Positions 1 through 64,000 of a stretch of DNA of 64,000 nucleotides are shown here, piece by piece. Source of the DNA: Desulfoplanes formicivorans (GTDB lineage Bacteria; Desulfobacterota; Desulfovibrionia; Desulfovibrionales; Desulfomicrobiaceae). The notes under the pieces are model-generated. The model saw only the letters and a program-made list of their open reading frames with translations, was not told the DNA's origin and searched no databases. Every line of letters begins with the position of its first letter. Positions within the stretch are counted from its first letter, which is position 1. Made by a program: the position numbers and the translations under genes. The stretch lies in contig NZ_BDFE01000004.1 of assembly GCF_001748225.1 (NCBI RefSeq), positions 62,001 through 126,000 on the forward strand. The letters run 5' to 3'.

Positions 1-710
1 TCAGTGGGCCGCAACCGTGTTGGCTTGGCCAGGATATCCGAAGGAATGGCGATCTTGCCAAGATCATGGATCATTCCGGCAAGACGGATGGTCTCCACCT
101 TTTCATAGGGCAGACCCATTTCCCGGCCAATGGCTGTGGCCAATTCCGACACCCGCTGCTGATGGCCGGCCGTATAGGCATCCTTCATCTCCCCGGTGAG
201 GGAGATGACATGAACGATGTCGTCAAAGGCCCGCCTGAGATCGCTTAGGGTCTTGTTGAGCTTGCGCGTGCGCTCGGCAACCTGGTCCTGCAAGATTTTC
301 TGATGACGCAGGCTTTGCTGCTCAAGGCTTCTTCGCCGCAAGGCATTGCTTACGTTGATCAGCACCTCGTTGACCCGCACCGGCTTGACCAGATATCCAT
401 AGGCTCCAAAATCAAGGGCAGTCTCGGCCAAACCGGAATCATCAAGACCCGTGACCATGATAATGGCCGTGTCCGGATAGCTGCTCCGCAGGCTTCTCGC
501 CAACTCCATGCCATTGTCGCCCTTGAGATCAATGTCACACAGAACCAGATCAAAGGCCCTGTGATCACATGCGGCCACGGCTTCATCGGCATTGCTTGCA
601 GCAACGCAGTTATAATGGAATGACTCGAGCAAATCCTTCATGAATGTGCGGATTTGCGGATCATCATCCACCACGAGGATATGCACCAGGGACGGATCCG
701 TTGGCTTCAT
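1..710 (-). CDS. Response regulator, receiver domain plus HD-GYP-like output domain (3' end cut by window)
   Basis: A two-component regulator reading leftwards and truncated at the window edge, with about 236 residues visible. The N-terminal 120 residues are a CheY-like receiver: the acidic pocket is VVDDD near residue 15, the phospho-acceptor Asp lies in LVLCDIDL, and the conserved Lys is in YLVKP. A coiled stretch (residues 125-160) leads into the start of an HD domain with a helix rich in H and R and the motif MIHDLGKIAIP, typical of HD-GYP c-di-GMP phosphodiesterases. The ATG at 710 has an AGGAG Shine-Dalgarno sequence about 7 nt upstream. The GYP motif is outside the window, so phosphodiesterase activity is inferred. 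No partner kinase is visible. Confidence 0.88.
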   Translation of the reverse strand, partial: MKPTDPSLVHILVVDDDPQIRTFMKDLLESFHYNCVAASNADEAVAACDHRAFDLVLCDIDLKGDNGMELARSLRSSYPDTAIIMVTGLDDSGLAETALDFGAYGYLVKPVRVNEVLINVSNALRRRSLEQQSLRHQKILQDQVAERTRKLNKTLSDLRRAFDDIVHVISLTGEMKDAYTAGHQQRVSELATAIGREMGLPYEKVETIRLAGMIHDLGKIAIPSDILAKPTRLRPT

Positions 711-951
711 GTCTAGCTCCTTTTGATTCAATAAACACCGGCTTGGAACACGAGAAGTCAAGGCGGGCCATGAAAATGGCGACCATGCCTGCCAGACATG
801 ATGCACTGCCGGGCAGGCACCTCCGACCGGGAAAGCCAGCGCTGATCCTGCCCTGATTGCGTGCTTCCGCCCTTCATCGCGAAAGCCCCTGGAGGTCACG
901 TTCTGCTATCTCTAAGGGGATCACGCAACGCGCTATCATCCCCGCCGTACG

Positions 952-1851
952 TTACGACGTATAGACCCACTCAAGAATGGCCTTTTGCATGTGCAACCGG
1001 TTCTCGGCCTGATCCCAGACAAGGGACTGCGGACCTTCGAGAACCTCTTCGATGATCTCTTCCCCGCGATGGGCAGGCAGACAGTGAAGGACCTTGCATG
1101 ACGCATCTGCCAGGGCAAGCATGTCCCCATTGACCTGAAAACCGGCAAAGGCCTTTTCCCGTTTTTTCTGCTCCTCTTCCTGTCCCATGGACGCCCAGAC
1201 ATCGGTGTTGATGTAATGGGCTCCCTCAACGGCTTCCCTGGGATCATGGGTGATCCAGATCTTGGCTCCCATTTCCGAGGCCCGTTCAAAAATCGCCTGA
1301 TCGGGCTCGTATCCCTTGGGCACGGCAATGTTCAGCTGAAAGGGAAAGTACACGGCTGCGTTGATCCAGGAATGAGCCATGTTGTTGCCATCTCCCACCC
1401 AGGCAACCACCAGGTCGGCAAAATCAGGAGTCCGCTCGTACATGGTCAGCAGATCACTCATGATCTGGCAGGGATGATATTCGTCGGTCAGGGCATTGAT
1501 CACCGGAATGGAGCCGTATTGCACAAACTCCTCCAGTTTTTCCTGACCAAAGGTCCGGATGACCAGGCCGTCCACAAAACGGGAAAGGACCCGGGCCGTA
1601 TCCTTGAGAGGTTCGCTGCGACCAAGCTGACTGTCGCGCGGCGTCATGAACATGGTCTGCCCGCCAAGATGGCGGATGGCCACTTCAAAGGAGGTGCGGG
1701 TTCGGGTGGAGGCCTTTTCAAAAATGAGGGCCAGGGTCTTGCCGGCCAAAAGATCGCTCCGGAATCCGGATGTTTTCATCTCATGGGCACGGCGAACCAA
1801 TGCCACAGCCTCGGACTGTTTGAGGTCCCTGATACTTAAAAAATGATTCAT
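952..1851 (-). CDS. argF: Ornithine carbamoyltransferase
   Basis: Transfers the carbamoyl group from carbamoyl phosphate to ornithine to give citrulline, in cytosolic arginine biosynthesis. The 299-residue length is normal. The carbamoyl-phosphate loop STRTRTSF is at residues 48-55, a HPCQ motif lies near residue 130, and the ornithine-site motif HCLPAHRGEE is near residue 257. I chose the ATG at 1851 (MNHFLSIRDL) because it matches the family N terminus; the open frame extends further upstream without homology. No strong Shine-Dalgarno sequence is visible. Other arg genes are not adjacent, so it appears to be transcribed alone or with genes outside the window. Confidence 0.96.
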   Translation of the reverse strand: MNHFLSIRDLKQSEAVALVRRAHEMKTSGFRSDLLAGKTLALIFEKASTRTRTSFEVAIRHLGGQTMFMTPRDSQLGRSEPLKDTARVLSRFVDGLVIRTFGQEKLEEFVQYGSIPVINALTDEYHPCQIMSDLLTMYERTPDFADLVVAWVGDGNNMAHSWINAAVYFPFQLNIAVPKGYEPDQAIFERASEMGAKIWITHDPREAVEGAHYINTDVWASMGQEEEQKKREKAFAGFQVNGDMLALADASCKVLHCLPAHRGEEIIEEVLEGPQSLVWDQAENRLHMQKAILEWVYTS

Positions 1852-2010
1852 AATTAATGGGGTAGACGTAGAAATGTTGAAAAAACAGAAACATGCACAA
1901 CGACAAAAAGCCAAGAAATGGCCATATACGAGAGCATGGGATATTGTAAAGCAAAGAACTCCTGGTTTCCTGACTCGCCCGGGAACGCACCGGCAAGCAC
2001 GTTGAGGGGG

Positions 2011-2721
2011 TTACCCGTGAGCACCTGACGCATGGCCCGAAGATGTCGGAGAGGGCCTTCCCAAACCATGCAGCATCCCCGTGGACTCAGGACCGGACCA
2101 GGCTGGATCGGAAGTCCAGGCCTTGAGCAACCGACCCAGATCCTTGGCCAGGGTTTCGACAACCAGATATTCCGGGGCCTGGGGCATGCGGGTCTTGCTG
2201 GTCAGCACCATGTAGTCCCGGTCAGGATGGCCTTCCACCCGTCCGGCCAGGGCCACGGACCAGAGGAGCATACCGGTTTCTGCCTCGTACATTCTGAACG
2301 TGAAACCCAGGGACGTTGTTCCGGTCGCCCCTCCCTGCATGAACCGGGTGATCTCTCCCATGGCCACAAGATCAACGCCCTGGGCCCGGGCCTGTTCACA
2401 GGCATGAGCAACTCCGGTCCAGGGGGATTGCCCATACACCATGAGTCCGAAAACCTGCTGGCCAACGAGATGATCCCAAACCACCCGGCCCAGCTCGGCA
2501 CCAATACGCCGGGAATTGTCAATTTCTTGTCGGACCTCAAAGGGATAGCAGATGCACCCGAGGGGTCGCGCCGGAGGATTCAGGGGCGCCACCATGACCC
2601 GTGGTTCCGCCCGCTCCACCAGGGGATCCACATAAACAATCTGGGGACCCACAACAGGTTCCCAGGCAATGCAACCGCTCATGACCACCAGGAGTGCCAG
2701 TGCAACAGCAAAACGTTTCAT
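2011..2721 (-). CDS. Putative outer-membrane or periplasmic lipoprotein
   Basis: A 236-residue protein that I cannot assign to a named family. It starts MKRFAVALALLVVMSGC, a lipoprotein signal peptide with a lipobox ending at Cys17, so the mature protein should be lipid-anchored. The ATG at 2721 has a GGAG Shine-Dalgarno sequence. The mature part has a Pro-rich linker, a region around residues 70-190 with alternating strands and helices (for example VDLVAMGEITRF), and a Ser/Gly/His-rich tail. This resembles small lipoproteins with a TolB-N-like or CsgG-like alpha/beta fold, but that is only an impression. It is divergent from the YcaO gene to its right. Confidence 0.75.
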   Translation of the reverse strand: MKRFAVALALLVVMSGCIAWEPVVGPQIVYVDPLVERAEPRVMVAPLNPPARPLGCICYPFEVRQEIDNSRRIGAELGRVVWDHLVGQQVFGLMVYGQSPWTGVAHACEQARAQGVDLVAMGEITRFMQGGATGTTSLGFTFRMYEAETGMLLWSVALAGRVEGHPDRDYMVLTSKTRMPQAPEYLVVETLAKDLGRLLKAWTSDPAWSGPESTGMLHGLGRPSPTSSGHASGAHG

Positions 2722-2876
2722 GGTCTGATCTCCATTCCTGAAATGAAAAAAATGTGTGTACCAGCGAAACAAGCGGAAATCATTGCATACAACCGCTGGC
2801 CGACAGGACTCATGCAAAAAAACAACCAACATGTACCACAAACAGATTTTGAGTCCAGCCGGGATTTCTGCTATGC

Positions 2877-4619
2877 ATGGCCTTTATCGAACACTTGTTG
2901 TCGAATCTGCCAAAAGGTGCCGCGAACATCATGCCCAAAATCCACTACATTCTCAGTCACGTCCTCAGTCACGCCAGCGTGGCCCTGTTTGCTCCCCGCC
3001 CCCTCAAGGAACCGGATACCCAAGAGCTCATGACCCTGCTGGGCCAGCGCCCCCAAGACAGCTTTCTCCATGCGTTTGCGGTCAGGAAACTTTTGCCCCT
3101 TTCCCGGAAAGAGATCCTTGCCCTGCACAAAGATTTTGCAGATGACCAGATGGTCATGTCCCTCATGTTCACCGTGAGCCTTCTGAGGACCGATCTAAGC
3201 GATCTTCTGGAGACGATACCCAGGGACACCCGCCAGGAACTTGCCCGGCTCTCTCCTCTCAACTACAGCCGCGTTCTTATGCAGGAGGACCACCCGCAGC
3301 ACCAGATCCTGGTTCAAGCCTTTCGCACAAACATTGACAACCACGTGCCCCTGGATGCCCTTGACATCCAGGCCACAGCCAAAGACCTGGCCCTGGAGTC
3401 CAGGGAACCACCACAGGCCCCCTCCATTGCCACCATCAGACAGAGCCTGGACAAGGTCACGCCGATCCCCCCGCCCCCGCGCATGCAGGTTTTCAGGGAC
3501 GCCATGCACAAACTCTATTCCATCGGGGCCATCTCCGGACAGGAGATGCGACACCAGGCATCCTTGAGTCCCTGGGCCATCCAGCGCAACTGGACCCTGG
3601 ACGTGAGCACGGCCAGCGGTGCCAACCATTTCCGGCTGTCAGGTCCGCAGACAAGCTACGGCCGGGGGCTGGACCTTGAAGGGGCACGGGTTTCCTGTGC
3701 CATGGAAATCGTGGAACGGTTTTCGTCCTACGCAACCGTCAGCGACGGCGTGATCACCGGGTGTGCCCGACGCTATCCCCTTGTACGAGGAAGCTACAAG
3801 GAGCTGCGCGACCAGGGCAAACATCCCCTTGATCCGGGCAAGCTCTGTCTTGAAGCGCCCTACGCGGGAGAATCCCTGTACTGGATGGAGGGCCACTCCC
3901 ACGCCGGACAGGATCACGAAACCGTTCATATTCCTGTCCAATGCGCCTTTTTGTTTTCCAACCTGGACGAACCCGATCTGTTCAGCGGTCTGAGCTCCAC
4001 AGGCCTGGCCTCGGGAACGGATATGGACCAGGCCAAGACCAATGCCATTGTCGAGGTGATCGAACGGGACTGCAAGGGAACCCAGCTCTTCGATCCTTCC
4101 AGGTGTTTCAGGATCACCTCGGACGAACCCGAATTGAACAGACTGCTCAAACGGTACGCCAATCTGGGCATTGAAATCCAGTTCCAGGATATCACCGGCC
4201 ACCTGGGTGTGCCCTGCTACCGATGCTATGTCATCGCACCGGACGGGCAGATCATCATGGGCACGGCCGCCCATCTTGATGGCAACAAGGCCTTGGTGGC
4301 AGCCATGACAGAGACCCCCTACCCCTTCCCGGGCGGACCAGCATCCCGGCGTGATCCCAGGGACCTGCCCGTCAGAAGGGTCGAGGACCTGCCAAGATAT
4401 TCCACCGGATCACCCACAGGCGACAGGGTACTTCTGGAAACCCTGCTGGAACACCATGGTCTCAAGGCCTATTATGCGGATCTCACCTGCCGCCGACTGG
4501 GCTTTCCCGTGGTCCGTGCCATCATCCCCGGCCTTGAAATCATGACCGATTTTGATGATTTCTCAAGGGTCAGCCCACGTCTGTACAATCAGTACCTGCA
4601 CCTGACCCCAAACCGGTAA
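2877..4619 (+). CDS. YcaO-family ATP-dependent protein (orphan, with N-terminal extension)
   Basis: A 580-residue protein with two parts. Residues 1-200 are an unrecognised helical region; residues 205-575 are a YcaO domain. Three YcaO ATP/Mg signature segments are visible: MEIVER (residues 276-281), VEVIERD (392-398), and a Gly-His-Asp...AMTE segment ending at Glu479. YcaO proteins use ATP to activate a backbone amide (azoline or thioamide formation) or act as accessory factors. The Pro-rich C-terminal end of azoline cyclases is missing, and no TfuA-like, E1-like or precursor-peptide gene adjoins it. The start is uncertain: ATG 2877 has a weak ribosome site, and ATG 2931 is an alternative. 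A hairpin terminator follows. Confidence 0.85.
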   Translation: MAFIEHLLSNLPKGAANIMPKIHYILSHVLSHASVALFAPRPLKEPDTQELMTLLGQRPQDSFLHAFAVRKLLPLSRKEILALHKDFADDQMVMSLMFTVSLLRTDLSDLLETIPRDTRQELARLSPLNYSRVLMQEDHPQHQILVQAFRTNIDNHVPLDALDIQATAKDLALESREPPQAPSIATIRQSLDKVTPIPPPPRMQVFRDAMHKLYSIGAISGQEMRHQASLSPWAIQRNWTLDVSTASGANHFRLSGPQTSYGRGLDLEGARVSCAMEIVERFSSYATVSDGVITGCARRYPLVRGSYKELRDQGKHPLDPGKLCLEAPYAGESLYWMEGHSHAGQDHETVHIPVQCAFLFSNLDEPDLFSGLSSTGLASGTDMDQAKTNAIVEVIERDCKGTQLFDPSRCFRITSDEPELNRLLKRYANLGIEIQFQDITGHLGVPCYRCYVIAPDGQIIMGTAAHLDGNKALVAAMTETPYPFPGGPASRRDPRDLPVRRVEDLPRYSTGSPTGDRVLLETLLEHHGLKAYYADLTCRRLGFPVVRAIIPGLEIMTDFDDFSRVSPRLYNQYLHLTPNR

Positions 4620-4643
4620 CAGCCAGATCCCCCCAAAAACCAT

Positions 4644-4695
4644 CAGCCCACCGTCCGCCAGCGACATTGCATTCTGGCAGACGGTGGGCTGTTTT
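4644..4695 (+). terminator. Intrinsic terminator after the YcaO gene
   Basis: Long inverted repeat with arms CAGCCCACCGTC and GACGGTGGGCTG, extended by a second pairing CCAG/CTGG, followed by TTTT. It lies 25 nt past the YcaO stop codon and in front of the converging ybeY gene. Confidence 0.8.
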
Positions 4696-4788
4696 CAGAT
4701 CGGGTCGGCCTATTTGTCAGGGGAACAGCCGGAACCAGCCGAACCCGCACAGGGGCCATTCCTGTCCCGAACAGATCAGAACCTCGAC

Positions 4789-5211
4789 TCAATCAGCAGG
4801 GTTGCAAACGTCCGCAACAACCATTTCCGTGAGGGAATACATGGTTTCCCCGTGATCGTAGCCGGCCAGATGGAGGATACCGTGGGCAAGAAGACGAACA
4901 AGATGCTCTCGTGGATCCTGACCATAGAGATGGATTTCCCGGGTCAGGGTATCAATGGACAGGGCAAGCTCGCCGAGAACGGTTGCGCTGTCTTCGGGAG
5001 AAACGGGAAAACTGAGGATATTGGTGGGACCGGTACAGCCCAGAAAGGCTTTGTTCAGGGCAGCTATGCGGCGATCATCAACACACTGGAGCACCAAGTC
5101 CCGGTCCTGCAGACCAAGGCATGTGAGAATCGAGGTCAGCAGCGGCAACAATTCCGAACGGCAAAGAGGAAGGGTCGGGTTCAACCGTGCTTGGGTTTCA
5201 AGATGGATCAT
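4789..5211 (-). CDS. ybeY: Endoribonuclease YbeY (rRNA maturation factor)
   Basis: Single-strand-specific metallo-endoribonuclease acting in 16S rRNA 3' maturation and ribosome quality control. The 140-residue protein carries the zinc motif HGILHLAGYDH (H-x3-H-x5-H) near its C terminus. The ATG at 5211 is preceded by GGAGGAG, which decides the start over an upstream open extension. It overlaps the 3' end of phoH by 14 nt, giving the common phoH-ybeY translational pair. Confidence 0.93.
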   Translation of the reverse strand: MIHLETQARLNPTLPLCRSELLPLLTSILTCLGLQDRDLVLQCVDDRRIAALNKAFLGCTGPTNILSFPVSPEDSATVLGELALSIDTLTREIHLYGQDPREHLVRLLAHGILHLAGYDHGETMYSLTEMVVADVCNPAD

Positions 5212-6187
5212 GTTCTGGCTCCTCCGGGTCGGTGCGGGCAAACCGGTCGTAGGCATGAACGATGCGGCCTACCAGGGGATGCCGGATGACATCGTCGTCC
5301 TTGAAACGGACGAATCCGATGCCTTCTATGCCCTGCAGGATCCTGGCCGCTTGGACCAACCCCGAGGGGGCACGGCCCGGGAGGTCGATCTGGGTCACAT
5401 CTCCGGTGACAACGGCCCTGGCCCCAAAGCCCATTCTCGTCAGAAACATCTTCATCTGTTCGGGCGTGGTATTCTGGGCCTCGTCAAGGATGATGAATGC
5501 GTTGTTCAGGGTTCTCCCACGCATGAAGGCCAGGGGCGCCACCTCGATGAGCCCGGTCTCGAGCATTTCCTGAACCTTGCTCACCTCAAGCATGTCGTGC
5601 AAGGCATCGTACAGGGGGCGCAGATACGGAGTGATCTTTTCCACCAGATCCCCGGGCAGATACCCGAGTTTTTCGCCCGCTTCCACGGCCGGGCGGGTCA
5701 GAATGACCCGTTTGACCTCCTTCTTCAGAAACGCGGACACGGCCAGGGCAACGGCCAGATAGGTCTTGCCCGTTCCGGCCGGGCCAATGCCGAAGGTCAG
5801 ATCGTTTGTCCTGATGGAAGCGAGATAATCCCGCTGGGTCACGGTGCGGGGACTGATGGTCTTTTTGGGAGAAACCACAAACAGATTCTTCCGGAAAAAC
5901 TCCCCAAGGGAGGTGTCAGGTTCCCTGGCCAGGATGCGCATTGCGCAATCCACATCCTGGGTATGGATGCGATGCCCCGTCCGGGCCAGTTCGTACAACT
6001 GGATCAGGGTGGAACGGACCAGTTCGCCCTGATCCCTGTCGGTGAACGCGAGGAACACGGATGTCGACCGTGTTTGAATATCCACGCCGGTTTTGTCCCG
6101 AAGATAGCGGATATTCTTGTCCCTGGGGCCAAAAAGTTCCCGGGCGCTCTGGGCGTCCTCGAAATGAAGGGTAAAGGATGCTTCCAT
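5198..6187 (-). CDS. phoH: PhoH-family ATPase
   Basis: A 329-residue PhoH-like protein: an N-terminal KH-like region (residues 1-110), then a P-loop ATPase with Walker A GPAGTGKT and a Walker B strand ending ILDEAQN. PhoH proteins are thought to be RNA helicases or nucleases working with YbeY. The start MEASFTLHFED at 6187 matches the family; the ribosome site is weak. It is the upstream gene of the overlapping phoH-ybeY pair. Despite its name, no PhoB site is seen upstream. Confidence 0.93.
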   Translation of the reverse strand: MEASFTLHFEDAQSARELFGPRDKNIRYLRDKTGVDIQTRSTSVFLAFTDRDQGELVRSTLIQLYELARTGHRIHTQDVDCAMRILAREPDTSLGEFFRKNLFVVSPKKTISPRTVTQRDYLASIRTNDLTFGIGPAGTGKTYLAVALAVSAFLKKEVKRVILTRPAVEAGEKLGYLPGDLVEKITPYLRPLYDALHDMLEVSKVQEMLETGLIEVAPLAFMRGRTLNNAFIILDEAQNTTPEQMKMFLTRMGFGARAVVTGDVTQIDLPGRAPSGLVQAARILQGIEGIGFVRFKDDDVIRHPLVGRIVHAYDRFARTDPEEPEHDPS

Positions 6188-6390
6188 GAGATCACGTGGT
6201 TGAGTTGAGAACAGACAGCAAATACCGCTCAGGTCGCCTTGCTGACCCGTGCCTGGGACGCTGTCTATCCGGTTTGTGCCCACCCGTCCAATGGTCAAAT
6301 CAATGCTGGCAAGTGCAGATCAAATCCGCTACGAGGACGTTCAATGCGACGTAAACAAGACGCAACCCTTCAAACCTCGACAACCGCTCA

Positions 6391-6663
6391 ATGGATCTCA
6401 AACTCTTTCTGACCACATTCCTGACCCTCTTTATCGCAGAAATCGGCGACAAGACCCAGCTGGCCTGCATTTGTCTGGCAGCCAAAACCCACAAACCGTG
6501 GACCGTCTGGCTGGGCGCATCAGCTGCACTCATTCTGGTCAGCCTGATAGGCGTACTTCTGGCACAGGTCATCACCGAGTACGTTCCGGAAAACATTGTC
6601 AAGAAGGTGGCAGCGACCATGTTCGTGGGTATCGGGTTGCTCATGTTTGCGGACAAGATCTAA
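6391..6663 (+). CDS. Half-size GDT1/TMEM165-type (UPF0016) membrane protein
   Basis: A 90-residue integral membrane protein with three predicted helices. It carries the family signature EIGDKTQ at residues 17-23, the cation-binding motif of GDT1/TMEM165/MneA proteins that move Mn2+ or Ca2+. Most bacterial members contain two such repeats in one chain of about 190 residues; this one has only a single repeat and must dimerise to build the full fold. It lies 45 nt upstream of the PiT phosphate transporter in the same orientation. The ATG has no clear Shine-Dalgarno sequence. Substrate is inferred from the family only. Confidence 0.85.
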   Translation: MDLKLFLTTFLTLFIAEIGDKTQLACICLAAKTHKPWTVWLGASAALILVSLIGVLLAQVITEYVPENIVKKVAATMFVGIGLLMFADKI

Positions 6664-6708
6664 CCTCCCACTCCTTCCGCATACCACCAGTCAGAGGGAA
6701 CTCTCCAC

Positions 6709-7944
6709 ATGGATATTTACGACATATTTTTTTATCTTTCCCTAGGTGGAGGCTTTCTCATGGCCTTCAATCTTGGCGCCAATGATGTGGCCAATTCCAT
6801 GGCCTCTGCCGTGGGCGCCAAGGCCATCTCGGTCAGGCAGGCCGTGCTCATCGCGGGCGTTCTCAATTTTGTCGGAGCTGTTTTTCTGGGTTCCCATGTC
6901 ACGGCCACGGTGAGCAAGGGCATCATCAACCCGGCACAGATCGCCGATCCCAAACTGATCATGATCGGGATGTTCTCGGCCCTGCTTGCGGCCGGGATAT
7001 GGGTACTCATCGCCACCCTGACGGCATTGCCGGTCTCGTCCACCCACTCCATTGTGGGAGCCATCATGGGATTCGGGCTCGTGGCCGGTGGTCCCGACGT
7101 GATCAACTGGCTCAAGATGGGTGGAGTCGTGCTCTCGTGGATCATCTCTCCCTTTGCCGCGGCAACCATCGCCTTTCTCATCTTCAGCCATATCAGACGA
7201 ACCATTTTTTTCAGCCGGCGATTCATCCACCAGGCCAAGAAATGGGGACCCATATGGATGGGCTTCACCGTGTCCCTGGTAGTCCTTTCCTTTTTGTACA
7301 AGACGCCGGTGGGCAAAAAAATGGCCCTTCCCGTTTTCGTGGGCCTGACCATTACCGCCATCGTGACCCTGGGCGTCTGGGCATTGGGCAGGATCTGGGT
7401 CAACCGGATCGTGCGCGACGAAAGCGAAGGGGCCGAAGGCGTGGAGCGGATCTTCCGCAAACTCCAGGTAGGCACGTCCTGTTATGTGGCCCTGTCACAG
7501 GGGGCCAACGACGTGGCCAATGCCATCGGTCCGGTGGCGGCCATCTATCTCATCGCACGTGAACACCAGCTTCTGGCCATGGCCCAGATACCCATGCCCG
7601 TGCTTGTTCTGGGCGGATTCGGCATCGCCACGGGCATTGCCGTACTCGGGCATCGGGTCATGTCCACGGTAGGGGACAAGATCACCCGTTTGACCAATAC
7701 CCGCGGATTTGCTGTTGATTTTGGAGCGGCCAGCACCGTACTGGCCGCCTCCAACATGGGCCTTCCGGTTTCCACAACCCATGCAACGGTTGGCGCGGTT
7801 GTCGGTGTGGGACTGGCCAGAGGATTTTCTGCTGTTGATTTCGGCGTGCTGGGCAGAATTGTTATCTACTGGCTGCTGACCGTTCCCATTGCCGCGTTCA
7901 CTTCGATCATCATATTCCAGATGCTTCGTTGGACCATTTATTGA
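6709..7944 (+). CDS. pit: PiT-family inorganic phosphate transporter
   Basis: A 411-residue inner-membrane carrier with about ten helices and the duplicated PiT signature: GANDVANSMASAVGAKA near residue 24 and GANDVANAIGPVAA near residue 265. PiT proteins import metal-phosphate complexes with protons or sodium. The ATG at 6709 follows GAGGGA. The DUF47 gene downstream (39 nt) is the usual partner of this family. The window also holds a complete Pst operon, so the cell has both low- and high-affinity phosphate uptake. Confidence 0.94.
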   Translation: MDIYDIFFYLSLGGGFLMAFNLGANDVANSMASAVGAKAISVRQAVLIAGVLNFVGAVFLGSHVTATVSKGIINPAQIADPKLIMIGMFSALLAAGIWVLIATLTALPVSSTHSIVGAIMGFGLVAGGPDVINWLKMGGVVLSWIISPFAAATIAFLIFSHIRRTIFFSRRFIHQAKKWGPIWMGFTVSLVVLSFLYKTPVGKKMALPVFVGLTITAIVTLGVWALGRIWVNRIVRDESEGAEGVERIFRKLQVGTSCYVALSQGANDVANAIGPVAAIYLIAREHQLLAMAQIPMPVLVLGGFGIATGIAVLGHRVMSTVGDKITRLTNTRGFAVDFGAASTVLAASNMGLPVSTTHATVGAVVGVGLARGFSAVDFGVLGRIVIYWLLTVPIAAFTSIIIFQMLRWTIY

Positions 7945-7983
7945 TAGAGAATCGAGACCTTTTTCCAGCAAGGAGTACAACAT

Positions 7984-8661
7984 ATGTCCAAGCTTCCCTT
8001 TTTCGGCCTGTTGTCCCCCAAATCCCCCATGGAAGGGCTGGTCGAGCACTACGACAAGATTGCAGAATGCATCTATGTCATCAGCGAATCCCTGGAATGC
8101 TACGTTTCCGGCGTGGGCGCCTGCCGTGAATTCACCGAATTAACGAGGGAAATCGACGCCATTGAGAATCATGCCGATTTGATCAAAAGGAATATTCGCA
8201 ACCACCTTCCCCGACGCCTGTTCATGGCCGTCGACAAGACCCTGTTCCTCAACTACACCAAAAGTCAGGACAATATCCTGGATTCGGCCCAGGAAGCCCT
8301 GCAATGGCTTGGCATGCGCCAGGTGGCCATTCCTGAAGGAACCTTCCAGAAAATGCTCATTGACCTTCTGGAAGAAGTCAAAAACACCACCGAACTTTTG
8401 GGACCGGCCCTGCGGGACACCATTGGTTTTGTTCACGGCGAAACCGTGGACAGGATGGCCATCAAGCAAAAATTCCAGGCCGTACGCAGGCAGCACCACG
8501 ATGTGCAAAAACTGAGCAGAAAGCTGACCTCGGCCATCTACAACTCGACCATGGACTTCAAGGACATCTACCAGCTTATCCATTTCGTGGATTGCCTGGT
8601 GACCATGAGCCACGACAGCGAAAATTGCGCCGATATCCTGCGGACCATGATAGCTAGGTAA
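7984..8661 (+). CDS. DUF47 / PhoU-like accessory protein of the PiT transporter
   Basis: A 225-residue soluble, almost all-helical protein of the TIGR00153/DUF47 family, a relative of PhoU. The family signatures are the N-terminal FFGLLSPKSP segment and the central charged helices rich in Asp, Glu and His that can bind metal clusters. It follows the PiT gene by 39 nt, and a strong AAGGAG site precedes its ATG. Its probable role is to control transport through PiT, as inferred from the gene pair. Confidence 0.9.
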   Translation: MSKLPFFGLLSPKSPMEGLVEHYDKIAECIYVISESLECYVSGVGACREFTELTREIDAIENHADLIKRNIRNHLPRRLFMAVDKTLFLNYTKSQDNILDSAQEALQWLGMRQVAIPEGTFQKMLIDLLEEVKNTTELLGPALRDTIGFVHGETVDRMAIKQKFQAVRRQHHDVQKLSRKLTSAIYNSTMDFKDIYQLIHFVDCLVTMSHDSENCADILRTMIAR

Positions 8662-8741
8662 AAGGGAAGACAGAACCAGCAGGGGATTGAGGCGTCTGCC
8701 TTACCCCTGGAGCGAGCACAAGATCCTGTCACCCGTGTGTT

Positions 8742-10244
8742 TCAGGGCCTAATCCTCAAACGTTCTTCCAGGGACGCGTCCATGTCCACCATCAGGCTTT
8801 CTTCGACCTGGTCGACAAGGACCTGACCCAGAGCAGCCCCCTTGATCTTGCGAACGTTCTTCACCAGGGCGCACATGACCTGCGCCTTGGCGGCGTTTTT
8901 TTGCCAGCTGGACAGGGCCGCGATGATGGCGGCCTGCTCCAGGCTGGTTCGGGGCACTTCCTGGGTACTGAAATCCCGCTTCAGGATGACATGGGCTCCA
9001 GGACCATCCTGGGCGTGAAACCATAAATCCTGGGAACCGGCCAGCTGGCTGAGCAGGTGATGATTGGCCTTCTGGTTCCTGCCCCGTATGAGCAAGAAGC
9101 CGTCGCTGGTTCTGTAGAGATTGACCGCCAGGGAACGATATTTTTTGGGGATGCCGGGAGCCGGACCCGCAACACGCTGGGCCGCCGGTCGGGCGCTCTC
9201 CCCGGTCATGCTGGCAGTCCTTTGCACCTGTTCCATTTCGCGAACCAGCACCTGTTTGCGGGCCTCGACAAGGGGCAGCCCCCGTTCCCCCTTTCTGGCC
9301 CGGGTGAAAAACCGGGTCATGTTTTCGCGCACCGTCAGGGAGGGATCAAGATCTAGCCTCACGGTCTTGCCGTTCCCGTCGTCCAGACAGACAGTGTCCA
9401 GCCGGGCCGAACCGTCCACATGATACAGATGGGCCTGCAACAGACGCCCCAACTCCTTGCCGGCCACCATTGCTTCAAGCCTAGCCCGATCACGCTGGAT
9501 CCGTCCCAGGGCCTTTTTGAGATGCCGGAGTCGCTTGGTCACAATCCGCTTCTGCTCCCGGTCTCCATTGATCATCCCGGCAACAACATACGTACCATAG
9601 CTCTCGGCCGCAGCAAGGGCGGTCTTGAACGCCCTGCCCTTTGGGAAACCATCGGGCCAGAGACTGAGGCGAGCCGTCTTGGGATCGCCCAGAATCCAAT
9701 AGGAGGAGGGAGGCACGGCCTTGCGCAGCCGCTCAAGGAACTCCCGGGCATCCTTGTTACCCATATGCTGCAGGCGATGACGAACAGGAGGCGTTATCTG
9801 AGGGTACGTCTCCCAGATGCGCTCATGGGATCCGATGGCCTCCACGTCCGGCCAATCAGGCTCCTGCCCAAAATGCGGATCCAGTTCGCTGACCAGCGAG
9901 ACCCCCTTGCGCAGATCAAGGAGCAGGTACATGGACGGCCGACTGCCCAAAAGCCAGGCCATCCTGCGGGAAGGCCAGTCAACAAGAACCTGTCTGATGC
10001 GCCGGGAACGGGTCCGCTTGCGCAGCCACATGACCTGGCCGGAAGGCTGCTGTTTGTTATCGGGTTTGGTCGACGAGAGAAAAAAAAATCCCCGTGAAGG
10101 GGAGGCGTGAAGGATGAGATAGCCGGGGGAGCCCAGGTCAATGGTCAGGATGCCCCGAGCGGGATCGAAAATCTTTTCGATGCGCATGCCGGTAATGCGG
10201 GGAGCAAGTTCCCTGGCAGCATACCGGAAAAAATTGGCTTCCAT
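8742..10244 (-). CDS. rqcH: NFACT-family protein, RqcH-like ribosome quality-control factor
   Basis: A 500-residue NFACT protein: an N-terminal NFACT-N domain (residues 1-200), a central coiled-coil with HhH (about 225-370), and a C-terminal NFACT-R (DUF814) domain with DLWFHAQDGPGAHVIL near residue 420. RqcH binds obstructed 50S subunits carrying peptidyl-tRNA and recruits tRNA-Ala to add C-terminal alanine tails. The tRNA-recruiting NFACT-N Asp/Arg pair cannot be checked by eye. The protein is shorter than Firmicutes RqcH (about 570), mainly in the middle. Older annotations call it a fibronectin-binding protein. Confidence 0.88.
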   Translation of the reverse strand: MEANFFRYAARELAPRITGMRIEKIFDPARGILTIDLGSPGYLILHASPSRGFFFLSSTKPDNKQQPSGQVMWLRKRTRSRRIRQVLVDWPSRRMAWLLGSRPSMYLLLDLRKGVSLVSELDPHFGQEPDWPDVEAIGSHERIWETYPQITPPVRHRLQHMGNKDAREFLERLRKAVPPSSYWILGDPKTARLSLWPDGFPKGRAFKTALAAAESYGTYVVAGMINGDREQKRIVTKRLRHLKKALGRIQRDRARLEAMVAGKELGRLLQAHLYHVDGSARLDTVCLDDGNGKTVRLDLDPSLTVRENMTRFFTRARKGERGLPLVEARKQVLVREMEQVQRTASMTGESARPAAQRVAGPAPGIPKKYRSLAVNLYRTSDGFLLIRGRNQKANHHLLSQLAGSQDLWFHAQDGPGAHVILKRDFSTQEVPRTSLEQAAIIAALSSWQKNAAKAQVMCALVKNVRKIKGAALGQVLVDQVEESLMVDMDASLEERLRIRP

Positions 10245-10350
10245 AAAAGTGTGTTGTCCTTAGATCCCCAAAGGGGACGACCACGACATGGAGACGGCTC
10301 TCCTGCGGACAGCACGTCTCTCTTGTCATGGTTTCATGTTCAAATGCAGA

Positions 10351-10713
10351 CTAATCGCCCCGCATCCTTTCTTCTTCCTCCTGCTTGCTCTTGCACTCGA
10401 TGCAAAGAGTTGTCACAGGCCGCGCCTTGAGCCGGGCAATGCCAATGGCTTCGCCACACTCTTCACAAATGCCGAAGGTCCCGTCCTCAATGCGCTGCAT
10501 GGCTTCTTCGATCTTTTTGATCAGCTTGCGGTCACGATCCCTGAGCCGGAGGGTGAAGGTACGGTCGGATTCGGCCGAGGCCCGATCCGCCGGATCGGCA
10601 TAGGATTCACGGTTTTCAGACATATCCTCCAGGGTATCCTCGCCCTGTCGCAGGATTCCCTGAAGCATCTCATTGAGATGATTGCGGAAAAATTCAATAT
10701 CTTTTGCATTCAT
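10351..10713 (-). CDS. dksA: DksA/TraR-family RNA polymerase-binding regulator
   Basis: A 120-residue DksA-type protein that enters the RNA polymerase secondary channel and alters promoter kinetics with ppGpp. An N-terminal coiled-coil (residues 1-70) contains the DPADRAS segment at the tip, where DksA has its DxxDxA motif, followed by a four-cysteine zinc finger: CEECGEAIG, then CIECK. The ATG at 10713 is set by a strong GGGGAGGT site. It may be transcribed with the rqcH gene that follows 106 nt downstream. Confidence 0.93.
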   Translation of the reverse strand: MNAKDIEFFRNHLNEMLQGILRQGEDTLEDMSENRESYADPADRASAESDRTFTLRLRDRDRKLIKKIEEAMQRIEDGTFGICEECGEAIGIARLKARPVTTLCIECKSKQEEEERMRGD

Positions 10714-11298
10714 GAACTTGACCTCCCCTATGTTGTAGACGCGAAAACGTTCAATCCGGGCGGGTATATCCCAAGACATTGAAAGAAGTAAAGTAGATGC
10801 TCCCTGTAAGACAAAGGGCACAACAACCATTTGCCAGCATCAGGGAGAGGAGACCTTGCCAGACCGCCGCAAACCAACCCCCACTGGCAGCAGTCGCTGT
10901 GTGTATACCCGCCAAGACCTGCTGCGTCTACGCCCAATTTGGTGCCCGTCTGTCAGCATGCCTGGTCGGCACCCCAGAAACGATCGTCCTGGTCCCTCCC
11001 AAACAGGAAGAACGGTCACCCCAAAAGGCCATGGTCGAACCAGACAAGCTGTATGATCTTGCTGTCATGCTAACGAATTGTGCGTCACTCCCAGGCCAGT
11101 CCGGATCCGTCACCCTGTTCCCGCCCCGAGGGATTGGTTCGAACCGGAATCAGGTCGATTTCAGGGCCACGCATACGCTCCGCAGGCCTCCCTTGGCCAC
11201 AGTGCGTCCCGGAACCCGGCAGTGACCGTATCCAAAAGCTCTCTCTTTACGGATAGTTACCTGCCAGACAACAAATTTACACATTTTTTCATTTTCCC
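10714..11298. other. 585-nt region with no supported gene
   Basis: Between the DksA-type gene and the tRNA promoter no coding region can be supported. An open frame on the plus strand (10797-11225) has no Shine-Dalgarno sequence, no recognisable family and an amino-acid make-up unlike a protein. I looked for RNase P RNA, tmRNA and SRP RNA signatures on both strands and found none. The A+T-rich part near 11270-11298 belongs to the tRNA promoter. Confidence 0.5.
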
Positions 11299-11327
11299 TT
11301 GACACCCAATACGCCCTTGGATAGAAG
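11299..11327 (+). promoter_or_regulatory. Promoter of the tRNA Gly-Cys-Gly cluster
   Basis: TTGACA at 11299-11304, a 17-nt spacer and TAGAAG at 11322-11327. The first tRNA begins 14 nt further on. Confidence 0.6.
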
Positions 11328-11341
11328 GTCTTCCCTGTTGA

Positions 11342-11413
<72 letters not shown>

Positions 11414-11422
11414 CCAACATCA

Positions 11423-11494
<72 letters not shown>

Positions 11495-11500
11495 CCAAGC

Positions 11501-11572
<72 letters not shown>

Positions 11573-11584
11573 CCAGGAAAGCAC

Positions 11585-11613
11585 AAGGCCGGATTGTATC
11601 CGGCCTTTTCCTT
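11585..11613 (+). terminator. Terminator of the tRNA cluster
   Basis: Stem AAGGCCGGAT / ATCCGGCCTT followed by TTTCCTTTT, 10 nt after the last tRNA. Confidence 0.85.
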
Positions 11614-11714
11614 TTGTCATGTCGGGGACGACCAGTGGAGACGCGCTCTCCACCCCTGACAAGCCCTGCAACAGCCGACACGTCGTACCGGCATTCTTGC
11701 ACGAGGACACTCCC

Positions 11715-12446
11715 ATGGCCACCACATCCCCCCTGTTTGCCGATGCATCCCTTGAAGACCTGCTGGCCCGAGCCAGACAACGTTTTTCCATTGTCTTCAA
11801 ACCCGTGCGCATCGGGGAGCATACCCTTGAGATCACCCATATCGAAAATATGACCGACTATCTGGACCGGCTGGCGAATCAGTCCAGACAAGGCGAAACC
11901 ATTGAACTGCCCTTGTGGGCCAAAATCTGGCCAGCCTCCACGATTCTGGCCCTGTCCATGACCCAGATCCCGGCAACCGCCAGCAAACGGATTTTGGAAA
12001 TCGGAGCGGGACTGGGCATCCCCGGACTGGTTGCTGCAGCCAGAGGATTCACCACGGTCATTACAGATACCAATGAAGACGCCTTGCTCTTTACCAGGAT
12101 CAACGTCCTCAAAAACGGTCTTGAAAAAAACGCCACGGTCCAGCACCTGGATATCCTGACCCAGGACACGGACCAACCGTTTGATGCCATCCTGGGCTCT
12201 GAAGTGTTTTATCTCAAGGACAGCGCTCCACAAATTGTCCGCTTTCTGCGCAACAGCCTGGTTCCCGGGGGCATGGCCCTGTTTGCCCGGGACGCCGCCC
12301 GCCAGAACACCCGTTTCCTTACCCAGGCAGCACCCTTTTTCGAAATCGGCATCAAACAGGTCGGGTACAAGCAAGGCGAGGAAGAACACCCCTTCAAAGC
12401 CACGCTCTATCGTCTCACCCCCAAAAACGAGGTCAATGCCCAATGA
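11715..12446 (+). CDS. Class I SAM-dependent methyltransferase (METTL21-like), coupled to YcaO-TPR
   Basis: A 243-residue Rossmann methyltransferase. SAM motif I is LEIGAGLGIPGL near residue 97, the acidic residue after strand 2 is ITDTNEDAL, and the motif IV region is FDAILGSEVFYL. The ELPLWAKIWPAS segment just before motif I is typical of METTL21/nicotinamide-like protein methyltransferases, which suggests a protein target. The ATG at 11715 has a GAGGA site. Its stop overlaps the start of the YcaO-TPR gene (ATGA), so the two are translationally coupled and probably act on the same substrate. The target is unknown. Confidence 0.85.
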   Translation: MATTSPLFADASLEDLLARARQRFSIVFKPVRIGEHTLEITHIENMTDYLDRLANQSRQGETIELPLWAKIWPASTILALSMTQIPATASKRILEIGAGLGIPGLVAAARGFTTVITDTNEDALLFTRINVLKNGLEKNATVQHLDILTQDTDQPFDAILGSEVFYLKDSAPQIVRFLRNSLVPGGMALFARDAARQNTRFLTQAAPFFEIGIKQVGYKQGEEEHPFKATLYRLTPKNEVNAQ

Positions 12447-14173
12447 TCACCCTGGGTTCCTGCCCCAAGGCGTATCACAAGGATCTGGACAAAGCCTGCT
12501 CGCCGGCACAAACCATTGCCCGGGTGAAACAGGCCCTTGCCCGAAGTGGCCGCAACATCCTGGCCGAAAACAGAAGAATCGATACGGGACGCCTTGGCAT
12601 TCCCGTATACATGAGCATCTGCGGAACCGATGCCAAGGCGGTCATGCCCGGACGGAAACAAATGGGCAAGGGAACCTCTCCGGAACAGGCCGAGGCCTCC
12701 GCGCTCATGGAACTCATGGAACGCTACGACTTCTTCACCTTCTGGAAACAGAAATCGCGGTTTTCCTCCATGACCTGGGGAGAGGCGGCCAAGGCCTTTG
12801 GTCAGGACCTCATTCCCATCGAAGAGATCCTGCATTCGGTCGGCGACACCTGCACGCCCCAGCAGGCAGCAGCGGCCCTCGACCTCATTCCCTGGCAGTT
12901 CTGCAAAATCCTTGACCTGACATCCGGACGCGAGGTCATGGCTCCCCTGGACTGGTTCAGGCAGCTCAACGAGTACAACGGTTCGTCGGCCGGGAACACG
13001 GACGCCGAGTCCATTCTTCAGGCCACCTGCGAACTTGTGGAACGCCATGTCAGCGCCCTGGCCGACAGAGATCACCCCACCCTGCCGACCATCTCCATCC
13101 ACGAACATGACGATCCCGTGCTTGTGGATCTTGTGAACAAATTCGTGGCCCAAGGCATCAAGGTCATCCTCAAGGACATGACCTGCGGCATGCCGTTGCC
13201 CACCGTAGCGGCCCTGGCCTATGATCCGACAACCTTTCCCCAACAAAGTGAAATCGTCTTTACCGCGGGTACGGCCACCTCACCGGCCAAGGCCGCCATT
13301 CGTGCCCTGACCGAAGTGGCCCAGCTAGCCGGCGACTTTGAAAGCAAGACAACCTATGAACCCTCCGGGCTTTCCAAATACAACAGTCTCGAGGAGATCG
13401 AATGGATCACCAAAGGGCCTTGCTGCACCCTTGCCGACTTGCCCGTCATGGCTTCCGATGACATTGCCCAGGAGCTCGAACATACCGTCAGGGCCCTGGC
13501 CCAACAGGGATTCACGGTCTATTCCGTGGCAACAACCCTCAAGGCCCTGGGCATCCCCACCCACTATACATTTATCCCGGGATTTGCCTTCAGGGAACGC
13601 ACACCCCACGCTTCCGTGGGCATGCTCACAGGCAAAAAGATTATTGCCACCTCGCCCCTGGATGAGGCTGCCGCCAAGCTGGACCGGCTGGAAGAACTTT
13701 TTCCCCAAGCCCACTTTCTACCGTTCTACCGGGCGCAACTGTCCCTGAATCAGGGCTTTCCCGACAAGGCCCAAGCCTTGTTCGCCCTTTCCGAGGAAGT
13801 CCAGCCCGATGATGAAACCCGGGCCATGTCCGCCTTTTATCAGGGACATTGTCTGACCCTGCAGAACCAATGGACAGAGGCCATTCCTCATTTGAAACGG
13901 GCCATCTCATTACAACATGATGTCAAAGAGTACCACAACCTTTACGGTGTTTGCCTTTTCAAGCTGAACGAGTTTGACAAGGCAGCCCTTTGCTTCCAAA
14001 AGGCCCTGGCCCTGGATGCCGGTTCTGCCATGGACATGGCCAACCTGGGTCTGTGCCATGTCAAAACAGGGAAGACCGACCAGGCCATTGCCTGTCTCCA
14101 AGAGGCGGTGACCATGGATCCGACCATCGAATTTGCCTGGAAACACTTGGTGGACCTGACTTCCCAAAGCTGA
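12443..14173 (+). CDS. YcaO-family protein with C-terminal TPR repeats
   Basis: A 576-residue protein. Residues 20-400 are a YcaO domain with ATP-site segments MELMER (89-94), CELVERH (about 195) and an ALTEVAQ helix (about 290). Residues 415-576 form three to four TPR units (for example LYGVCLFKLNEFDKAALCFQKA), a peptide-binding scaffold. YcaO enzymes phosphorylate a backbone amide to drive cyclisation or thioamidation; some act as S12 methylthiotransferase accessory factors. It is coupled by ATGA to the methyltransferase gene upstream and lies 330 nt upstream of dsrC on the same strand. The substrate is unknown; the neighbourhood makes DsrC or a sulfur-relay protein a candidate. Confidence 0.88.
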   Translation: MITLGSCPKAYHKDLDKACSPAQTIARVKQALARSGRNILAENRRIDTGRLGIPVYMSICGTDAKAVMPGRKQMGKGTSPEQAEASALMELMERYDFFTFWKQKSRFSSMTWGEAAKAFGQDLIPIEEILHSVGDTCTPQQAAAALDLIPWQFCKILDLTSGREVMAPLDWFRQLNEYNGSSAGNTDAESILQATCELVERHVSALADRDHPTLPTISIHEHDDPVLVDLVNKFVAQGIKVILKDMTCGMPLPTVAALAYDPTTFPQQSEIVFTAGTATSPAKAAIRALTEVAQLAGDFESKTTYEPSGLSKYNSLEEIEWITKGPCCTLADLPVMASDDIAQELEHTVRALAQQGFTVYSVATTLKALGIPTHYTFIPGFAFRERTPHASVGMLTGKKIIATSPLDEAAAKLDRLEELFPQAHFLPFYRAQLSLNQGFPDKAQALFALSEEVQPDDETRAMSAFYQGHCLTLQNQWTEAIPHLKRAISLQHDVKEYHNLYGVCLFKLNEFDKAALCFQKALALDAGSAMDMANLGLCHVKTGKTDQAIACLQEAVTMDPTIEFAWKHLVDLTSQS

Positions 14174-14503
14174 GACCCGGCCTTTTTTTATCACGCAATC
14201 GAGCCCAAAAGTCGTTGACAAATCACGTCGTTGACATCTATTGGGTTGAAGTCATTTTTATGCGATCTTTTTTCTTTCAGGTGGCATCGGATGACGGAAT
14301 CCGGCATTATCCTCTTGCAGGAAACAGATTCTTCGTCTATACACCTGAAGCGAAGATGCATGAAGGGCTTGTGAACTGACAGTCCTATTGGACATCCATC
14401 ACAGGCCTGGCGTTACATAACCTTAAGAGAGGAACTTGTTACAGCAGATTAGCAGTACGGTGATACTCGTTAATCTCACTAATCATTTAAGGAGGTTATT
14501 CGT
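14174..14503 (+). promoter_or_regulatory. dsrC upstream region
   Basis: 330 nt without a supported gene. Two closely spaced TTGACA boxes (14215-14220 and 14231-14236), each inside a GTCGTTGACA or CGTTGACA context, could serve as -35 elements; no good -10 can be fixed. A strong AAGGAGGT ribosome site ends the region. A 39-codon frame from 14260 has no ribosome site and is not called a gene. Confidence 0.4.
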
Positions 14504-14821
14504 ATGGCAATGGTCGAATATGAGGGCAAGCAGTTTGACGTCGATGAAGATGGATTCCTGTTGAACTTCGAACAGTGGTGTCCTGAATGGGTTGATTTTG
14601 TAAAGGAAAGCGAAGGCATCAAGGAAATTACCGAGGAACATCAGAAGGTCATCGACTTTCTCCAGGACTACTACAAGAAAAACGGTATCGCTCCCATGGT
14701 TCGTATCCTTTCCAAGGTCACCGGCTTCAAGCTGAAACACATCTACGAGCTGTTCCCCTCCGGACCGGGTAAAGGAGCTTGTAAGATGGCTGGTCTCCCC
14801 AAACCCACCGGCTGCGTATAA
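14504..14821 (+). CDS. dsrC: DsrC, sulfite reductase-associated sulfur carrier
   Basis: A 105-residue DsrC/TusE-family protein. DsrC carries the sulfur from siroheme sulfite reductase (DsrAB) as a trisulfide between two C-terminal cysteines and hands it to DsrMKJOP. Both are present: Cys93 in GKGACKMAG and Cys104 in the ending PTGCV, spaced by 11 residues as in true DsrC; TusE lacks the first. The start MAMVEYEGKQFDVDEDGF is the family N terminus, and AAGGAGGT precedes it. It stands alone, as dsrC often does, with its own strong terminator. The preceding YcaO-TPR gene is on the same strand. Confidence 0.98.
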   Translation: MAMVEYEGKQFDVDEDGFLLNFEQWCPEWVDFVKESEGIKEITEEHQKVIDFLQDYYKKNGIAPMVRILSKVTGFKLKHIYELFPSGPGKGACKMAGLPKPTGCV

Positions 14822-14840
14822 TCGCACCTTACGGGTGTTG

Positions 14841-14887
14841 GAACACAAAAAAAAGGACAATCTTTTGATTGTCCTTTTTTTGTGTTC
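14841..14887. terminator. Bidirectional terminator between dsrC and the TPR gene
   Basis: Near-perfect inverted repeat with arms GAACACAAAAAAAAGGACAA and TTGTCCTTTTTTTGTGTTC around a short loop, with T-runs on both strands. It serves dsrC on the plus strand and the 903-residue protein gene on the minus strand. Confidence 0.92.
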
Positions 14888-14935
14888 GCAACAAGGCCTC
14901 AAGTCTGCGGTTAAGGAGGGCCACCACCTGCTCCT

Positions 14936-17647
14936 TTATTTGATATGCTTAGCAAGATATTTATTACGTTTCTTCTCAAAGCTAAGAGTCGTCCAGATGG
15001 CCGATCCCCCAATGGCACAAATGGAAACAACAATGACAACAACCTTCTGAATCACCCACTTTTGCGCATCCAAAATATGACCCCACGGCTGACCGGTTTT
15101 AAGCCCCCACATGGTCACCAAGGGCACCACTGCAATGGACGAAACCAGGCAAATCAATTCGATCCACAAAAAATTTTTCCCGAACAGGAGCAAATACAAC
15201 GTGGCGTCCCGGATAAACACCAAACTCTTCAAATGTTCCCGTAACCGTTCAAGGGCCTGAGCAGCCAGAGTCATGGCAGCATGCCCCTTCTTGAAACTTT
15301 CCGGGTGATACAAATTCATCCTGCCAACGGCATTTAACTCGCGGATACACAGATTGAAATCCCTGTTGAATCCGCCCATGAACCGGGAAAAGGGAAACCA
15401 TGCCGCCTCATTCTGAATGGTTGCCAATTCATGATACATGGTTTTGCAGTTTCGGCGCAAGCCCCTGATATCCTTCTCAACCCTTTTCTGAATGTCCTTG
15501 CTCAAGACCTCGCATCCCTTGGCAAGGCGGACCAAATGGGCATAATTTTCCTTGTCCTGAAGTTTAAGCATGTCTGCCAAACGCTTTTTGAACTCATCAT
15601 GGGCGGGATGATCCACGGCAAACCATTGTTCCACGGTTCGAGTCAATCCTGCACTCTCCTCAATACAGGCCTTGGCCGCTTTGCTGGCTTGATTCCAGGG
15701 TTTCCAAAGACCAGACATGAGATGCAGATGCCCACGCTCGAGCTCGGGATCAATCAGGATCAAATTCATAAAGCGCGGATCTTCCTCGAGGAGATCCATG
15801 AAGATACCCAGCCCCTGTTCAGTAAATCCCATTTTGAGTAGACAGGCTGCTTGACGATACACGGCCTCAAGCATAGCCGGGCTCGTGTCCACGGCAGCTC
15901 GGTATAATTTCAGGGCGGCCTCGTATTCCTGCATGACCTCATGCAGCCGAGCGCGGAGGTACAAATGGTAGGAACGATGTAACGAGGTAAAGCAGAACTC
16001 CTCGGCCTCCTTCCACAACCCGAGAGCCGTCTTGTACTGCCCCTTTTCCATACTGATGAACCCGCCAAGGGTTTTGGACTTGTAATGCCTCGGGCTTGCC
16101 TGAACAAAGCGTTCAAGATGCCGGAGCGCCGTTTCCATATCCCCATTACGGAACCGGTGCAAGGCCGACCAGGAGGCATCTTCTTCCTGGGGCGCTAAAT
16201 CCCTGAGGCCTCGGGGCCAATCCTTTCCCTTACTCCGCCACACCAGGCGTATGGTCCGTAGCTGACTGGGCGCATTGGTCTCGAACATTGCGGCCAGAAC
16301 AACAGCTGCATCACCCTGGCCCTGCAACACGGCCCTGATTCCATCAACCCCGTTTTCCCCTATTTTGGCGTCAATATCCCGAAGAGCCTGCTGCATCCTT
16401 TCCAGATCCAACTCGGCAAGGGCATCATGAAGCGTTTCATTGAGATTACGTAACACACGTGTGGGACAGGCACTGGGAGGATGGTTCCGCAGGCCACAAT
16501 AAAAGCAAGGTGAATAGTCTCCATCCAAAACATGATGCGGCAAGAGCACCTTTAGCAGTCCCATGTCACTGCTTGTTGCACCATGTTTCAGGGTTGTTTT
16601 CACCAGGCTGTCGATACTGCTTCTTCCCTTGAAGGGAGAAAGGGTGCCAAGGGGCATAAAAGACGCCCCCAGCTGGTAAACAGTTTTCAGGGGAAGATGA
16701 ATAAAATCAGACTCCAATTGATCCCAAGGAGCGTTGACCTTTTTGGGCAATTCCTTACCAAAATGAAGATGTCCCTTTTCCAGACCAAGATAAATACAAG
16801 GCCAGGACGACGCATGTTCGTCCTTGTCAGCCATGAGCCCCATGAGCTCCATACACACGGCCTGAAGCATTTGGTAGGTTTTGCAATACAGTACAATTTC
16901 CATATTGTCGGTATACAGGAAATTGACCTTGATTTGTTCAAAAAGCTTTTTCAGGCGTGCGCTGTACATCCTCCAACCTTCGGCAAAAGCTCGGTCCAAA
17001 GCATTGCCCACGGGTTTGATGATCAAAAACCAGGACAAGGCGGTGGAATAATCCAATCCGATATCAGCTTGGAGTCTGGTCCACTCTCCCGAGGGCAAGC
17101 CCGCGCGTTGCACAGGCTTGAAATGCAAACCCGGCGCACGGCGAAGCCCCTGCCCCACTTGCGGAGCAACCAAGATATCCAACGTTTCGGGAGTGCCGAC
17201 CTTTTGCTGGACAATTTCCGGATCAATGGCCACGCTAAAAGAAAAATCATGGGCGATCAAAAGGTTGGCTGAAAATACCTGAACCATCATGGCCAGGGGA
17301 TGGATCTGGGACCAAGTAAATATCTGGGCCAGACTTCGAAGGACATCCTCTCCCGGAAAAAACCACAAAGCCTGTTTTTTTTCACGGGCAAGTTCCCAAC
17401 CGCCATAGCTGGACAAAGTGAGAGTCACCGTGTCCGAAAGACTTTCGGCCCAAACAATCCACACGGCATGGCCATTGGCAACAACAACGGATTGCTCCGC
17501 CTTCTTCAACTGGGAGACAAGGGAGGAAAGCTGATGCACGACCAAGCATCCTTGATTGAAAGTGAAAAAACAGTGTCGGCCGACCGGAGGCTCACCCCGC
17601 AGCCAGCCTTGGCCCAAGGAGTTGACGCAAACGTTGGGCTTCGGCAA
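14936..17647 (-). CDS. Large TPR membrane protein with a CCHC zinc-knuckle motif, family not recognised
   Basis: A 903-residue protein. Residues 1-330 are a mixed alpha/beta region without a known domain. Residues 381-394 read CFYCGLRNHPPSAC, an exact C-x2-C-x4-H-x4-C zinc knuckle. Residues about 480-680 are TPR-like helical repeats. Two membrane helices (about 826-849 and 865-885) precede a basic tail, so the bulk should be cytoplasmic. The start appears to be TTG at 17647 behind a G-rich ribosome site, overlapping the upstream glycosyltransferase gene by 56 nt; a later GTG is possible. It is probably coexpressed with that GT2 gene. The function is unknown. Confidence 0.8.
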   Translation of the reverse strand: MPKPNVCVNSLGQGWLRGEPPVGRHCFFTFNQGCLVVHQLSSLVSQLKKAEQSVVVANGHAVWIVWAESLSDTVTLTLSSYGGWELAREKKQALWFFPGEDVLRSLAQIFTWSQIHPLAMMVQVFSANLLIAHDFSFSVAIDPEIVQQKVGTPETLDILVAPQVGQGLRRAPGLHFKPVQRAGLPSGEWTRLQADIGLDYSTALSWFLIIKPVGNALDRAFAEGWRMYSARLKKLFEQIKVNFLYTDNMEIVLYCKTYQMLQAVCMELMGLMADKDEHASSWPCIYLGLEKGHLHFGKELPKKVNAPWDQLESDFIHLPLKTVYQLGASFMPLGTLSPFKGRSSIDSLVKTTLKHGATSSDMGLLKVLLPHHVLDGDYSPCFYCGLRNHPPSACPTRVLRNLNETLHDALAELDLERMQQALRDIDAKIGENGVDGIRAVLQGQGDAAVVLAAMFETNAPSQLRTIRLVWRSKGKDWPRGLRDLAPQEEDASWSALHRFRNGDMETALRHLERFVQASPRHYKSKTLGGFISMEKGQYKTALGLWKEAEEFCFTSLHRSYHLYLRARLHEVMQEYEAALKLYRAAVDTSPAMLEAVYRQAACLLKMGFTEQGLGIFMDLLEEDPRFMNLILIDPELERGHLHLMSGLWKPWNQASKAAKACIEESAGLTRTVEQWFAVDHPAHDEFKKRLADMLKLQDKENYAHLVRLAKGCEVLSKDIQKRVEKDIRGLRRNCKTMYHELATIQNEAAWFPFSRFMGGFNRDFNLCIRELNAVGRMNLYHPESFKKGHAAMTLAAQALERLREHLKSLVFIRDATLYLLLFGKNFLWIELICLVSSIAVVPLVTMWGLKTGQPWGHILDAQKWVIQKVVVIVVSICAIGGSAIWTTLSFEKKRNKYLAKHIK

Positions 17648-18422
17648 ACCGCCCCCGTTTCAGACACCCCTTGATATAAATCATCGCCTTCATGCGTAAC
17701 ATCCGAACCAGCTCATCCTTGTCCTCGTCGTTGAGGACCCCCTGGTCCAACACATTGCGCATGGCATATATCCGGTACAAATCAAGGCCGATGATCTTGC
17801 CTGACAGCTGATCAGCCCGCCCCCCGGTCTTGACCACCAGGGCCTCGGGAACCAGACCCACCGGAACACGCAAACAGGTTTTCAGCCAGAGATCATAATC
17901 CTCACACGCGGGCAGGGCTTCATCAAAAGGCCCGACTTCATCCCACAGAGCGCGGGTCAACATGACGCACGACGGACTGATCAGACAAAGGGCCAGGGAC
18001 GGGGCAAACATCCAACCCGCCACCTTGGTATGAATATGTTTCGGGTTGACCCGCTTGCCCCTGCGTATCCATATTTCCTCGGTCTGGGAAATATGAAATC
18101 CGCCTTCGCGCATGAATCGCAATTGACGTTCGAGTTTGGTGGGCAGCCAATAATCATCGGAATCGAGCAAGGCGATATAACGGCCGCAGGCATGAGCCGC
18201 CCCCAGATTCCTGGCCGCGCTGACCCCTTTATTTTCCTGGCTGAATACCCTAAGACGTGGGTCCGCGATGCGTGCTGCACGCATGAGGGTATCGTCATCT
18301 GACCCGTCATCCACCAGAAGAACTTCCACATCCTTCCATGTCTGGGTGAGCACGGAGGTGACCGCCTTGATACACAGGCCGGACCGGTTATGGGTGGGGA
18401 TGATGACGGAAACAAGAGGCAT
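17592..18422 (-). CDS. Family 2 glycosyltransferase
   Basis: A 276-residue GT-A fold enzyme: VSVIIPTHNRS at the N terminus, the nucleotide-sugar Asp in LLVDDGSDDDT, the DxD-type metal motif LLDSDDYW near residue 90, and an ED motif in ACEDYDLW near residue 170. It transfers a sugar from a nucleotide donor; the acceptor is unknown. It overlaps the large TPR gene downstream and is divergent from the GT4 gene at 18460, with 37 nt between. Confidence 0.9.
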   Translation of the reverse strand: MPLVSVIIPTHNRSGLCIKAVTSVLTQTWKDVEVLLVDDGSDDDTLMRAARIADPRLRVFSQENKGVSAARNLGAAHACGRYIALLDSDDYWLPTKLERQLRFMREGGFHISQTEEIWIRRGKRVNPKHIHTKVAGWMFAPSLALCLISPSCVMLTRALWDEVGPFDEALPACEDYDLWLKTCLRVPVGLVPEALVVKTGGRADQLSGKIIGLDLYRIYAMRNVLDQGVLNDEDKDELVRMLRMKAMIYIKGCLKRGRFAEAQRLRQLLGPRLAAG

Positions 18423-18459
18423 GGGGTGTACACGCGTTACAGGCTAACAGGTTTTTTCC

Positions 18460-19608
18460 ATGAAGATCATTCAGGTTGTCAATGTTCGTTTTTTCAACGC
18501 CACGGCTTGGTACGGATTGTACCTGAGCAAGTTGCTTCTGGAGGCCGGACATGAGGTTCTCATCCTGGGACTCCAGGATACCGAGTCCTTTGAAAAGGCT
18601 CGTTCATGGGACCTTCCCATTAGCCCAATGGATCTCAATACGCAAACGCCCCTGGGAGTGATCAGACTCTATCGCGATCTCGGCAAGGTGATTGACACGT
18701 TTTCCCCAGACATTGTCAATTGCCACCGGGGGGAATCCTTTATCCTCTGGGGACTTTTGCGCAAGCACAAGGGGACCTTCAAGCTGGTGCGCACCCGGGG
18801 GGACCAGCGTCTGCCCAAGGCCAACATCTTCAACCAGATTCTTCACCGCCATGTGGCCGATGCCGTCATCTCCACCAATACCCGGATGAGCAACCATTTC
18901 AAGTCCCGATTCCATCTCGGCCCGGAACGGCTGTTCCAGGTCATTGGCGGAGTGGACAAGGCCAGGTTTACCTATTGTCCCCAGGGACGCGCCAGGATTC
19001 GACGGGAGTTCGGCTATGATGATCAGGACCTGGTCATCGGTCTGCTGGGACGATTTGATCTGGTCAAGGGGCAAAAGCAGACCATTGAAGCCGTGGCCAA
19101 GGCCAGAAAAATGCTCGGGGATGCTTCACCCATCCGGCTCATGCTTCTGGGATTTGAAACCGATACCAGCGAGGCGCAGGTCAGACAATGGATCAGGGAC
19201 AACCACATCGAGGATATCACCGTCATCACGGGTAAACGATCCGATGTGACGGACTGCATCAGCGCCCTGGATCTTGGAGTGGTCTCTTCCCTGTGGTCCG
19301 AGACCATTGCCCGTGCCGCCCTGGAAATCATGGCCTGTACCATCCCCCTGGTGGGAACCACCGTGGGGGTGATGCCCGATCTGCTGCAACCCCATGCCCT
19401 GGTACCTCCCGGCGACGTTGACGCTCTGGCCGCATGTTTTGTCCGCTGCGCCAGCGAACCAGCCTTTCTTGCCCTCCTGCGCAGGGAACAGGCTCAAACC
19501 ATGAGCCACCTTTCGGGTCAGGATTTTCTTCATCAAACCCTGGACATCTACAAATCCATGCTTGATCAGCACCCCCCACACAACCGGACAACTATTTCCG
19601 GCACATAA
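18460..19608 (+). CDS. Family 4 glycosyltransferase
   Basis: A 382-residue GT-B enzyme. The N-terminal domain begins MKIIQVVNVRFFNATAW. The donor domain has GLLGRFDLVKGQKQTIEA near residue 195 and the E-x7-E donor motif SETIARAALE near residue 283. Probably acts in cell-surface glycan or lipopolysaccharide synthesis together with the divergent GT2 gene. Acceptor and sugar cannot be read from the sequence. Confidence 0.92.
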   Translation: MKIIQVVNVRFFNATAWYGLYLSKLLLEAGHEVLILGLQDTESFEKARSWDLPISPMDLNTQTPLGVIRLYRDLGKVIDTFSPDIVNCHRGESFILWGLLRKHKGTFKLVRTRGDQRLPKANIFNQILHRHVADAVISTNTRMSNHFKSRFHLGPERLFQVIGGVDKARFTYCPQGRARIRREFGYDDQDLVIGLLGRFDLVKGQKQTIEAVAKARKMLGDASPIRLMLLGFETDTSEAQVRQWIRDNHIEDITVITGKRSDVTDCISALDLGVVSSLWSETIARAALEIMACTIPLVGTTVGVMPDLLQPHALVPPGDVDALAACFVRCASEPAFLALLRREQAQTMSHLSGQDFLHQTLDIYKSMLDQHPPHNRTTISGT

Positions 19609-19664
19609 GCATTTTGCACTGTCCACCGGATCGGCATGCCCGTGATCCCCTCACAGGAATGGAC

Positions 19665-20405
19665 ATGAACCTTCGAAACGATACCTTTCGCGCCTACCGG
19701 GCAAGCTATGCCCACCAACAAGAACACATGTTCCAGGTGGTGGTGGAACAAACCGATCTGTGCATCATCTGCAACCAGGATCTCCGCGAACCCATTTTCG
19801 ACCATGTGCACGCATTGCGCGGTCACATCATGGCCTATGCCCAGATGCATCCGACCTTTCTGACCTCCCTGGTTCCCCTGCACGTGACGTCACACCAGTC
19901 GACGCTGGTCACGGCCATGCTCAAGGCCGCCCAGGCCATGCACGTCGGGCCCATGGCCGCTGTAGCCGGGGCCATTGCCCAGGACGTGGCTGACACCTTT
20001 GGCCCGGAATGCGGGGACATTCTGGTGGAAAATGGCGGGGATATCTATATCCGCTCGGCCGTTCCCCGCACCATCGGCCTGCTCCCGGATCCGACCCAAG
20101 CCATGACCCTGGGTCTGTCCCTGCAACCCGAGGACTTTCCCTGCGCCATCTGCGCTTCATCAGCATCCATCGGCCATTCCCTGAGTCTGGGTCAGGGCGA
20201 TCTGGTCGTAACCCGGGCCCGCTCGGGCGCACTGGCCGATGCCGCGGCAACCCGGCTGTGCAATGAGCTGCGAACGCGCAAGGACCTGCGTAAAATTCTC
20301 GAGATGGCAGACGCCTTCCGTGCCCAGGGACTGCTGGGGGTCCTGGCCCAATGCAAGGGCCAGATAGGCATCAGGGGGGAAATGGAACTCATCGGTTTGG
20401 GCTAG
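19665..20405 (+). CDS. UPF0280 family protein (ApbE-like fold)
   Basis: A 246-residue member of UPF0280, a family related to the flavin-transferase ApbE and found mainly in anaerobes and methanogens. Recognisable blocks are VAGAIAQDVAD, ILVENGGDIYIR and ICASSASIGHSLSLGQGDLV, with the Ser/Gly-rich end that resembles ApbE. I chose ATG 19665 (MNLRNDTF), placed 7 nt after AGGA, over ATG 19659. The biochemical role is not established. It follows the GT4 gene by 56 nt, but the two need not be related. Confidence 0.82.
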   Translation: MNLRNDTFRAYRASYAHQQEHMFQVVVEQTDLCIICNQDLREPIFDHVHALRGHIMAYAQMHPTFLTSLVPLHVTSHQSTLVTAMLKAAQAMHVGPMAAVAGAIAQDVADTFGPECGDILVENGGDIYIRSAVPRTIGLLPDPTQAMTLGLSLQPEDFPCAICASSASIGHSLSLGQGDLVVTRARSGALADAAATRLCNELRTRKDLRKILEMADAFRAQGLLGVLAQCKGQIGIRGEMELIGLG

Positions 20406-20442
20406 CCGATCCCGAAAGCCCCCATAGACAGCCCGTTGACAC

Positions 20443-20483
20443 AAAAAAGCGCCAACGCTCGCCCCAAAGGGATGCGTTGACGC
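20443..20483 (-). terminator. Terminator of thyX
   Basis: On the minus strand, arms GCGTCAACGC and GCGTTGGCGC (one G-U pair) followed by TTTTTT. It lies downstream of thyX and in front of the converging UPF0280 gene. Confidence 0.8.
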
Positions 20484-20556
20484 CTGCAATCACGGTACAA
20501 TGGGCAAGGGTTGCAAAGCAGCAAAGCCCTGCCACCACTCTGCCCGCCCCTCTCAC

Positions 20557-21207
20557 CTACACCTGCGCCATGTCCTTGCGAAAGGTCGCGTACACATCAT
20601 CGAAGACCACCGGAATCCGCTCGTGAAAGCTGGCGAGCATGGGCAGCATGATCTGGCGGATCTGGGGGTGGGCAGCCGAAGCACAACGCAGTTTGAAGAT
20701 ATGCCGCCATTCCCGCAGATTGGCTGTCACCACGATTTCGGTCTTCAAGCTGTTGGGCAGCACGGAGCGCGCCTCCTGAGGTCTGGCACCGGCTTCAAGC
20801 AGGGCCATATAGACTTCTTCGGCCTTTTCCATGGCCTCAAGCCACAAGGCGTACTCCCTGGAATCCTCTTCCCAGAAAAAAGGTCGAATTACGGTAATTT
20901 CCTTGCCGAATTTCTCCTTGCCATAATTGGCATACCGGGTGGACTCTTGGGAAAAGGAGGCCAGACGATGCCTGACGATCTCATGGGAAATGCCCCGGTC
21001 ACACACGATGCGCACGCTGACGCTGGCATGCTCGAGCACGCTTTCGTGATTGACCTGCAGGATACGGGCAATCAGTTTTCTGGCCGACCCTTCGGTAATC
21101 TTGTCTTCTGATTTGTAGCAGGTCCTGGCCGCCCGCTCCAGATGGGCAAGAATCTGTTCCCCATCGGGCATCTGCAAAATGGTATAGGAAGGTTCAACAA
21201 TACGCAT
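20557..21207 (-). CDS. thyX: Flavin-dependent thymidylate synthase ThyX
   Basis: Makes dTMP from dUMP using methylene-tetrahydrofolate and FAD/NADPH. The 216-residue chain carries the ThyX signature RHRLASFSQESTRY (RHR-x7-S-x-RY) near residue 80, and a conserved HESVLEHASVSVRI segment near residue 54. The ATG at 21207 begins MRIVEPSYTIL. ThyX, rather than ThyA, is usual in anaerobes. Monocistronic, with its own terminator. Confidence 0.96.
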   Translation of the reverse strand: MRIVEPSYTILQMPDGEQILAHLERAARTCYKSEDKITEGSARKLIARILQVNHESVLEHASVSVRIVCDRGISHEIVRHRLASFSQESTRYANYGKEKFGKEITVIRPFFWEEDSREYALWLEAMEKAEEVYMALLEAGARPQEARSVLPNSLKTEIVVTANLREWRHIFKLRCASAAHPQIRQIMLPMLASFHERIPVVFDDVYATFRKDMAQV

Positions 21208-21380
21208 GGCAATTGGCCTTTGATAAAAGGTGAGTGACTATCCGGGTAATGACGATCCGATCATGTGTTCCCCTGCCAAAACACCGAGGCTCTGCGCGGC
21301 AAGGTGTCTGCCAAACACCAGGGGAACATGGACAAAGGCAACCCGGGCATACCGGAGACTTGCGCCCTGCCACCTGCGCC

Positions 21381-22367
21381 CTATCTTCTCTTCTCCCGGT
21401 CACCAAACGGTACGCCCAGATGACGGTACGCCTTTTCCGTCACCACCCGCCCCCTGGGAGTCCTTTTGAGCAGGCCCGACTGGATAAGATAGGGCTCATA
21501 AATTTCCTCAATGGTCCGAACCTCTTCGGAACAGGCAACAGCAATGGTTTTGACACCCACAGGCCCCCCGGAAAAATGGGAAATGATGCACGAGAGGATC
21601 TTGCGATCCATCTGATCCAACCCGTTGGCATCCACATCCATCATGTCCAGCCCTTGGGCCGCCACCTGAGCATCAATCACCTGGCATCCCTTGACATGGG
21701 CGAAATCGCGCACCCTGCGCAACAGTCTGTTGGCAATACGCGGAGTACCCCGAGAACGCCGTCCGATCTCCAAGGCCCCGTCCGGGGTAATGGAGATACC
21801 GAAAATGGATGCTGCACGGGTGACAATGCGCGCCAGTTCTTCCGGAGAATAGAATTCCAGACGACAGATAACCCCGAACCGGTCCCGAAGGGGCGAGGTC
21901 AGCAGACCGATTCTGGTGGTTGCTCCAACCAGGGTAAAGGGTTCCAGATCGATCTTCACCGTCCTGGCGCCTGGTCCCTGCCCGATGATCAGATCCAGCT
22001 TGAAATCCTCCATGCCCGGATAGAGAATTTCCTCCACATTGGCGGGCATGCGGTGGATCTCGTCAATAAACAGCAGGTCGTTCTTCTTCAAGTTGGTGAC
22101 AATGGCTGCCAGATCGCCCGATCGTTCAAGAACCGGCCCCGACGTGCTCACCAGATTGACGCCGAGTTCCGAAGCCATGATCTGGGCCAGGGTGGTCTTG
22201 CCCAGCCCGGGATTGCCATAGAGCAGGACATGGTCCAGTTGCTGTCCCCGTTCCCTGGCGGCTTGCAGGTAAATGCGCAGATTGGCCCGGACATCGTCCT
22301 GGCCAATGAAGTCATCCAGACTCCCGGGACGGATATGGTCATCCAAGGGCACGTTTGAAGTAGTCAT
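21381..22367 (-). CDS. ruvB: Holliday junction branch-migration ATPase RuvB
   Basis: A 328-residue AAA+ motor of the RuvAB complex. Walker A is GNPGLGKTT near residue 51, Walker B is [10 protein letters not shown], and sensor-1 is [17 protein letters not shown]. The C-terminal winged-helix DNA-binding domain follows from about residue 250. The start overlaps the ruvA stop by one base (TGATG), so translation is coupled. Last gene of the yebC-ruvC-ruvA-ruvB set. Confidence 0.98.
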
Positions 22368-22978
22368 CAGGCTGATGCAGCTGAAGATAAAAGTTTGAGG
22401 GCCGCGCGAATGGCGCCACCCACATCCAAATCGGGCTCCTCTTCAAGAACCTTGCGCACAACGGGCGAAGCCTCCCGCTCACTGTAACCCAGAGCGAACA
22501 GACCGCCCAGGGTATCGTCAAAGATTCGATTTGCCGTCACGGGTACGGCCCTTGTAGCCGCCAGGGACGTGAAGCCGGAGAGTTTGTCCTTAAGGTCCAG
22601 GACAATTCTTTTGGCCGACTTGGCACCGATCCCCGGCACCCTGGTCAGGGCATGGACATCGTCGGCAGCCACCTTGGCCGCCAGATCGCCGGGCTCGAAA
22701 CAGGAGAGCATGGCCATGGCCGTCTTGGGACCAAGCTTGGGGACACCGATGAGGATCCTGAACAGTTCACGCTCTTCCCATGTCGCAAATCCGTACAGGG
22801 CAAGGGCATCCTCGCGAACAATGGTCTGAACGTACAGGGCAACCTCATCCCCGGCATTCCCCAATCTTGTCACGGCCTGGGCGCTCATTCCGACTTCGTA
22901 GCCAACGCCCGAATCGGTCAGGACAACACACCCGCTCTCCATTTTCTGCAGCACTATTCCCTTGAGATAGGCGATCAT
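22367..22978 (-). CDS. ruvA: Holliday junction-binding protein RuvA
   Basis: A 203-residue protein that binds four-way junctions and loads RuvB. It starts [12 protein letters not shown] (OB fold), has two helix-hairpin-helix motifs ([17 protein letters not shown] and [19 protein letters not shown]) and a small C-terminal RuvB-binding domain. The ATG at 22978 has a GGAGAG site. Coupled to ruvB by TGATG. Confidence 0.97.
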
Positions 22979-23087
22979 TCTTCTCTCCGAAGATTCAAAC
23001 AGAGGTAGCTCCTCAACCGACAGCAAGGGGCATGCAAGTCCTTCTCACGTTGCCGCCCTTTTGTCTTCTGACCGCTATACCCGGCCA

Positions 23088-23597
23088 TCAGTCAGGCGTG
23101 GTGTACAGCCGTTGCAACCGCCGGTGGTTGAGGTGACAGATGGCAATGGCCAGGGCATCACTGGCATCCTTTGCCCAGTTTCCCTTGCACCCCAGAAGCC
23201 GGGCCACCATGAACGCCACCTGGGATTTATCCGCCCGGCCGGAGCCCACAATGGTTTTCTTGACCAGGGTCGGTTCATAGCTGTGCACGGGAACATCCCG
23301 GTAGGCACAGGCCGTGAGGGCAGCTCCCCTGGCCTGCCCGAGCTTGAGAGCGGACGCTGCGTTACGGGCGAAAAAGGCGTCTTCAACCGACGCAACATCC
23401 GGCTCGTGCAGCTCGATAAGTCTCACAATGGCAGCAAAGATATGCCCCAACCGGGTGCTCAGCGGCTTGTCCAGGGGAGGACGGATGGTCCCGGTAGCCA
23501 CAAGGGACAACTGGCCCGAGACTTCCCGGACCACTCCATAACCGCAGCAGCGCGATCCCGGATCTATGCCGAGAACAACCATCTCCTCACCGGCCAA
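23088..23597 (-). CDS. ruvC: Holliday junction endonuclease RuvC
   Basis: A 169-residue resolvase with the RNase H-like fold. Catalytic acids are visible in GIDPGSRCCGYG (first Asp), SVEDAFFARNAASALKLGQ (Glu) and KDASDALAIAICH (C-terminal Asp pair). The best ribosome site, GGGGAGG, stands 6 nt before a TTG at 23597; the ATG at 23582 has GAGGAG directly against it, too close for good initiation. I therefore favour the TTG start. Confidence 0.95.
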   Translation of the reverse strand: MAGEEMVVLGIDPGSRCCGYGVVREVSGQLSLVATGTIRPPLDKPLSTRLGHIFAAIVRLIELHEPDVASVEDAFFARNAASALKLGQARGAALTACAYRDVPVHSYEPTLVKKTIVGSGRADKSQVAFMVARLLGCKGNWAKDASDALAIAICHLNHRRLQRLYTTPD

Positions 23598-23642
23598 AAA
23601 CGCCTCCCCGACCCGGACATGCTTCCCCGGAACACATCATGA

Positions 23643-24392
23643 TCAATCCTGCATCTCTGCCAACAGCTCATCCGGCAGATCAAAATTGGCATACACGTTC
23701 TGGACATCCTCGTTCTCGTCCAGGGCATCGTAGAGTTTGAGGAGTTTGAGACCGGTCTCCTTGTCCACGGCCACGGTATTTTGGGGGATCATGGTGATTT
23801 CACTTTCAGCCGGTTCAATCCCGGCGGAGACAAAGGCCTCGCGCACAGCCGTAAAATCCTCGGGTGCACACTGGATCTGCCAGGTTTCACCGTCATCCAC
23901 GATATCTTCGGCACCGGCTTCCAAACCGATTTCCAAAAGCTCTTCATCCGAGTGTTCGTCCTTGGGAAAGGCCAAAACGCCCTTCTTGTCAAACATCCAG
24001 GCAACACAGCCCGAGGCGCCCATGGAGCCGCCCCCCTTGCTCAGGATATGACGAACCTCGGCAACGGTCCGGTTCTTGTTGTCCGTAGCCGCATCAATCA
24101 AAATGGCCACGCCCCCGGGACCGTACCCTTCATACATGACCTCTTCAATGGCCTCGGCAGCCAATTCGCCCGTACCCTTCTTGATGGCGGTCTCGATCTT
24201 GTCCTTGGGCAGGTTCACGGCCTTGGCCGCTTCAATGGCACTTTTGAGCCGGTTGTTCCCGGTGGGGTCTCCCCCGCCAGCCTTGGCCGCGAGCATGATC
24301 TCCTTGGTCACCTTGGTGAAAATCTTTCCACGCGCAGCGTCCTGCCGACCCTTCCTGTGCTGGATGTTGTGCCATTTACTATGTCCGGACAT
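23643..24392 (-). CDS. yebC: YebC/PmpR-family protein
   Basis: A 249-residue YebC-family protein with the typical N terminus [18 protein letters not shown] and the central [22 protein letters not shown]. YebC proteins have been described as transcriptional regulators (PmpR, of ruv genes in some species) and as ribosome-associated factors easing stalls at proline runs. It is preceded by AAAGGAGG and followed by ruvC after 45 nt; yebC-ruv linkage is common. Confidence 0.96.
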
Positions 24393-24621
24393 ATACTGCT
24401 TCCTCCTTTATTTCGTATTTATTCATAAAACGTCATGCGTTACGCACAAACGCCTGTCAGGGGTTCACATGTTCTCGGGGAACACTCACTCCGACACAGC
24501 TGCCGGCAAGGCTCCCGAAAAGGACCCGACAAAAAAGCGCATTCCTGGTTCGTTCTTGTGGTTTCCTGCGGCAGGGAAAAGGCGATTCACCGCGTCCTGC
24601 TCCTGCATACCCGGCAGAACA

Positions 24622-25230
24622 TCACTCCTCTGCCCGGGTACCGGGCTTAAATCCCTTGCCCACGATGAAGATCTCCTTGCTTTCGGACCGGGAACTCTTG
24701 GGTTTGAAGGTCTTGACCTTGGCAAACCAGGGTCTGATGCTCTGTGTAAATCCGTGGACATCGGGTCCTTCGAAAATCTTGACCACAAAACATCCCCCCT
24801 CCGCAAGATAGATCCTGGCCAGGGCAAAGGCCTCTTCCACAAGCTCCAGAGACAGGGCCTGATCCTTGAATTTGATCCCCGAGGTTTTGGGGGCCATATC
24901 GCTGATGACATGGTCAAAGGGAGCCCATTGTTCCAAAAGCTTCTGGAACCGGGGAGAACGATTGAAAACATCTTCCTGAAGAAAGGTCACCTGCGGGGGA
25001 AAAGAGGTATTTTCCGGGTTGAGATCAACCCCCAGAACCCGGCCTTTGGCCCCGACCTTTTGGGCAGCGTACAAGGTCCATGACCCAGGGCTGGCGCCCA
25101 GATCGAGAACCTTTTGCCCGGGCCGCAAGAGGTGAAAATTCTTGTCCATCTCCTGCAACTTGTATACGGATCTGGCTGGATAATTTTCCTGCTTGGCCCG
25201 TTTGAAATAGTGATCCCTGTATTTTTTCAT
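24622..25230 (-). CDS. rlmE: 23S rRNA 2'-O-methyltransferase RlmE (RrmJ/FtsJ)
   Basis: Methylates the ribose of U2552 (E. coli numbering) in the 23S A-loop. The 202-residue protein has the SAM motif [15 protein letters not shown] near residue 45, catalytic-tetrad residues in SDMAPKTSG and the Lys of [31 protein letters not shown] is the family N terminus and fixes the start at 25230, well inside a longer open frame. It is divergent from the CgeB-like gene, with 26 nt between. Confidence 0.95.
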
Positions 25231-25256
25231 ATGCGTCCCTAAAAAAGAGCCAAATA

Positions 25257-26765
25257 ATGCCAGCCCGTCCCACGCGTGTAAAGACCCAAAATGAGCTTGG
25301 AAAAACCCGGACACTTCCCGATGCTGCCTCCGGATTTTACCGCACGGGTCAGGGGCAGGAACACCTTTTTCTGGGACTGGGCCCCCAACCGGAACAATTG
25401 CCCGCCCTTGCCGGTCATCCCCGCAAGGTCTGGTTCGTGGAGTCCGACACGTTTTGGCGCAACATGGATCAAACATGGCACGAAAGCATCCCCCACTCCT
25501 GGACACGCATCCCACCTGAAAAACTCACTTTTCAGCGATTGGCCGCATCCACCCTGTGGATTTACACCCCCAATGAACGTCTGTTTCCGTCGTTTTGGGG
25601 ACCGATCATGGCAAAAGTCCGCCTTGCCCTCAGGCAATATACCCCCACGCGTCCAGAAAACGTTGTCCTGCTTCCCTGGGATGCCAATGCGTTGATCCTT
25701 CCGGAATTGGCCAGGGCCTTTAAAAAAGTCGGACTCAGGCCCGTCCCCATACCGGAGCATCTCACCGTTGACCAACTGACCGATATCCTCTCCCGCCTTA
25801 CCCCCAAATTGTTTGTCAGCCTCAACCTGGCCGGGCTCGACAGCCATGGAAGCCTGTACCATCTTCTGCACGAGGCAGGCACCAGGGTGGTGGCCTGGAT
25901 GGTGGACAATCCGTTCCATGTCCTGGGAAAATGCAAAAGCCCCTTTTGGAAGGACATTCCCATGGGGGTGACCGACAACTGGTTTATCCGCCCCCTTGAA
26001 GCCCTTGGGGGCAAACCCTTTCATCTTCCCCTGGCAACTGATCCGTATTTTTTCACACCTTCCGGTCACCAGGACGGCCAGCAGACACTTTCCGGAGTCA
26101 CCTTTGCGGGCAGAACTGCTTTTCCCCGCAAACAGGGATTCTTTGCCGGTGCATCCATGGACCAACATCTTCTTGAAATTGCCTGCCAAGACATGGTCAA
26201 GGGCAAACGCAGAGATCTTTCCTGGTGGATCGACCAACTCGGCGTGACAGATTTCTGGCCCGGCCACGCAATCCGCAGCGCCGGACTGGGTGCCGAAGAA
26301 ACATCCCTGGCCTGGCGACGGACCTGCCTTGAGATTGCTGCAGCATCCGCCCATCTGACCATTGTGGGTGATCTGGCCTGGCGCCAGCACCTGACCCATC
26401 CCTTTACCCTGCACCCTCCCGTGGACTATTACGGGCCCTTGGCCACCTGGCACGCCCGTTCCCCCATCACCCTCAACATGACCAGCATGCTCCTTCCCCA
26501 CGGGTTGACCCAGCGGCATTTCGATGTCTGGGCCGCAGGTGGATTCCTCCTCACCGACACCACACCCGGGCAGGCCATCTTTCCCCGGGAGCTCTGTGCA
26601 CCCATCTCCTTCAAGACCCCGGCAGAACTGGAATCCCTCATCCAGCGATTCACCCCTGAATCCCGTGCCAAACAGGACCTGCGCAAAGCATGGCGCAACG
26701 AGATCCTGGCCCATCACACCTATGACCACCGTGTCCAAAAAATTCTTGATATCATCGACAAATGA
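25257..26765 (+). CDS. CgeB/DUF3880-type glycosyltransferase
   Basis: A 502-residue protein of the family annotated as spore maturation protein CgeB or DUF3880, GT-B-like glycosyltransferases found in non-sporulating Desulfovibrio as well. The N-terminal half includes [20 protein letters not shown] and [14 protein letters not shown] (DUF3880); the C-terminal half contains [28 protein letters not shown], the GT donor-side segment of this family. The acceptor is unknown; flagellin or surface glycan are possibilities. The promoter of the following tRNA-Ala lies inside its 3' end. Confidence 0.82.
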
Positions 26766-26774
26766 TCGTAAAGG
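26746..26774 (+). promoter_or_regulatory. Promoter of tRNA-Ala
   Basis: TTGATA at 26746-26751, a 17-nt spacer and TAAAGG at 26769-26774. It overlaps the last codons of the CgeB-like gene, and the tRNA begins 16 nt downstream. Confidence 0.55.
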
Positions 26775-26789
26775 CTCATCTTCACATCC

Positions 26790-26862
26790 GGGGACGTAGC
26801 TCAGCTGGGAGAGCGCAGCGTTCGCAACGCTGAGGTCGAGGGTTCGATCCCCTTCGTCTCCA
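26790..26862 (+). tRNA. tRNA-Ala(CGC)
   Basis: Acceptor arms GGGGACG/CGTCTCC, anticodon loop TTCGCAA giving CGC (reads GCG), T-loop TTCGATC, encoded CCA at 26863-26865. Confidence 0.96.
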
Positions 26863-26875
26863 CCACAAGGAATCA

Positions 26876-26914
26876 AAAGCCTGACGGCGTAGTACACGCC
26901 GTCAGGCTTTTTGT
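26876..26914 (+). terminator. Terminator of tRNA-Ala
   Basis: Perfect 15-bp stem AAAGCCTGACGGCGT / ACGCCGTCAGGCTTT with a 5-nt loop and a trailing T-run. Confidence 0.92.
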
Positions 26915-27030
26915 CTTTTCTGTGCCATCTGTCCGCCCTGTTGCACTGTCTGCAAACCAGCGCGGTTGCCCCACCATTTCGAATCCTGTACATGGGCTCA
27001 GTCTGAACCCCAACAAGCAAGGAGAAATGT

Positions 27031-27393
27031 ATGCTGGAACACCAAACAGAGCTCAAGGAAAACATCGGAAGGGATTTTGACACCTACAAACGATTGCTTC
27101 CTGACGTGGCCCGGGCCTACGAAGAGTTACCTGCCGAAGTGTACAAGGACGGTGTGTTGCCGGGAAAGATCAAACGTCTCATGGCCCTGAATGCTGCCCT
27201 GGTCAAAGGCTGTCGGGCCTGCATCCTGTATCAGACCGACCTTGCCCTGAAGGCCGGGGCCACCGTGGAAGAGATATTGGAAGCATCTGCCGTGGCCATC
27301 TCCCTGGGCGGGACCATGGCCGCCGGAGAGGTCACCCGCGTCGTACGCTTTCTTAAAGAGCAAGGATTGTTGCCTGAATCAGGGAAAGGATGA
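27031..27393 (+). CDS. Carboxymuconolactone decarboxylase (AhpD-like) family protein
   Basis: A 120-residue all-helical protein of the CMD/AhpD family. The redox motif is GCRACILYQTDLALKAGATVEEI near residue 60, with the Cys-x2-Cys pair and an acidic and Gln/His-type proton relay as in AhpD-type alkylhydroperoxidases. It may act as a small disulfide reductase or peroxidase in oxygen defence. A strong AAGGAGA site precedes the ATG. Apparently monocistronic. Confidence 0.88.
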   Translation: MLEHQTELKENIGRDFDTYKRLLPDVARAYEELPAEVYKDGVLPGKIKRLMALNAALVKGCRACILYQTDLALKAGATVEEILEASAVAISLGGTMAAGEVTRVVRFLKEQGLLPESGKG

Positions 27394-27541
27394 GAACCAG
27401 GGCCAATGTATCCTATGTATCCTGAAGAGGATATGGGGACAGGCTAAAAATCGAAAATTTTGACGGATGGGGCAAGCTCTTCCTCAACTCCTCTCTCAAC
27501 GAATGTCTCTTGTCTTGCATTTTCATATCCGGAGATGCCAG

Positions 27542-27724
27542 ATGCCCAGAATAGCTCGGTTTGTCCGTTCGGATATTCCTACCATGTACCATGTCATTTC
27601 CAGAACAGCGCTCCATGGTTTTCCCCTTGGAAAACCGGAAAAGGATTACCTGCTGGGTCGTACGGACATGTCGGCCAGGATCACGGCAGACGATCTGCTC
27701 AAACTCATCAGGGAAGAGGGGTAG
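27542..27724 (+). pseudogene. Truncated REP-type (RAYT/Y1, IS200-like) transposase
   Basis: A 60-codon frame that begins MPRIARFVRSDIPTMYHVIS, which looks like the N terminus of the Y1 (HUH) transposases linked to REP sequences. The HUH histidines and the catalytic Tyr are absent. After about 40 residues the sequence passes to a short acidic helix (ADDLLKLIREEG) and stops; the missing middle points to an internal deletion. A GGAG ribosome site is still present. Full-length members have about 200-300 residues. Confidence 0.6.
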
Positions 27725-27756
27725 GCAGAACCCGCTTCTCCACAGGGATGAAGACA

Positions 27757-27804
27757 AAAAAAAGGGAGAGGCGGCACCCGTGCAGGTGCCCCCCTCCCTT
27801 TTTC
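27757..27804 (-). terminator. Terminator of the formate-THF ligase gene
   Basis: Hairpin with arms GGGAG...GGCACC and GGTGCC...CTCCC flanked by A- and T-runs, so it can act on both strands. It lies 22 nt beyond the fhs stop codon. Confidence 0.8.
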
Positions 27805-27825
27805 TCATGAAACCGGTCTGATAAT

Positions 27826-29664
27826 TTAAAACAATCCTTTGACGCGGCCCGTTGCCGTGTCCACGTCGATCCTTCTGTACGAAGGATTGGACCCGGTCCC
27901 CGGCATGAGGGAGATGGACCCGGCCACGGGCACGATGAACCCGGCCCCCCCGTACGTGAGCACGTCGCCGACCTTGAGCCTCCATCCCTTGGGCACCCCC
28001 TTGAGAGAGGGATTGTCCGACAGCGAGAGATGGGTCTTCACCATGCACAGGCCGAAATCAGCAAAAGCGGGATCATTTTCGATCTGCTTGAGCCGGGAAG
28101 ACGCCTCGAAAGAATAGTCCACCCCGTCAGCCCCGTAGATCTCCCGGGCAACGGTTTCGATACGCTTGCGCATGGACATGTCCCATGAGTACAAAGGCGT
28201 GAACCGGCTTTTTTCCTCGCAGGCATCCGTAACCGCATCAGCCAGCTCCAGCGCCCCTTCGCCGCCGCATTCCCAATGTCTGGAAAGAGCGACCCGGGCC
28301 CCCGCTGCTTCGCAGAGTTCCTTCACCTTCCTGATTTCGTCTTTCGTATCCGAAACAAAGGCATTGATGCACACCACGGGAGAAACCCCGGACTTTTTCA
28401 CCACCCCGATGTGATGCAGAAGATTGGCGCATCCCTTTTCCACCCATTCCACGTTTTCACGGGTATATTCGTCGGGAAGCTTTTTTCCGGGCCGGGGGAC
28501 GGGGGCACCACCATGGCACTTGAGGGCGCGGATGGTGGCCACCACAACAGCCGCATCCGGGGCCAGCCCGCTGTAATGGCACTTGAGATTCCAGAATTTT
28601 TCATACCCGACATCGGCCCCGAATCCCGATTCCGTCACATGGTAGTCTGAAAGTTTGAGTGCGACCCTGTCAGCGATGATGGAACTCTGGCCGATGGCTA
28701 TATTGGCAAATGGCCCGGCATGCACCAGTACGGGCTGGCCTTCCAGAGTCTGGATGAGATTGGGCTTGACGGCCTCGACCAGCCACGCGGTCATGGCTCC
28801 GGCCACTTCGAGATCCGAGGTGGTGACGGGATTCCCGAACTTGTCGAAGGCCACGATGATCCTGCCGATGCGGGCACGCAGATCGGCCAGATCGGCGGCT
28901 ATGGCCAGGATGGCCATGACTTCGGAGGAAACGGTGATGTCGAAGCGCGAACGCATCATGTACCCGTCGCGCGAGCCGTTGCCCCCGTCGATGCCGATGA
29001 TGATGTTGCGCAGGGCCTGGCAGCAGTAATCCATGGTCCAGCCCATCTCCACCCGTGTGGGATCGATGTTCAGGCGATCCATACCCGACATGGCCAGCAG
29101 CTTCTCGTCGCTGTAGTTGCGTTCATGCTGCATGCGTGCCGTAAGAGCCACCATGGCCAGATTGTGGGCGTTTTGAACGGCATTGATATCTCCGGTGAAA
29201 CCGAGGGAATATTGAGAAAGGGGAATGCACTGGGAACGTCCCCCTCCTGCTGCAGAGCCTTTGATCCCCATGGTGGGACCGCCCGAAGGCTGGCGGATGG
29301 CCGCGGAACAGCGTTTTCCCCGTCTGCCCAGTCCCTGCACCAGGCCGATAGTAGTCGTGGACTTGCCTTCTCCCAGGGGGGTGGGGGTGATGGCGGTCAC
29401 GTCGATATATTTTCCGTCAGGCTTTTTTCCCAGCCGATTGAGAACAGGAGCCGCATCGATCTTGCCCATGTAGTGACCGTAGGGAAGCAATTCCCGACTT
29501 TCCAGCCCCATCTGATCGGCAAGTTCGTACACGGTTTTCATCCGCTTTTCCGCATCCATGGCGATATCACCGTCCGGATACTTTGTGGGGTCAAGGGTTT
29601 TGATTCCGGCTTCCTCAAGGACAACCTTCCTCTCCCGAAGGGAACAGCGATCAGAACGACTCAT
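27826..29664 (-). CDS. fhs: Formate-tetrahydrofolate ligase
   Basis: Forms 10-formyl-tetrahydrofolate from formate, THF and ATP, feeding one-carbon metabolism. The 612-residue length exceeds the usual 555-590 because of a 45-residue N-terminal segment with the [16 protein letters not shown] element, as in a longer bacterial subtype. The P-loop [14 protein letters not shown] is near residue 97, and [16 protein letters not shown] near residue 130 is the family signature. The ATG at 29664 has a GAGG site. It stands between gene fragments, as an intact gene in an eroded stretch. Confidence 0.95.
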
Positions 29665-29798
29665 ACAGCCTCACGTTTCAGCATGAAAATATGAAAGACA
29701 AAGCCCGTCTCGGGCAGAAAAAACAAGATTACCAATATATTGAGCGCGAATTTTCCAGGGACAGGGGGCAGCCCCGCTCGAGAAACATCCTGACCATG

Positions 29799-30194
29799 TC
29801 AGGGCTCACCTGGGTGCTCCAGTGGCCTCGGGATGGACGGACGGGGCAGAAAACCTTCGCCCAACCGGAAAAGACCGTCGGAAAAAAGGCCTATGGGGCA
29901 GATGTAGCCGCAGAAAGCCCTGCGAAGCAGCAACGCGGAACCCACGGCGGCCAGAAGGATCACCAAACCCGCAGGATGGATGGAATCGAAGACGCCGGTT
30001 ACCAGAAAGGATTTGAATCCCAGAAGAGCGCTGATGGGGAGAAATGCCTCCACCGAAGGAGGTCTTACGGCCGCAACCGTGGACGCCCCGGTGAGCCAGA
30101 GAGAGTACCTATAAAAACGCCAGCCCGTGAAAAGACAGAACAGGGCGAATACGACCTGCACACTGCGTCGGACACAAGAAAAGGAAATACGCAT
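29799..30194 (-). pseudogene. N-terminal fragment of a NapH-like 4Fe-4S membrane protein
   Basis: A 131-residue frame with two or three membrane helices (about residues 8-25, 55-70 and 75-92) and then the segment RRAFCGYICPIGLFS, the first cluster motif of NapH/MauN-type polyferredoxin membrane proteins. The family normally continues for about 150 residues with further helices and two cluster motifs. Here the frame ends 30 residues later at TGA. Continuing in the adjacent frame gives another short coding-like stretch up to 29720. I read it as a truncated or frameshifted remnant, although a short functional product cannot be excluded. Confidence 0.55.
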
Positions 30195-30294
30195 AGTTAC
30201 TCTTTGAAAAATTCACAATCCCCGAGATATGCACAGAAGCTGTTCTCCCGCGCCGGGGAGTGAGGCTGTATCGCTCTCCCTTCCGAAAGGCCAG

Positions 30295-30322
30295 AAAAAA
30301 AAGGACCGAATTTCGTCGGTCC
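30295..30322 (-). terminator. Minus-strand terminator behind the gene remnant
   Basis: On the minus strand, arms GGACCGA / TCGGTCC with a loop and eight T residues. It lies downstream of the coding remnant that ends at 30406. Confidence 0.75.
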
Positions 30323-30405
30323 CAGCTTTGTTATTCCTGCGCACCTGCATGACGAGAATGAAACGCGAACCCTCCTGTGGTCATGACAGGGCAAAGAGAA
30401 ACGTT

Positions 30406-30591
30406 TCAGCGACCCTTCCATATTTCCCGCACCACTTCCCGAAACTCCCGCATGGGTGAACCGTACTCCTTGCCCACGGTATAGGGCAGGAAAGGCGGCA
30501 CGCTGAGCTGTTCCGACCAGAGCACCCCGAGACAGGGAGAATACGGGGACAAGCTATAAGTTGCTTCAGGCCCGGCTGGTGAATCCGGGCA
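30406..30591 (-). pseudogene. C-terminal remnant of an unidentified protein gene
   Basis: An open frame of 61 codons without a start codon, ending in a coding-like C terminus: LGVLWSEQLSVPPFLPYTVG near the middle and REFREVVREIWKGR at the end. Codon composition matches the neighbouring genes, and a proper minus-strand terminator follows 84 nt later, so this seems to be the tail of a gene whose 5' part was lost. An in-frame stop lies just upstream at 30592. I do not recognise the family. Confidence 0.45.
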
Positions 30592-30717
30592 TCACCTCCC
30601 TGTCGGGCATATGGTCACAGCTTCAGACCGTATGAACATTCTGATTGGAAATAACGGCTCACAATGACCCCCTTGAGTTGTCAAACATATCGTTCAACTG
30701 AGCGGATTCTTCCTTTG

Positions 30718-30745
30718 TTGACAAGGAATCCACGCTGGTTATCAT
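30718..30745 (+). promoter_or_regulatory. Promoter of the MFS drug-efflux gene with adjacent inverted repeat
   Basis: TTGACA at 30718-30723, a 16-nt spacer and TATCAT at 30740-30745. About 20 nt upstream lies AGTTG (30676-30680)...CAACT (30695-30699), a spaced palindrome that could be an operator. The rest of 30592-30927 shows no gene; the leader to the MFS start is about 180 nt. Confidence 0.55.
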
Positions 30746-30927
30746 CCTTAATTCTCCTGTGATATGAAGGCACGGGAAGGATGATGACCGTTTGCCGGAG
30801 GTCAACGCTCACGACAGTTCTCATCTCGAATCGACCATGTGTAAAACATCATCGCTGGAACGCAATATCAGGACCGGATCATCTCCTCAGCAATGCCTTT
30901 ATGCATCCTCTTCCCAAAAGAAAATAT

Positions 30928-32133
30928 ATGAAAACAACAGACCATCTCAAAAAAGTTCTCCTTTTGTCTCTCCTTGCAACATTCCCACCCCTCTCCACCG
31001 ACATGTACCTTCCCGCCCTGCCCTTTCTGCAAAAAATCTGGCAGCAGCCCATGTCGACCATGAACCTCACGTTGGTGGTTTTCTTCGTTAGCTATTGCTT
31101 GACTCTTGTCATGTACGGCCCTCTCTCCGACAGGTTCGGTCGTCGCAAACCCCTGTTGCTCGGTATCGCAATCTATATCCTCGCAAGCCTGTTTTGTGCT
31201 TTTTCCGGGAATATATACAGTCTGATCATATTCAGAATATTGCAGGCGGCCGGAGCGTCATCGGCATCGGTGATCTCCATGGCAATTACAAAAGACCTTT
31301 ATGAAGGATACGAGCGTCAGAGATTACTGGGATACATGGGAGTCATCATGGCTCTGGCCCCCATGCTGGCTCCTGTTTTGGGAGCATGGATCATGACATA
31401 TTTTTCCTGGCCGTGGATCTTTATCTGTCAGGGAGCCATCGGTTTTGTGGCATGGGCCGGGGTCTTTTTCATGGAAGAGCCCCTCAAGGAACTGTCCGTC
31501 AGTGGCGTACGAGCCACCGCAGGGATGTATCTGCAGCTTCTGCATAATAAAAGCTATCTTGGCATGGTTGTACTTTTTTCTCTCATTGTTTTCCCTCACT
31601 TCTCCTTCATTGGATCCGCCGCCGACATTTACATCAATACCTTTGGTACTTCAGAGCAGGTGTTTGGCTACTTCTTTGCTTTCAATGCGTTTTCAATCAT
31701 GGCCGGTTCATTTGCCTTTACTCGTCTGCATAAACGCATTGAGAGCAGAAAACTGCTGACCATAAGCTTTGCAGGGATTCTACTGGGAGGCTTGCTCATG
31801 CGCTCCGCTCTCTTTTCCGGTCCCTGGACCCTGGCTCTACCCATGGCCCTTGTATCCTTCTTCTTTGGTTGCAGTCGCCCCCCCAGCAACAACCTGATTC
31901 TCGAACAAGTGGACCATGGCGCCGGAACCGCCTCCTCTTTCATGATTCTCGTCTACTTCATGATCGGGGCATTCTCCATGTGGTTCATTGCTCTTGACTG
32001 GATAAACAAAGTCCATGTGATTTCCCTTCTTGCCATTTTCAGTGGAGGGATAGTCCTGAGTTTCTGGCTCCTCGTGTCCACAAGGAGCCACCCTGACACG
32101 AACCCAACGAAAAGCGGACGAGAAAACCGGTGA
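30928..32133 (+). CDS. Bcr/CflA-type MFS drug efflux transporter
   Basis: A 401-residue, 12-helix major facilitator. STDMYLPALPFL near the N terminus and the motif A loop GPLSDRFGRRKPLL near residue 75 are typical of the Bcr/CflA subfamily (bicyclomycin, chloramphenicol, sulfonamide export). The ATG at 30928 (MKTTDHLKKV) is preferred; ATG 30901 would add nine residues, and neither has a good ribosome site. A clear promoter lies 180 nt upstream. Confidence 0.88.
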   Translation: MKTTDHLKKVLLLSLLATFPPLSTDMYLPALPFLQKIWQQPMSTMNLTLVVFFVSYCLTLVMYGPLSDRFGRRKPLLLGIAIYILASLFCAFSGNIYSLIIFRILQAAGASSASVISMAITKDLYEGYERQRLLGYMGVIMALAPMLAPVLGAWIMTYFSWPWIFICQGAIGFVAWAGVFFMEEPLKELSVSGVRATAGMYLQLLHNKSYLGMVVLFSLIVFPHFSFIGSAADIYINTFGTSEQVFGYFFAFNAFSIMAGSFAFTRLHKRIESRKLLTISFAGILLGGLLMRSALFSGPWTLALPMALVSFFFGCSRPPSNNLILEQVDHGAGTASSFMILVYFMIGAFSMWFIALDWINKVHVISLLAIFSGGIVLSFWLLVSTRSHPDTNPTKSGRENR

Positions 32134-32179
32134 AGTTACCGAGCAAATCGTCAGCCCTAACGCTCCCGGAGTATCGTGC

Positions 32180-32731
32180 ATGAACCGCTCTGAATCACAA
32201 AAACGCCCCCCAAAGGAACGCCAAAGTCTTTATCTGTGGGGCAAACGCTATCCGATGCATATGGATGAAACAGGCAGGGTCCTGCATGTGGAGAGGGGAC
32301 ATTCCATCCTCACGTTGGAGCTTCCACCGGATGCACCGATTCCCAAACCAGAGGAAGGGTTGGACGCCTGGTATCGGGAGGAACTCAGGAACCGGGCCAT
32401 GGGGTTGATCCCGAAATGGGAGAAAATTATCGGCGTGAAGGTGAAGCGGCTGGTCATCACAGCAATGGAAAAGCAGCGAAGCAGCAAACCCGAATCCGGT
32501 ACCATTCGGCTGAACACGGATCTGGCCAAAAACCCTCTGGACTGTCTGGAATATGCCCTGGTTCGCGAGATGGTCCGGCTGCTGGAACCGATACGCAGCG
32601 TCTGTTTCGAGGAACTGATGGACAGGTTCATGCCCGGATGGAGAGCGCATCGTGACCGGCTGAACACATTGCCCGTGGGGCACGAGATGGGGCATGAGAG
32701 GAATTTGTACAAAAAAGCACAAAGTCGTTGA
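32180..32731 (+). CDS. YgjP-like (DUF45, M48-related) protein with lost metal ligands
   Basis: A 183-residue protein aligned by eye with YgjP-type metal-dependent hydrolases: GTIRLNTDLAKNPLDCLEYALV corresponds to the usual R-x-W/LN...P...EYVV stretch, and FEELMDRFMPGW to the C-terminal F...P-x-W end. The catalytic H-E-x-x-H is replaced by REMVRL, and the third His by Arg or Ser in EPIRSV. The usual RWG upstream is missing too. The protein should therefore bind no zinc and be inactive as a hydrolase. It is either a pseudoenzyme or a gene in decay with an intact frame. Confidence 0.7.
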   Translation: MNRSESQKRPPKERQSLYLWGKRYPMHMDETGRVLHVERGHSILTLELPPDAPIPKPEEGLDAWYREELRNRAMGLIPKWEKIIGVKVKRLVITAMEKQRSSKPESGTIRLNTDLAKNPLDCLEYALVREMVRLLEPIRSVCFEELMDRFMPGWRAHRDRLNTLPVGHEMGHERNLYKKAQSR

Positions 32732-32811
32732 CACCCGACCCGAAACGTGTTTGCCAGCAGGCATCACGAACCCATGTTGTGTATGAAAATATATTTAAGG
32801 AGGATGCGGAC

Positions 32812-32904
32812 ATGCTGGTACCGTCTGTTTTTGCCATGGCCCTTGTGGTCACCTACTCAGCCATTGTCTGGGCGTTCAGCCCCAACGGGGACGTCTTTTT
32901 TTAG
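32812..32904 (+). CDS. 30-residue putative membrane miniprotein
   Basis: A short frame starting MLVPSVFAMALVVTYSAIVW, one hydrophobic helix followed by a short polar tail ending DVFF. The ATG stands 8 nt after TTAAGGAGG, a near-perfect ribosome site, which is the main reason for calling it. Single-helix proteins of this size often serve as accessory subunits of transporters or oxidases, but no partner gene is adjacent. A strong hairpin follows at 32933. Confidence 0.5.
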   Translation: MLVPSVFAMALVVTYSAIVWAFSPNGDVFF

Positions 32905-33099
32905 CCCATTGCAGGCTGCTGTTTCTTTTTGCGACAAGGGCCCGGTGCGGATTTTCTGCGCCGGGCCCTTGTCCTTTGCATGATCTCCCGAAGGATTATC
33001 AGAAGGTGCATTTTCTGCCTCCCCCGGCAGGTCGGGAATCCCGTAGCCCAGGGCCATACATCCCATGATAACGAGTACCGCGATACACACCATGCGCAT
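32857..33099 (-). CDS. Possible small secreted protein or lipoprotein (uncertain)
   Basis: An 80-residue frame on the minus strand. It starts MRMVCIAVLVIMGCMALGYG, a plausible signal peptide, after a GAAGGA ribosome site, followed by a low-complexity polar region. The 3' part runs through the strong hairpin at 32933-32973 and overlaps the miniprotein gene on the other strand, which argues against it. The N-terminal half looks more genuine than the rest. Confidence 0.3.
   Translation of the reverse strand: MRMVCIAVLVIMGCMALGYGIPDLPGEAENAPSDNPSGDHAKDKGPAQKIRTGPLSQKETAACNGLKKDVPVGAERPDNG
32933..32978 (+). terminator. Strong hairpin, probable terminator of the miniprotein gene
   Basis: Perfect 13-bp arms GACAAGGGCCCGG / CCGGGCCCTTGTC around a T-rich loop. 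Only a short CCTTT follows, so termination is likely but not textbook. Confidence 0.55.
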
Positions 33100-33220
33100 G
33101 TCCATTCCTTCATCCTGATTGTTGAGGAGAAAAGGCGGATATGGAATCCCCCCTCCATTCCCAAAATAGCGACATTGAAAATACAATGGTAACACACGGG
33201 CAACCCGTTCGTCACCGGGG

Positions 33221-33257
33221 TTGGTTTACATGGAATGAATTCCACGTAACAAACCAA
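33221..33257 (+). promoter_or_regulatory. Imperfect palindrome just upstream of the PHP gene
   Basis: TTGGTTT...TGGAAT, then GA, then ATTCCA...AAACCAA, ending a few bases before the GGAGG ribosome site. It could be an operator or an RNA hairpin in the 5' leader. Confidence 0.4.
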
Positions 33258-33273
33258 TTTCCGGAGGACATGT

Positions 33274-34509
33274 ATGAAACCCGCGCTCAAGCACGATCTT
33301 CACGTTCATTCCAGACACTCTTCCCGCCCCTCCCAATGGTTGCTGCAGAAAATCGGATGTCCGGAAAGCTTCACCGATCCCCTGGCCCTTTACCAACGAG
33401 CCCGGGAGCGGGGCATGGATCTGGTGACCATAACAGATCACAATTCCATTGCCGGATGCCTGGAAATCGCCCACCTGCCCCATACTTTCATCAGTGAGGA
33501 GATCACCACCTATTTGCCCGACGACAAGTGCAAACTGCACATTCTGGCCTATGACATATCCCAGGAAGATCATCGGGAGTTCCAGAGATTGCGGTCCAAT
33601 GTCTTTGATCTGGTGGCCTATCTTCGGGCCCAGTCCATTGTCCATGTGCTGGCGCACCCCCTGTTTGCAGTCAACGAACGGCTGACTGTCGAACATGTGG
33701 AACAATGTCTGATCCTGTTCAACCTTTTTGAACTGAACGGATGTCGGGACCGGACCCAGAACCGTTCCATACAGGCCATTCTGGCCGCCCTGACCAAGGA
33801 GGGATTCTACGATCTTGTTCAGAAACACGCTCTGCCCCCGTGGGGCAAAACACCGTGGATCAAGGGACTGACAGCGGGATCGGACGACCACTCCTGCCTG
33901 AACATCGCCAGCATGTACACAAGGGTGGAAGACGTCACGGACGTACACGGCTTTCTTCAAAAAATCGCGGACAAAAAAGGATGCCCCCAGGGAGAGCCGG
34001 CCACTCCGGAAACCATGGCCCGCAAATCAGTGTTCCTGCGCTTCGTGCACGGGTGCCTGGCCCCCCAAGGCAACGGCACGACATCGCTCATGGAACGCGT
34101 GCACCGGTTGTTCGCTTCTTCCACAACACGCATGACCACCCGGCTGCTGGACTCGAAAACCGTACAGGATTATCTCCTGCGCGAGGCCAGCGCGATTGTC
34201 ATGAACCACAGGGAATTCCTGGATGTGGCCGAAGGGTGCCCCAAAGACCAGAAAGATCTCGACAGGATCTGGGCGACCTTTGTGAACAGGGGAGCGGACA
34301 ACATGATCCCGGGAAAAACCGGGCTCGTGTGTACGGCCGGGGATGCCGACGAGCTCTGCCAGGCCATGATCCGGCTGGCCAATGATCCCCATCTTCTCAA
34401 AACCATGGGCGCACAGGCCAGGGAATACATTCAGACCCGGGATTTTGACGCCGCCTTTTTGGACATGTGGGAGATGTTCAAGAAAGGGGTGCGGGGTAGC
34501 GCGGCCTGA
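33274..34509 (+). CDS. PHP-domain protein joined to the tail of a GT4 glycosyltransferase
   Basis: A 411-residue protein. Residues 1-230 are a PHP phosphoesterase domain with DLHVHSRHS, TITDHNSIAG, a VHVLAHPL strand and the AGSDDHS motif, so metal ligands are present. The last 90 residues read like the end of a GT-B enzyme: NMIPGKTGLV, then DADELCQAMIRLANDPHL. The region between lacks the N-terminal Rossmann domain and the E-x7-E donor site. Related proteins that I recall are PHP-GT4 fusions of about 800 residues, so this one seems internally deleted but still in frame. GGAGG precedes the start. Confidence 0.75.
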   Translation: MKPALKHDLHVHSRHSSRPSQWLLQKIGCPESFTDPLALYQRARERGMDLVTITDHNSIAGCLEIAHLPHTFISEEITTYLPDDKCKLHILAYDISQEDHREFQRLRSNVFDLVAYLRAQSIVHVLAHPLFAVNERLTVEHVEQCLILFNLFELNGCRDRTQNRSIQAILAALTKEGFYDLVQKHALPPWGKTPWIKGLTAGSDDHSCLNIASMYTRVEDVTDVHGFLQKIADKKGCPQGEPATPETMARKSVFLRFVHGCLAPQGNGTTSLMERVHRLFASSTTRMTTRLLDSKTVQDYLLREASAIVMNHREFLDVAEGCPKDQKDLDRIWATFVNRGADNMIPGKTGLVCTAGDADELCQAMIRLANDPHLLKTMGAQAREYIQTRDFDAAFLDMWEMFKKGVRGSAA

Positions 34510-34538
34510 TGAACAGCCTGCACCCGGATGCTTCAAAA

Positions 34539-34576
34539 CAAAACGCCCCGGAACCGATCGGTTCCGGGGCGTTTTG
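34539..34576. terminator. Bidirectional terminator
   Basis: Perfect 38-nt palindrome with arms CAAAACGCCCCGGAACCGA and its complement. It separates the convergent PHP and nitroreductase genes. Confidence 0.92.
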
Positions 34577-34596
34577 CGTGGCTGGCATGTTTACGC

Positions 34597-35433
34597 TCAG
34601 AACGTTTCCACCAGGTTCATTTTGGCAGGAACGCGCTGGACCGTGCGGTGATACTTTACGGCAGGCCGACCAAAAACCATGCAATAGCCGATCTTGTGGG
34701 CCTTGGGTACACCGAGCCGTTCGGCCAGATCAGGAAAGAATTCGGCCAGACACCAGGTGAGCATGCCGTCCCATACCGCACCAACGCCCATAGTCTGCGC
34801 CATGAGCTCGAAATGGGTCAGGGCGATGACGCAATCGACCATGGGAACGGCGATCTTGCCCGGTGCGCTGGCAATGAGAATATGCGGAGCTCCACGCAGG
34901 ATGACGTCCGCGCCGTGTTCGGTGTACGCCCCATAAGCCATGCGCATGTACTTGTGGGCCAATGTATCCTGTTGGGGATCCAACTCGGGAAGCATCTTGC
35001 CCAACCGGGCATAGATCTCCTTGCCCAGGGCCTCGGTGGCCTCCCGGGTCATGGTGGCGGTAAAGAGCACGCCCTGGGCGTTGGTGCCGGTGGGCGCGTG
35101 CCAGGCGATCTCCAGAAGCTTTTTGATGGTTGCCGCTTCCAGAGACTGTTTCCTGTAGTGCCGCACGGACCGACGCCCCTTGATGAGGGTCTCCAGAGAA
35201 TGTGCCGTGGGCATCTCGTACTGCAGGTCCATGCTCTCATCCGGATCAACTCCCAGGATGGAAATGGCCCCGGTGGGACATACGGCCAGACAATGCTGGC
35301 AGCCGATACACTTCTTTTCATCGGGGATGACAGGCAATGCGCCCTTTTCCATGACAATACATCCGGCCGGACAATCGGCCACGCAATGGCCGCATGCGAT
35401 GCAGCGGTCTTCATGTACTTTGAAATCAATCAT
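34597..35433 (-). CDS. Nitroreductase fused to an N-terminal two-[4Fe-4S] ferredoxin
   Basis: A 278-residue protein. Residues 1-65 contain two cluster motifs (CIACGHCVADCP and CIGCQHCLAVCP); residues 80-278 are an FMN nitroreductase domain with RRSVRHYRKQ and APTGTNAQG near the N-terminal side. Electrons should flow from a low-potential donor through the clusters to FMN. The physiological substrate is unknown. It is next to other redox genes in the same orientation. Confidence 0.9.
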   Translation of the reverse strand: MIDFKVHEDRCIACGHCVADCPAGCIVMEKGALPVIPDEKKCIGCQHCLAVCPTGAISILGVDPDESMDLQYEMPTAHSLETLIKGRRSVRHYRKQSLEAATIKKLLEIAWHAPTGTNAQGVLFTATMTREATEALGKEIYARLGKMLPELDPQQDTLAHKYMRMAYGAYTEHGADVILRGAPHILIASAPGKIAVPMVDCVIALTHFELMAQTMGVGAVWDGMLTWCLAEFFPDLAERLGVPKAHKIGYCMVFGRPAVKYHRTVQRVPAKMNLVETF

Positions 35434-35566
35434 AGTGTATCCTGTTGCTCATTCATATTAAAAATCCCGGCAGGCAGACCCGTGTCTGCCCGTCATGATC
35501 CCGGGTTCATCTGTCAGCCTTTATCGAAAATTTCGGACCCAAGTCGGTTGCCAACACGCTGACGAG

Positions 35567-36568
35567 CTATACCACCAGTACCTGCTTGCCCACCATGGCC
35601 CCGCTTTCCTGCCTGATGTGCATGGCCCGAATGTTCTCCACGGTCAGCCCGGTCAGGGTCTCGCTGAGGGTGGAAACAAGGGTGCCGTCCTCGAGCAGTC
35701 CGGACACCCGGGTCAGCAGTTTGCCCTGCTCAGCCATGTCCGGAGTCTGGAACATGGAACGGGTGTACATGAATTCCCAGACCAGGGTAACGCTCTTCAT
35801 CTTGAACACCGTGAGATCCAGGGGATGTTCAGGATCATCGATAAAAACCACTTTTCCCTGCGGCCGGATGCTGTCAGCCATGGCCTGCCAATGACGCTCC
35901 AGGTGGGTCGTGCAAAAAATCGCGTCCACCTGCCCGGCTCCGGCAGCCGCCAGTTCCTCGGCCAGATTCTTGCGATGATTGACGATACCGTCAGCACCGA
36001 GTTTCTTGCACCATGCGGCCGTTTCCGGGCGAGAGGCAGTGGCATAGACCGTCAGTCCGGCCCAATGCGCGAGCTGGGTGGCAATGGAACCCACGCCTCC
36101 GGCCCCGCCGATGATCATGATGCTTTGTCCCCTGTTGGCCCCAGGTTCGGGTACGAATTGCAGACGTTCGAAAAGGGCTTCCCAGGCAGTGATGGACGTA
36201 AGGGGCATGGCTGCAACCTGTGCGTCTGAAAGGGAAGCCGGAGCCTTGGCAACAATACGTTCGTCCACAAGATGGTATTCAGTGTTCGTGCCGGGGCGGG
36301 TGAGATCGCCAGCATAGAAGACACGATCCCCTATGGCAAAACCCGCCACCTCGCTCCCCACGGCTTCCACAATGCCGCAAGCGTCCCAGCCCAGTACCCT
36401 TTCTCCTTCCATGCCTGTGCGGACCTTGGTATCCACCGGGTTCATACCCATGGCGTTGATGCCAACAAGTATATCCCGCCCCTGGGGCTCGGGAACGGGC
36501 TGATCCTGAAGAACAAATGCCCTGGGGCTGTCAGCAGCCTCTCCACATGTGGCTACGATCATTTTCAT
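35567..36568 (-). CDS. Zinc-independent medium-chain alcohol dehydrogenase/quinone reductase family protein
   Basis: A 333-residue MDR enzyme of the group near TIGR02817: MNPVDTKVRTG in the N-terminal GroES-like domain, the NADPH-binding GGAGGVGSIATQLA near residue 155 and the ERHWQAMADSIRPQGKVV segment. The catalytic zinc ligands are absent, pointing to NADPH-dependent reduction of an activated double bond or quinone. The ATG at 36568 follows AAGGAA. Confidence 0.9.
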   Translation of the reverse strand: MKMIVATCGEAADSPRAFVLQDQPVPEPQGRDILVGINAMGMNPVDTKVRTGMEGERVLGWDACGIVEAVGSEVAGFAIGDRVFYAGDLTRPGTNTEYHLVDERIVAKAPASLSDAQVAAMPLTSITAWEALFERLQFVPEPGANRGQSIMIIGGAGGVGSIATQLAHWAGLTVYATASRPETAAWCKKLGADGIVNHRKNLAEELAAAGAGQVDAIFCTTHLERHWQAMADSIRPQGKVVFIDDPEHPLDLTVFKMKSVTLVWEFMYTRSMFQTPDMAEQGKLLTRVSGLLEDGTLVSTLSETLTGLTVENIRAMHIRQESGAMVGKQVLVV

Positions 36569-36779
36569 GGTCGTTCCTTGCGTTGTACGCGGATTAAGGG
36601 TGTTTTTGAAATCATTATTGCGTACCACCATACACATGAAATCCCGTTTTGCAAAAGGCCCCACAGATCGTCCCTATCAAAAGCAAGAGGCGAACACTCA
36701 AATCCGTCTCAGATTGCCGTCACATGTTCGGACTCTGGGTATAAAAAGAGAAACTTGAGCACCGCCAAGACCGCCCGTT

Positions 36780-37478
36780 TCACATGGTTTCCGATACCTC
36801 GATGGCCTCCACCGGACAGACCTGGATGCAGCTGCCGCATTCATCACACCACTCACCCTGTACGCGAAAGACATTCCCGTCCTCTTCAATGGCCTTGAAG
36901 GTACAGGTCTCGAAGCATGCACCGCAGCCGATACATGCGGTTGGATCGATGTGCACCCCTGCCTCACTCACGCTTTCCCCTCCAAAAGCAAAGCGGGTTC
37001 GCAACAATTTGTGGTCGCGATTCTCCATCTCAAAATCGTAATCAAATATTTCGCCTTTGCCCTTGAAAATACAAAAAAGACGCATGGCCGGATAACGTTC
37101 GGCGTCTTCTAGTGCGTACTGATGGGGTTCACTGCCTGCCTGGGCCTTTTTCCTGACTTCCTCGTCAGTAACTTCACGCGCCTCGCCCGTAAGTCGTAGA
37201 AAAAAGCCAGGTTCCAAGTAGGGCTGCCCATCCTTGTTCTTTCCTTCTTTGCGGCCGGAAGGATAGATGCCGCACAGGGCCACCTGGGGATTGGCTTTGA
37301 GCTGGCGGTAGAACGGCTTCACGTTCATGGTCAGAAAATAGATCCCCTCGTCATCACCACCGCACACGCTGATAATCCGGCTGTGCATGGTGTCCCCGTC
37401 AAGGGTGGTGAAGGTGGGGCAGCCGATCTTGGCAATGGCTTCATGAATCTCTGCAAGTGGTATTGATTGCATACTCAT
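36780..37478 (-). CDS. Flavin-binding PNPOx-like protein fused to a C-terminal two-[4Fe-4S] ferredoxin
   Basis: A 232-residue protein. Residues 1-150 are a split-barrel pyridoxamine-phosphate-oxidase-like flavin domain (HSRIISVCGGDDEGIYFLT). Residues 178-225 are a ferredoxin with CIGCGACFETC and CDECGSCIQVCP. It is likely to be an electron-transfer flavoprotein with unknown partner. Two start codons, 37478 and 37472, are possible, and neither has a strong ribosome site. Confidence 0.88.
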   Translation of the reverse strand: MSMQSIPLAEIHEAIAKIGCPTFTTLDGDTMHSRIISVCGGDDEGIYFLTMNVKPFYRQLKANPQVALCGIYPSGRKEGKNKDGQPYLEPGFFLRLTGEAREVTDEEVRKKAQAGSEPHQYALEDAERYPAMRLFCIFKGKGEIFDYDFEMENRDHKLLRTRFAFGGESVSEAGVHIDPTACIGCGACFETCTFKAIEEDGNVFRVQGEWCDECGSCIQVCPVEAIEVSETM

Positions 37479-37642
37479 CTCTGGCTTATTGTTGATCCTA
37501 CACTGAAAACACAACACCGGACAAAACCCAATTTTCAAGGCACTCCCTGCCGGGGATATAGTTCTTTTGGCCATGGGCTGCCCATAAATCAAGGGAGCCA
37601 AGACGCCCAAGCAACGTGACCATGCTCCCTGCCGATCAGACT

Positions 37643-37691
37643 AAAACCGAGAAAGCCCTTTCCATAGTGAAAAGGGCTTTCTCGGTTTTTT
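37643..37691 (-). terminator. Terminator of slyD (bidirectional)
   Basis: Arms AAAACCGAGAAAGCCCTTT and AAAGGGCTTTCTCGGTTTT around a 9-nt loop. It lies 29 nt past the slyD stop. Confidence 0.92.
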
Positions 37692-37719
37692 GTCTCAATT
37701 CAATACGAAGGAACCGAAT

Positions 37720-38229
37720 CTACTCCCCGCACCCGCAGTCACCGCAGCAGCTGGAACAGCCTCCGCTGGAGCACGAGGATGCCTGCTGGGTTGCCGATTC
37801 ATTGGAAATACCCACCACCTCGATGGCAAAGGTCAGGGACTTGCCAGCCAGGGGGTGATTGAGATCCAGGGTCACCTTTTCGTCGTCCACATGGGTGATG
37901 AGCGCCGGCATCTGCTGGCCTTCGGACGTGGACACACCGATGGTCTGGCCCACCTGCGGATCCATGTCTTCAGGGATCTGCTCGGCCGGGAAATCCATGA
38001 TCCGTTCTTCCATGTGTTCGCCATAGGCTTCGTCAGGGGCCAGGGTGAAGGTCTTCTTCTCCCCCAACTCCATTCCCACCAAAGCGGCCTCGAATCCGGG
38101 AATCATCTGGCCTGCACCCATGGCCACTTCCAGCGGTGCTCTTCCCTTGCTGGTGTCGAACACCTGCCCGTCTTCGAGTGTTCCCGTGTACTCCACCTGC
38201 ACGAACAAACCGTTTTCTACCTTTTGCAT
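37720..38229 (-). CDS. slyD: FKBP-type prolyl isomerase SlyD with Cys-rich tail
   Basis: A 169-residue SlyD: FKBP halves (VQVEYTGTLEDGQVFDTS and TFTLAPDEAYGEH) with the inserted chaperone flap between, then a 20-residue tail SSCSSGGCSSCCGDCGCGE with six Cys. SlyD helps fold proteins and supplies nickel for hydrogenase maturation; the tail is the metal-binding part. E. coli SlyD uses mixed His/Cys/Asp there, whereas this one is almost purely Cys/Gly/Ser. Confidence 0.94.
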   Translation of the reverse strand: MQKVENGLFVQVEYTGTLEDGQVFDTSKGRAPLEVAMGAGQMIPGFEAALVGMELGEKKTFTLAPDEAYGEHMEERIMDFPAEQIPEDMDPQVGQTIGVSTSEGQQMPALITHVDDEKVTLDLNHPLAGKSLTFAIEVVGISNESATQQASSCSSGGCSSCCGDCGCGE

Positions 38230-38418
38230 ACGTCTCCCTTTCTGACTGCTTGCGATGAACCGAACATGACGACCCGCTCAAGAAAGGGGACGGTTCGGGA
38301 ACACCGAGTGTTCATGAGTACGGGTTCCCTATTCCCCCGTTTCGGCATGACGCCGTCTTCGGGGAATAACAAACCATAAGCCCCGTAACCGGAATCGGTT
38401 TCGAAGCGCCGAATGCAC

Positions 38419-38446
38419 AAATTACGAACGAATCGGAAAGTGTCAA
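38419..38446 (-). promoter_or_regulatory. Promoter of slyD
   Basis: On the minus strand TTGACA (38446-38441), 16-nt spacer, TAATTT (38424-38419). The transcript would have a leader of about 180 nt before the slyD start. Confidence 0.6.
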
Positions 38447-38480
38447 CCCGTTCGGATCAAAAACAGTCCATCCAGGGACA

Positions 38481-39767
38481 TCATCCTCGATAAAAATGCG
38501 TGATCACATATTCCAGATACCGGGACTTGACCTGTTTCAAAGCCATGACCTGCTTGACCCCGGGCAGCTTGAGCACCACCCCGAGGACCGCTGCCAGGGC
38601 GCGATGGCTCCAGAGGACCTGATTGTCAAAGATCAAATTCTGGAGCTGGCCACGCTCAATGGCCATGACCACGCACCGGTGGGTCGAGTTAAGGGGAGTG
38701 ATAACCCGTTTTTCCCGGGATCGCATGGTAATGGCCTGCTCGGGACAATTCCTGGCACAAACGCCGCACCCCAGGCAGATATCCGCATGCACATGAGTCT
38801 TCTTGCGTTTGGGATTGTTGGGATCATTGGCCGAAACCAACCCCATGGCCTCAACCGGACAGGCAATCACACATTGGCCGCAGGTGGTACAACGATCATA
38901 ATCAATAACAGGCATGAAATTGGTCGTGTGAATGGGATGGAGCAGACCAAACCGCTTGGCAGCCAAAAGGGCTTCACAGCAACATCCGCAGCAATTGCAA
39001 ATAAAATTAACGCCTTGCCTGCAATTCTCCCCAAACTGAACCAGATTGTGCTCATAGGCCTGATCCAGAAGATCAAGCCCCTCGGCCACATCCACAGACC
39101 GGGCAAAACCGTGCTTGATGAGTGAACCCGCTGTAGCGTTAAAGGTCATGCAGATGTCCAGGGGGGCGTCACAGGCACGGTCCATGTGCTGCATCTTGGA
39201 CCGGCAATAACAGGTTGATACCCCCATTTGCGGAGAGGTCCGGATAACTTCGGAAGCCCGCTCGTAATCCAGGACATGGCTATCATCCTCCTTGGCCAGG
39301 ACGGACTCATTCACAAAGACCCTGCCAAGCTGGGTTTCCCCCTTGACGAACAGGTTCTTGATGAAATCCTCTTCCTCATTGCAATACTGGTAGAACAACT
39401 GGGCCAGCAAATGCTGGTCAATATCCCCACGGGTGCGCATCATGGAGAATTCGAAAAAACCAGCCATGGGCGGTGGAAGGACATACACGGACTTGCCGTT
39501 CTCGTCTTCGATATCCACCAGCAGGGCCCGACCGGCAAGCTCGTCCAGAATGTTTTGGGTCTCGGCCAATGGCTTTTGCCAGACCTGGGCGGCCCGGTGA
39601 ACATCAAAAGGCTTGATGGGCAGCTTGGCCACCAGTTCGGCCTCCTTTTCCGAAAACAGAATATTCAGGATCTTGTACAGCAAGGGTGAAGGAGGCGCCC
39701 CCTGGGGAAAACGATTAATGCGGTCCACAAGACTATCATAGCCAGGTCGTAGAGTTTGATGTGCCAT
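38481..39767 (-). CDS. 4Fe-4S ferredoxin-domain protein, function unknown
   Basis: A 428-residue protein. The N-terminal half has a winged-helix look (residues 20-100). A Cys-rich middle contains STCYCRSKMQHM and FICNCCGCCCEAL, followed by two ferredoxin motifs, CTTCGQCVIACP and CLGCGVCARNCP. The CYCR/CNCCGCC arrangement is seen in ferredoxin-type proteins of strict anaerobes with uncharacterised role. The C-terminal helix is hydrophobic. It is divergent from the gene at 39892. Confidence 0.85.
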   Translation of the reverse strand: MAHQTLRPGYDSLVDRINRFPQGAPPSPLLYKILNILFSEKEAELVAKLPIKPFDVHRAAQVWQKPLAETQNILDELAGRALLVDIEDENGKSVYVLPPPMAGFFEFSMMRTRGDIDQHLLAQLFYQYCNEEEDFIKNLFVKGETQLGRVFVNESVLAKEDDSHVLDYERASEVIRTSPQMGVSTCYCRSKMQHMDRACDAPLDICMTFNATAGSLIKHGFARSVDVAEGLDLLDQAYEHNLVQFGENCRQGVNFICNCCGCCCEALLAAKRFGLLHPIHTTNFMPVIDYDRCTTCGQCVIACPVEAMGLVSANDPNNPKRKKTHVHADICLGCGVCARNCPEQAITMRSREKRVITPLNSTHRCVVMAIERGQLQNLIFDNQVLWSHRALAAVLGVVLKLPGVKQVMALKQVKSRYLEYVITHFYRG

Positions 39768-39812
39768 GCTGCAGAGCCCCTTTTTTGTATGACATTTTTT
39801 TCATGAAATGCG

Positions 39813-39840
39813 TTGACTTATACAAAATTCCATGTATGTT
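39813..39840 (+). promoter_or_regulatory. Promoter of the gene at 39892
   Basis: TTGACT at 39813-39818, 16-nt spacer, TATGTT at 39835-39840, 52 nt before the start codon. Confidence 0.5.
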
Positions 39841-39891
39841 TTCAAGCATTGTTAGTAAACGTTTCACAGTGTGACACTACCGTATACCATC

Positions 39892-40413
39892 ATGATCACC
39901 ATTCCCATCAACAATCCCCTGCGCATTTCCGTCCCGCGCATTGAAGGGTGCTGGCTGCAAACCGATGCCCAGGGTCTCAACCTGAACCTCAATTTTCCAG
40001 GAACCACCCTGGAAGAAATGCACGCCTTCACCCAGGGTGTCCGATCCGTCGGACTGTTTGCCGCCGACACCTGCCCGCCCATCCCCTTTCTCATCCTCAC
40101 CTTCAACGACAAAGTCTTTGGCCCGGTTGAAGGGAGCTTTGATGCCCGTTCCCAGTACGGAGAATATCTCAAGCATTTCATGAATCTTCCCCTCCCCGTA
40201 CGCATGGGTATCTTTCTGTCGGACATGGGCCGAATCAAGGGCATATGCCATGTGCCCCTGCCCCCCAAGGTGACATTGGCCTTGAGAACGATCATCCGAC
40301 GTCAGCTTGAGACCGAGTACACGACCATGGACTTCGCCCGGGTCAAACTCAATGTGCAGACGGCCTACACCACCAGACAGCTTCTCGAAAACGCTGCCTA
40401 TATTGACGAATAA
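39892..40413 (+). CDS. Conserved-looking protein of unknown function
   Basis: A 173-residue cytosolic protein without signal peptide or membrane helix. It opens MITIPINNPLRISVPRIEGC, has beta-strand-rich character up to residue 130 (PFLILTFNDKVFGPVEGSFD) and ends in amphipathic helices. Codon use matches its neighbours, a promoter lies upstream and a terminator follows, so it is a real gene. I do not recognise the family. Confidence 0.75.
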   Translation: MITIPINNPLRISVPRIEGCWLQTDAQGLNLNLNFPGTTLEEMHAFTQGVRSVGLFAADTCPPIPFLILTFNDKVFGPVEGSFDARSQYGEYLKHFMNLPLPVRMGIFLSDMGRIKGICHVPLPPKVTLALRTIIRRQLETEYTTMDFARVKLNVQTAYTTRQLLENAAYIDE

Positions 40414-40440
40414 TCAACGGGCACACCAGCACACATACGA

Positions 40441-40477
40441 ATCCGGGCCACCTTCTTGCGAAAGTGGCCCGGATTTT
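40441..40477 (+). terminator. Terminator of the gene at 39892
   Basis: Arms ATCCGGGCCAC / GTGGCCCGGAT and a T-run, 28 nt past the stop codon. Confidence 0.88.
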
Positions 40478-40554
40478 TGTATGGACTTCACCGCGTGCCC
40501 CAGGCGGATGAACCGGCGTGCAACGCGGCATGCTCCAGGATGTATCACGTCGGA

Positions 40555-40836
40555 CTACTCGGTTCTCTCGGTCACCTCGATAAGGTGAAACCCGAACTGG
40601 GTCTGCACGGGTCCGTGAACAACTCCCACATCGCCGGTAAAAACCACCTCTTCGAATTCCGGAACCATTTCTTCCTTGCCAAAGGTACCCAGATCGCCAC
40701 CCCGCCTGCCCGACGGACACGTGGAATGGGCTGCAGCCACTTCGGCAAAATCCTGACCGTTCATAATATCCTGTTTGAGTTGTTCACAGGTTTCACGCGT
40801 GGGCACGAGGATGTGCCTGGCCCTTGCTCTCATCAT
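40555..40836 (-). CDS. Parvulin-type peptidyl-prolyl isomerase
   Basis: A 93-residue single parvulin domain without signal peptide: ARHILVPTRETCEQL, then GGDLGTFGKEEMVPEFEEVVF and the C-terminal TQFGFHLIEVTER. It resembles cytosolic PpiC. It starts 5 nt after the DEAD-box helicase stop, so the two are probably coexpressed. Confidence 0.93.
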   Translation of the reverse strand: MMRARARHILVPTRETCEQLKQDIMNGQDFAEVAAAHSTCPSGRRGGDLGTFGKEEMVPEFEEVVFTGDVGVVHGPVQTQFGFHLIEVTERTE

Positions 40837-40840
40837 GGGT

Positions 40841-42382
40841 CTACTCCCTGTTGCTGGATGCTGGTTGCTGATTTCGTGGGGCCTGATTCGATCCTGAGGC
40901 CGAACCGGAACCTTCTTTTCTGGCGGCCGGGCGCTTTTTTCTGGGGCGACGCCGCGGACGCTTGCGGGATTCGGACTTCACCGGATCCTTGCCCTTTTTC
41001 CCGGTATCCGCAGGTACTGCAACGGGCTTGGACACGCAGCTCTGATAAAACTCATCCAGAAGCATGGCCATGAGGGGACGCAGTTCCTCGTCCTCTCCAA
41101 GGGCCTTGGCCAATGGACCGAACCGTTCCTGGCGTTCCTTCTGGAGCAGATCCCTGGTACGCATTTTGGCCTCAAGCAGGGCGATGGCCCGTTCGGACAT
41201 GAGTTCCTGGACATCATCATCTCCGGGCAGATCCCGCTCCTCAATGGGAACGCCGAACTGCCTAGCAATGGATCGCATCTTGAGTTCCTCGATCACGTCC
41301 ACCAGAATGATGGCCTGACCACTGGCACCGGCCCGGCCGGTTCGCCCGGCACGATGGATATACACTTCCGGATCTTCAGGGGGCTCGTACTGGATGACAT
41401 GGGACAGCTCGGGAATGTCGATCCCCCGGGCAGCCACATCCGTGGCCACCAGAAAACGGAGGTCTCCCTTGCGCACCCGCCCCAGAACCCGATCCCGGGC
41501 TCCCTGGGAAAGATCGGAGCTGAGTTCGTCGGCGTCATAGCCGAATCGTTTCAGAACAACCGTGACATAATGCACGTTGGCTTTGGTGTTGCAAAAAATG
41601 ATCGCCGAGGCCGGGTTTTCCATTTCCAGGATGCGGATGAGGGCCCTGTCCCGCTTCATCCCCGGAACCTTGTAATAGACATGCTCGACTTCGGTGACGT
41701 GCATGTGGTCGCTGCTCAGACTGAGCACCTGGGGCTTGTGCAGGAACTCGCCTGCCAGGCGTTTGACATGGGGGGGGTAGGTGGCGGAAAAAAGCGCTGT
41801 CGTGATCTTTTTGCGGGGAAGATACCCCTGTACGGCCTTCATGTCCGGATAAAATCCCATGGAAAGCATCCGGTCGGCCTCGTCCAGAACCAGAAAGGAC
41901 AGGTGGTCCAGATTCAGGGCTCCCTTGAGAAGGTGGTCAAGGACCCTTCCCGGCGTACCGACCACGAACTGGGCCCCTGCACGCAAATCCGTCAACTGGG
42001 TCGTGTACGAAGCCCCACCGTACAACGAGGCTGTTTTGATCTTCCCGCCATGGCCAATGGCTTGAGCCTCGGCAATGACCTGGCGGGCCAATTCCCTGGT
42101 AGGAACAAGAACCAGGGCCTGACACCCGGGACGGGTGACATCAATCTTTTCAAACAGGGGCAGTACATAGGCCCCGGTCTTGCCGGTTCCAGTCCGGGAC
42201 TGGACCATGACATCCCGACCGGAAATCAGATAGGGAAGAGTCCGGGCCTGGACAGGAGTCAGGGATGTCCACCCCATTCGGGCGCATGCTTCCTGGAGAA
42301 ACTCCGGAAGATCGTTCAGACCGGCTTCCGGAATCCGGGGTGTTGCTGATTCCGGCTCGTCCGCTTGTGTTGTTTCGTTCAT
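40841..42382 (-). CDS. DEAD-box RNA helicase (RhlE/DeaD type)
   Basis: A 513-residue helicase: Q motif (LTPVQARTLP), Walker A SRTGTGKT, PTRELAR, DEAD in VLDEADRM, SAT in LFSATYPP, and HRAGRTGR. The C-terminal tail is Arg/Lys-rich (KRPRRRPRKKRP), typical of RNA-binding tails. It probably unwinds rRNA or mRNA during cold or ribosome assembly. The MNETTQ start at 42382 is preferred over an upstream extension. Confidence 0.94.
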   Translation of the reverse strand: MNETTQADEPESATPRIPEAGLNDLPEFLQEACARMGWTSLTPVQARTLPYLISGRDVMVQSRTGTGKTGAYVLPLFEKIDVTRPGCQALVLVPTRELARQVIAEAQAIGHGGKIKTASLYGGASYTTQLTDLRAGAQFVVGTPGRVLDHLLKGALNLDHLSFLVLDEADRMLSMGFYPDMKAVQGYLPRKKITTALFSATYPPHVKRLAGEFLHKPQVLSLSSDHMHVTEVEHVYYKVPGMKRDRALIRILEMENPASAIIFCNTKANVHYVTVVLKRFGYDADELSSDLSQGARDRVLGRVRKGDLRFLVATDVAARGIDIPELSHVIQYEPPEDPEVYIHRAGRTGRAGASGQAIILVDVIEELKMRSIARQFGVPIEERDLPGDDDVQELMSERAIALLEAKMRTRDLLQKERQERFGPLAKALGEDEELRPLMAMLLDEFYQSCVSKPVAVPADTGKKGKDPVKSESRKRPRRRPRKKRPAARKEGSGSASGSNQAPRNQQPASSNRE

Positions 42383-42483
42383 GTGTTCGTCGTGTTCCAC
42401 GTATTTTTTCCTTATCAAAGTGACATCACCCGGGAACATGCTCCGGGCATGGTTGGATTATTATTTTCCAGAAGGATACAGAC

Positions 42484-43371
42484 ATGCTGCGTTCTCCACA
42501 ATCAAGGGCCTACGGGTTCGGCCTGGCCTCGGTTCTTATCTGGTCCACAGTGGCCTCGGCCTTCAAGCTCACCTTACGGCACATGGATCATGTCCAGCTT
42601 CTGGCCTTTGCCTCCATGACTTCGGTGGGCGTACTCTTTGTCATGCTCGCCTTGCAGAAGAAGCTGCCCCTTCTTGCAACGCTTACCCCACGCGACATCC
42701 TTGTATCCCTGGGCATGGGCCTGCTCAATCCCCTGCTCTATTACCTGATCCTGTTCAAGGCCTATGAGCTGCTTCCGGCCCAGGAGGCCCAGGCCCTCAA
42801 TTACACGTGGGCCATCACCATGACCCTGCTGTCCATTCCCCTTCTGGGACAACGGGTGGGCCTGCGCCAATGGATGGCCATCCTCATCAGCTATCTCGGG
42901 GTTCTGGTCATTGCCACCCACGGCCATGTGCTTGAACTCCGGTTCACCGATCCCCTGGGAACGGGATTGGCCCTTGGCAGCACCCTCATATGGGCCCTGT
43001 ACTGGATTCTGAACACCCGTGACCGACTCGACCCCTGCGTCCGTCTGTTTGTGAACTTCTGCTTCGGGACCCTTTACATTCTGGTCCTGACCCCCATGAC
43101 ATCTGGTTTTGCCGTGGATTCACCGGCAGGCCTTGCAGGCGCCATCTATATCGGCGTCTTTGAAATGGGCATCACCTTTGTTCTCTGGCTCCTGGCCCTC
43201 AAGCACGCCACCAATGCGGGCAAAATCAGCCACCTCATCTATCTTTCCCCGGTCATCTCCCTGGGACTCATCAAGGTCCTGGTGGGCGAACCCATTCTCC
43301 CCTCCACCGTGGTCGGATTGGTGTTGATCCTCGGAGGCGTAGCCCTGCAGGGGAAAGCGACAACGACCTGA
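42484..43371 (+). CDS. EamA/DMT-family transporter
   Basis: A 295-residue protein with ten hydrophobic helices made of two EamA repeats (residues 8-140 and 155-290). Such proteins export amino acids or metabolites; the substrate is not predictable. The ATG has an AGAAGGA site. It lies divergent from the helicase and convergent with gpmI. Confidence 0.88.
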   Translation: MLRSPQSRAYGFGLASVLIWSTVASAFKLTLRHMDHVQLLAFASMTSVGVLFVMLALQKKLPLLATLTPRDILVSLGMGLLNPLLYYLILFKAYELLPAQEAQALNYTWAITMTLLSIPLLGQRVGLRQWMAILISYLGVLVIATHGHVLELRFTDPLGTGLALGSTLIWALYWILNTRDRLDPCVRLFVNFCFGTLYILVLTPMTSGFAVDSPAGLAGAIYIGVFEMGITFVLWLLALKHATNAGKISHLIYLSPVISLGLIKVLVGEPILPSTVVGLVLILGGVALQGKATTT

Positions 43372-43471
43372 GGAAGCCGACTCATGCCAGGCTCCATGCT
43401 CCGAGATGCCCAAACGGTCAGCACGGGATTCTCGGAACATGCCTGCCATGAGCACGCCGGCCGTTTCTCCC

Positions 43472-45022
43472 CTATCCGGTTGTCTTGTGCAAAAGGGATC
43501 GGCCAGTCATCTCCGCAGGCTGCTTTATACCGAGCAAGCCAAGGAGCGTCGGGGCCACGTCGCATAACGCCCCGCCACTTCGCAGGGAATATTCCGTTGC
43601 CTCCGAACCCACCAGCACGCAGGGGACCGGATTGAGACTGTGAGAGGTCTTGGTCCCGCCGCCTGCGTCAAGCATGTCCTCGGCATTGCCGTGATCCGCT
43701 GTAATCAGACCCGTACCGCCAGTCTTGTCCAACGCCTTCAAAACCCGGCCCACGCATTGGTCCACGGCCTCACAGGCGGCAACAGCCGCCGGGATGACCC
43801 CCGTATGCCCCACCATATCCAGATTGGCGAAATTGCAGACAATGAGCCGATATTTTCTGCGATGAATCGCTTCACACAGGACATCGGTCACCGCGTTCAC
43901 GCTCATTTCGGGTTTTTGATCATAGGTTGCCACTTCACGGGGTGAAGGCACGAGCAACCGCTCCTCGCCTTCAAAAGGCTCTTCACGGCCGCCGTTGAAA
44001 AAATAGGTTACATGGGCGTATTTCTCGGTTTCAGCAACCCGAAACTGGCTGGCCCCGTTGCTGGCCACCACCTCGCCCAGGATATTGGTCATGCTGACAG
44101 GTGGAAAGGCCGCCGGAAGTCCGAAATGATGGTCATATTGCGTCATGGTGGCCATGGCGCAAAGACGGGGGATCTTTGTGCGCGTAAATTCCTTGAAATG
44201 CGGATCAAACAGGGCCTGGGTCAGCTGCCTGGCCCGATCCGCCCGAAAATTGAAGAAAAAGACCGCATCCCCGTCTTGGATCGTTCCCACGGGGCCACCA
44301 GGTGTCCGAATCACCTGCGGCTTGACGAACTCGTCGTTATCCCCCTGATCATAGGCGGCCTGGATGGCAGCCAGAGGATCGTCGGCAGCAACGCCCTCGC
44401 CCTGGGTCATGGCGTCATACGCCAGTTTAATGCGATCCCACCGTTTGTCCCGATCCATGGCATAAAAACGTCCGCTGACCGTGGCAATGCGGCCCACACC
44501 CAGGGCGTCCATATCTGCCATCAATTTGCGGACATAAGCAAGCCCGCCCTTGGGAGGGGTATCCCGCCCATCCAGAAAAACATGGATCAGAACATCCTTG
44601 AAATGCTTCTCCTTGCACAGGGCCAAAAGGGCCGCAAGATGGGCCTGATCACTGTGCACGCCGCCATCCGAGACCAAGCCCATGAAATGAATGCGCCCCC
44701 CCCGCGCCCGGGCCGATTCAATAAGGTCCTCAAGCACCGAGTTGCTGCGCAGGGAACCATCCCGGACAGCCAGGTTGATGCGCATGATGTCCTGATACAC
44801 GACCCGACCGGCCCCCAGATTGAGATGCCCCACCTCGGAATTGCCCATCTGCCCAGGGGGGAGGCCAACGGACTCGCCCATGCATTGAAGTTCCGTGTTC
44901 GGGCAGGTAGCAAGCAAAGCATCCAGATGCGGGGTTTTGGCCAGGGAAATGGCATTTCCCGGTCCGGGAGCACCCTTGCCCCATCCGTCCAGAATCAACA
45001 GGAGTACGGGATGATCAACCAT
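43472..45022 (-). CDS. gpmI: 2,3-bisphosphoglycerate-independent phosphoglycerate mutase
   Basis: A 516-residue alkaline-phosphatase-superfamily enzyme interconverting 3- and 2-phosphoglycerate. LLILDGWGKG at the N terminus and the phospho-Ser loop QMGNSEVGHLNLGAGR near residue 60 are diagnostic; metal ligands are in ITADHGNAEDM near residue 437. Its start overlaps the rsfS end by 8 nt, so rsfS and gpmI are translationally linked. Confidence 0.97.
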   Translation of the reverse strand: MVDHPVLLLILDGWGKGAPGPGNAISLAKTPHLDALLATCPNTELQCMGESVGLPPGQMGNSEVGHLNLGAGRVVYQDIMRINLAVRDGSLRSNSVLEDLIESARARGGRIHFMGLVSDGGVHSDQAHLAALLALCKEKHFKDVLIHVFLDGRDTPPKGGLAYVRKLMADMDALGVGRIATVSGRFYAMDRDKRWDRIKLAYDAMTQGEGVAADDPLAAIQAAYDQGDNDEFVKPQVIRTPGGPVGTIQDGDAVFFFNFRADRARQLTQALFDPHFKEFTRTKIPRLCAMATMTQYDHHFGLPAAFPPVSMTNILGEVVASNGASQFRVAETEKYAHVTYFFNGGREEPFEGEERLLVPSPREVATYDQKPEMSVNAVTDVLCEAIHRRKYRLIVCNFANLDMVGHTGVIPAAVAACEAVDQCVGRVLKALDKTGGTGLITADHGNAEDMLDAGGGTKTSHSLNPVPCVLVGSEATEYSLRSGGALCDVAPTLLGLLGIKQPAEMTGRSLLHKTTG

Positions 45023-45395
45023 CAGCTTCCTCTCCTGGAGTTACAGCAACCCGGGGCACATCCGCGAACAATCCTTCAAGGTTGTAAAGTTCCCTGACAT
45101 CTTCCTGAAAAATGTGGACCACCACATCGTTGAAATCCACCAGAATCCATTGCCCGATGTCCATACCTTCGGATCCCATGGCCGGAGCACCGTGCTGCTT
45201 GCCCTGTTCCAGAAGCCACGCACCCAACGACTTGGCCTGACGTGCGCTGTTGGCCGTGGCAATGATCATTCCCTCGGTCACCGAGGAAAAATTCCGTACA
45301 TCCAGGCCAACGACATCCCGGGCCTTTTTTTCATGAAGCCATGCGATGATTTGTTCCAAACGATCGTGTATAGAGGTACTGCTCTCTTCGGACAT
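45015..45395 (-). CDS. rsfS: Ribosomal silencing factor RsfS
   Basis: A 126-residue RsfS/Iojap protein that binds uL14 and blocks 30S-50S joining during starvation. Signature blocks are KKARDVVGLDVRNFSS and the central DFNDVVVHIFQEDVRELYNLEGL. AAGGAG precedes the start codon. Cotranscribed with gpmI. Confidence 0.95.
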   Translation of the reverse strand: MSEESSTSIHDRLEQIIAWLHEKKARDVVGLDVRNFSSVTEGMIIATANSARQAKSLGAWLLEQGKQHGAPAMGSEGMDIGQWILVDFNDVVVHIFQEDVRELYNLEGLFADVPRVAVTPGEEADG

Positions 45396-45595
45396 GCTTT
45401 CTCCTTAAGCGGGCCGCACGGGGCCCAAATGAAATCAGTAACGAAAACGGGATATCCCGACATGCGGAATCTGTCCCGCGCTGGTCGCTGCTGTCAACCA
45501 GATATGCATACGTCAAAGTTACCTGCAGAGCAAATCATTCTCCCGGCAAGCACCAATGATTCCGGGGCCCCATGGTTTCAGGCCCAAAAAACAGC

Positions 45596-45624
45596 TTGAC
45601 ACCGCGTCCGGACTTTGCAACATG
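45596..45624 (+). promoter_or_regulatory. Candidate promoter of the Phe-leader/paaK operon
   Basis: TTGACA at 45596-45601, a 17-nt spacer and a weak AACATG at 45619-45624 with TGC just before it. Transcription from here would include the leader peptide frame. Confidence 0.45.
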
Positions 45625-45634
45625 TTTTCCCACC

Positions 45635-45721
45635 ATGAACCAGACTTTCACCACTTTTTCCCTGTTTTATTTTTATTTTTTTACCTTTGCGCACAAAGGG
45701 GAATCCGTGGTGTCGGCCTAG
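45635..45721 (+). CDS. Phe/Tyr-rich leader peptide of an attenuator
   Basis: A 28-codon frame, opening MNQTFTTF and running through FSLFYFYFFTF before the end HKGESVVSA. It holds seven Phe codons, six of them within codons 8-18, and two Tyr codons. This composition is that of PheL/PheM-type leader peptides, whose translation senses charged tRNA-Phe. It is followed by the mutually exclusive hairpins described below. The ribosome site is weak, with no clear AGGAG, which is its weakest point. Downstream lies paaK rather than pheA or pheST. Confidence 0.7.
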   Translation: MNQTFTTFSLFYFYFFTFAHKGESVVSA

Positions 45722-45758
45722 GCACATACAATAGCAAATCAAGCAACCAAACCGCGGA
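45704..45758 (+). promoter_or_regulatory. Antiterminator pairing of the Phe attenuator
   Basis: TCCGTGGT (45704-45711, codons 24-26 of the leader) is complementary, with one G-U pair, to ACCGCGGA (45751-45758), which also contains most of the 5' arm of the terminator. A ribosome stalled at the Phe codons (up to 45688) leaves 45704-45711 free and would allow this pairing; a ribosome reaching the stop at 45719 covers it and lets the terminator form. Confidence 0.6.
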
Positions 45759-45784
45759 CAGCCTCATCTGACCGCGGTTTTTTT
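45749..45784 (+). terminator. Attenuator terminator upstream of paaK
   Basis: Perfect 9-bp stem AAACCGCGG (45749-45757) / CCGCGGTTT (45772-45780) followed by T-rich TTTTTTTATT. It stands between the leader peptide and the phenylacetate-CoA ligase gene, not at the end of any gene. Confidence 0.85.
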
Positions 45785-45855
45785 ATTGTTTTCAGCCACC
45801 GGGGCGGAGCCTTTATTCAGCCGCCCCTTCATTCAAGATTCCAGGGAGACGGACC

Positions 45856-47154
45856 ATGATGTACGATGTTGCACGCGAAACCATGCCGCGGGAAGAACTT
45901 GAAGCCTTGCAGACAAGTCGCCTTACCTATCTTGTGGACAAGCTGTACCACAACGTTCCCTTTTACCGGGAAAAATTCAGGGAACTGGGGGTGAGGCCCG
46001 AACAGATCAAATCCCTCAATGACCTCAAATACCTCCCGTTCACGGAAAAGCAGGACCTGCGCAACAACTACCCGTACGGCCTCTTTGCCACCCCCAAGGA
46101 GAACATCGTCCGCATCCATGCCTCTTCGGGAACAACAGGCAAGGCCACGGTAGTCGGATATACCCAGCGTGACGTGGAAACCTGGGCCAAGCTCATGGCC
46201 CGTTGCCTCATGGCCACGGGCGGCTCCCGCCGGGATATGGTCCATAACGCCTACGGATACGGACTGTTCACCGGCGGTCTCGGCATGCACTATGGTGCGG
46301 AAAAACTCGGGGCAACCATCATGCCCTTTTCCGGAGGCGGAACCAGGCGCCAGGTCATGCTCATGAAGGATTTCGGGTCGACCATTTTGTGCAGCACGCC
46401 GTCCTATGCCGTCAAATTGTATGAAACCATCATTGCCGCCGGCATGGCTCCCGAGGATCTCAAACTCAGAATAGGCGTCTTTGGTGCGGAGCCCTGGAGT
46501 GAAGGCATGCGCCAGGAAATCCAATCCAAACTGGGAGTCAAGGCCTTTGACATCTACGGCCTTTCGGAAATCATGGGCCCGGGCGTGGCCATTGAATGCG
46601 ATACGGCCCAAAACGGTCTGCACATCTGGGAAGACCATTTCATTCCGGAAATCATTGATCCTGCCACAGGCGAGGTTCTACCCATGGGCGAAACCGGCGA
46701 GCTGGTCATCACCACCATCACCAAGGAGGGTATCCCCCTCATCCGCTACAGGACCCGGGACATCACGGCCCTGAATCCGGTTCCCTGCAAATGCGGCCGG
46801 ACCCATGTACGCATGAGCAGGATCAAGGGGCGCAGTGACGACATGCTCATCATCCGCGGCGTCAATGTCTTCCCCACCCAGATCGAATCCATTCTTCTGG
46901 ATACCCACGGCCTGACGTCCCACTATCAACTGATCATCCGCCGTGAAGGGGCCATGGATACCCTGGAGGCCCGGGTGGAAATCGACGAAAAACTCTTCTC
47001 TGACAAAATCAAACATTTACAGAAAATTGAAGCCAAGCTACAACGGGACATCAAGGAATTTCTGGGTGTCACCGCCAAGGTATCGCTGGTCGAGCCGCAA
47101 ACCATTGAACGTTCCCAGGGCAAGGCCAAAAGGATCGTTGATCTGCGTTCGTAA
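45856..47154 (+). CDS. paaK: Phenylacetate-CoA ligase
   Basis: A 432-residue adenylate-forming enzyme that activates phenylacetate or related aryl acids to CoA thioesters. The P-loop is [15 protein letters not shown] near residue 91; A-motifs [11 protein letters not shown] and [11 protein letters not shown] follow; the C-terminal [18 protein letters not shown] is typical of PaaK. The ATG follows GGGAG. Upstream are the Phe-rich leader and attenuator; 63 nt downstream is an ACT-domain gene. In anaerobes such ligases can support reductive carboxylation of aryl acids to aryl-pyruvates; that role here is inferred from the attenuator. Confidence 0.94.
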
Positions 47155-47217
47155 TCCAGTCAGGCGAGAGACGTCGGCCCCTTCGATCCAAACCGAACAA
47201 CCTACGAGGGAATAGTC

Positions 47218-47649
47218 ATGAAAGTCGAACAAATATCCGTATTCCTGGAAAACAGAGCCGGAAGACTGAGCGAGGTCACCCGGGTTCTGGCCGATTCCGG
47301 CATCAACATCAGGGCCCTGTCCCTGGCCGACACGTCGGATTTCGGCATCCTCAGGCTCATTGTCACCAATCACGAAAAGGCCAAGCAGGTTCTCAAGGAA
47401 AACGGCTTTACCGTAGGCCGGACCAATGTGGTGGCTGCAGAAATGGAAGACAAACCGGGTGGACTGCACCACATCCTGAACATCCTGGGCCAACAGGGGG
47501 TCAATGTGGAATACATGTACGCCTTTGTGCAGCAAAGCGGCAAGAACGCCGTGCTCATCTTCCGCTTTGATCGCACGGATCAGGCCATCGAGATTCTTCA
47601 GGACAACGGCGTCCGGATCCTGTCGGGCGAAGAAGTCTACAACATCTGA
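47218..47649 (+). CDS. Tandem ACT-domain protein
   Basis: A 143-residue protein made of two ACT domains (residues 3-68 and 71-140), each with the amino-acid-binding turn: [21 protein letters not shown] and [23 protein letters not shown] domains sense amino acids. Genes of this type commonly follow paaK in anaerobes, and here it shares the attenuated transcript. It may sense aromatic amino acids and control the ligase; that is inference. Confidence 0.9.
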
Positions 47650-47901
47650 TACACGGGGCAGGCTGCGGTAGCCCAGACAAAGGTACTGCAGCCTGCCGGA
47701 ACAGCCTGTTTTCCGGAAATTTCACGCGGACACCCAAGCCACTTCAGGGCCACGGCCAGGCACCCATGTATTTCCTTGATCCGTCTTCGAAGACCTTGAG
47801 TTGCCCTTCTTCGTGACTTTCGCGTCCTTGCCCACCGCCCATGCAAACCTCTTTGCGCCCAGCATTACGGTGATTCCCGTACACACCTTCAGGAGATTTT
47901 C

Positions 47902-49071
47902 ATGAGCCACATGTTACGCCTTTTTTGTCTCTGTCTTGTTCTTGTCGCAACCACGGCCTGCGGAACCAGCGACCAGGAATCCGCCTCCAGCACACAAGAT
48001 ACCTCCTCCAGTGAGGCAACCATTAAAATCGGGGCGGTACTGCGTCTTTCACGCGGGGCCTCGGACGGCCTGCCCGCCCGACACGGCATGGAAATCGCCG
48101 TGAACCAGATCAACGCGGCCGGCGGGATCAACGGCAAGCAACTGGAAATCATCTTTTATGACAGCAAGGACGACTCGACCACAGCCGTCAATGCCGTGCA
48201 AAAACTCATTTCCGTGGACAAGGTCCAGGCCATTATCGGTCCCATGATGAGCGGCAACGTCCTGGCTTCGGCCCCCCTGTGCAACCGCAACAAGGTGGTT
48301 ATGATCACTCCGTCGGGGACTTCGCCCAAGATTTCCCAGGCTGGCCCCTATGTCTTTCGCCTGTGTACCCCCATTCATACCCAGGCAAAGGCGCTGGTTG
48401 CCAAAGCCGTGGCCCTGAGCGGCAAAAGCAATCCCAGCGCGGCCATCGTGTACAGCAATGATCCCTATGGCAAAGGCTGCAAGAACCTGTTCACCAGCTA
48501 TCTTGGGGAACTGGGCATCATCCCGGTGGGCGTGGAGGCCTTTCAGCGCGGGGACAAGGATTTTCAGGCCCAGCTGACAAATATTGCAGGCAAAAATCCC
48601 GATCTCCTCTTTTTCCCCGGCTATCTCCAGGAAACAGCCCCCCTCATGAGCCAGGCCAGGCAGATGGGTCTTACGGGTCTCAGTGTGGGTGTATTCGGGG
48701 ACATGGCCCCCCTGTACATCGAACTTGCGGGCAAGGCGGCCGAAGGCCATCTGAACGCCAGCGAATACGACGAAGCCAACCCCTCGGCAACCAACAAGAA
48801 ATTCGTTGCCGCCTACAGGAAGATCCTGGCCGAAAATCCCCAGGCTTCCAACAACATCATGTTCGCCTCGCTGACGTATGACGCAGTCCAGCTCCTGGCA
48901 GATGCCTTTTCCCGGGGAGCCTTTACCGGGGAAGCCATCAGAAACCACCTGGCAACCGTAAACGCCTTTCCGGGCGTGACCGGCTCCCTGTCCTTTGATG
49001 CCAACGGCGATGTCCAGAAGGGAGATGTCTATCTCTTCCAGGTCAAACAAGGAACCTACCAAAGGATATGA
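47902..49071 (+). CDS. livK: Branched-chain-amino-acid-type ABC transporter substrate-binding lipoprotein
   Basis: A 389-residue periplasmic binding protein with a lipoprotein signal ending in LVATTAC (Cys at about residue 20). The mature part is a type I periplasmic fold: IKIGAVLRLSRGASDGLPAR, VNQINAAGGINGKQLEII and IGPMMSGNVLASAPL. LivK-type proteins bind branched-chain or other amino acids, and some members bind aromatic acids. CAGGAG precedes the ATG. It lies 252 nt after the ACT gene and upstream of livH. Confidence 0.9.
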   Translation: MSHMLRLFCLCLVLVATTACGTSDQESASSTQDTSSSEATIKIGAVLRLSRGASDGLPARHGMEIAVNQINAAGGINGKQLEIIFYDSKDDSTTAVNAVQKLISVDKVQAIIGPMMSGNVLASAPLCNRNKVVMITPSGTSPKISQAGPYVFRLCTPIHTQAKALVAKAVALSGKSNPSAAIVYSNDPYGKGCKNLFTSYLGELGIIPVGVEAFQRGDKDFQAQLTNIAGKNPDLLFFPGYLQETAPLMSQARQMGLTGLSVGVFGDMAPLYIELAGKAAEGHLNASEYDEANPSATNKKFVAAYRKILAENPQASNNIMFASLTYDAVQLLADAFSRGAFTGEAIRNHLATVNAFPGVTGSLSFDANGDVQKGDVYLFQVKQGTYQRI

Positions 49072-49148
49072 AACACGACTGAAGGACGCAGGACCTGCAG
49101 GAATCATCCCGGATTGCATATTCTGCGTCCCGATGCCTTGAAAAAACC

Positions 49149-50012
49149 ATGCTCACCCAACAAATCGTCAACGGTCTTGTCTCCGGTTCGGCCTATGCAT
49201 TGGTGGCCCTTGGCTACACCCTCATCTACGGGGTGCTCGGTCTGATCAACCTGGCCCAGGGAGAATTGTACATGGCCGGAGCCTTTGGCCTGTGGGCCGG
49301 CATGGCCTGGCTCGGGCTGCCCTTTCCCGTGGCCGTACTCTTCGGCCTGCTCCTGACCGGGATCGTGGGCGTGTCCATGGATCGGTTCGTGTTCCGCCCC
49401 TTGCGCAACCGACACCCGCTCATTCCCATGCTCGCGGCCATTGGCCTGTCCATCATGCTCCAATCCCTGGCCCTGCTCTGTTTCGGTCCGGAAACCAAAC
49501 CCTTTGCCCTGGAACTTCCGCCTGCCCATCTGAGCCTGGGGCCTGTGCGCATCTCCCTTATCCAGATCATGCTCATGGGAAGCGCCCTTGTGGTCATGAT
49601 GGGACTCATCTGGTTTGTGCACTTCTCCAGAAACGGCAAGGCCCTGCAGGCCGTGGCCCTGTCACCGGAAGCGGCCAGAATCGTGGGGATCAAGCCGGAT
49701 GCCTGCATCGGCATGGCCTTTTTTGCCAGCGCCCTCATGAGCGGGGCCGCCGGCATGATGATGGCCGCCTATTACAACGCCACCTATCCCTACATGGGCG
49801 TGCTTCCCGGACTGAAAGGATTCTGCGCGGCCGTTCTGGGCGGTGCCGGGTCCATTCCCGGAGCCATCCTGGGCGGCCTGCTCCTTGGTCTGGCGGAAAA
49901 CCTGGGGGCAGCCTATGTTGCCTCGGGATTCAAGGACGCCTTTGCCTTTGGCATCCTCATCGTCATTTTGCTTGTCCGCCCCTCCGGTATCCTGGGCCGT
50001 CGAAAAAAATGA
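49149..50012 (+). CDS. livH: LivH-type ABC transporter permease
   Basis: A 287-residue membrane protein with eight helices, beginning MLTQQIVNGLVSGSAYALVA and with GLINLAQGELYMAGAF, hallmarks of LivH. It contains the KAVLGGAGSIPGAILGG-like loop (AAVLGGAGSIPGAILGGLLL). A full transporter also needs LivM, LivG and LivF, none of which follows: the next gene is a DUF721 protein. Partners must be elsewhere. Confidence 0.92.
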   Translation: MLTQQIVNGLVSGSAYALVALGYTLIYGVLGLINLAQGELYMAGAFGLWAGMAWLGLPFPVAVLFGLLLTGIVGVSMDRFVFRPLRNRHPLIPMLAAIGLSIMLQSLALLCFGPETKPFALELPPAHLSLGPVRISLIQIMLMGSALVVMMGLIWFVHFSRNGKALQAVALSPEAARIVGIKPDACIGMAFFASALMSGAAGMMMAAYYNATYPYMGVLPGLKGFCAAVLGGAGSIPGAILGGLLLGLAENLGAAYVASGFKDAFAFGILIVILLVRPSGILGRRKK

Positions 50013-50109
50013 ACCTGCCGGTCTTGCCCTTTGAACGGGAGATCTTTATGTGCAGGGTTTCGTGTTGGTTCACTCCCCATGTCGGACTTCCAGGATGAAT
50101 GGGTAATTC

Positions 50110-50619
50110 ATGCACCCCAAGCGATATTCGACTCCCATTGCATCAGCTCTCAGCCGTTTCTTCAAGGATCAAAACGGTTCGGACAACCTTTCCCTGGCCC
50201 GCCTCTGGGAGCAATGGGACACCCTTTTGGGTCCGGACATCACCGATCTGATCTGTCCATTGGGACACACCAGGGACACCCTGCTCCTGGGGGCCGAGGA
50301 TGCCATTGTCATCCATGAATTCACCTATTTTTCCGACCAGATACTGGAACGGGTCAATGGTTTTCTGGGCCGAGAGGTTTTCAAGCACATTCACATAGAA
50401 TTGCTCAGGGGACGAACCCCGTTAAACAAAAAATTGCTGACCGAATCAGGTTCCTACCCCCATCCAGACAAACCCGAAAATCTGGGTCAGCCAGGGGCCC
50501 TTCCTGACGACGGATCACCCGTTGCCAGGGCCTACAAAGCCTATGTCAGACATTTTCAGGACCAGTCCAAGTCTGAGTCTGCCCCTGACTCAACCACCAA
50601 CAAGCCAACCCCATCATAA
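50110..50619 (+). CDS. DUF721 (DciA-like) protein
   Basis: A 169-residue protein. Residues 25-110 match the DUF721 pattern: ARLWEQWDTLLGPDITDL, a strand pair around TLLLGAEDAIVIHEF and the ILERVNGFLGREVFKHIHIELLRG end. DciA members of this family load the replicative helicase DnaB; others are unassigned. The C-terminal 50 residues are polar and disordered. Confidence 0.75.
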   Translation: MHPKRYSTPIASALSRFFKDQNGSDNLSLARLWEQWDTLLGPDITDLICPLGHTRDTLLLGAEDAIVIHEFTYFSDQILERVNGFLGREVFKHIHIELLRGRTPLNKKLLTESGSYPHPDKPENLGQPGALPDDGSPVARAYKAYVRHFQDQSKSESAPDSTTNKPTPS

Positions 50620-50637
50620 GATAAGGAGGATCTTTAC

Positions 50638-50991
50638 ATGAGTGACACATTCAATCCCGAAGCAGTACTGTCCGGACTCAAAAAGCCTCTGGACAAGATG
50701 ACGGTCAAGGAACTCAAGGAACTGGCCATTTCCAGCTTTCCCCAGATTGTTGGTGCCTCGGGCAAACAAAAGGAAGAGCTGCTGGCAGAAATCAAACAGG
50801 CCCTGGGCATTGTCGAGGAAGAGGGGGGAGCTTCTCCGTATGCTCCGCAAATAAGATCTCTCAAAAAAACCATTGCCCAACTCAAGACCAGAAAGAACCA
50901 GATTCCCAAAAGCCAGCGCACGGAACGGGAAAAGCTGCGCAAACAGATCCACGAGCTGAAGAAAAAAACCCGCCGTCTGGCTGCTGTCTAA
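50638..50991 (+). CDS. Small Rho-N/SAP-like and coiled-coil protein
   Basis: A 117-residue protein behind a strong TAAGGAGG site. Residues 20-58 (DKMTVKELKELAISSFPQI and following KKEELL-type helix) resemble a Rho N-terminal or SAP helix-extended-loop-helix fold for nucleic acids. Residues 70-115 form a Lys/Arg-rich coiled-coil. Its role is unknown; RNA or DNA binding is likely. Confidence 0.75.
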   Translation: MSDTFNPEAVLSGLKKPLDKMTVKELKELAISSFPQIVGASGKQKEELLAEIKQALGIVEEEGGASPYAPQIRSLKKTIAQLKTRKNQIPKSQRTEREKLRKQIHELKKKTRRLAAV

Positions 50992-51019
50992 AAAATTTGC
51001 CCTCAATGAAAAAAACCTG

Positions 51020-51048
51020 TTGACAGCAGCATACTGTTTCCCTAAATA
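51020..51048 (+). promoter_or_regulatory. Promoter of the tRNA-Gln/Glu pair
   Basis: TTGACA at 51020-51025, 17-nt spacer, TAAATA at 51043-51048, 14 nt before the first tRNA. Confidence 0.75.
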
Positions 51049-51062
51049 GGGCTCTCTCTTGC

Positions 51063-51133
51063 TGGGCGATCGTTCAACGGCAGGACAGCGGACTCTGACT
51101 CCGTCAATCAAGGTTCGAATCCTTGTCGCCCAG
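51063..51133 (+). tRNA. tRNA-Gln(CTG)
   Basis: Acceptor arms TGGGCGA/TCGCCCA with the U1-A72 pair usual for Gln, anticodon loop CTCTGAC, encoded CCA at 51134-51136. Confidence 0.95.
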
Positions 51134-51142
51134 CCACAGGCT

Positions 51143-51217
51143 GTCCCCATCGTCTAGCCCGGTCCAGGACACCAGATTTTCATTCTGGGTACAGGGGTTC
51201 AAATCCCCTTGGGGACG
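51143..51217 (+). tRNA. tRNA-Glu(TTC)
   Basis: Acceptor arms GTCCCCA/TGGGGAC, anticodon loop TTTTCAT, T-loop TTCAAAT, encoded CCA at 51218-51220. Confidence 0.95.
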
Positions 51218-51230
51218 CCAAACGGCACCA

Positions 51231-51266
51231 AGCCCCGTTCATCTTTTGATGAACGGGGCTTTTTTG
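51231..51266 (+). terminator. Terminator of the tRNA-Gln/Glu pair
   Basis: Arms AGCCCCGTTCATC / GATGAACGGGGCT around TTTT, followed by a run of T. Confidence 0.92.
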
Positions 51267-51517
51267 CGTCAATGGACCTGGCTACATCCACTTCTTTGTC
51301 CATGCGTGCCGTGCAGGAACAGCAGTCACCAGCCACATCATCCCCGAACAACCCGGGCCCCAACCTCTCCCCTTTCCTCAACATGGCCATTGCCGCGGTT
51401 TCCCCCTGCCAGGAGAGATGTTCAACAGGATCACCACAAATACGTATTCTCCTGCCGACACCCTGATCCCCCTTTCCCCGTGCTCCACGCCCCCTTGTCC
51501 CGGGCCGCAACATGATT

Positions 51518-51573
51518 TTGTCACAAAAGATTACCCGGCTTGTCACATATCCGTAACACTCTTCACCTAGATA
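51518..51573 (+). promoter_or_regulatory. Tandem PhoB boxes and promoter of the pst operon
   Basis: Four 7-bp half-sites at 11-bp steps: TTGTCAC (51518), GATTACC (51529), TTGTCAC (51540), CCGTAAC (51551), that is two adjacent Pho boxes. A -10 element TAGATA at 51568-51573 follows 10 nt after the last half-site, the usual arrangement of a PhoB-activated promoter. The stretch 51267-51517 shows no gene. Confidence 0.82.
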
Positions 51574-51622
51574 AGGTCCATCAAGCACGTGGACATCTCA
51601 TCCAACCTTTCGGAGGTTACTC

Positions 51623-52435
51623 ATGAAATCACGTTTCAAAGCTCTTGTTGCTGCTCTCTGCCTTTTTGTCGCCCTGCCCGCCTGGGCCGGGTCCGTTCAG
51701 ATCAAGGGTTCAACCACGGTTCTGCCCATTGCCCAAAAATGCGCCGAAGCGTTCATGAAGATCAATCCGGACATTGCCGTGTCCATTTCCGGGGGTGGTT
51801 CCGGCAACGGCATCAAGGCCCTTATCGACGGGACCACAGACATTGCCGATGCCTCCCGCTTCATCAAAAACAAGGAAGTCAAGCGGGCCGTGGAAAACGG
51901 TCGCTATCCCGTGCCCTTTGCCGTTGGTTACGACTGCATCGTTCCTGTTGTGCACCCTTCCAATCCCGTGACCAACCTGACCCTGGATCAGCTCAAATCC
52001 ATCTACAAGGGGGACATCACCAACTGGAAGCAAGTAGGCGGTCCCGATCAGAATATCGTGGTCATCTCCCGCGACACATCTTCAGGCACCTATGAAGTCT
52101 GGGAGAAAAAGGTCATGAACAAGGAGCGGGTTTCCAAACGCGCCCAGCTTCAGGCCTCCAATGGAGCTGTGGCCCAGACTGTTGCCAAAAACAAACGGGC
52201 CATCGGGTATGTGGGTTTTGGCTACCTGAACAGCGAAATCAAGGGATTGACCGTCAATGGGATTCAGGGAACCCCCTCTTCCACCTTGAGCGGCACCTAC
52301 CCCATCTCCCGCGCCCTGTTCATGTTCACCCAGGGATGGCCCAAGGGTGACACGGCCAAATTCATCAACTTTGTGCTCAATCCCAAAACCGGTCAGCCCC
52401 TGGTCAAATCCGCCGGTTTTGTCCCCCTGTACTAG
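51623..52435 (+). CDS. pstS: Phosphate-binding protein PstS
   Basis: Periplasmic high-affinity phosphate receptor, 270 residues. The Sec signal peptide ends at PAWA|GSVQ. Phosphate-contact segments are IKGSTTVLPIAQ, SGGGSGNGIKAL and RDTSSGTYEVW. CGGAGG precedes the ATG. First gene of the PhoB-controlled operon. Confidence 0.95.
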   Translation: MKSRFKALVAALCLFVALPAWAGSVQIKGSTTVLPIAQKCAEAFMKINPDIAVSISGGGSGNGIKALIDGTTDIADASRFIKNKEVKRAVENGRYPVPFAVGYDCIVPVVHPSNPVTNLTLDQLKSIYKGDITNWKQVGGPDQNIVVISRDTSSGTYEVWEKKVMNKERVSKRAQLQASNGAVAQTVAKNKRAIGYVGFGYLNSEIKGLTVNGIQGTPSSTLSGTYPISRALFMFTQGWPKGDTAKFINFVLNPKTGQPLVKSAGFVPLY

Positions 52436-52649
52436 ATGTTGCAGCCATGAATGCCCGGGCGGGCCATGGAGCCTGCCCGGTCTTCACGTTTTTGTGCTGA
52501 TGCCGCACCCAGGTTTTCCTGTTTCGGGATCAAGGTAAAGAGGTCAAACCGGCAGGTAGCACATGGCTGCCATGGCAATGGGCACTATCCGGCAGGCCAC
52601 AGGGGAGTGTTCACCCCTTCTTCAGCCATCCAAAACGTATCGAGGTGTC

Positions 52650-53543
52650 ATGCAAACACCCAGAACCTTTCGCGAGACGTGCATCAAAACGTTTTTTCTG
52701 TTTACCGCATGCATCTCCATCCTGGTCCTAACCCTGATCATGGTCTTCCTGGTCATGGAAGGGCTGCCCCTTTTCAAAACGGTCCCAATAACGGACTTCC
52801 TGTTGGGGAGCGACTGGTATCCCACTGCGGATCCGCCTGATTTCGGCATCCTGCCGCTCATTGTCGCCTCCCTGAGCGTGACCGTTGTGTCCTCACTCAT
52901 GGCCATTCCCCTTGGCGTCATGACCGCCATCTATCTGGCGGAAATCTGCTCCAGGCGCATGCGCAACATCCTCAAGCCCATTGTGGAACTTCTGGCGGCG
53001 TTGCCGTCGGTGGTCATCGGTTTCTTCGGCATGGTCATTGTCGCGCCCTTTTTGCAAAACTACCTGGATCTGGACACGGGTCTGAACCTGTTCAACGCAT
53101 CACTCATGCTCGCCTTCATGTCCATTCCGACCATCTGCACCGTGTCCGAGGATGCCATCTACTCGGTGCCCGGCGAACTCAAGGAGGCCTCCCTGGGACT
53201 GGGAGCCACCCATTGGCAGACCATAGCCAAGGTGATCCTGCCGGCCTCCCTTTCGGGCATCAGCACGGCCGTGATCCTGGGCATGTCCAGAGCCATCGGC
53301 GAAACCATGGTGGTGCTGATGGTTGCAGGAGGAGCAGCCCTTATCCCCGTCTCCATCTTTGATCCGGTCCGGCCCATGCCCGCGTCCATTGCCGCGGAAA
53401 TGGCCGAAGCCCCGTTTCAAAGCGACCATTATTACGCCCTGTTTGCCACGGGCATGGTCTTGTTCCTGGTGACCCTGATCTTCAACATGATCGCCGAACA
53501 CATTGCTCACAAACACAAGCAAACCGGTGCGGCAACCCTCTAA
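52650..53543 (+). CDS. pstC: Phosphate ABC transporter permease PstC
   Basis: A 297-residue permease with six helices and the ABC-contact loop ELKEASLGLGATHWQTIAKV (EAA motif). The ATG at 52650 (MQTPRTFRETC) is set by GAGGTG; a longer open frame upstream has no homology. About 215 nt separate it from pstS, a common place for a stabilising hairpin. Confidence 0.94.
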   Translation: MQTPRTFRETCIKTFFLFTACISILVLTLIMVFLVMEGLPLFKTVPITDFLLGSDWYPTADPPDFGILPLIVASLSVTVVSSLMAIPLGVMTAIYLAEICSRRMRNILKPIVELLAALPSVVIGFFGMVIVAPFLQNYLDLDTGLNLFNASLMLAFMSIPTICTVSEDAIYSVPGELKEASLGLGATHWQTIAKVILPASLSGISTAVILGMSRAIGETMVVLMVAGGAALIPVSIFDPVRPMPASIAAEMAEAPFQSDHYYALFATGMVLFLVTLIFNMIAEHIAHKHKQTGAATL

Positions 53544-53561
53544 AAAGGTGTACAAGGCATC

Positions 53562-54422
53562 ATGAAGTATTCCACCAAACGCAGGATAATGCAGTCGGGA
53601 GTCTTCTCCCTGCTCCGTCTTTCCGTGGGCATCAATGGACTGGCCCTGGCCATTATCGTCTATTTTCTGATCATCAACGGAGCCCAGGTCATCACCTGGG
53701 ATTTTCTGACCCAAAAGCCCTTTGATTCCATGACCCAAGGCGGGATCATGCCCTGTATTGTGGGGACAATCATCCTCAGCTTCGGAGCCATGGCCATTGC
53801 CTTCCCCCTGGGGGTCTGCTCAGCCATTTATCTTCACGAATACGCCCGTCCCGGCAAACTGCTTCGGTTCATCCGCTTTGCCATCAACAATCTGGCTGGT
53901 GTTCCCTCGGTGATCTTCGGCCTGTTCGGTCTGGCCTTTTTTGTCACCTGGATGGGTCTTGGCGTGAGCATCCTTTCGGGGATTCTGACCCTTGGTTTCC
54001 TGGTTCTCCCGGTGATCATCGGCACGGCCGAAGAGGCCTTGCGCTCGGTACCCCAGACCTATCGGGAAGCCTCCCTGGGACTGGGAGCCACCAAATGGCA
54101 GACCATTGCCCAGGTGGTTCTGCCGGCCGCCCTTCCGGGAATGCTCACGGGTTCGATCCTGGGACTCAGCCGGGCTGCCGGGGAAACAGCCGCCATCATG
54201 TTCACGGCAGCTGTTTATTTTTCGCCCAAGATGCCCACATCCATCTTTCACGATGTCATGGCCCTGCCCTATCACATTTACGTCCTGGCCACGGCGGGCA
54301 CGGCCATCGACAAGACCAGACCCCTGCAGTACGGTACATCTCTCGTGCTCATCCTGCTGGTCTTTGGCATGAACCTCGTGGCCATCTGGTACAGGGCGAA
54401 CATGCAGAAAAAAGCCAGATAA
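53562..54422 (+). CDS. pstA: Phosphate ABC transporter permease PstA
   Basis: A 286-residue permease with six helices and the EAA loop TYREASLGLGATKWQTIAQV. It forms the PstCA channel with the preceding gene, 18 nt upstream. Confidence 0.95.
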   Translation: MKYSTKRRIMQSGVFSLLRLSVGINGLALAIIVYFLIINGAQVITWDFLTQKPFDSMTQGGIMPCIVGTIILSFGAMAIAFPLGVCSAIYLHEYARPGKLLRFIRFAINNLAGVPSVIFGLFGLAFFVTWMGLGVSILSGILTLGFLVLPVIIGTAEEALRSVPQTYREASLGLGATKWQTIAQVVLPAALPGMLTGSILGLSRAAGETAAIMFTAAVYFSPKMPTSIFHDVMALPYHIYVLATAGTAIDKTRPLQYGTSLVLILLVFGMNLVAIWYRANMQKKAR

Positions 54423-54454
54423 CCGCAATGCACCCTCAACCCAAATCATTTGTC

Positions 54455-55126
54455 ATGCGCATACTCATCGTGGAAGACGAACCCGATATTTTGAACCTTT
54501 TGGCATTCAATCTGGAACACTCCGGATTTGAAACCATCAAGGCCGTGGACGGGTATGAGGCACTGGAAAAAATCCGCAGGGATATTCCGGACCTGATCCT
54601 TCTTGATCTGATGCTCCCCAAACTCAACGGCTTTGAGGTCTGCAAAAAAATCCGGGAAAGCCCCGGACTCAAGCACATCCCCATCATCATGCTCACGGCC
54701 AAGGGGGAAGAAAGTGATACCATCACCGGACTTGAACTGGGAGCCGATGATTACGTGACCAAACCCTTCAGCCCCAAGGAACTGGTTCTGCGCATCAAGG
54801 CCATCCTCAGACGGGTCAAGCCGGCCCAGAAGATGGTTTCCCAATGGAAGAACAAGGGGGTGTACATCAACTTCGAGACCTACGAGTTCAGGATACATGG
54901 CGAGAAACAGGAACTCACGGCCACGGAATTCAAACTGATCAAGGAACTCATCCTCAACCAGGGCCGACCGCTCACCAGGGAGTATCTCCTGTCCAAGGTA
55001 TGGGGATATGAATTCGAGGGATATGCGCGCACTGTGGACACCCACATACGCCGGTTGCGCAAAAAAATGGGGCCGTGTGCTCCCCTTCTGGAAACGGTTC
55101 GCGGCATTGGCTATCGGATGCAATAG
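54455..55126 (+). CDS. phoB: Phosphate response regulator PhoB
   Basis: A 223-residue OmpR-type regulator: receiver with MRILIVEDEPD, phospho-acceptor Asp51 in LILLDLMLP and the Lys in DYVTKPFSP, then a winged helix with the RTVDTHIRRLRKKM recognition helix region. It should bind the Pho boxes ahead of pstS. Start 54455 fits the family; ATG 54428 would add nine residues. It sits between pstA and pstB, an unusual place. Confidence 0.93.
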   Translation: MRILIVEDEPDILNLLAFNLEHSGFETIKAVDGYEALEKIRRDIPDLILLDLMLPKLNGFEVCKKIRESPGLKHIPIIMLTAKGEESDTITGLELGADDYVTKPFSPKELVLRIKAILRRVKPAQKMVSQWKNKGVYINFETYEFRIHGEKQELTATEFKLIKELILNQGRPLTREYLLSKVWGYEFEGYARTVDTHIRRLRKKMGPCAPLLETVRGIGYRMQ

Positions 55127-55185
55127 CAGCACACGCCATGGCCTTCTCATCCACCCATGACCCGGTCTGTCAGGTACCTTATATC

Positions 55186-56973
55186 ATGCAAAATCTTTCC
55201 TTTCGCGCCAAAATGCTTCTCGCCTTTGTGGTCATCCTCATTTGTGCGCTCATCGTACCCTCCCTCATCTACCGGCACAAAATGGTTGCAACCATCAGAG
55301 ATGATGCCCTGACCACAGCAAAGGCCCAATTGAACACGGTTGCCTGGCTTCTGGCATCACATGACAGACCCTATACGGAACACGCTCTGGACCAGCGACT
55401 TGCAACCCTTAAAAAACACCTCGGGGTACGCATCACCGTGGTGGATATCAATGGAAACGTCGTGGCTGATTCCGATGTACCCCTGGACCAGGTTCACCAT
55501 CTGGACAATCACGCCTCACGCCCGGAAATCGCCCAGGCCCAGGTCCAACCCATGGGCGTGAGCGTCCGTTTCAGCGCCACCCAGGAACGTGACCTCATCT
55601 ACATTGCCCGGCAACTCACCCTGCCGGGTATGGGCTCGGGCATGGTCCGCATTGCCCTGCCCTATTCCCATGTACAGGAAATTCTCGACCATATGACCAG
55701 GAGCTTTTGGGGCCTCCTGGCTCTGACCCTGGGCATCTTTGCGCTTTTGACAACCCTTCTTGCCAACCAGATGACCAGGTCCATCAACAACCTGGTCTCC
55801 ATGGCCATTTCCATTGGTGAGGGGAAATACTCCAACCGGATCCGCATAGCCCCTGGCAAAGAGTTTGCCCCGCTCTTAAAGGCCATCAATCACATGGCCC
55901 AAAAAATCCAAACCAATATCGAAACCATTACCTCCCAGAAAATGGAACTGGAGGCCATCCTCAACGGCATGAAAGAAGGGGTTGTCGCCCTGGATAGTGC
56001 GGGCAACATACTGGAATGGAATCGGAGTATGGAGACCATCTTTCCCCATATCCTCGGGAAAAAAGGACATCGTCTTATTGAGGCCATCCGCATCCCGGAA
56101 CTGGAAACCACCTGTCAATCCGTCCTGCACAACAAGGTTTCCTCACCTCAAACGGTTTCATTGCAACTGACAACCCATGACAACCGAAGTTACGATGTGA
56201 ACATTGTTCCCACGGGCAAGGAGGAACCCAAGGTCATCGTGGTTTTTCATGACATCACCGAAATCAACCGCCTTGAAATGATACGCAAGGATTTCGTGGC
56301 CAATGTGTCCCATGAATTGCGCACTCCCCTGACCTCCATCAAGGGCTATACCGAAACCCTGATGGATCTCCAAAAGGACCAGGATGAAAACGCCACCCGA
56401 TTTTTGCGCATCATCCTCAAACATACCGATGCCATGGCCGGAATTTTGAATGATCTTCTCAACCTGGCCCGGCTGGAAAGTTCTTCCGACGGAAATGAAA
56501 TCTCGGTCCAACCGGTTCAGGTCAAACCGGCCATGGCCATGGCCCAGAAAAGCCTCGCCCATCTGGTGGAATCCAAGAAGATCCACATCAAGGAAGATCT
56601 TTCCCCTGGCGACTGCACGGTTCTGGTCAACCCGGCCCACCTGGAACAGGTGTTCAAGAATCTTCTGGAAAACGCGGTCAAATACGCTCCCGAGATGACG
56701 GGTTCCATTTGCATACGCATCAGGGATTGCGGGGATGAATGTCTCTTTGAAATAGAAGATAACGGACCGGGCATTCCCCTCAAGGAACAGGACCGGATCT
56801 TTGAACGATTTTACCGGGTGGAAAAAGACCGCAACAGCAAAATCGCCGGGACAGGACTGGGACTGGCCATCTGCAAACACATTGTCCAGCAACATGGCGG
56901 CAGGATCTGGGTCACCAGTCCGTTGGAAACATCATCCGGCTCCCGGTTCTCGTTCACTCTGAAAAAGGTCTGA
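55186..56973 (+). CDS. phoR: Phosphate sensor histidine kinase PhoR
   Basis: A 595-residue kinase: TM helix (about 10-30), an extracytoplasmic region to about residue 165, a second TM helix, HAMP, PAS, then HisKA with His376 in VSHELRTPLTS and the ATPase domain with ENAVKYAPE, DNGPGIP and GTGLGLAICKHIV. Unlike E. coli PhoR it has a sizeable periplasmic domain. It lies right after phoB. Confidence 0.93.
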   Translation: MQNLSFRAKMLLAFVVILICALIVPSLIYRHKMVATIRDDALTTAKAQLNTVAWLLASHDRPYTEHALDQRLATLKKHLGVRITVVDINGNVVADSDVPLDQVHHLDNHASRPEIAQAQVQPMGVSVRFSATQERDLIYIARQLTLPGMGSGMVRIALPYSHVQEILDHMTRSFWGLLALTLGIFALLTTLLANQMTRSINNLVSMAISIGEGKYSNRIRIAPGKEFAPLLKAINHMAQKIQTNIETITSQKMELEAILNGMKEGVVALDSAGNILEWNRSMETIFPHILGKKGHRLIEAIRIPELETTCQSVLHNKVSSPQTVSLQLTTHDNRSYDVNIVPTGKEEPKVIVVFHDITEINRLEMIRKDFVANVSHELRTPLTSIKGYTETLMDLQKDQDENATRFLRIILKHTDAMAGILNDLLNLARLESSSDGNEISVQPVQVKPAMAMAQKSLAHLVESKKIHIKEDLSPGDCTVLVNPAHLEQVFKNLLENAVKYAPEMTGSICIRIRDCGDECLFEIEDNGPGIPLKEQDRIFERFYRVEKDRNSKIAGTGLGLAICKHIVQQHGGRIWVTSPLETSSGSRFSFTLKKV

Positions 56974-57098
56974 CGCCCTTGCGCTGCCACCCTGCAATCA
57001 CCCGGAAAATGACAGTAACACGTCTTGAACCATCAGCAACAAGCCTGCACAACACGTCTTGCAGGCATACCCTTCAACCCCCAAGGTAAAGCAAGAGT

Positions 57099-57860
57099 AT
57101 GCAACCCATTGTCAAATGTACGGCAAAACATGTGGATTTTTTTTACGGTGATTTTCACGCCCTCCACGCCATTGACCTGGACTTCCATCAAAACGAAGTC
57201 ACTGCCCTCATAGGGCCTTCCGGATGTGGCAAAAGTACCTTTTTGCGATGCATCAACCGGATGAACGACCTCATTCCCGGAACACGGATTGAGGGTGAAC
57301 TGACTCTTGATGGGGAGGACATTTATGCCCCGGGTCTTGACGTGGTCACCCTCAGACGCCGGGTGGGGATGGTTTTTCAAAAACCCAACCCTTTTCCCAA
57401 GACCATTTTCGAAAACGTTGCCTACGGGCTGCGGGTCAACGGCATCAAGGACAAGGAATGCATTGCCCAGCGTGTGGAAGAAAGCCTCAAGCTGGCCGCC
57501 CTGTTTGACGAGGTCAAGGATCGCATCCACCAAAGCGCCCTGGGCCTTTCCGGAGGGCAACAACAGCGTTTGTGCATTGCCCGGGCACTGGCCGTGGAGC
57601 CCGAGGTCCTGCTCATGGATGAACCGGCTTCAGCCCTGGACCCCATTGCCACTCAGAAAATCGAGGAACTCATCCACCAACTCAAACAGCGATTCACCAT
57701 TATCATCGTCACCCACAACATGCAGCAGGCGGCCCGCGTTTCCGACAGGACCGCTTTTTTCTACATGGGAAAGCTCGTTGAGGTGAACAAGACAGGCAAG
57801 ATCTTCACCAAGCCCGAAAAAAAGCAGACCGAGGAGTACATTACCGGACGGTTTGGCTGA
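57099..57860 (+). CDS. pstB: Phosphate ABC transporter ATPase PstB
   Basis: A 253-residue ATPase with Walker [10 protein letters not shown], PstB-specific [10 protein letters not shown], signature LSGGQQQR and Walker [12 protein letters not shown]. The start ATG follows AAAGCAAGAG. Separated from pstCA by the phoBR pair. Confidence 0.96.
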
Positions 57861-57940
57861 TGGACCTGCCCGGACACCCCAACGCCATCCTCCATGGCCC
57901 CCATCTGCCCTTTTCATCCCTTGCAAACAACGAGTACGCC

Positions 57941-58630
57941 ATGACCGCCAAAACCCATTTGCATAAAGAACTGGAAGCCCTGAAAGTCAGACTCCTTGAA
58001 ATGGTTGCCCTGACCGAAAGGGCTGTACACAACAGCATCCGCGCCTATGTGGATCGCAATCAGGACCTGGCCGAGGCCGTCATTGACCAGGATGCAGCCA
58101 TCAACGCCCTGGACGTGGAGATCGACAAGACCTGCCTGGAACTTTTGGCCAGAGAATGCCCCGTTGCCCAGGACCTTCGTTTTTTACTCGGGTGTGTGCG
58201 CATCTCCATTGAAATAGAACGCATTGCCGACGAGGCCGTCAACATTGCCGAACACTCCCTGACCCTGAGCAACAGGCCCCCTCTGCCCTTTCAGGATGAT
58301 ATCACTTTCATGGCCCACAAAGTATCCAGAATGTTTGAGCTGGCGATTCGGTCCCTGACAGCCGAAGATCCCCAAGGCGCCCTTGAGGTCAGGAACACGG
58401 ATGACGAAGTGGATGCCCTGCATCACACCACCATCAAGAAAATCATCAAGTTCATGGTCAGCGATACTCCAGCCATTGAACGGTCCGTGTACACCATCAA
58501 TATTGTCAAACGGCTGGAGCGCATCGGCGATCTGGCAACCAATGTGGCCGAAAGTGTGGTGTTCATCTTCAAGGGCATCAACATCCGCCACCACACCCGG
58601 TTTGACGGATTCGACGAATACTCTGCCTGA
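57941..58630 (+). CDS. phoU: Phosphate signalling protein PhoU
   Basis: A 229-residue all-helical PhoU with two three-helix bundles. It shows the metal-site motifs in EIERIADEAVNIAEH and RLERIGDLATNVAESV. PhoU links PstB to PhoR and represses the Pho regulon when phosphate is ample. The ATG at 57941 (MTAKTHLHKELEALK) is preferred over an earlier ATG overlapping pstB. Confidence 0.94.
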   Translation: MTAKTHLHKELEALKVRLLEMVALTERAVHNSIRAYVDRNQDLAEAVIDQDAAINALDVEIDKTCLELLARECPVAQDLRFLLGCVRISIEIERIADEAVNIAEHSLTLSNRPPLPFQDDITFMAHKVSRMFELAIRSLTAEDPQGALEVRNTDDEVDALHHTTIKKIIKFMVSDTPAIERSVYTINIVKRLERIGDLATNVAESVVFIFKGINIRHHTRFDGFDEYSA

Positions 58631-58941
58631 AGGGCAATCCGCCCGACAGGAGGCAACGCCCCCGATTACACCATGCATCCGAAGTTGCCTGGAGGCATGT
58701 CTGTTCCCCTTTATTTGCCAAATGACCGGCCCATGGCTGGAAACGTCCGGTTTTTCCCGGCCAACCATTTGACATTGTCCCGTGAGCGTAGCAAAAAAGT
58801 CATTGCGTCACAGCGATGCACGATGATCCTTCCCCTTCACCCCATCCCCTGACTCGACGCACGTTTCCCCTCTTTTCTCAACCATTGTGCATGAAAACCG
58901 GGCTCTTTGGCCCATTATTATTTATTTGCAAGGATGTTTCC

Positions 58942-59826
58942 ATGACAAGAAACAAGAAAATCGGCCGCAATGATCCCTGTCCCTGTGGAAGCGGCCTCAA
59001 ATACAAGCAGTGCTGCATGAGAAAAAACACGGCTCCTGTTGAATCCCTGGCCGAACAATACCTGCGCAAACACAAAATACGGCTCAAATCCCCCAAGGAT
59101 ATCGCCGGAATCCGTGCCTGTGGGGAGCTGGTCATGGCCACCTTCGAAGAAGTCAAAAATATCCTGGTCCCGGGCACGACCACCAACGAGATCAACACGG
59201 TTGTTCACGAATTCACGGTCAAGCACGGAGGCATTCCGGCTCCCCTGAACTACAACGGCTTTCCCAAAAGCGTCTGCACCTCGGTCAATGATGTTGTTTG
59301 TCACGGGATTCCCAGTGATTACGCCCTCAAGGACGGGGACATTGTGGACGTGGACATCACCACCATTTTGAACGGCTACTATGCCGACTGCAATCAGACC
59401 TTCTGCATTGGCACCCCTTCTGACGAGGCCAGGCAACTGGTGGCCATTACCCGGGAATCCCTCAAACGCGGCAAGGCCATGGCCAAGCCCGGCAACCATA
59501 TCGGCGATATCGGCTGGGCTATCCAGCATTATGCCGAATCCCAGGGTTGCTCGGTTGTCCGGGAACTCGTGGGTCACGGTGTGGGGTTGGCCTTTCACGA
59601 ACCGCCCGAGGTCCCCCATTTCGGCAAGCGGGGCTATGGCGTCAAAATCGTTCCGGGCATGGTCTTTACCATTGAACCCATGATCAACCAGGGCGCCCGC
59701 CACGTACGCACCCTTGACGACCACTGGACAGTGGTTACTAAGGATGGTTCCCTTTCGGCCCAATTCGAGCAGACCTTTGTCATCACCGAAGACGGCTGCG
59801 AAAGCCTGACTCCCTTTGACCTGTAG
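58942..59826 (+). CDS. map: Type I methionine aminopeptidase with N-terminal SEC-C motif
   Basis: A 294-residue enzyme that removes N-terminal Met. Residues 8-25 are a SEC-C zinc motif (NDPCPCGSGLKYKQCC). The catalytic domain follows, with metal ligands in VDVDITTILNGYYADCNQTF, GHGVGLAFHE and TIEPMI. AAGGA stands before the ATG at 58942. The SEC-C part may dock the enzyme to the ribosome, by analogy with SecA. Confidence 0.95.
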   Translation: MTRNKKIGRNDPCPCGSGLKYKQCCMRKNTAPVESLAEQYLRKHKIRLKSPKDIAGIRACGELVMATFEEVKNILVPGTTTNEINTVVHEFTVKHGGIPAPLNYNGFPKSVCTSVNDVVCHGIPSDYALKDGDIVDVDITTILNGYYADCNQTFCIGTPSDEARQLVAITRESLKRGKAMAKPGNHIGDIGWAIQHYAESQGCSVVRELVGHGVGLAFHEPPEVPHFGKRGYGVKIVPGMVFTIEPMINQGARHVRTLDDHWTVVTKDGSLSAQFEQTFVITEDGCESLTPFDL

Positions 59827-59836
59827 GAACTCTTTC

Positions 59837-60745
59837 ATGCGCCAGACCATACGGATCCTTTTTCTGGGGATACTCATCCTCCTTGTCTTTGCCCCCATGG
59901 CCCACGCCTGGGGCATTGGTGTACATATGGCCATTGGCAACCATATCCTCGACCATTTGGGTCTCATTGCTCCGGCCATTGCCGCTGTTCTGACCAAGCA
60001 CCCCCGATCCTTTCTCTACGGCTGTCTGAGTGCGGACATCTTCATTGGCAAGGGGTGCCGGACAACCTCCACCCACAGCCACAACTGGTCGGTGGGGAAT
60101 CGACTTTTGGACCTTGCCCCGTCCGATCAGCTCAAGGCCTATGCCTATGGTTATCTGAGCCATCTGGCAGCCGATACCGTGGCGCATAATTTTTATGTGC
60201 CCAACATGCTCGCCATGACCCCGGGCAGCGGCAAATGGAACCATGTGTACATCGAAATGCAGGCGGACATGCATGTGGCCTGGAATCCGACCGAGGCCCA
60301 GGAGCTTTTCAAAAGCAAACACCAGGGAGCGGACAAGACCCTTCTTGCGGCCACGGCCAAGAAACCTTTTCCCTTTTACCTCAAAAAACAGCTTTTCCGA
60401 GGAAGTGTTCTGGCTTCGGGGCAAAAATCCTGGAACGTTTCCCTGGGGTTGATGGGCCAGGTCATTCCCAGAGCCACGGACCCGGTGTATCTTGACCAGA
60501 TGGTTGTGCTCAGCCGCAATGCGGTATGCGATTTCCTCTGTGACCCCGAAAATGCCGCTGTCCTCGACCTTGACCCCGTGGGGACCAGGAATCTGCGAAG
60601 CGCCCATGTGGGGCGCAAAAAACGCAACAAGACTTTAAGACAGGGAAAATCCCTGCCCGTGTTCCCCATTCCCCTCAAACTCAGGGATCTTGTTCCCGGC
60701 AGACTCAACCGCCCGACCTGGCTTTTGGCTGCCAACGACAGCTAA
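59837..60745 (+). CDS. Secreted zinc-dependent phospholipase C-like protein
   Basis: A 302-residue protein with a Sec signal peptide cut at MAHA|WGIG. The mature N terminus is Trp, as in bacterial zinc phospholipase C, where the Trp1 backbone binds zinc. His/Asp-rich segments follow in the right order: GVHMAIGNHIL, SADIF, THSHNW and YLSHLAADTVAHNFYVP (H-x4-D-x3-H). The C-terminal third, after residue 220, is basic and unrelated. Substrate is uncertain: phospholipid or another phosphoester. Confidence 0.78.
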   Translation: MRQTIRILFLGILILLVFAPMAHAWGIGVHMAIGNHILDHLGLIAPAIAAVLTKHPRSFLYGCLSADIFIGKGCRTTSTHSHNWSVGNRLLDLAPSDQLKAYAYGYLSHLAADTVAHNFYVPNMLAMTPGSGKWNHVYIEMQADMHVAWNPTEAQELFKSKHQGADKTLLAATAKKPFPFYLKKQLFRGSVLASGQKSWNVSLGLMGQVIPRATDPVYLDQMVVLSRNAVCDFLCDPENAAVLDLDPVGTRNLRSAHVGRKKRNKTLRQGKSLPVFPIPLKLRDLVPGRLNRPTWLLAANDS

Positions 60746-60767
60746 CCTTTTTCCTGCCAACGCCTTG

Positions 60768-61643
60768 ATGAAAAATCCCGTTCCCCGCACAGCCGCCATT
60801 CACGATCTTTCCGGATTCGGGCGGACGTCCCTTTCCGTGGTCATTCCCATTCTTTCATGCATGGGCGTACAGCCCTGCTCCCTTCCCACGGCCGTTCTCT
60901 CCACCCACACGGGCGGTTTCCATAACTACCGGTTCGTGGACCTCACCGACCAGATGCAGTCCATTATCGACCATTGGAAGGAGATCGGCATCCATTTCGA
61001 CGCTGTGTACAGTGGTTTTCTGGGATCATCCAGACAGATCGATATTGTCCGGGAATTCATTGGGGACTTTTCCTGCAAGGATCAGCTCATCCTGATCGAC
61101 CCGGTGCTCGGAGACAACGGCAAGCCCTATTCCACCATGGACGCGTCCATGATCGCCCAGATGCGCGAACTGGTGAAGCATGCCGACGTGATCACGCCCA
61201 ATTTCACCGAGGCCTCCTTTCTGCTAGGGGAACCCTATGATCCGTCCATCAGCCTTGAGGAACTCAAGGTCTGGACCAAGCGGCTGGCCGACAAAGGCCC
61301 AGGCAAGGTCATCATTACCAGCGTGCCCGTTCCCCAGGGCAAACACGTTTCCTCGGTGCTGGCCTACAACGCACGGGAAGACCGCCTCTGGAAAGTCGAT
61401 TGCAGCTACATTCCGGCCCATTATCCCGGCACAGGAGACATCTTTGCCAGCGTCATCGTGGGTTCCCTGCTTCAGGGTGACAGCCTGCCCATCGCGTTGG
61501 ACAGGGCCGTCCAATTCGTTTCCCTGGCCATCCGATCCACCTTTGGCTACGATTTTCCGGCCCGTGAAGGCGTTCTTCTGGAACGGGTCCTCCCCAGTCT
61601 CAACGGCCCGGTCATGGCCTCAAGCTACCAGATCCTGGAATAA
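60768..61643 (+). CDS. pdxY: Pyridoxal/pyridoxamine kinase
   Basis: A 291-residue ribokinase-fold kinase of the PdxK/PdxY group for vitamin B6 salvage. Recognisable are IHDLSGFGRTS at the N terminus, LIDPVLGDNGK, ITPNFTEASFL and the ATP/anion-hole PGTGDIFAS near residue 220. The ribosome site is weak. Followed after 5 nt by the HAD gene. Confidence 0.9.
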   Translation: MKNPVPRTAAIHDLSGFGRTSLSVVIPILSCMGVQPCSLPTAVLSTHTGGFHNYRFVDLTDQMQSIIDHWKEIGIHFDAVYSGFLGSSRQIDIVREFIGDFSCKDQLILIDPVLGDNGKPYSTMDASMIAQMRELVKHADVITPNFTEASFLLGEPYDPSISLEELKVWTKRLADKGPGKVIITSVPVPQGKHVSSVLAYNAREDRLWKVDCSYIPAHYPGTGDIFASVIVGSLLQGDSLPIALDRAVQFVSLAIRSTFGYDFPAREGVLLERVLPSLNGPVMASSYQILE

Positions 61644-61648
61644 TCCCC

Positions 61649-62425
61649 ATGCCTCATCCCATCCTTGCCAAGCAGTGCTTCATCTTTGATCTGGACGGAA
61701 CCGTGTATCTGGGGGACCAGCCCATTGCCGGCACGGTCAGGTTCATTCAGAACCATTGGAACTCCAAGGATTTCTTTTTTCTGACCAACAACACCTCCAA
61801 AAATCTGCATACCTACCTGGACAAGCTGCACGGTCTGGGCATCCCGGCGACCCTCAACCAGATACTTTCCCCCCTGATTCCCCTGGTGGATCATCTGCAC
61901 GAACAGGCCATCACCCGGGTCTACCCCGTGGGCAATCAGGAATTCACAGCCTATCTTGCAGAACATCTGCCCGGATGCGTGTTCACGGATGATCCTGCAC
62001 AATGCCAGGCCGTTCTTGTGGGCTACGATACAGAACTGACCTACGCCAAGCTGCGCACATCCTGCCTGCTTTTGCACAATCCGGACATCGCCTTTCTTGC
62101 CACGCACCCCGACAAGGTCTGCCCTTCTCCCCAGGGCCCCCTTCCGGACACGGGCAGCTTTCTTGCCCTGTACGAGGCGGCCACAAACAGGATACCCGAG
62201 ATCATTTTTGGCAAGCCCAACACGGTTGTGCTGCACACCCTTCTCAAACGCTACGAACCCCACAACATGGTCATGATCGGGGATCGGCTGTACACGGACA
62301 TGGTGCTGGCCCGCAACGCCGGACTGGACAGCATTCTGGTTTTAAGCGGCGAATCCTCGCAAAAGGATGTGGACTCCTGTTCGGACAATCCCACCTGGGT
62401 TCTGCCGGATCTGGGAGGCATCTGA
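61649..62425 (+). CDS. HAD-IIA family sugar-phosphate phosphatase (NagD/PGP-like)
   Basis: A 258-residue hydrolase with motif I FDLDGTVYLGD, motif II TNNTSK and the C-terminal FGKPN...MIGDRLYTDM. The C2a cap places it in the NagD, 4-nitrophenylphosphatase or phosphoglycolate phosphatase group. The short gap to pdxY suggests one transcript; it could act as a pyridoxal-phosphate phosphatase, but that is a guess from position. Confidence 0.9.
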   Translation: MPHPILAKQCFIFDLDGTVYLGDQPIAGTVRFIQNHWNSKDFFFLTNNTSKNLHTYLDKLHGLGIPATLNQILSPLIPLVDHLHEQAITRVYPVGNQEFTAYLAEHLPGCVFTDDPAQCQAVLVGYDTELTYAKLRTSCLLLHNPDIAFLATHPDKVCPSPQGPLPDTGSFLALYEAATNRIPEIIFGKPNTVVLHTLLKRYEPHNMVMIGDRLYTDMVLARNAGLDSILVLSGESSQKDVDSCSDNPTWVLPDLGGI

Positions 62426-62645
62426 TACGCCCCTCTCGGCTGGTCTTTTTCACATCTGCAGGGCCGAGATTGTTTGCAGGGATGCGCTCACAACCTGCCA
62501 ACATGAACTCCACAGGGTAAACCCATCAAGCCGATCCGGCCCTGTTTCCCCCGACCTGTCTGCAGATCCTGATGCCCCGGGTATCATCAATATCAGTGAT
62601 ATTGCGCCTTGATCTGCCATGCCATAAGACAAGGCCCTCGCGCGT

Positions 62646-62688
62646 TGAGGACGACCTCATCGCTCACCATGCGAACGGGGACGACCCC
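62646..62688 (+). promoter_or_regulatory. Guanidine-II (mini-ykkC) riboswitch
   Basis: Two small hairpins with ACGA loops: TGAGG-ACGA-CCTCA (62646-62659) and GGGG-ACGA-CCCC (62677-62688), separated by 17 nt. This is the diagnostic architecture of the guanidine-II class, in which guanidinium makes the two loops kiss. The AAGGAG ribosome site of sugE lies 10 nt further on, with CCTT just before it able to pair with it, fitting translational control. Confidence 0.93.
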
Positions 62689-62711
62689 ATCATCCTTCAA
62701 GGAGTAGCACC

Positions 62712-63026
62712 ATGAATTGGACGATTCTCGTCCTTGCCGGCCTGTTTGAAACCGGCTGGGCCATCGGCCTGAAGTTCACCCATGGATTTACCAGATTGTG
62801 GCCGACCGTTTGGACCATCCTGGCAATGGTGGTCAGCCTCTGGCTGCTGGGCATTGCAGTCAAATCACTTCCCGTAGGCACGGCGTACACGGTCTGGGTG
62901 GGTGTGGGAGCCATCGGAACGGTCATTCTCGGCATCATGCTGTTCGGAGAACCCGCCAATATTGGTCGGCTGATCAGCATCGGGCTCATTGTGGCCGGTA
63001 TCATCGGGCTCAAGGTCGCATCCTAA
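62712..63026 (+). CDS. sugE: Guanidinium exporter of the SMR family (SugE/Gdx)
   Basis: A 104-residue, four-helix small multidrug resistance protein. Glu13 in [14 protein letters not shown] is the proton and substrate carboxylate, and the WxGLK end with Lys marks the Gdx subclass rather than EmrE. The guanidine-II riboswitch directly upstream confirms guanidinium as substrate. Confidence 0.95.
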
Positions 63027-63044
63027 AAGGCCCTCTCTCGCCGT

Positions 63045-63088
63045 CATGAAAAAAGCCCTTGCCGTAAACGGCAAGGGCTTTTTTCATG
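63045..63088 (+). terminator. Terminator of sugE (bidirectional)
   Basis: Perfect 21-bp inverted repeat; arms contain AAAAAAGCCCTTGCCGT and ACGGCAAGGGCTTTTTT. Confidence 0.94.
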
Positions 63089-63158
63089 GAAACATCTCGC
63101 AACACATCGAGGTTACCACACAACGCATGCGTCCCTCATGGGAACATCATCTCCCCAC

Positions 63159-63356
63159 TTAATCGAAGCTGTTCCAGTGACCGCAGTTCTCGCAGGAAAA
63201 GGACGAGGGGACATAGTCACCGTCCACCTTGCTGACCTCCACCACATTGATATGCCCGCAGTTTTCGCAGGGGATCAGGGCAGTTGCATCTTCCGGGTTG
63301 TAATCAAACAGTTCTCCATCAATGGTGATGGATTCCGAAAATTTCTCCATGTCCAT
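63159..63356 (-). CDS. Small double zinc-ribbon protein
   Basis: A 65-residue acidic protein with two Cys pairs, PCENCGHINVV and SCENCGHWNSFD, that together make one zinc ribbon. GGGAGG precedes the ATG at 63356. Function unknown; such ribbons often bind proteins or nucleic acids. Confidence 0.8.
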   Translation of the reverse strand: MDMEKFSESITIDGELFDYNPEDATALIPCENCGHINVVEVSKVDGDYVPSSFSCENCGHWNSFD

Positions 63357-63417
63357 GGCTGCCTCCCTGGTTGAGATGGTATAAACGCTGGTTTGCGCGA
63401 TATATGACCATATAACA

Positions 63418-63453
63418 AAACCCCCGATGTGGAAATCTCCAAATCGGGGGTTT
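63418..63453 (-). terminator. Hairpin between the zinc-ribbon gene and ugpE
   Basis: Arms AAACCCCCGAT / ATCGGGGGTTT, with T-rich flanks on the minus strand. Its place 170 nt beyond ugpE suggests it ends that transcript. Confidence 0.65.
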
Positions 63454-63514
63454 AACAATCGGGGTTATGGGTGGGGATAGTGTTTGACCCAGCCCTGGGA
63501 GGCGAGGGCAAACA

Positions 63515-63534
63515 GGGCACGGCGCGCCGTGCCC
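63515..63534. repeat. 20-bp perfect palindrome in an intergenic repeat element
   Basis: GGGCACGGCG followed by its exact complement CGCCGTGCCC, flanked by CCTACGGG. It resembles short dispersed palindromic elements of bacterial genomes. Confidence 0.6.
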
Positions 63535-63590
63535 CTACGGGTCAGAGGACAGAGAAAAGATGCCAGTCATTGGCGCGACGTGTTTTTTCT

Positions 63591-63618
63591 GTGCACTGCG
63601 CACTGCGTACTGCGCACT
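63591..63618. repeat. Short tandem repeat, units ACTGCGC/ACTGCGT
   Basis: Three imperfect units of GCACTGCGC, GCACTGCGT and ACTGCGCACT directly downstream of the ugpE stop codon. Confidence 0.6.
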
Positions 63619-63623
63619 CTCTT

Positions 63624-64000
63624 CTATTTTTCCGGATCGACCAGCCCTTTGACGAACCAACGTTGCATGAACAGCACCACAAGCACCGGCGGAAGCATGA
63701 CAATGAGGGAGCCGGCCATGGCCACATTCCAGAAAGGAAGGTCATCAGCCTGGGGAATGATGTTCTGCAACCCGATGACCGCGGTCATCATCTTGGGATT
63801 GGTGGTGATGAGAAGAGGCCAGAGGTACTGGTTCCAGCCGTAGACAAACTCGATGACCACCAGGGCCGCGATATTGGTTTTGGACAGGGGGAGAAGGATC
63901 TTGCGAAAAAAGGTCATGGCCGAGGCCCCGTCCATCTTGGCGGCTTCGCAGAGTTCCTCGGGAATGGTCAAAAAGAACTGCCTGAACAGAAAGGTACAGG
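63624..64000 (-). CDS. ugpE: Glycerol-3-phosphate ABC transporter permease UgpE (5' part outside window)
   Basis: The last 125 residues of a MalG-type permease. The ABC-contact EAA loop is IPEELCEAAKMDGASAMTFF, followed by FVYGWNQYLWPLL and the end LFMQRWFVKGLVDPEK, which closely resembles UgpE. It imports glycerol-3-phosphate or its diesters with UgpB, UgpA and UgpC. The gene continues past the right edge. Confidence 0.9.
   Translation of the reverse strand, partial: CTFLFRQFFLTIPEELCEAAKMDGASAMTFFRKILLPLSKTNIAALVVIEFVYGWNQYLWPLLITTNPKMMTAVIGLQNIIPQADDLPFWNVAMAGSLIVMLPPVLVVLFMQRWFVKGLVDPEK

Follow-up and report, generated by a model that had tools for sequence, protein, structure and literature searches.

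The enzyme PaaK is classically catabolic, and PaaK homologues are commonly annotated as such; an amino-acid-specific leader ahead of a paaK gene may serve as a readable clue to the direction and the substrate of the encoded enzyme. In the window, the whole 64,000-nucleotide stretch of Desulfoplanes formicivorans DNA analyzed here, an earlier note had placed a phenylalanine-rich frame and a terminator in front of such a gene. This raises the question of whether the ligase is controlled by the supply of phenylalanine, and what this would imply for its function. The features of the locus, all on the forward strand, are as follows.

45596..45601, forward strand: probable -35 element TTGACA, by sequence; TTGAC-to-ATG distance 39 nt
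45618..45623, forward strand: possible -10 element CAACAT, a weak match by sequence and spacing only
45635..45721, forward strand: leader frame MNQTFTTFSLFYFYFFTFAHKGESVVSA plus TAG stop, 28 codons with seven Phe and two Tyr
45649..45654, forward strand: protector (segment 1), partner 45707-45712, from the minimum free energy (MFE) structure
45704..45711, forward strand: antiterminator 5' arm (segment 2), TCCGTGGT, leader codons 24-26, 8 pairs
45751..45758, forward strand: antiterminator 3' arm (segment 3), ACCGCGGA, overlapping the terminator 5' arm
45749..45784, forward strand: intrinsic terminator with T-run, by folding and a purpose-made terminator scan
45856..47154, forward strand: controlled gene, PaaK-type arylacetate-CoA ligase (TIGR02155, AMP-binding, AMP-binding_C_2)
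47218..47649, forward strand: ACT-domain pair protein (PF19571), probably co-transcribed with the ligase
47902..50012, forward strand: LivK- and LivH-like genes, by profile matches, after a 252-bp gap

The ligase matches the PaaK equivalog TIGR02155 over its full length with 626.2 bits, just below the cut-off of 646.3, and its nearest solved chains are the phenylacetate-CoA ligases 2y27, 2y4o and 4r1l. Upstream of it, the frame described in the earlier note was found at the given place with the same codon content when its coordinates were re-checked, and the terminator behind it likewise has its stem starting at 45749 and a T-run reaching to 45784. The best ATG frame within the 140 nt before the terminator holds seven Phe codons, compared to a mean of 0.77 in dinucleotide shuffles, and none of 200 shuffled sequences yielded a frame with seven.

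Phe-rich leaders are conserved ahead of paaK in Desulfovibrionales

All 22 family genomes carry the ligase gene (E <= 1e-150), as do 221 of the 297 from the order (E <= 1e-190). For comparison, 127 upstream regions of more than 100 nt were collected (L109 and L150, with 68 and 52 nt, were excluded), which left 115 distinct ones after removal of identical sequences. Terminators were sought within 175 nt, and ATG frames of 8-32 codons that held three or more Phe were counted as leaders. The purpose-made scan found a terminator in 54 of the 115 upstreams and none in 61; leaders with at least three, four and five Phe codons preceded 39, 25 and 17 of the 54, respectively, the proportions 54/115 and 39/54 not being population frequencies because the leader-bearing genera g22, g28 and g23 had been sampled deeper. 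As a control, 608 terminator-like sites elsewhere in 1.36 Mb of DNA of the same order (counting both strands, with overlap between some loci) were scored, of which nine had at least three Phe, two at least four, both being one place seen twice, and none at least five. Fisher's test of paaK upstreams against control sites gave 7e-42 for at least three Phe and 4e-28 for at least four, the related species among the upstreams not being independent events.

Leaders rich in Phe are spread over seven genera, which belong to four families. Their sequences diverge between genera while the Phe content is kept, as in the leader of the congener, MTNTYTSFSFFYFFTFTKRKRSVVSV, that of Desulfohalobium retbaense, MTAFPSTISFFATYWYFWYGFRSESVVV, and those of further relatives, MQLLNYATDKFNFPFFAFFNFNKYYMSVA, MQSRNFPFLFSFYYFFYFCVKLGSGG, MQQFLFARFFWFTGSL, MIKLFFFRFFFFMGLP and MLNHDFFTFFRFFFFWTIN. 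Frames with at least three Phe were found in both upstreams of the window's genus (g1), in 2/3 of g13, 15/17 of g22, 7/11 of g28 (L268 doubtful), 2/3 of g23, 1/1 of g9 and 1/2 of g51 (L166, doubtful). They are weaker in g2 (9/16), which includes Desulfomicrobium baculatum, and have there, next to Ile and Tyr, a core of FPIF or FLIF; leaders of the Desulfomicrobium group are Phe-poor, with 2-4 Phe beside Ile and Tyr. In 31 other genera, mostly represented by one to three upstreams each, no frame with at least three Phe was found, and in several leader-free genera a TTGAC element lies directly ahead of paaK without a terminator, as judged by eye.

Three of the frames called as leaders are doubtful. 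L166 looks false, as it has no TTGAC, and so does L268, with its ATG 20 nt from TTGAC and an antiterminator p of 0.26; the frame called in L091 fits less well than one that begins 4 nt earlier (MHASAFSPIFPIV..., two Phe). All three were kept in the leader, antiterminator, spacing, stall and genus counts and omitted from the pair table (36 rows, 24 used per position). In L271 and L272 (g28), for which the scan found no terminator, ATC or ATT stands at the site of the leader ATG, 37 nt past TTGAC, followed by Phe-bearing codons; these may be decaying attenuators.

A Phe-rich frame might also arise by chance where an ordinary terminator happens to follow T-rich DNA: the tract is indeed T-rich, a second frame through it is likewise Phe-rich, and a generic promoter and terminator scan (44000-47500) flagged neither the leader promoter nor the attenuator terminator. 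However, Phe content, antiterminator and promoter spacing (see below) all exceed their controls, and the excess also holds in T-poor leader regions (14% T in L171, 18% in L266), which makes a chance origin extremely improbable. A different possibility is that the leader works as a peptide, by nascent-chain stalling or as a trans-acting product, and not as a sensor of Phe codons; PMC7298713 describes such a case, peTrpL of Sinorhizobium meliloti, which acts in trans. Against this, the leader sequences vary widely across genera at constant Phe content, and six aligned g22 leaders show TTT/TTC variation at one site and Phe/Tyr at one, so that we regard a function of the peptide itself as very unlikely, though not quite as remote as chance.

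The leader can form mutually exclusive structures

Folding of 45625-45790 yielded an MFE of -41.2 kcal/mol (z -3.31), with 1 of 200 shuffles as stable, and the part behind the leader, 45722-45790, reached -19.3 kcal/mol (z -4.56), with 0 of 200. The pairing of codons 24-26, TCCGTGGT, with ACCGCGGA, proposed in the earlier note, was confirmed at 45704-45711 and 45751-45758, comprising 8 pairs with a duplex energy of -14.1 kcal/mol (p against shuffles 0.047 for the window and 0.02 for the congener). The MFE structure in addition contains a protector helix, 45649-45654 with 45707-45712, which the note had not mentioned; the duplex of segments 1 and 2, taken over the wider region around the protector, amounts to -18.5 kcal/mol.

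Among relatives, the complement of the terminator 5' arm co-varies with this arm, TCCGTGGT/ACCGCGGA in the window corresponding to GCTCGTGG/CCACGGGC in L158 and L266, GGGACTCGTGG/CCACGGGTTCC in L260 and GTCCGTGGC/GCCACGGAC in L110. In L267 (GCTTGTGG/CCACAGGC, terminator arm CCTGTGG), both helices accommodate a single change in the 5' arm by matching bases. Because the best match had been picked for each locus, the antiterminator was compared with shuffles: among the 39 loci with a Phe leader, 27 had p at or below 0.05 and 21 at or below 0.01, compared to 2 and 0 among the 15 that have a terminator but fewer Phe. The Desulfomicrobium group mostly fails this comparison, with p 0.08-0.38 in 8 of 9 loci with at least three Phe. 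Two geometries occur: in the window, L087, L110 and L136 the antiterminator arm falls inside the final codons of the leader, and in most of g22 and g28 it begins beside the stop codon. Both the Phe codons and the alternative pairing, on whose retention in relatives the earlier note had made its proposal depend, are kept, and the parts of the device, their conservation and the alternative pairings are borne out by sequence and comparison.

Modelled ribosome stalling frees the antiterminator

To model the position of the ribosome, the RNA was masked as far as 15 nt beyond the first base of the codon in the P site. As long as the terminator 3' arm was unmade, a ribosome at Phe codon 5, 8, 11, 13, 15, 16 or 18 left 8 of 8 antiterminator pairs, and a ribosome at codon 24, 28 or the stop left none, reproducing the geometry outlined earlier, in which a stall at the Phe codons frees the antiterminator and a ribosome at the stop codon covers it. 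When the terminator 3' arm has been made in full, the terminator surpasses the antiterminator in stability in all ribosome states modelled for the window; the switch therefore depends on folding order, as known attenuators do. Across the 39 Phe-leader loci, a ribosome at the middle Phe allowed the antiterminator in 36, one at the last Phe in 39 and one at the stop in 12; for roughly one locus in three, simple masking therefore fails to yield the off state. In silico, the device of the window combines the parts of an attenuator, namely a short Phe-rich frame, an intervening terminator and an antiterminator that is freed by stalling and excludes the terminator.

We propose that transcription would begin at the leader ATG or a few bases ahead. 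With ample Phe-tRNA, the ribosome would reach the stop at 45719-45721 and cover 45704-45711, whereupon the terminator would form and paaK would not be transcribed. With scarce Phe-tRNA, it would halt on the Phe codons (5-18) and open the protector helix, and the freed 45704-45711 would pair with 45751-45758, enabling RNA polymerase to continue into paaK and the ACT gene. In the case that no ribosome is present, the protector helix would occupy 45704-45711, making termination the default. An attenuator at this site is very likely real; its switching behaviour is predicted by the model, which points to Phe starvation as the likely signal.

The leader message is probably leaderless

The earlier note had named the lack of a strong ribosome site for the leader as its weak point. 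This absence stands, and the doubt that it cast would be answered by a probable leaderless start. The distance from TTGAC to the leader ATG is 35-40 nt in 35 of the 39 loci, most commonly 36 nt (19 loci), and two of the four exceptions (L260, L276) fit given an alternative start or an alternative TTGAC; none of nine control frames has TTGAC at 35-40 nt. A -35 element at this distance would place the start of transcription at or beside the ATG, in the window near 45630 as expected from the -10/-35 spacing; the possible -10 element CAACAT was not flagged by the consensus scan. From the spacing between TTGAC and ATG we infer a leader message that is probably leaderless or almost leaderless, which would explain the absent ribosome site. 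Amino acid attenuators may in this clade act through leaderless or nearly leaderless messages.

An inverted repeat spans the paaK promoter in L088-L098 (CCTTGAC-N11-GTCAAGG in L088), and in L096 the promoter-spanning repeat reads TTGACGAACAATAATCGATTGTTCAAGG; both may be regulator sites.

Gene neighborhood and pathway

A match to the ACT domain was found in 57 of 80 homologous loci, mostly about 1.3-1.4 kb past the paaK start, and an iorA-like gene in 31 of 80, mostly about 2 to 3 kb before paaK. In the genome of the window, IorA scores above its curated cut-off on another contig and not beside the paaK gene of the window. A pheA-type domain is also present in this genome; a phenylacetate route would therefore supplement the normal synthesis of Phe and not replace it. 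By eye, no leader was seen in the upstream stretch of either the iorA gene or the pheA domain of this genome.

A reductive aryl-acid route to aromatic amino acids exists, e.g., in methanogens. The Phe-rich leader and the switchable terminator suggest that the sulfate reducer D. formicivorans produces the ligase under Phe shortage, which points to a synthesis of Phe from phenylacetate: the product of the ligase, phenylacetyl-CoA, would enter a reductive route to phenylpyruvate and Phe that depends on indolepyruvate:ferredoxin oxidoreductase (IOR). The likely meaning of the device is that Phe starvation would induce an arylacetate-CoA ligase feeding this oxidoreductase in reverse.

In the 252-bp gap between the ACT gene and livK, a GC-rich inverted repeat without a T-run was seen by eye at 47657-47697 (GGCAGGCTGC...GCAGCCTGCC). 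Further downstream, the window contains an ordinary Guanidine-II riboswitch (RF01068, 62643-62689), followed by a gene for a 104-aa membrane protein (62712-63026) that by eye resembles a small multidrug resistance transporter.

A paralogous ligase gene is preceded by a Trp leader

The same genome encodes a second PaaK-type ligase outside the window (G000:C15:36092-37339; L003, L122), which is 43% identical to the ligase of the window. Its leader, MHVPETTTAYWWWRNLV with a stop, contains Trp codons (AYWWWRN), has its ATG 38 nt past TTGACA and is followed by a terminator. Modelling yielded a relay of five segments: as long as the 3' arm has yet to be made, a ribosome at codon 10, 11, 12, 13 or 15 allows A:B and C:D to pair, giving the antiterminator, and one at codon 17 or the stop leads to B:C and then to the terminator; by the model, this ties the relay to the Tyr-Trp codons. 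The Trp leader rests on one sequence, as it was not found in 49 other upstreams and the copy of the congener is cut by a contig end.

A Phe-type T-box precedes paaK in several Bacillota

T-boxes read through when bound by uncharged tRNA. Among 15 Bacillota-titled loci scanned (L060, L064 and L079 omitted), seven have a T-box before the paaK orthologue, ending some 50 to 180 nt upstream of it (L007, L011, L012, L035, L039, L067, L068); the hosts are four Acetobacterium, one Eubacteriaceae and two Clostridiaceae records. The specifier loop reads GAA-(G/A)-UUC-(A/C)-CUC in all seven, and a T-box before a trpS gene (TIGR00233 above cut-off) in the same scan reads GAA-UGG-A-CUC. Aligned from the CUC side, the paaK specifier is UUC (Phe), and from the GAA side GUU or AUU, varying between loci; the invariant reading, as judged from these alignments, is UUC for Phe. 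No RF00230 T-box was found in the window, and no Rfam 15 leader family reached the gathering threshold at the window site or in 15 loci with such leaders.

These T-boxes bear on the direction of the enzyme. If the attenuator were real and the ligase degraded Phe or phenylacetate, the control would merely limit waste; the classical role of PaaK and four more PaaK-like matches in the genome, besides the Trp-leader paralogue, would be compatible with this. However, the modelled geometry yields expression on Phe shortage, whereas a breakdown enzyme would be expected to be on at plenty, and the Phe T-box in Bacillota points to the same direction, leaving a catabolic role improbable, if less so than the alternatives considered above. 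We therefore favor, with a probability of roughly 0.84, the reading that the device before paaK is a ribosome-mediated Phe transcription attenuator whose ligase feeds a reductive, IOR-dependent route to Phe. The response to Phe and the substrate of the enzyme are inferred, and the anabolic role is a reasoned proposal.

A wider reading, which we consider somewhat better than even, is that unrelated devices in two phyla, the leaderless-leader attenuator in Desulfovibrionales and the T-box in Bacillota, mark a Phe-starvation-induced "catabolic" enzyme as regulated biosynthetic salvage, and that the leader codons name the substrate of each paralogue (Phe: phenylacetate; Trp: probably indoleacetate). 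If true, reductive aryl-acid salvage would be a regulated branch of amino acid biosynthesis. Amino-acid-specific leaders of this kind suggest that a CO2-fixing shortcut to aromatic amino acids may be maintained in some anaerobes and governed by starvation.

Comparison with known systems

Phe attenuators control pheA and pheST in enteric bacteria. The device described here shares with them the Phe-rich leader peptide and the mutually exclusive antiterminator and terminator (attenuation of pheA is mentioned in PMC5343134). It differs in its target, an arylacetate-CoA ligase, in a leader that is probably leaderless and in matching no Rfam family at the gathering threshold. A precedent for such a start is trpL of S. 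meliloti, where, according to PMC7298713, the 5' end of the message is the leader ATG; that leader is specific for Trp and the present one for Phe, with a start here deduced from promoter spacing only. With the Phe T-box of Bacillota (RF00230) the device has in common the gene, the amino acid signal and antitermination on shortage, whereas the T-box, absent from the window, senses tRNA directly and has no leader peptide. The proposed pathway resembles the reductive aryl-acid route of methanogens in combining an arylacetate ligase with an IOR run reductively; unlike that route, it is proposed from regulation and gene neighborhood. In the open-access (PMC) literature, to which the search was confined, no description of an attenuator or T-box on paaK was found. 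The mechanism is already known in kind; its target gene, the probable leaderless start and the relay of the paralogue look new.
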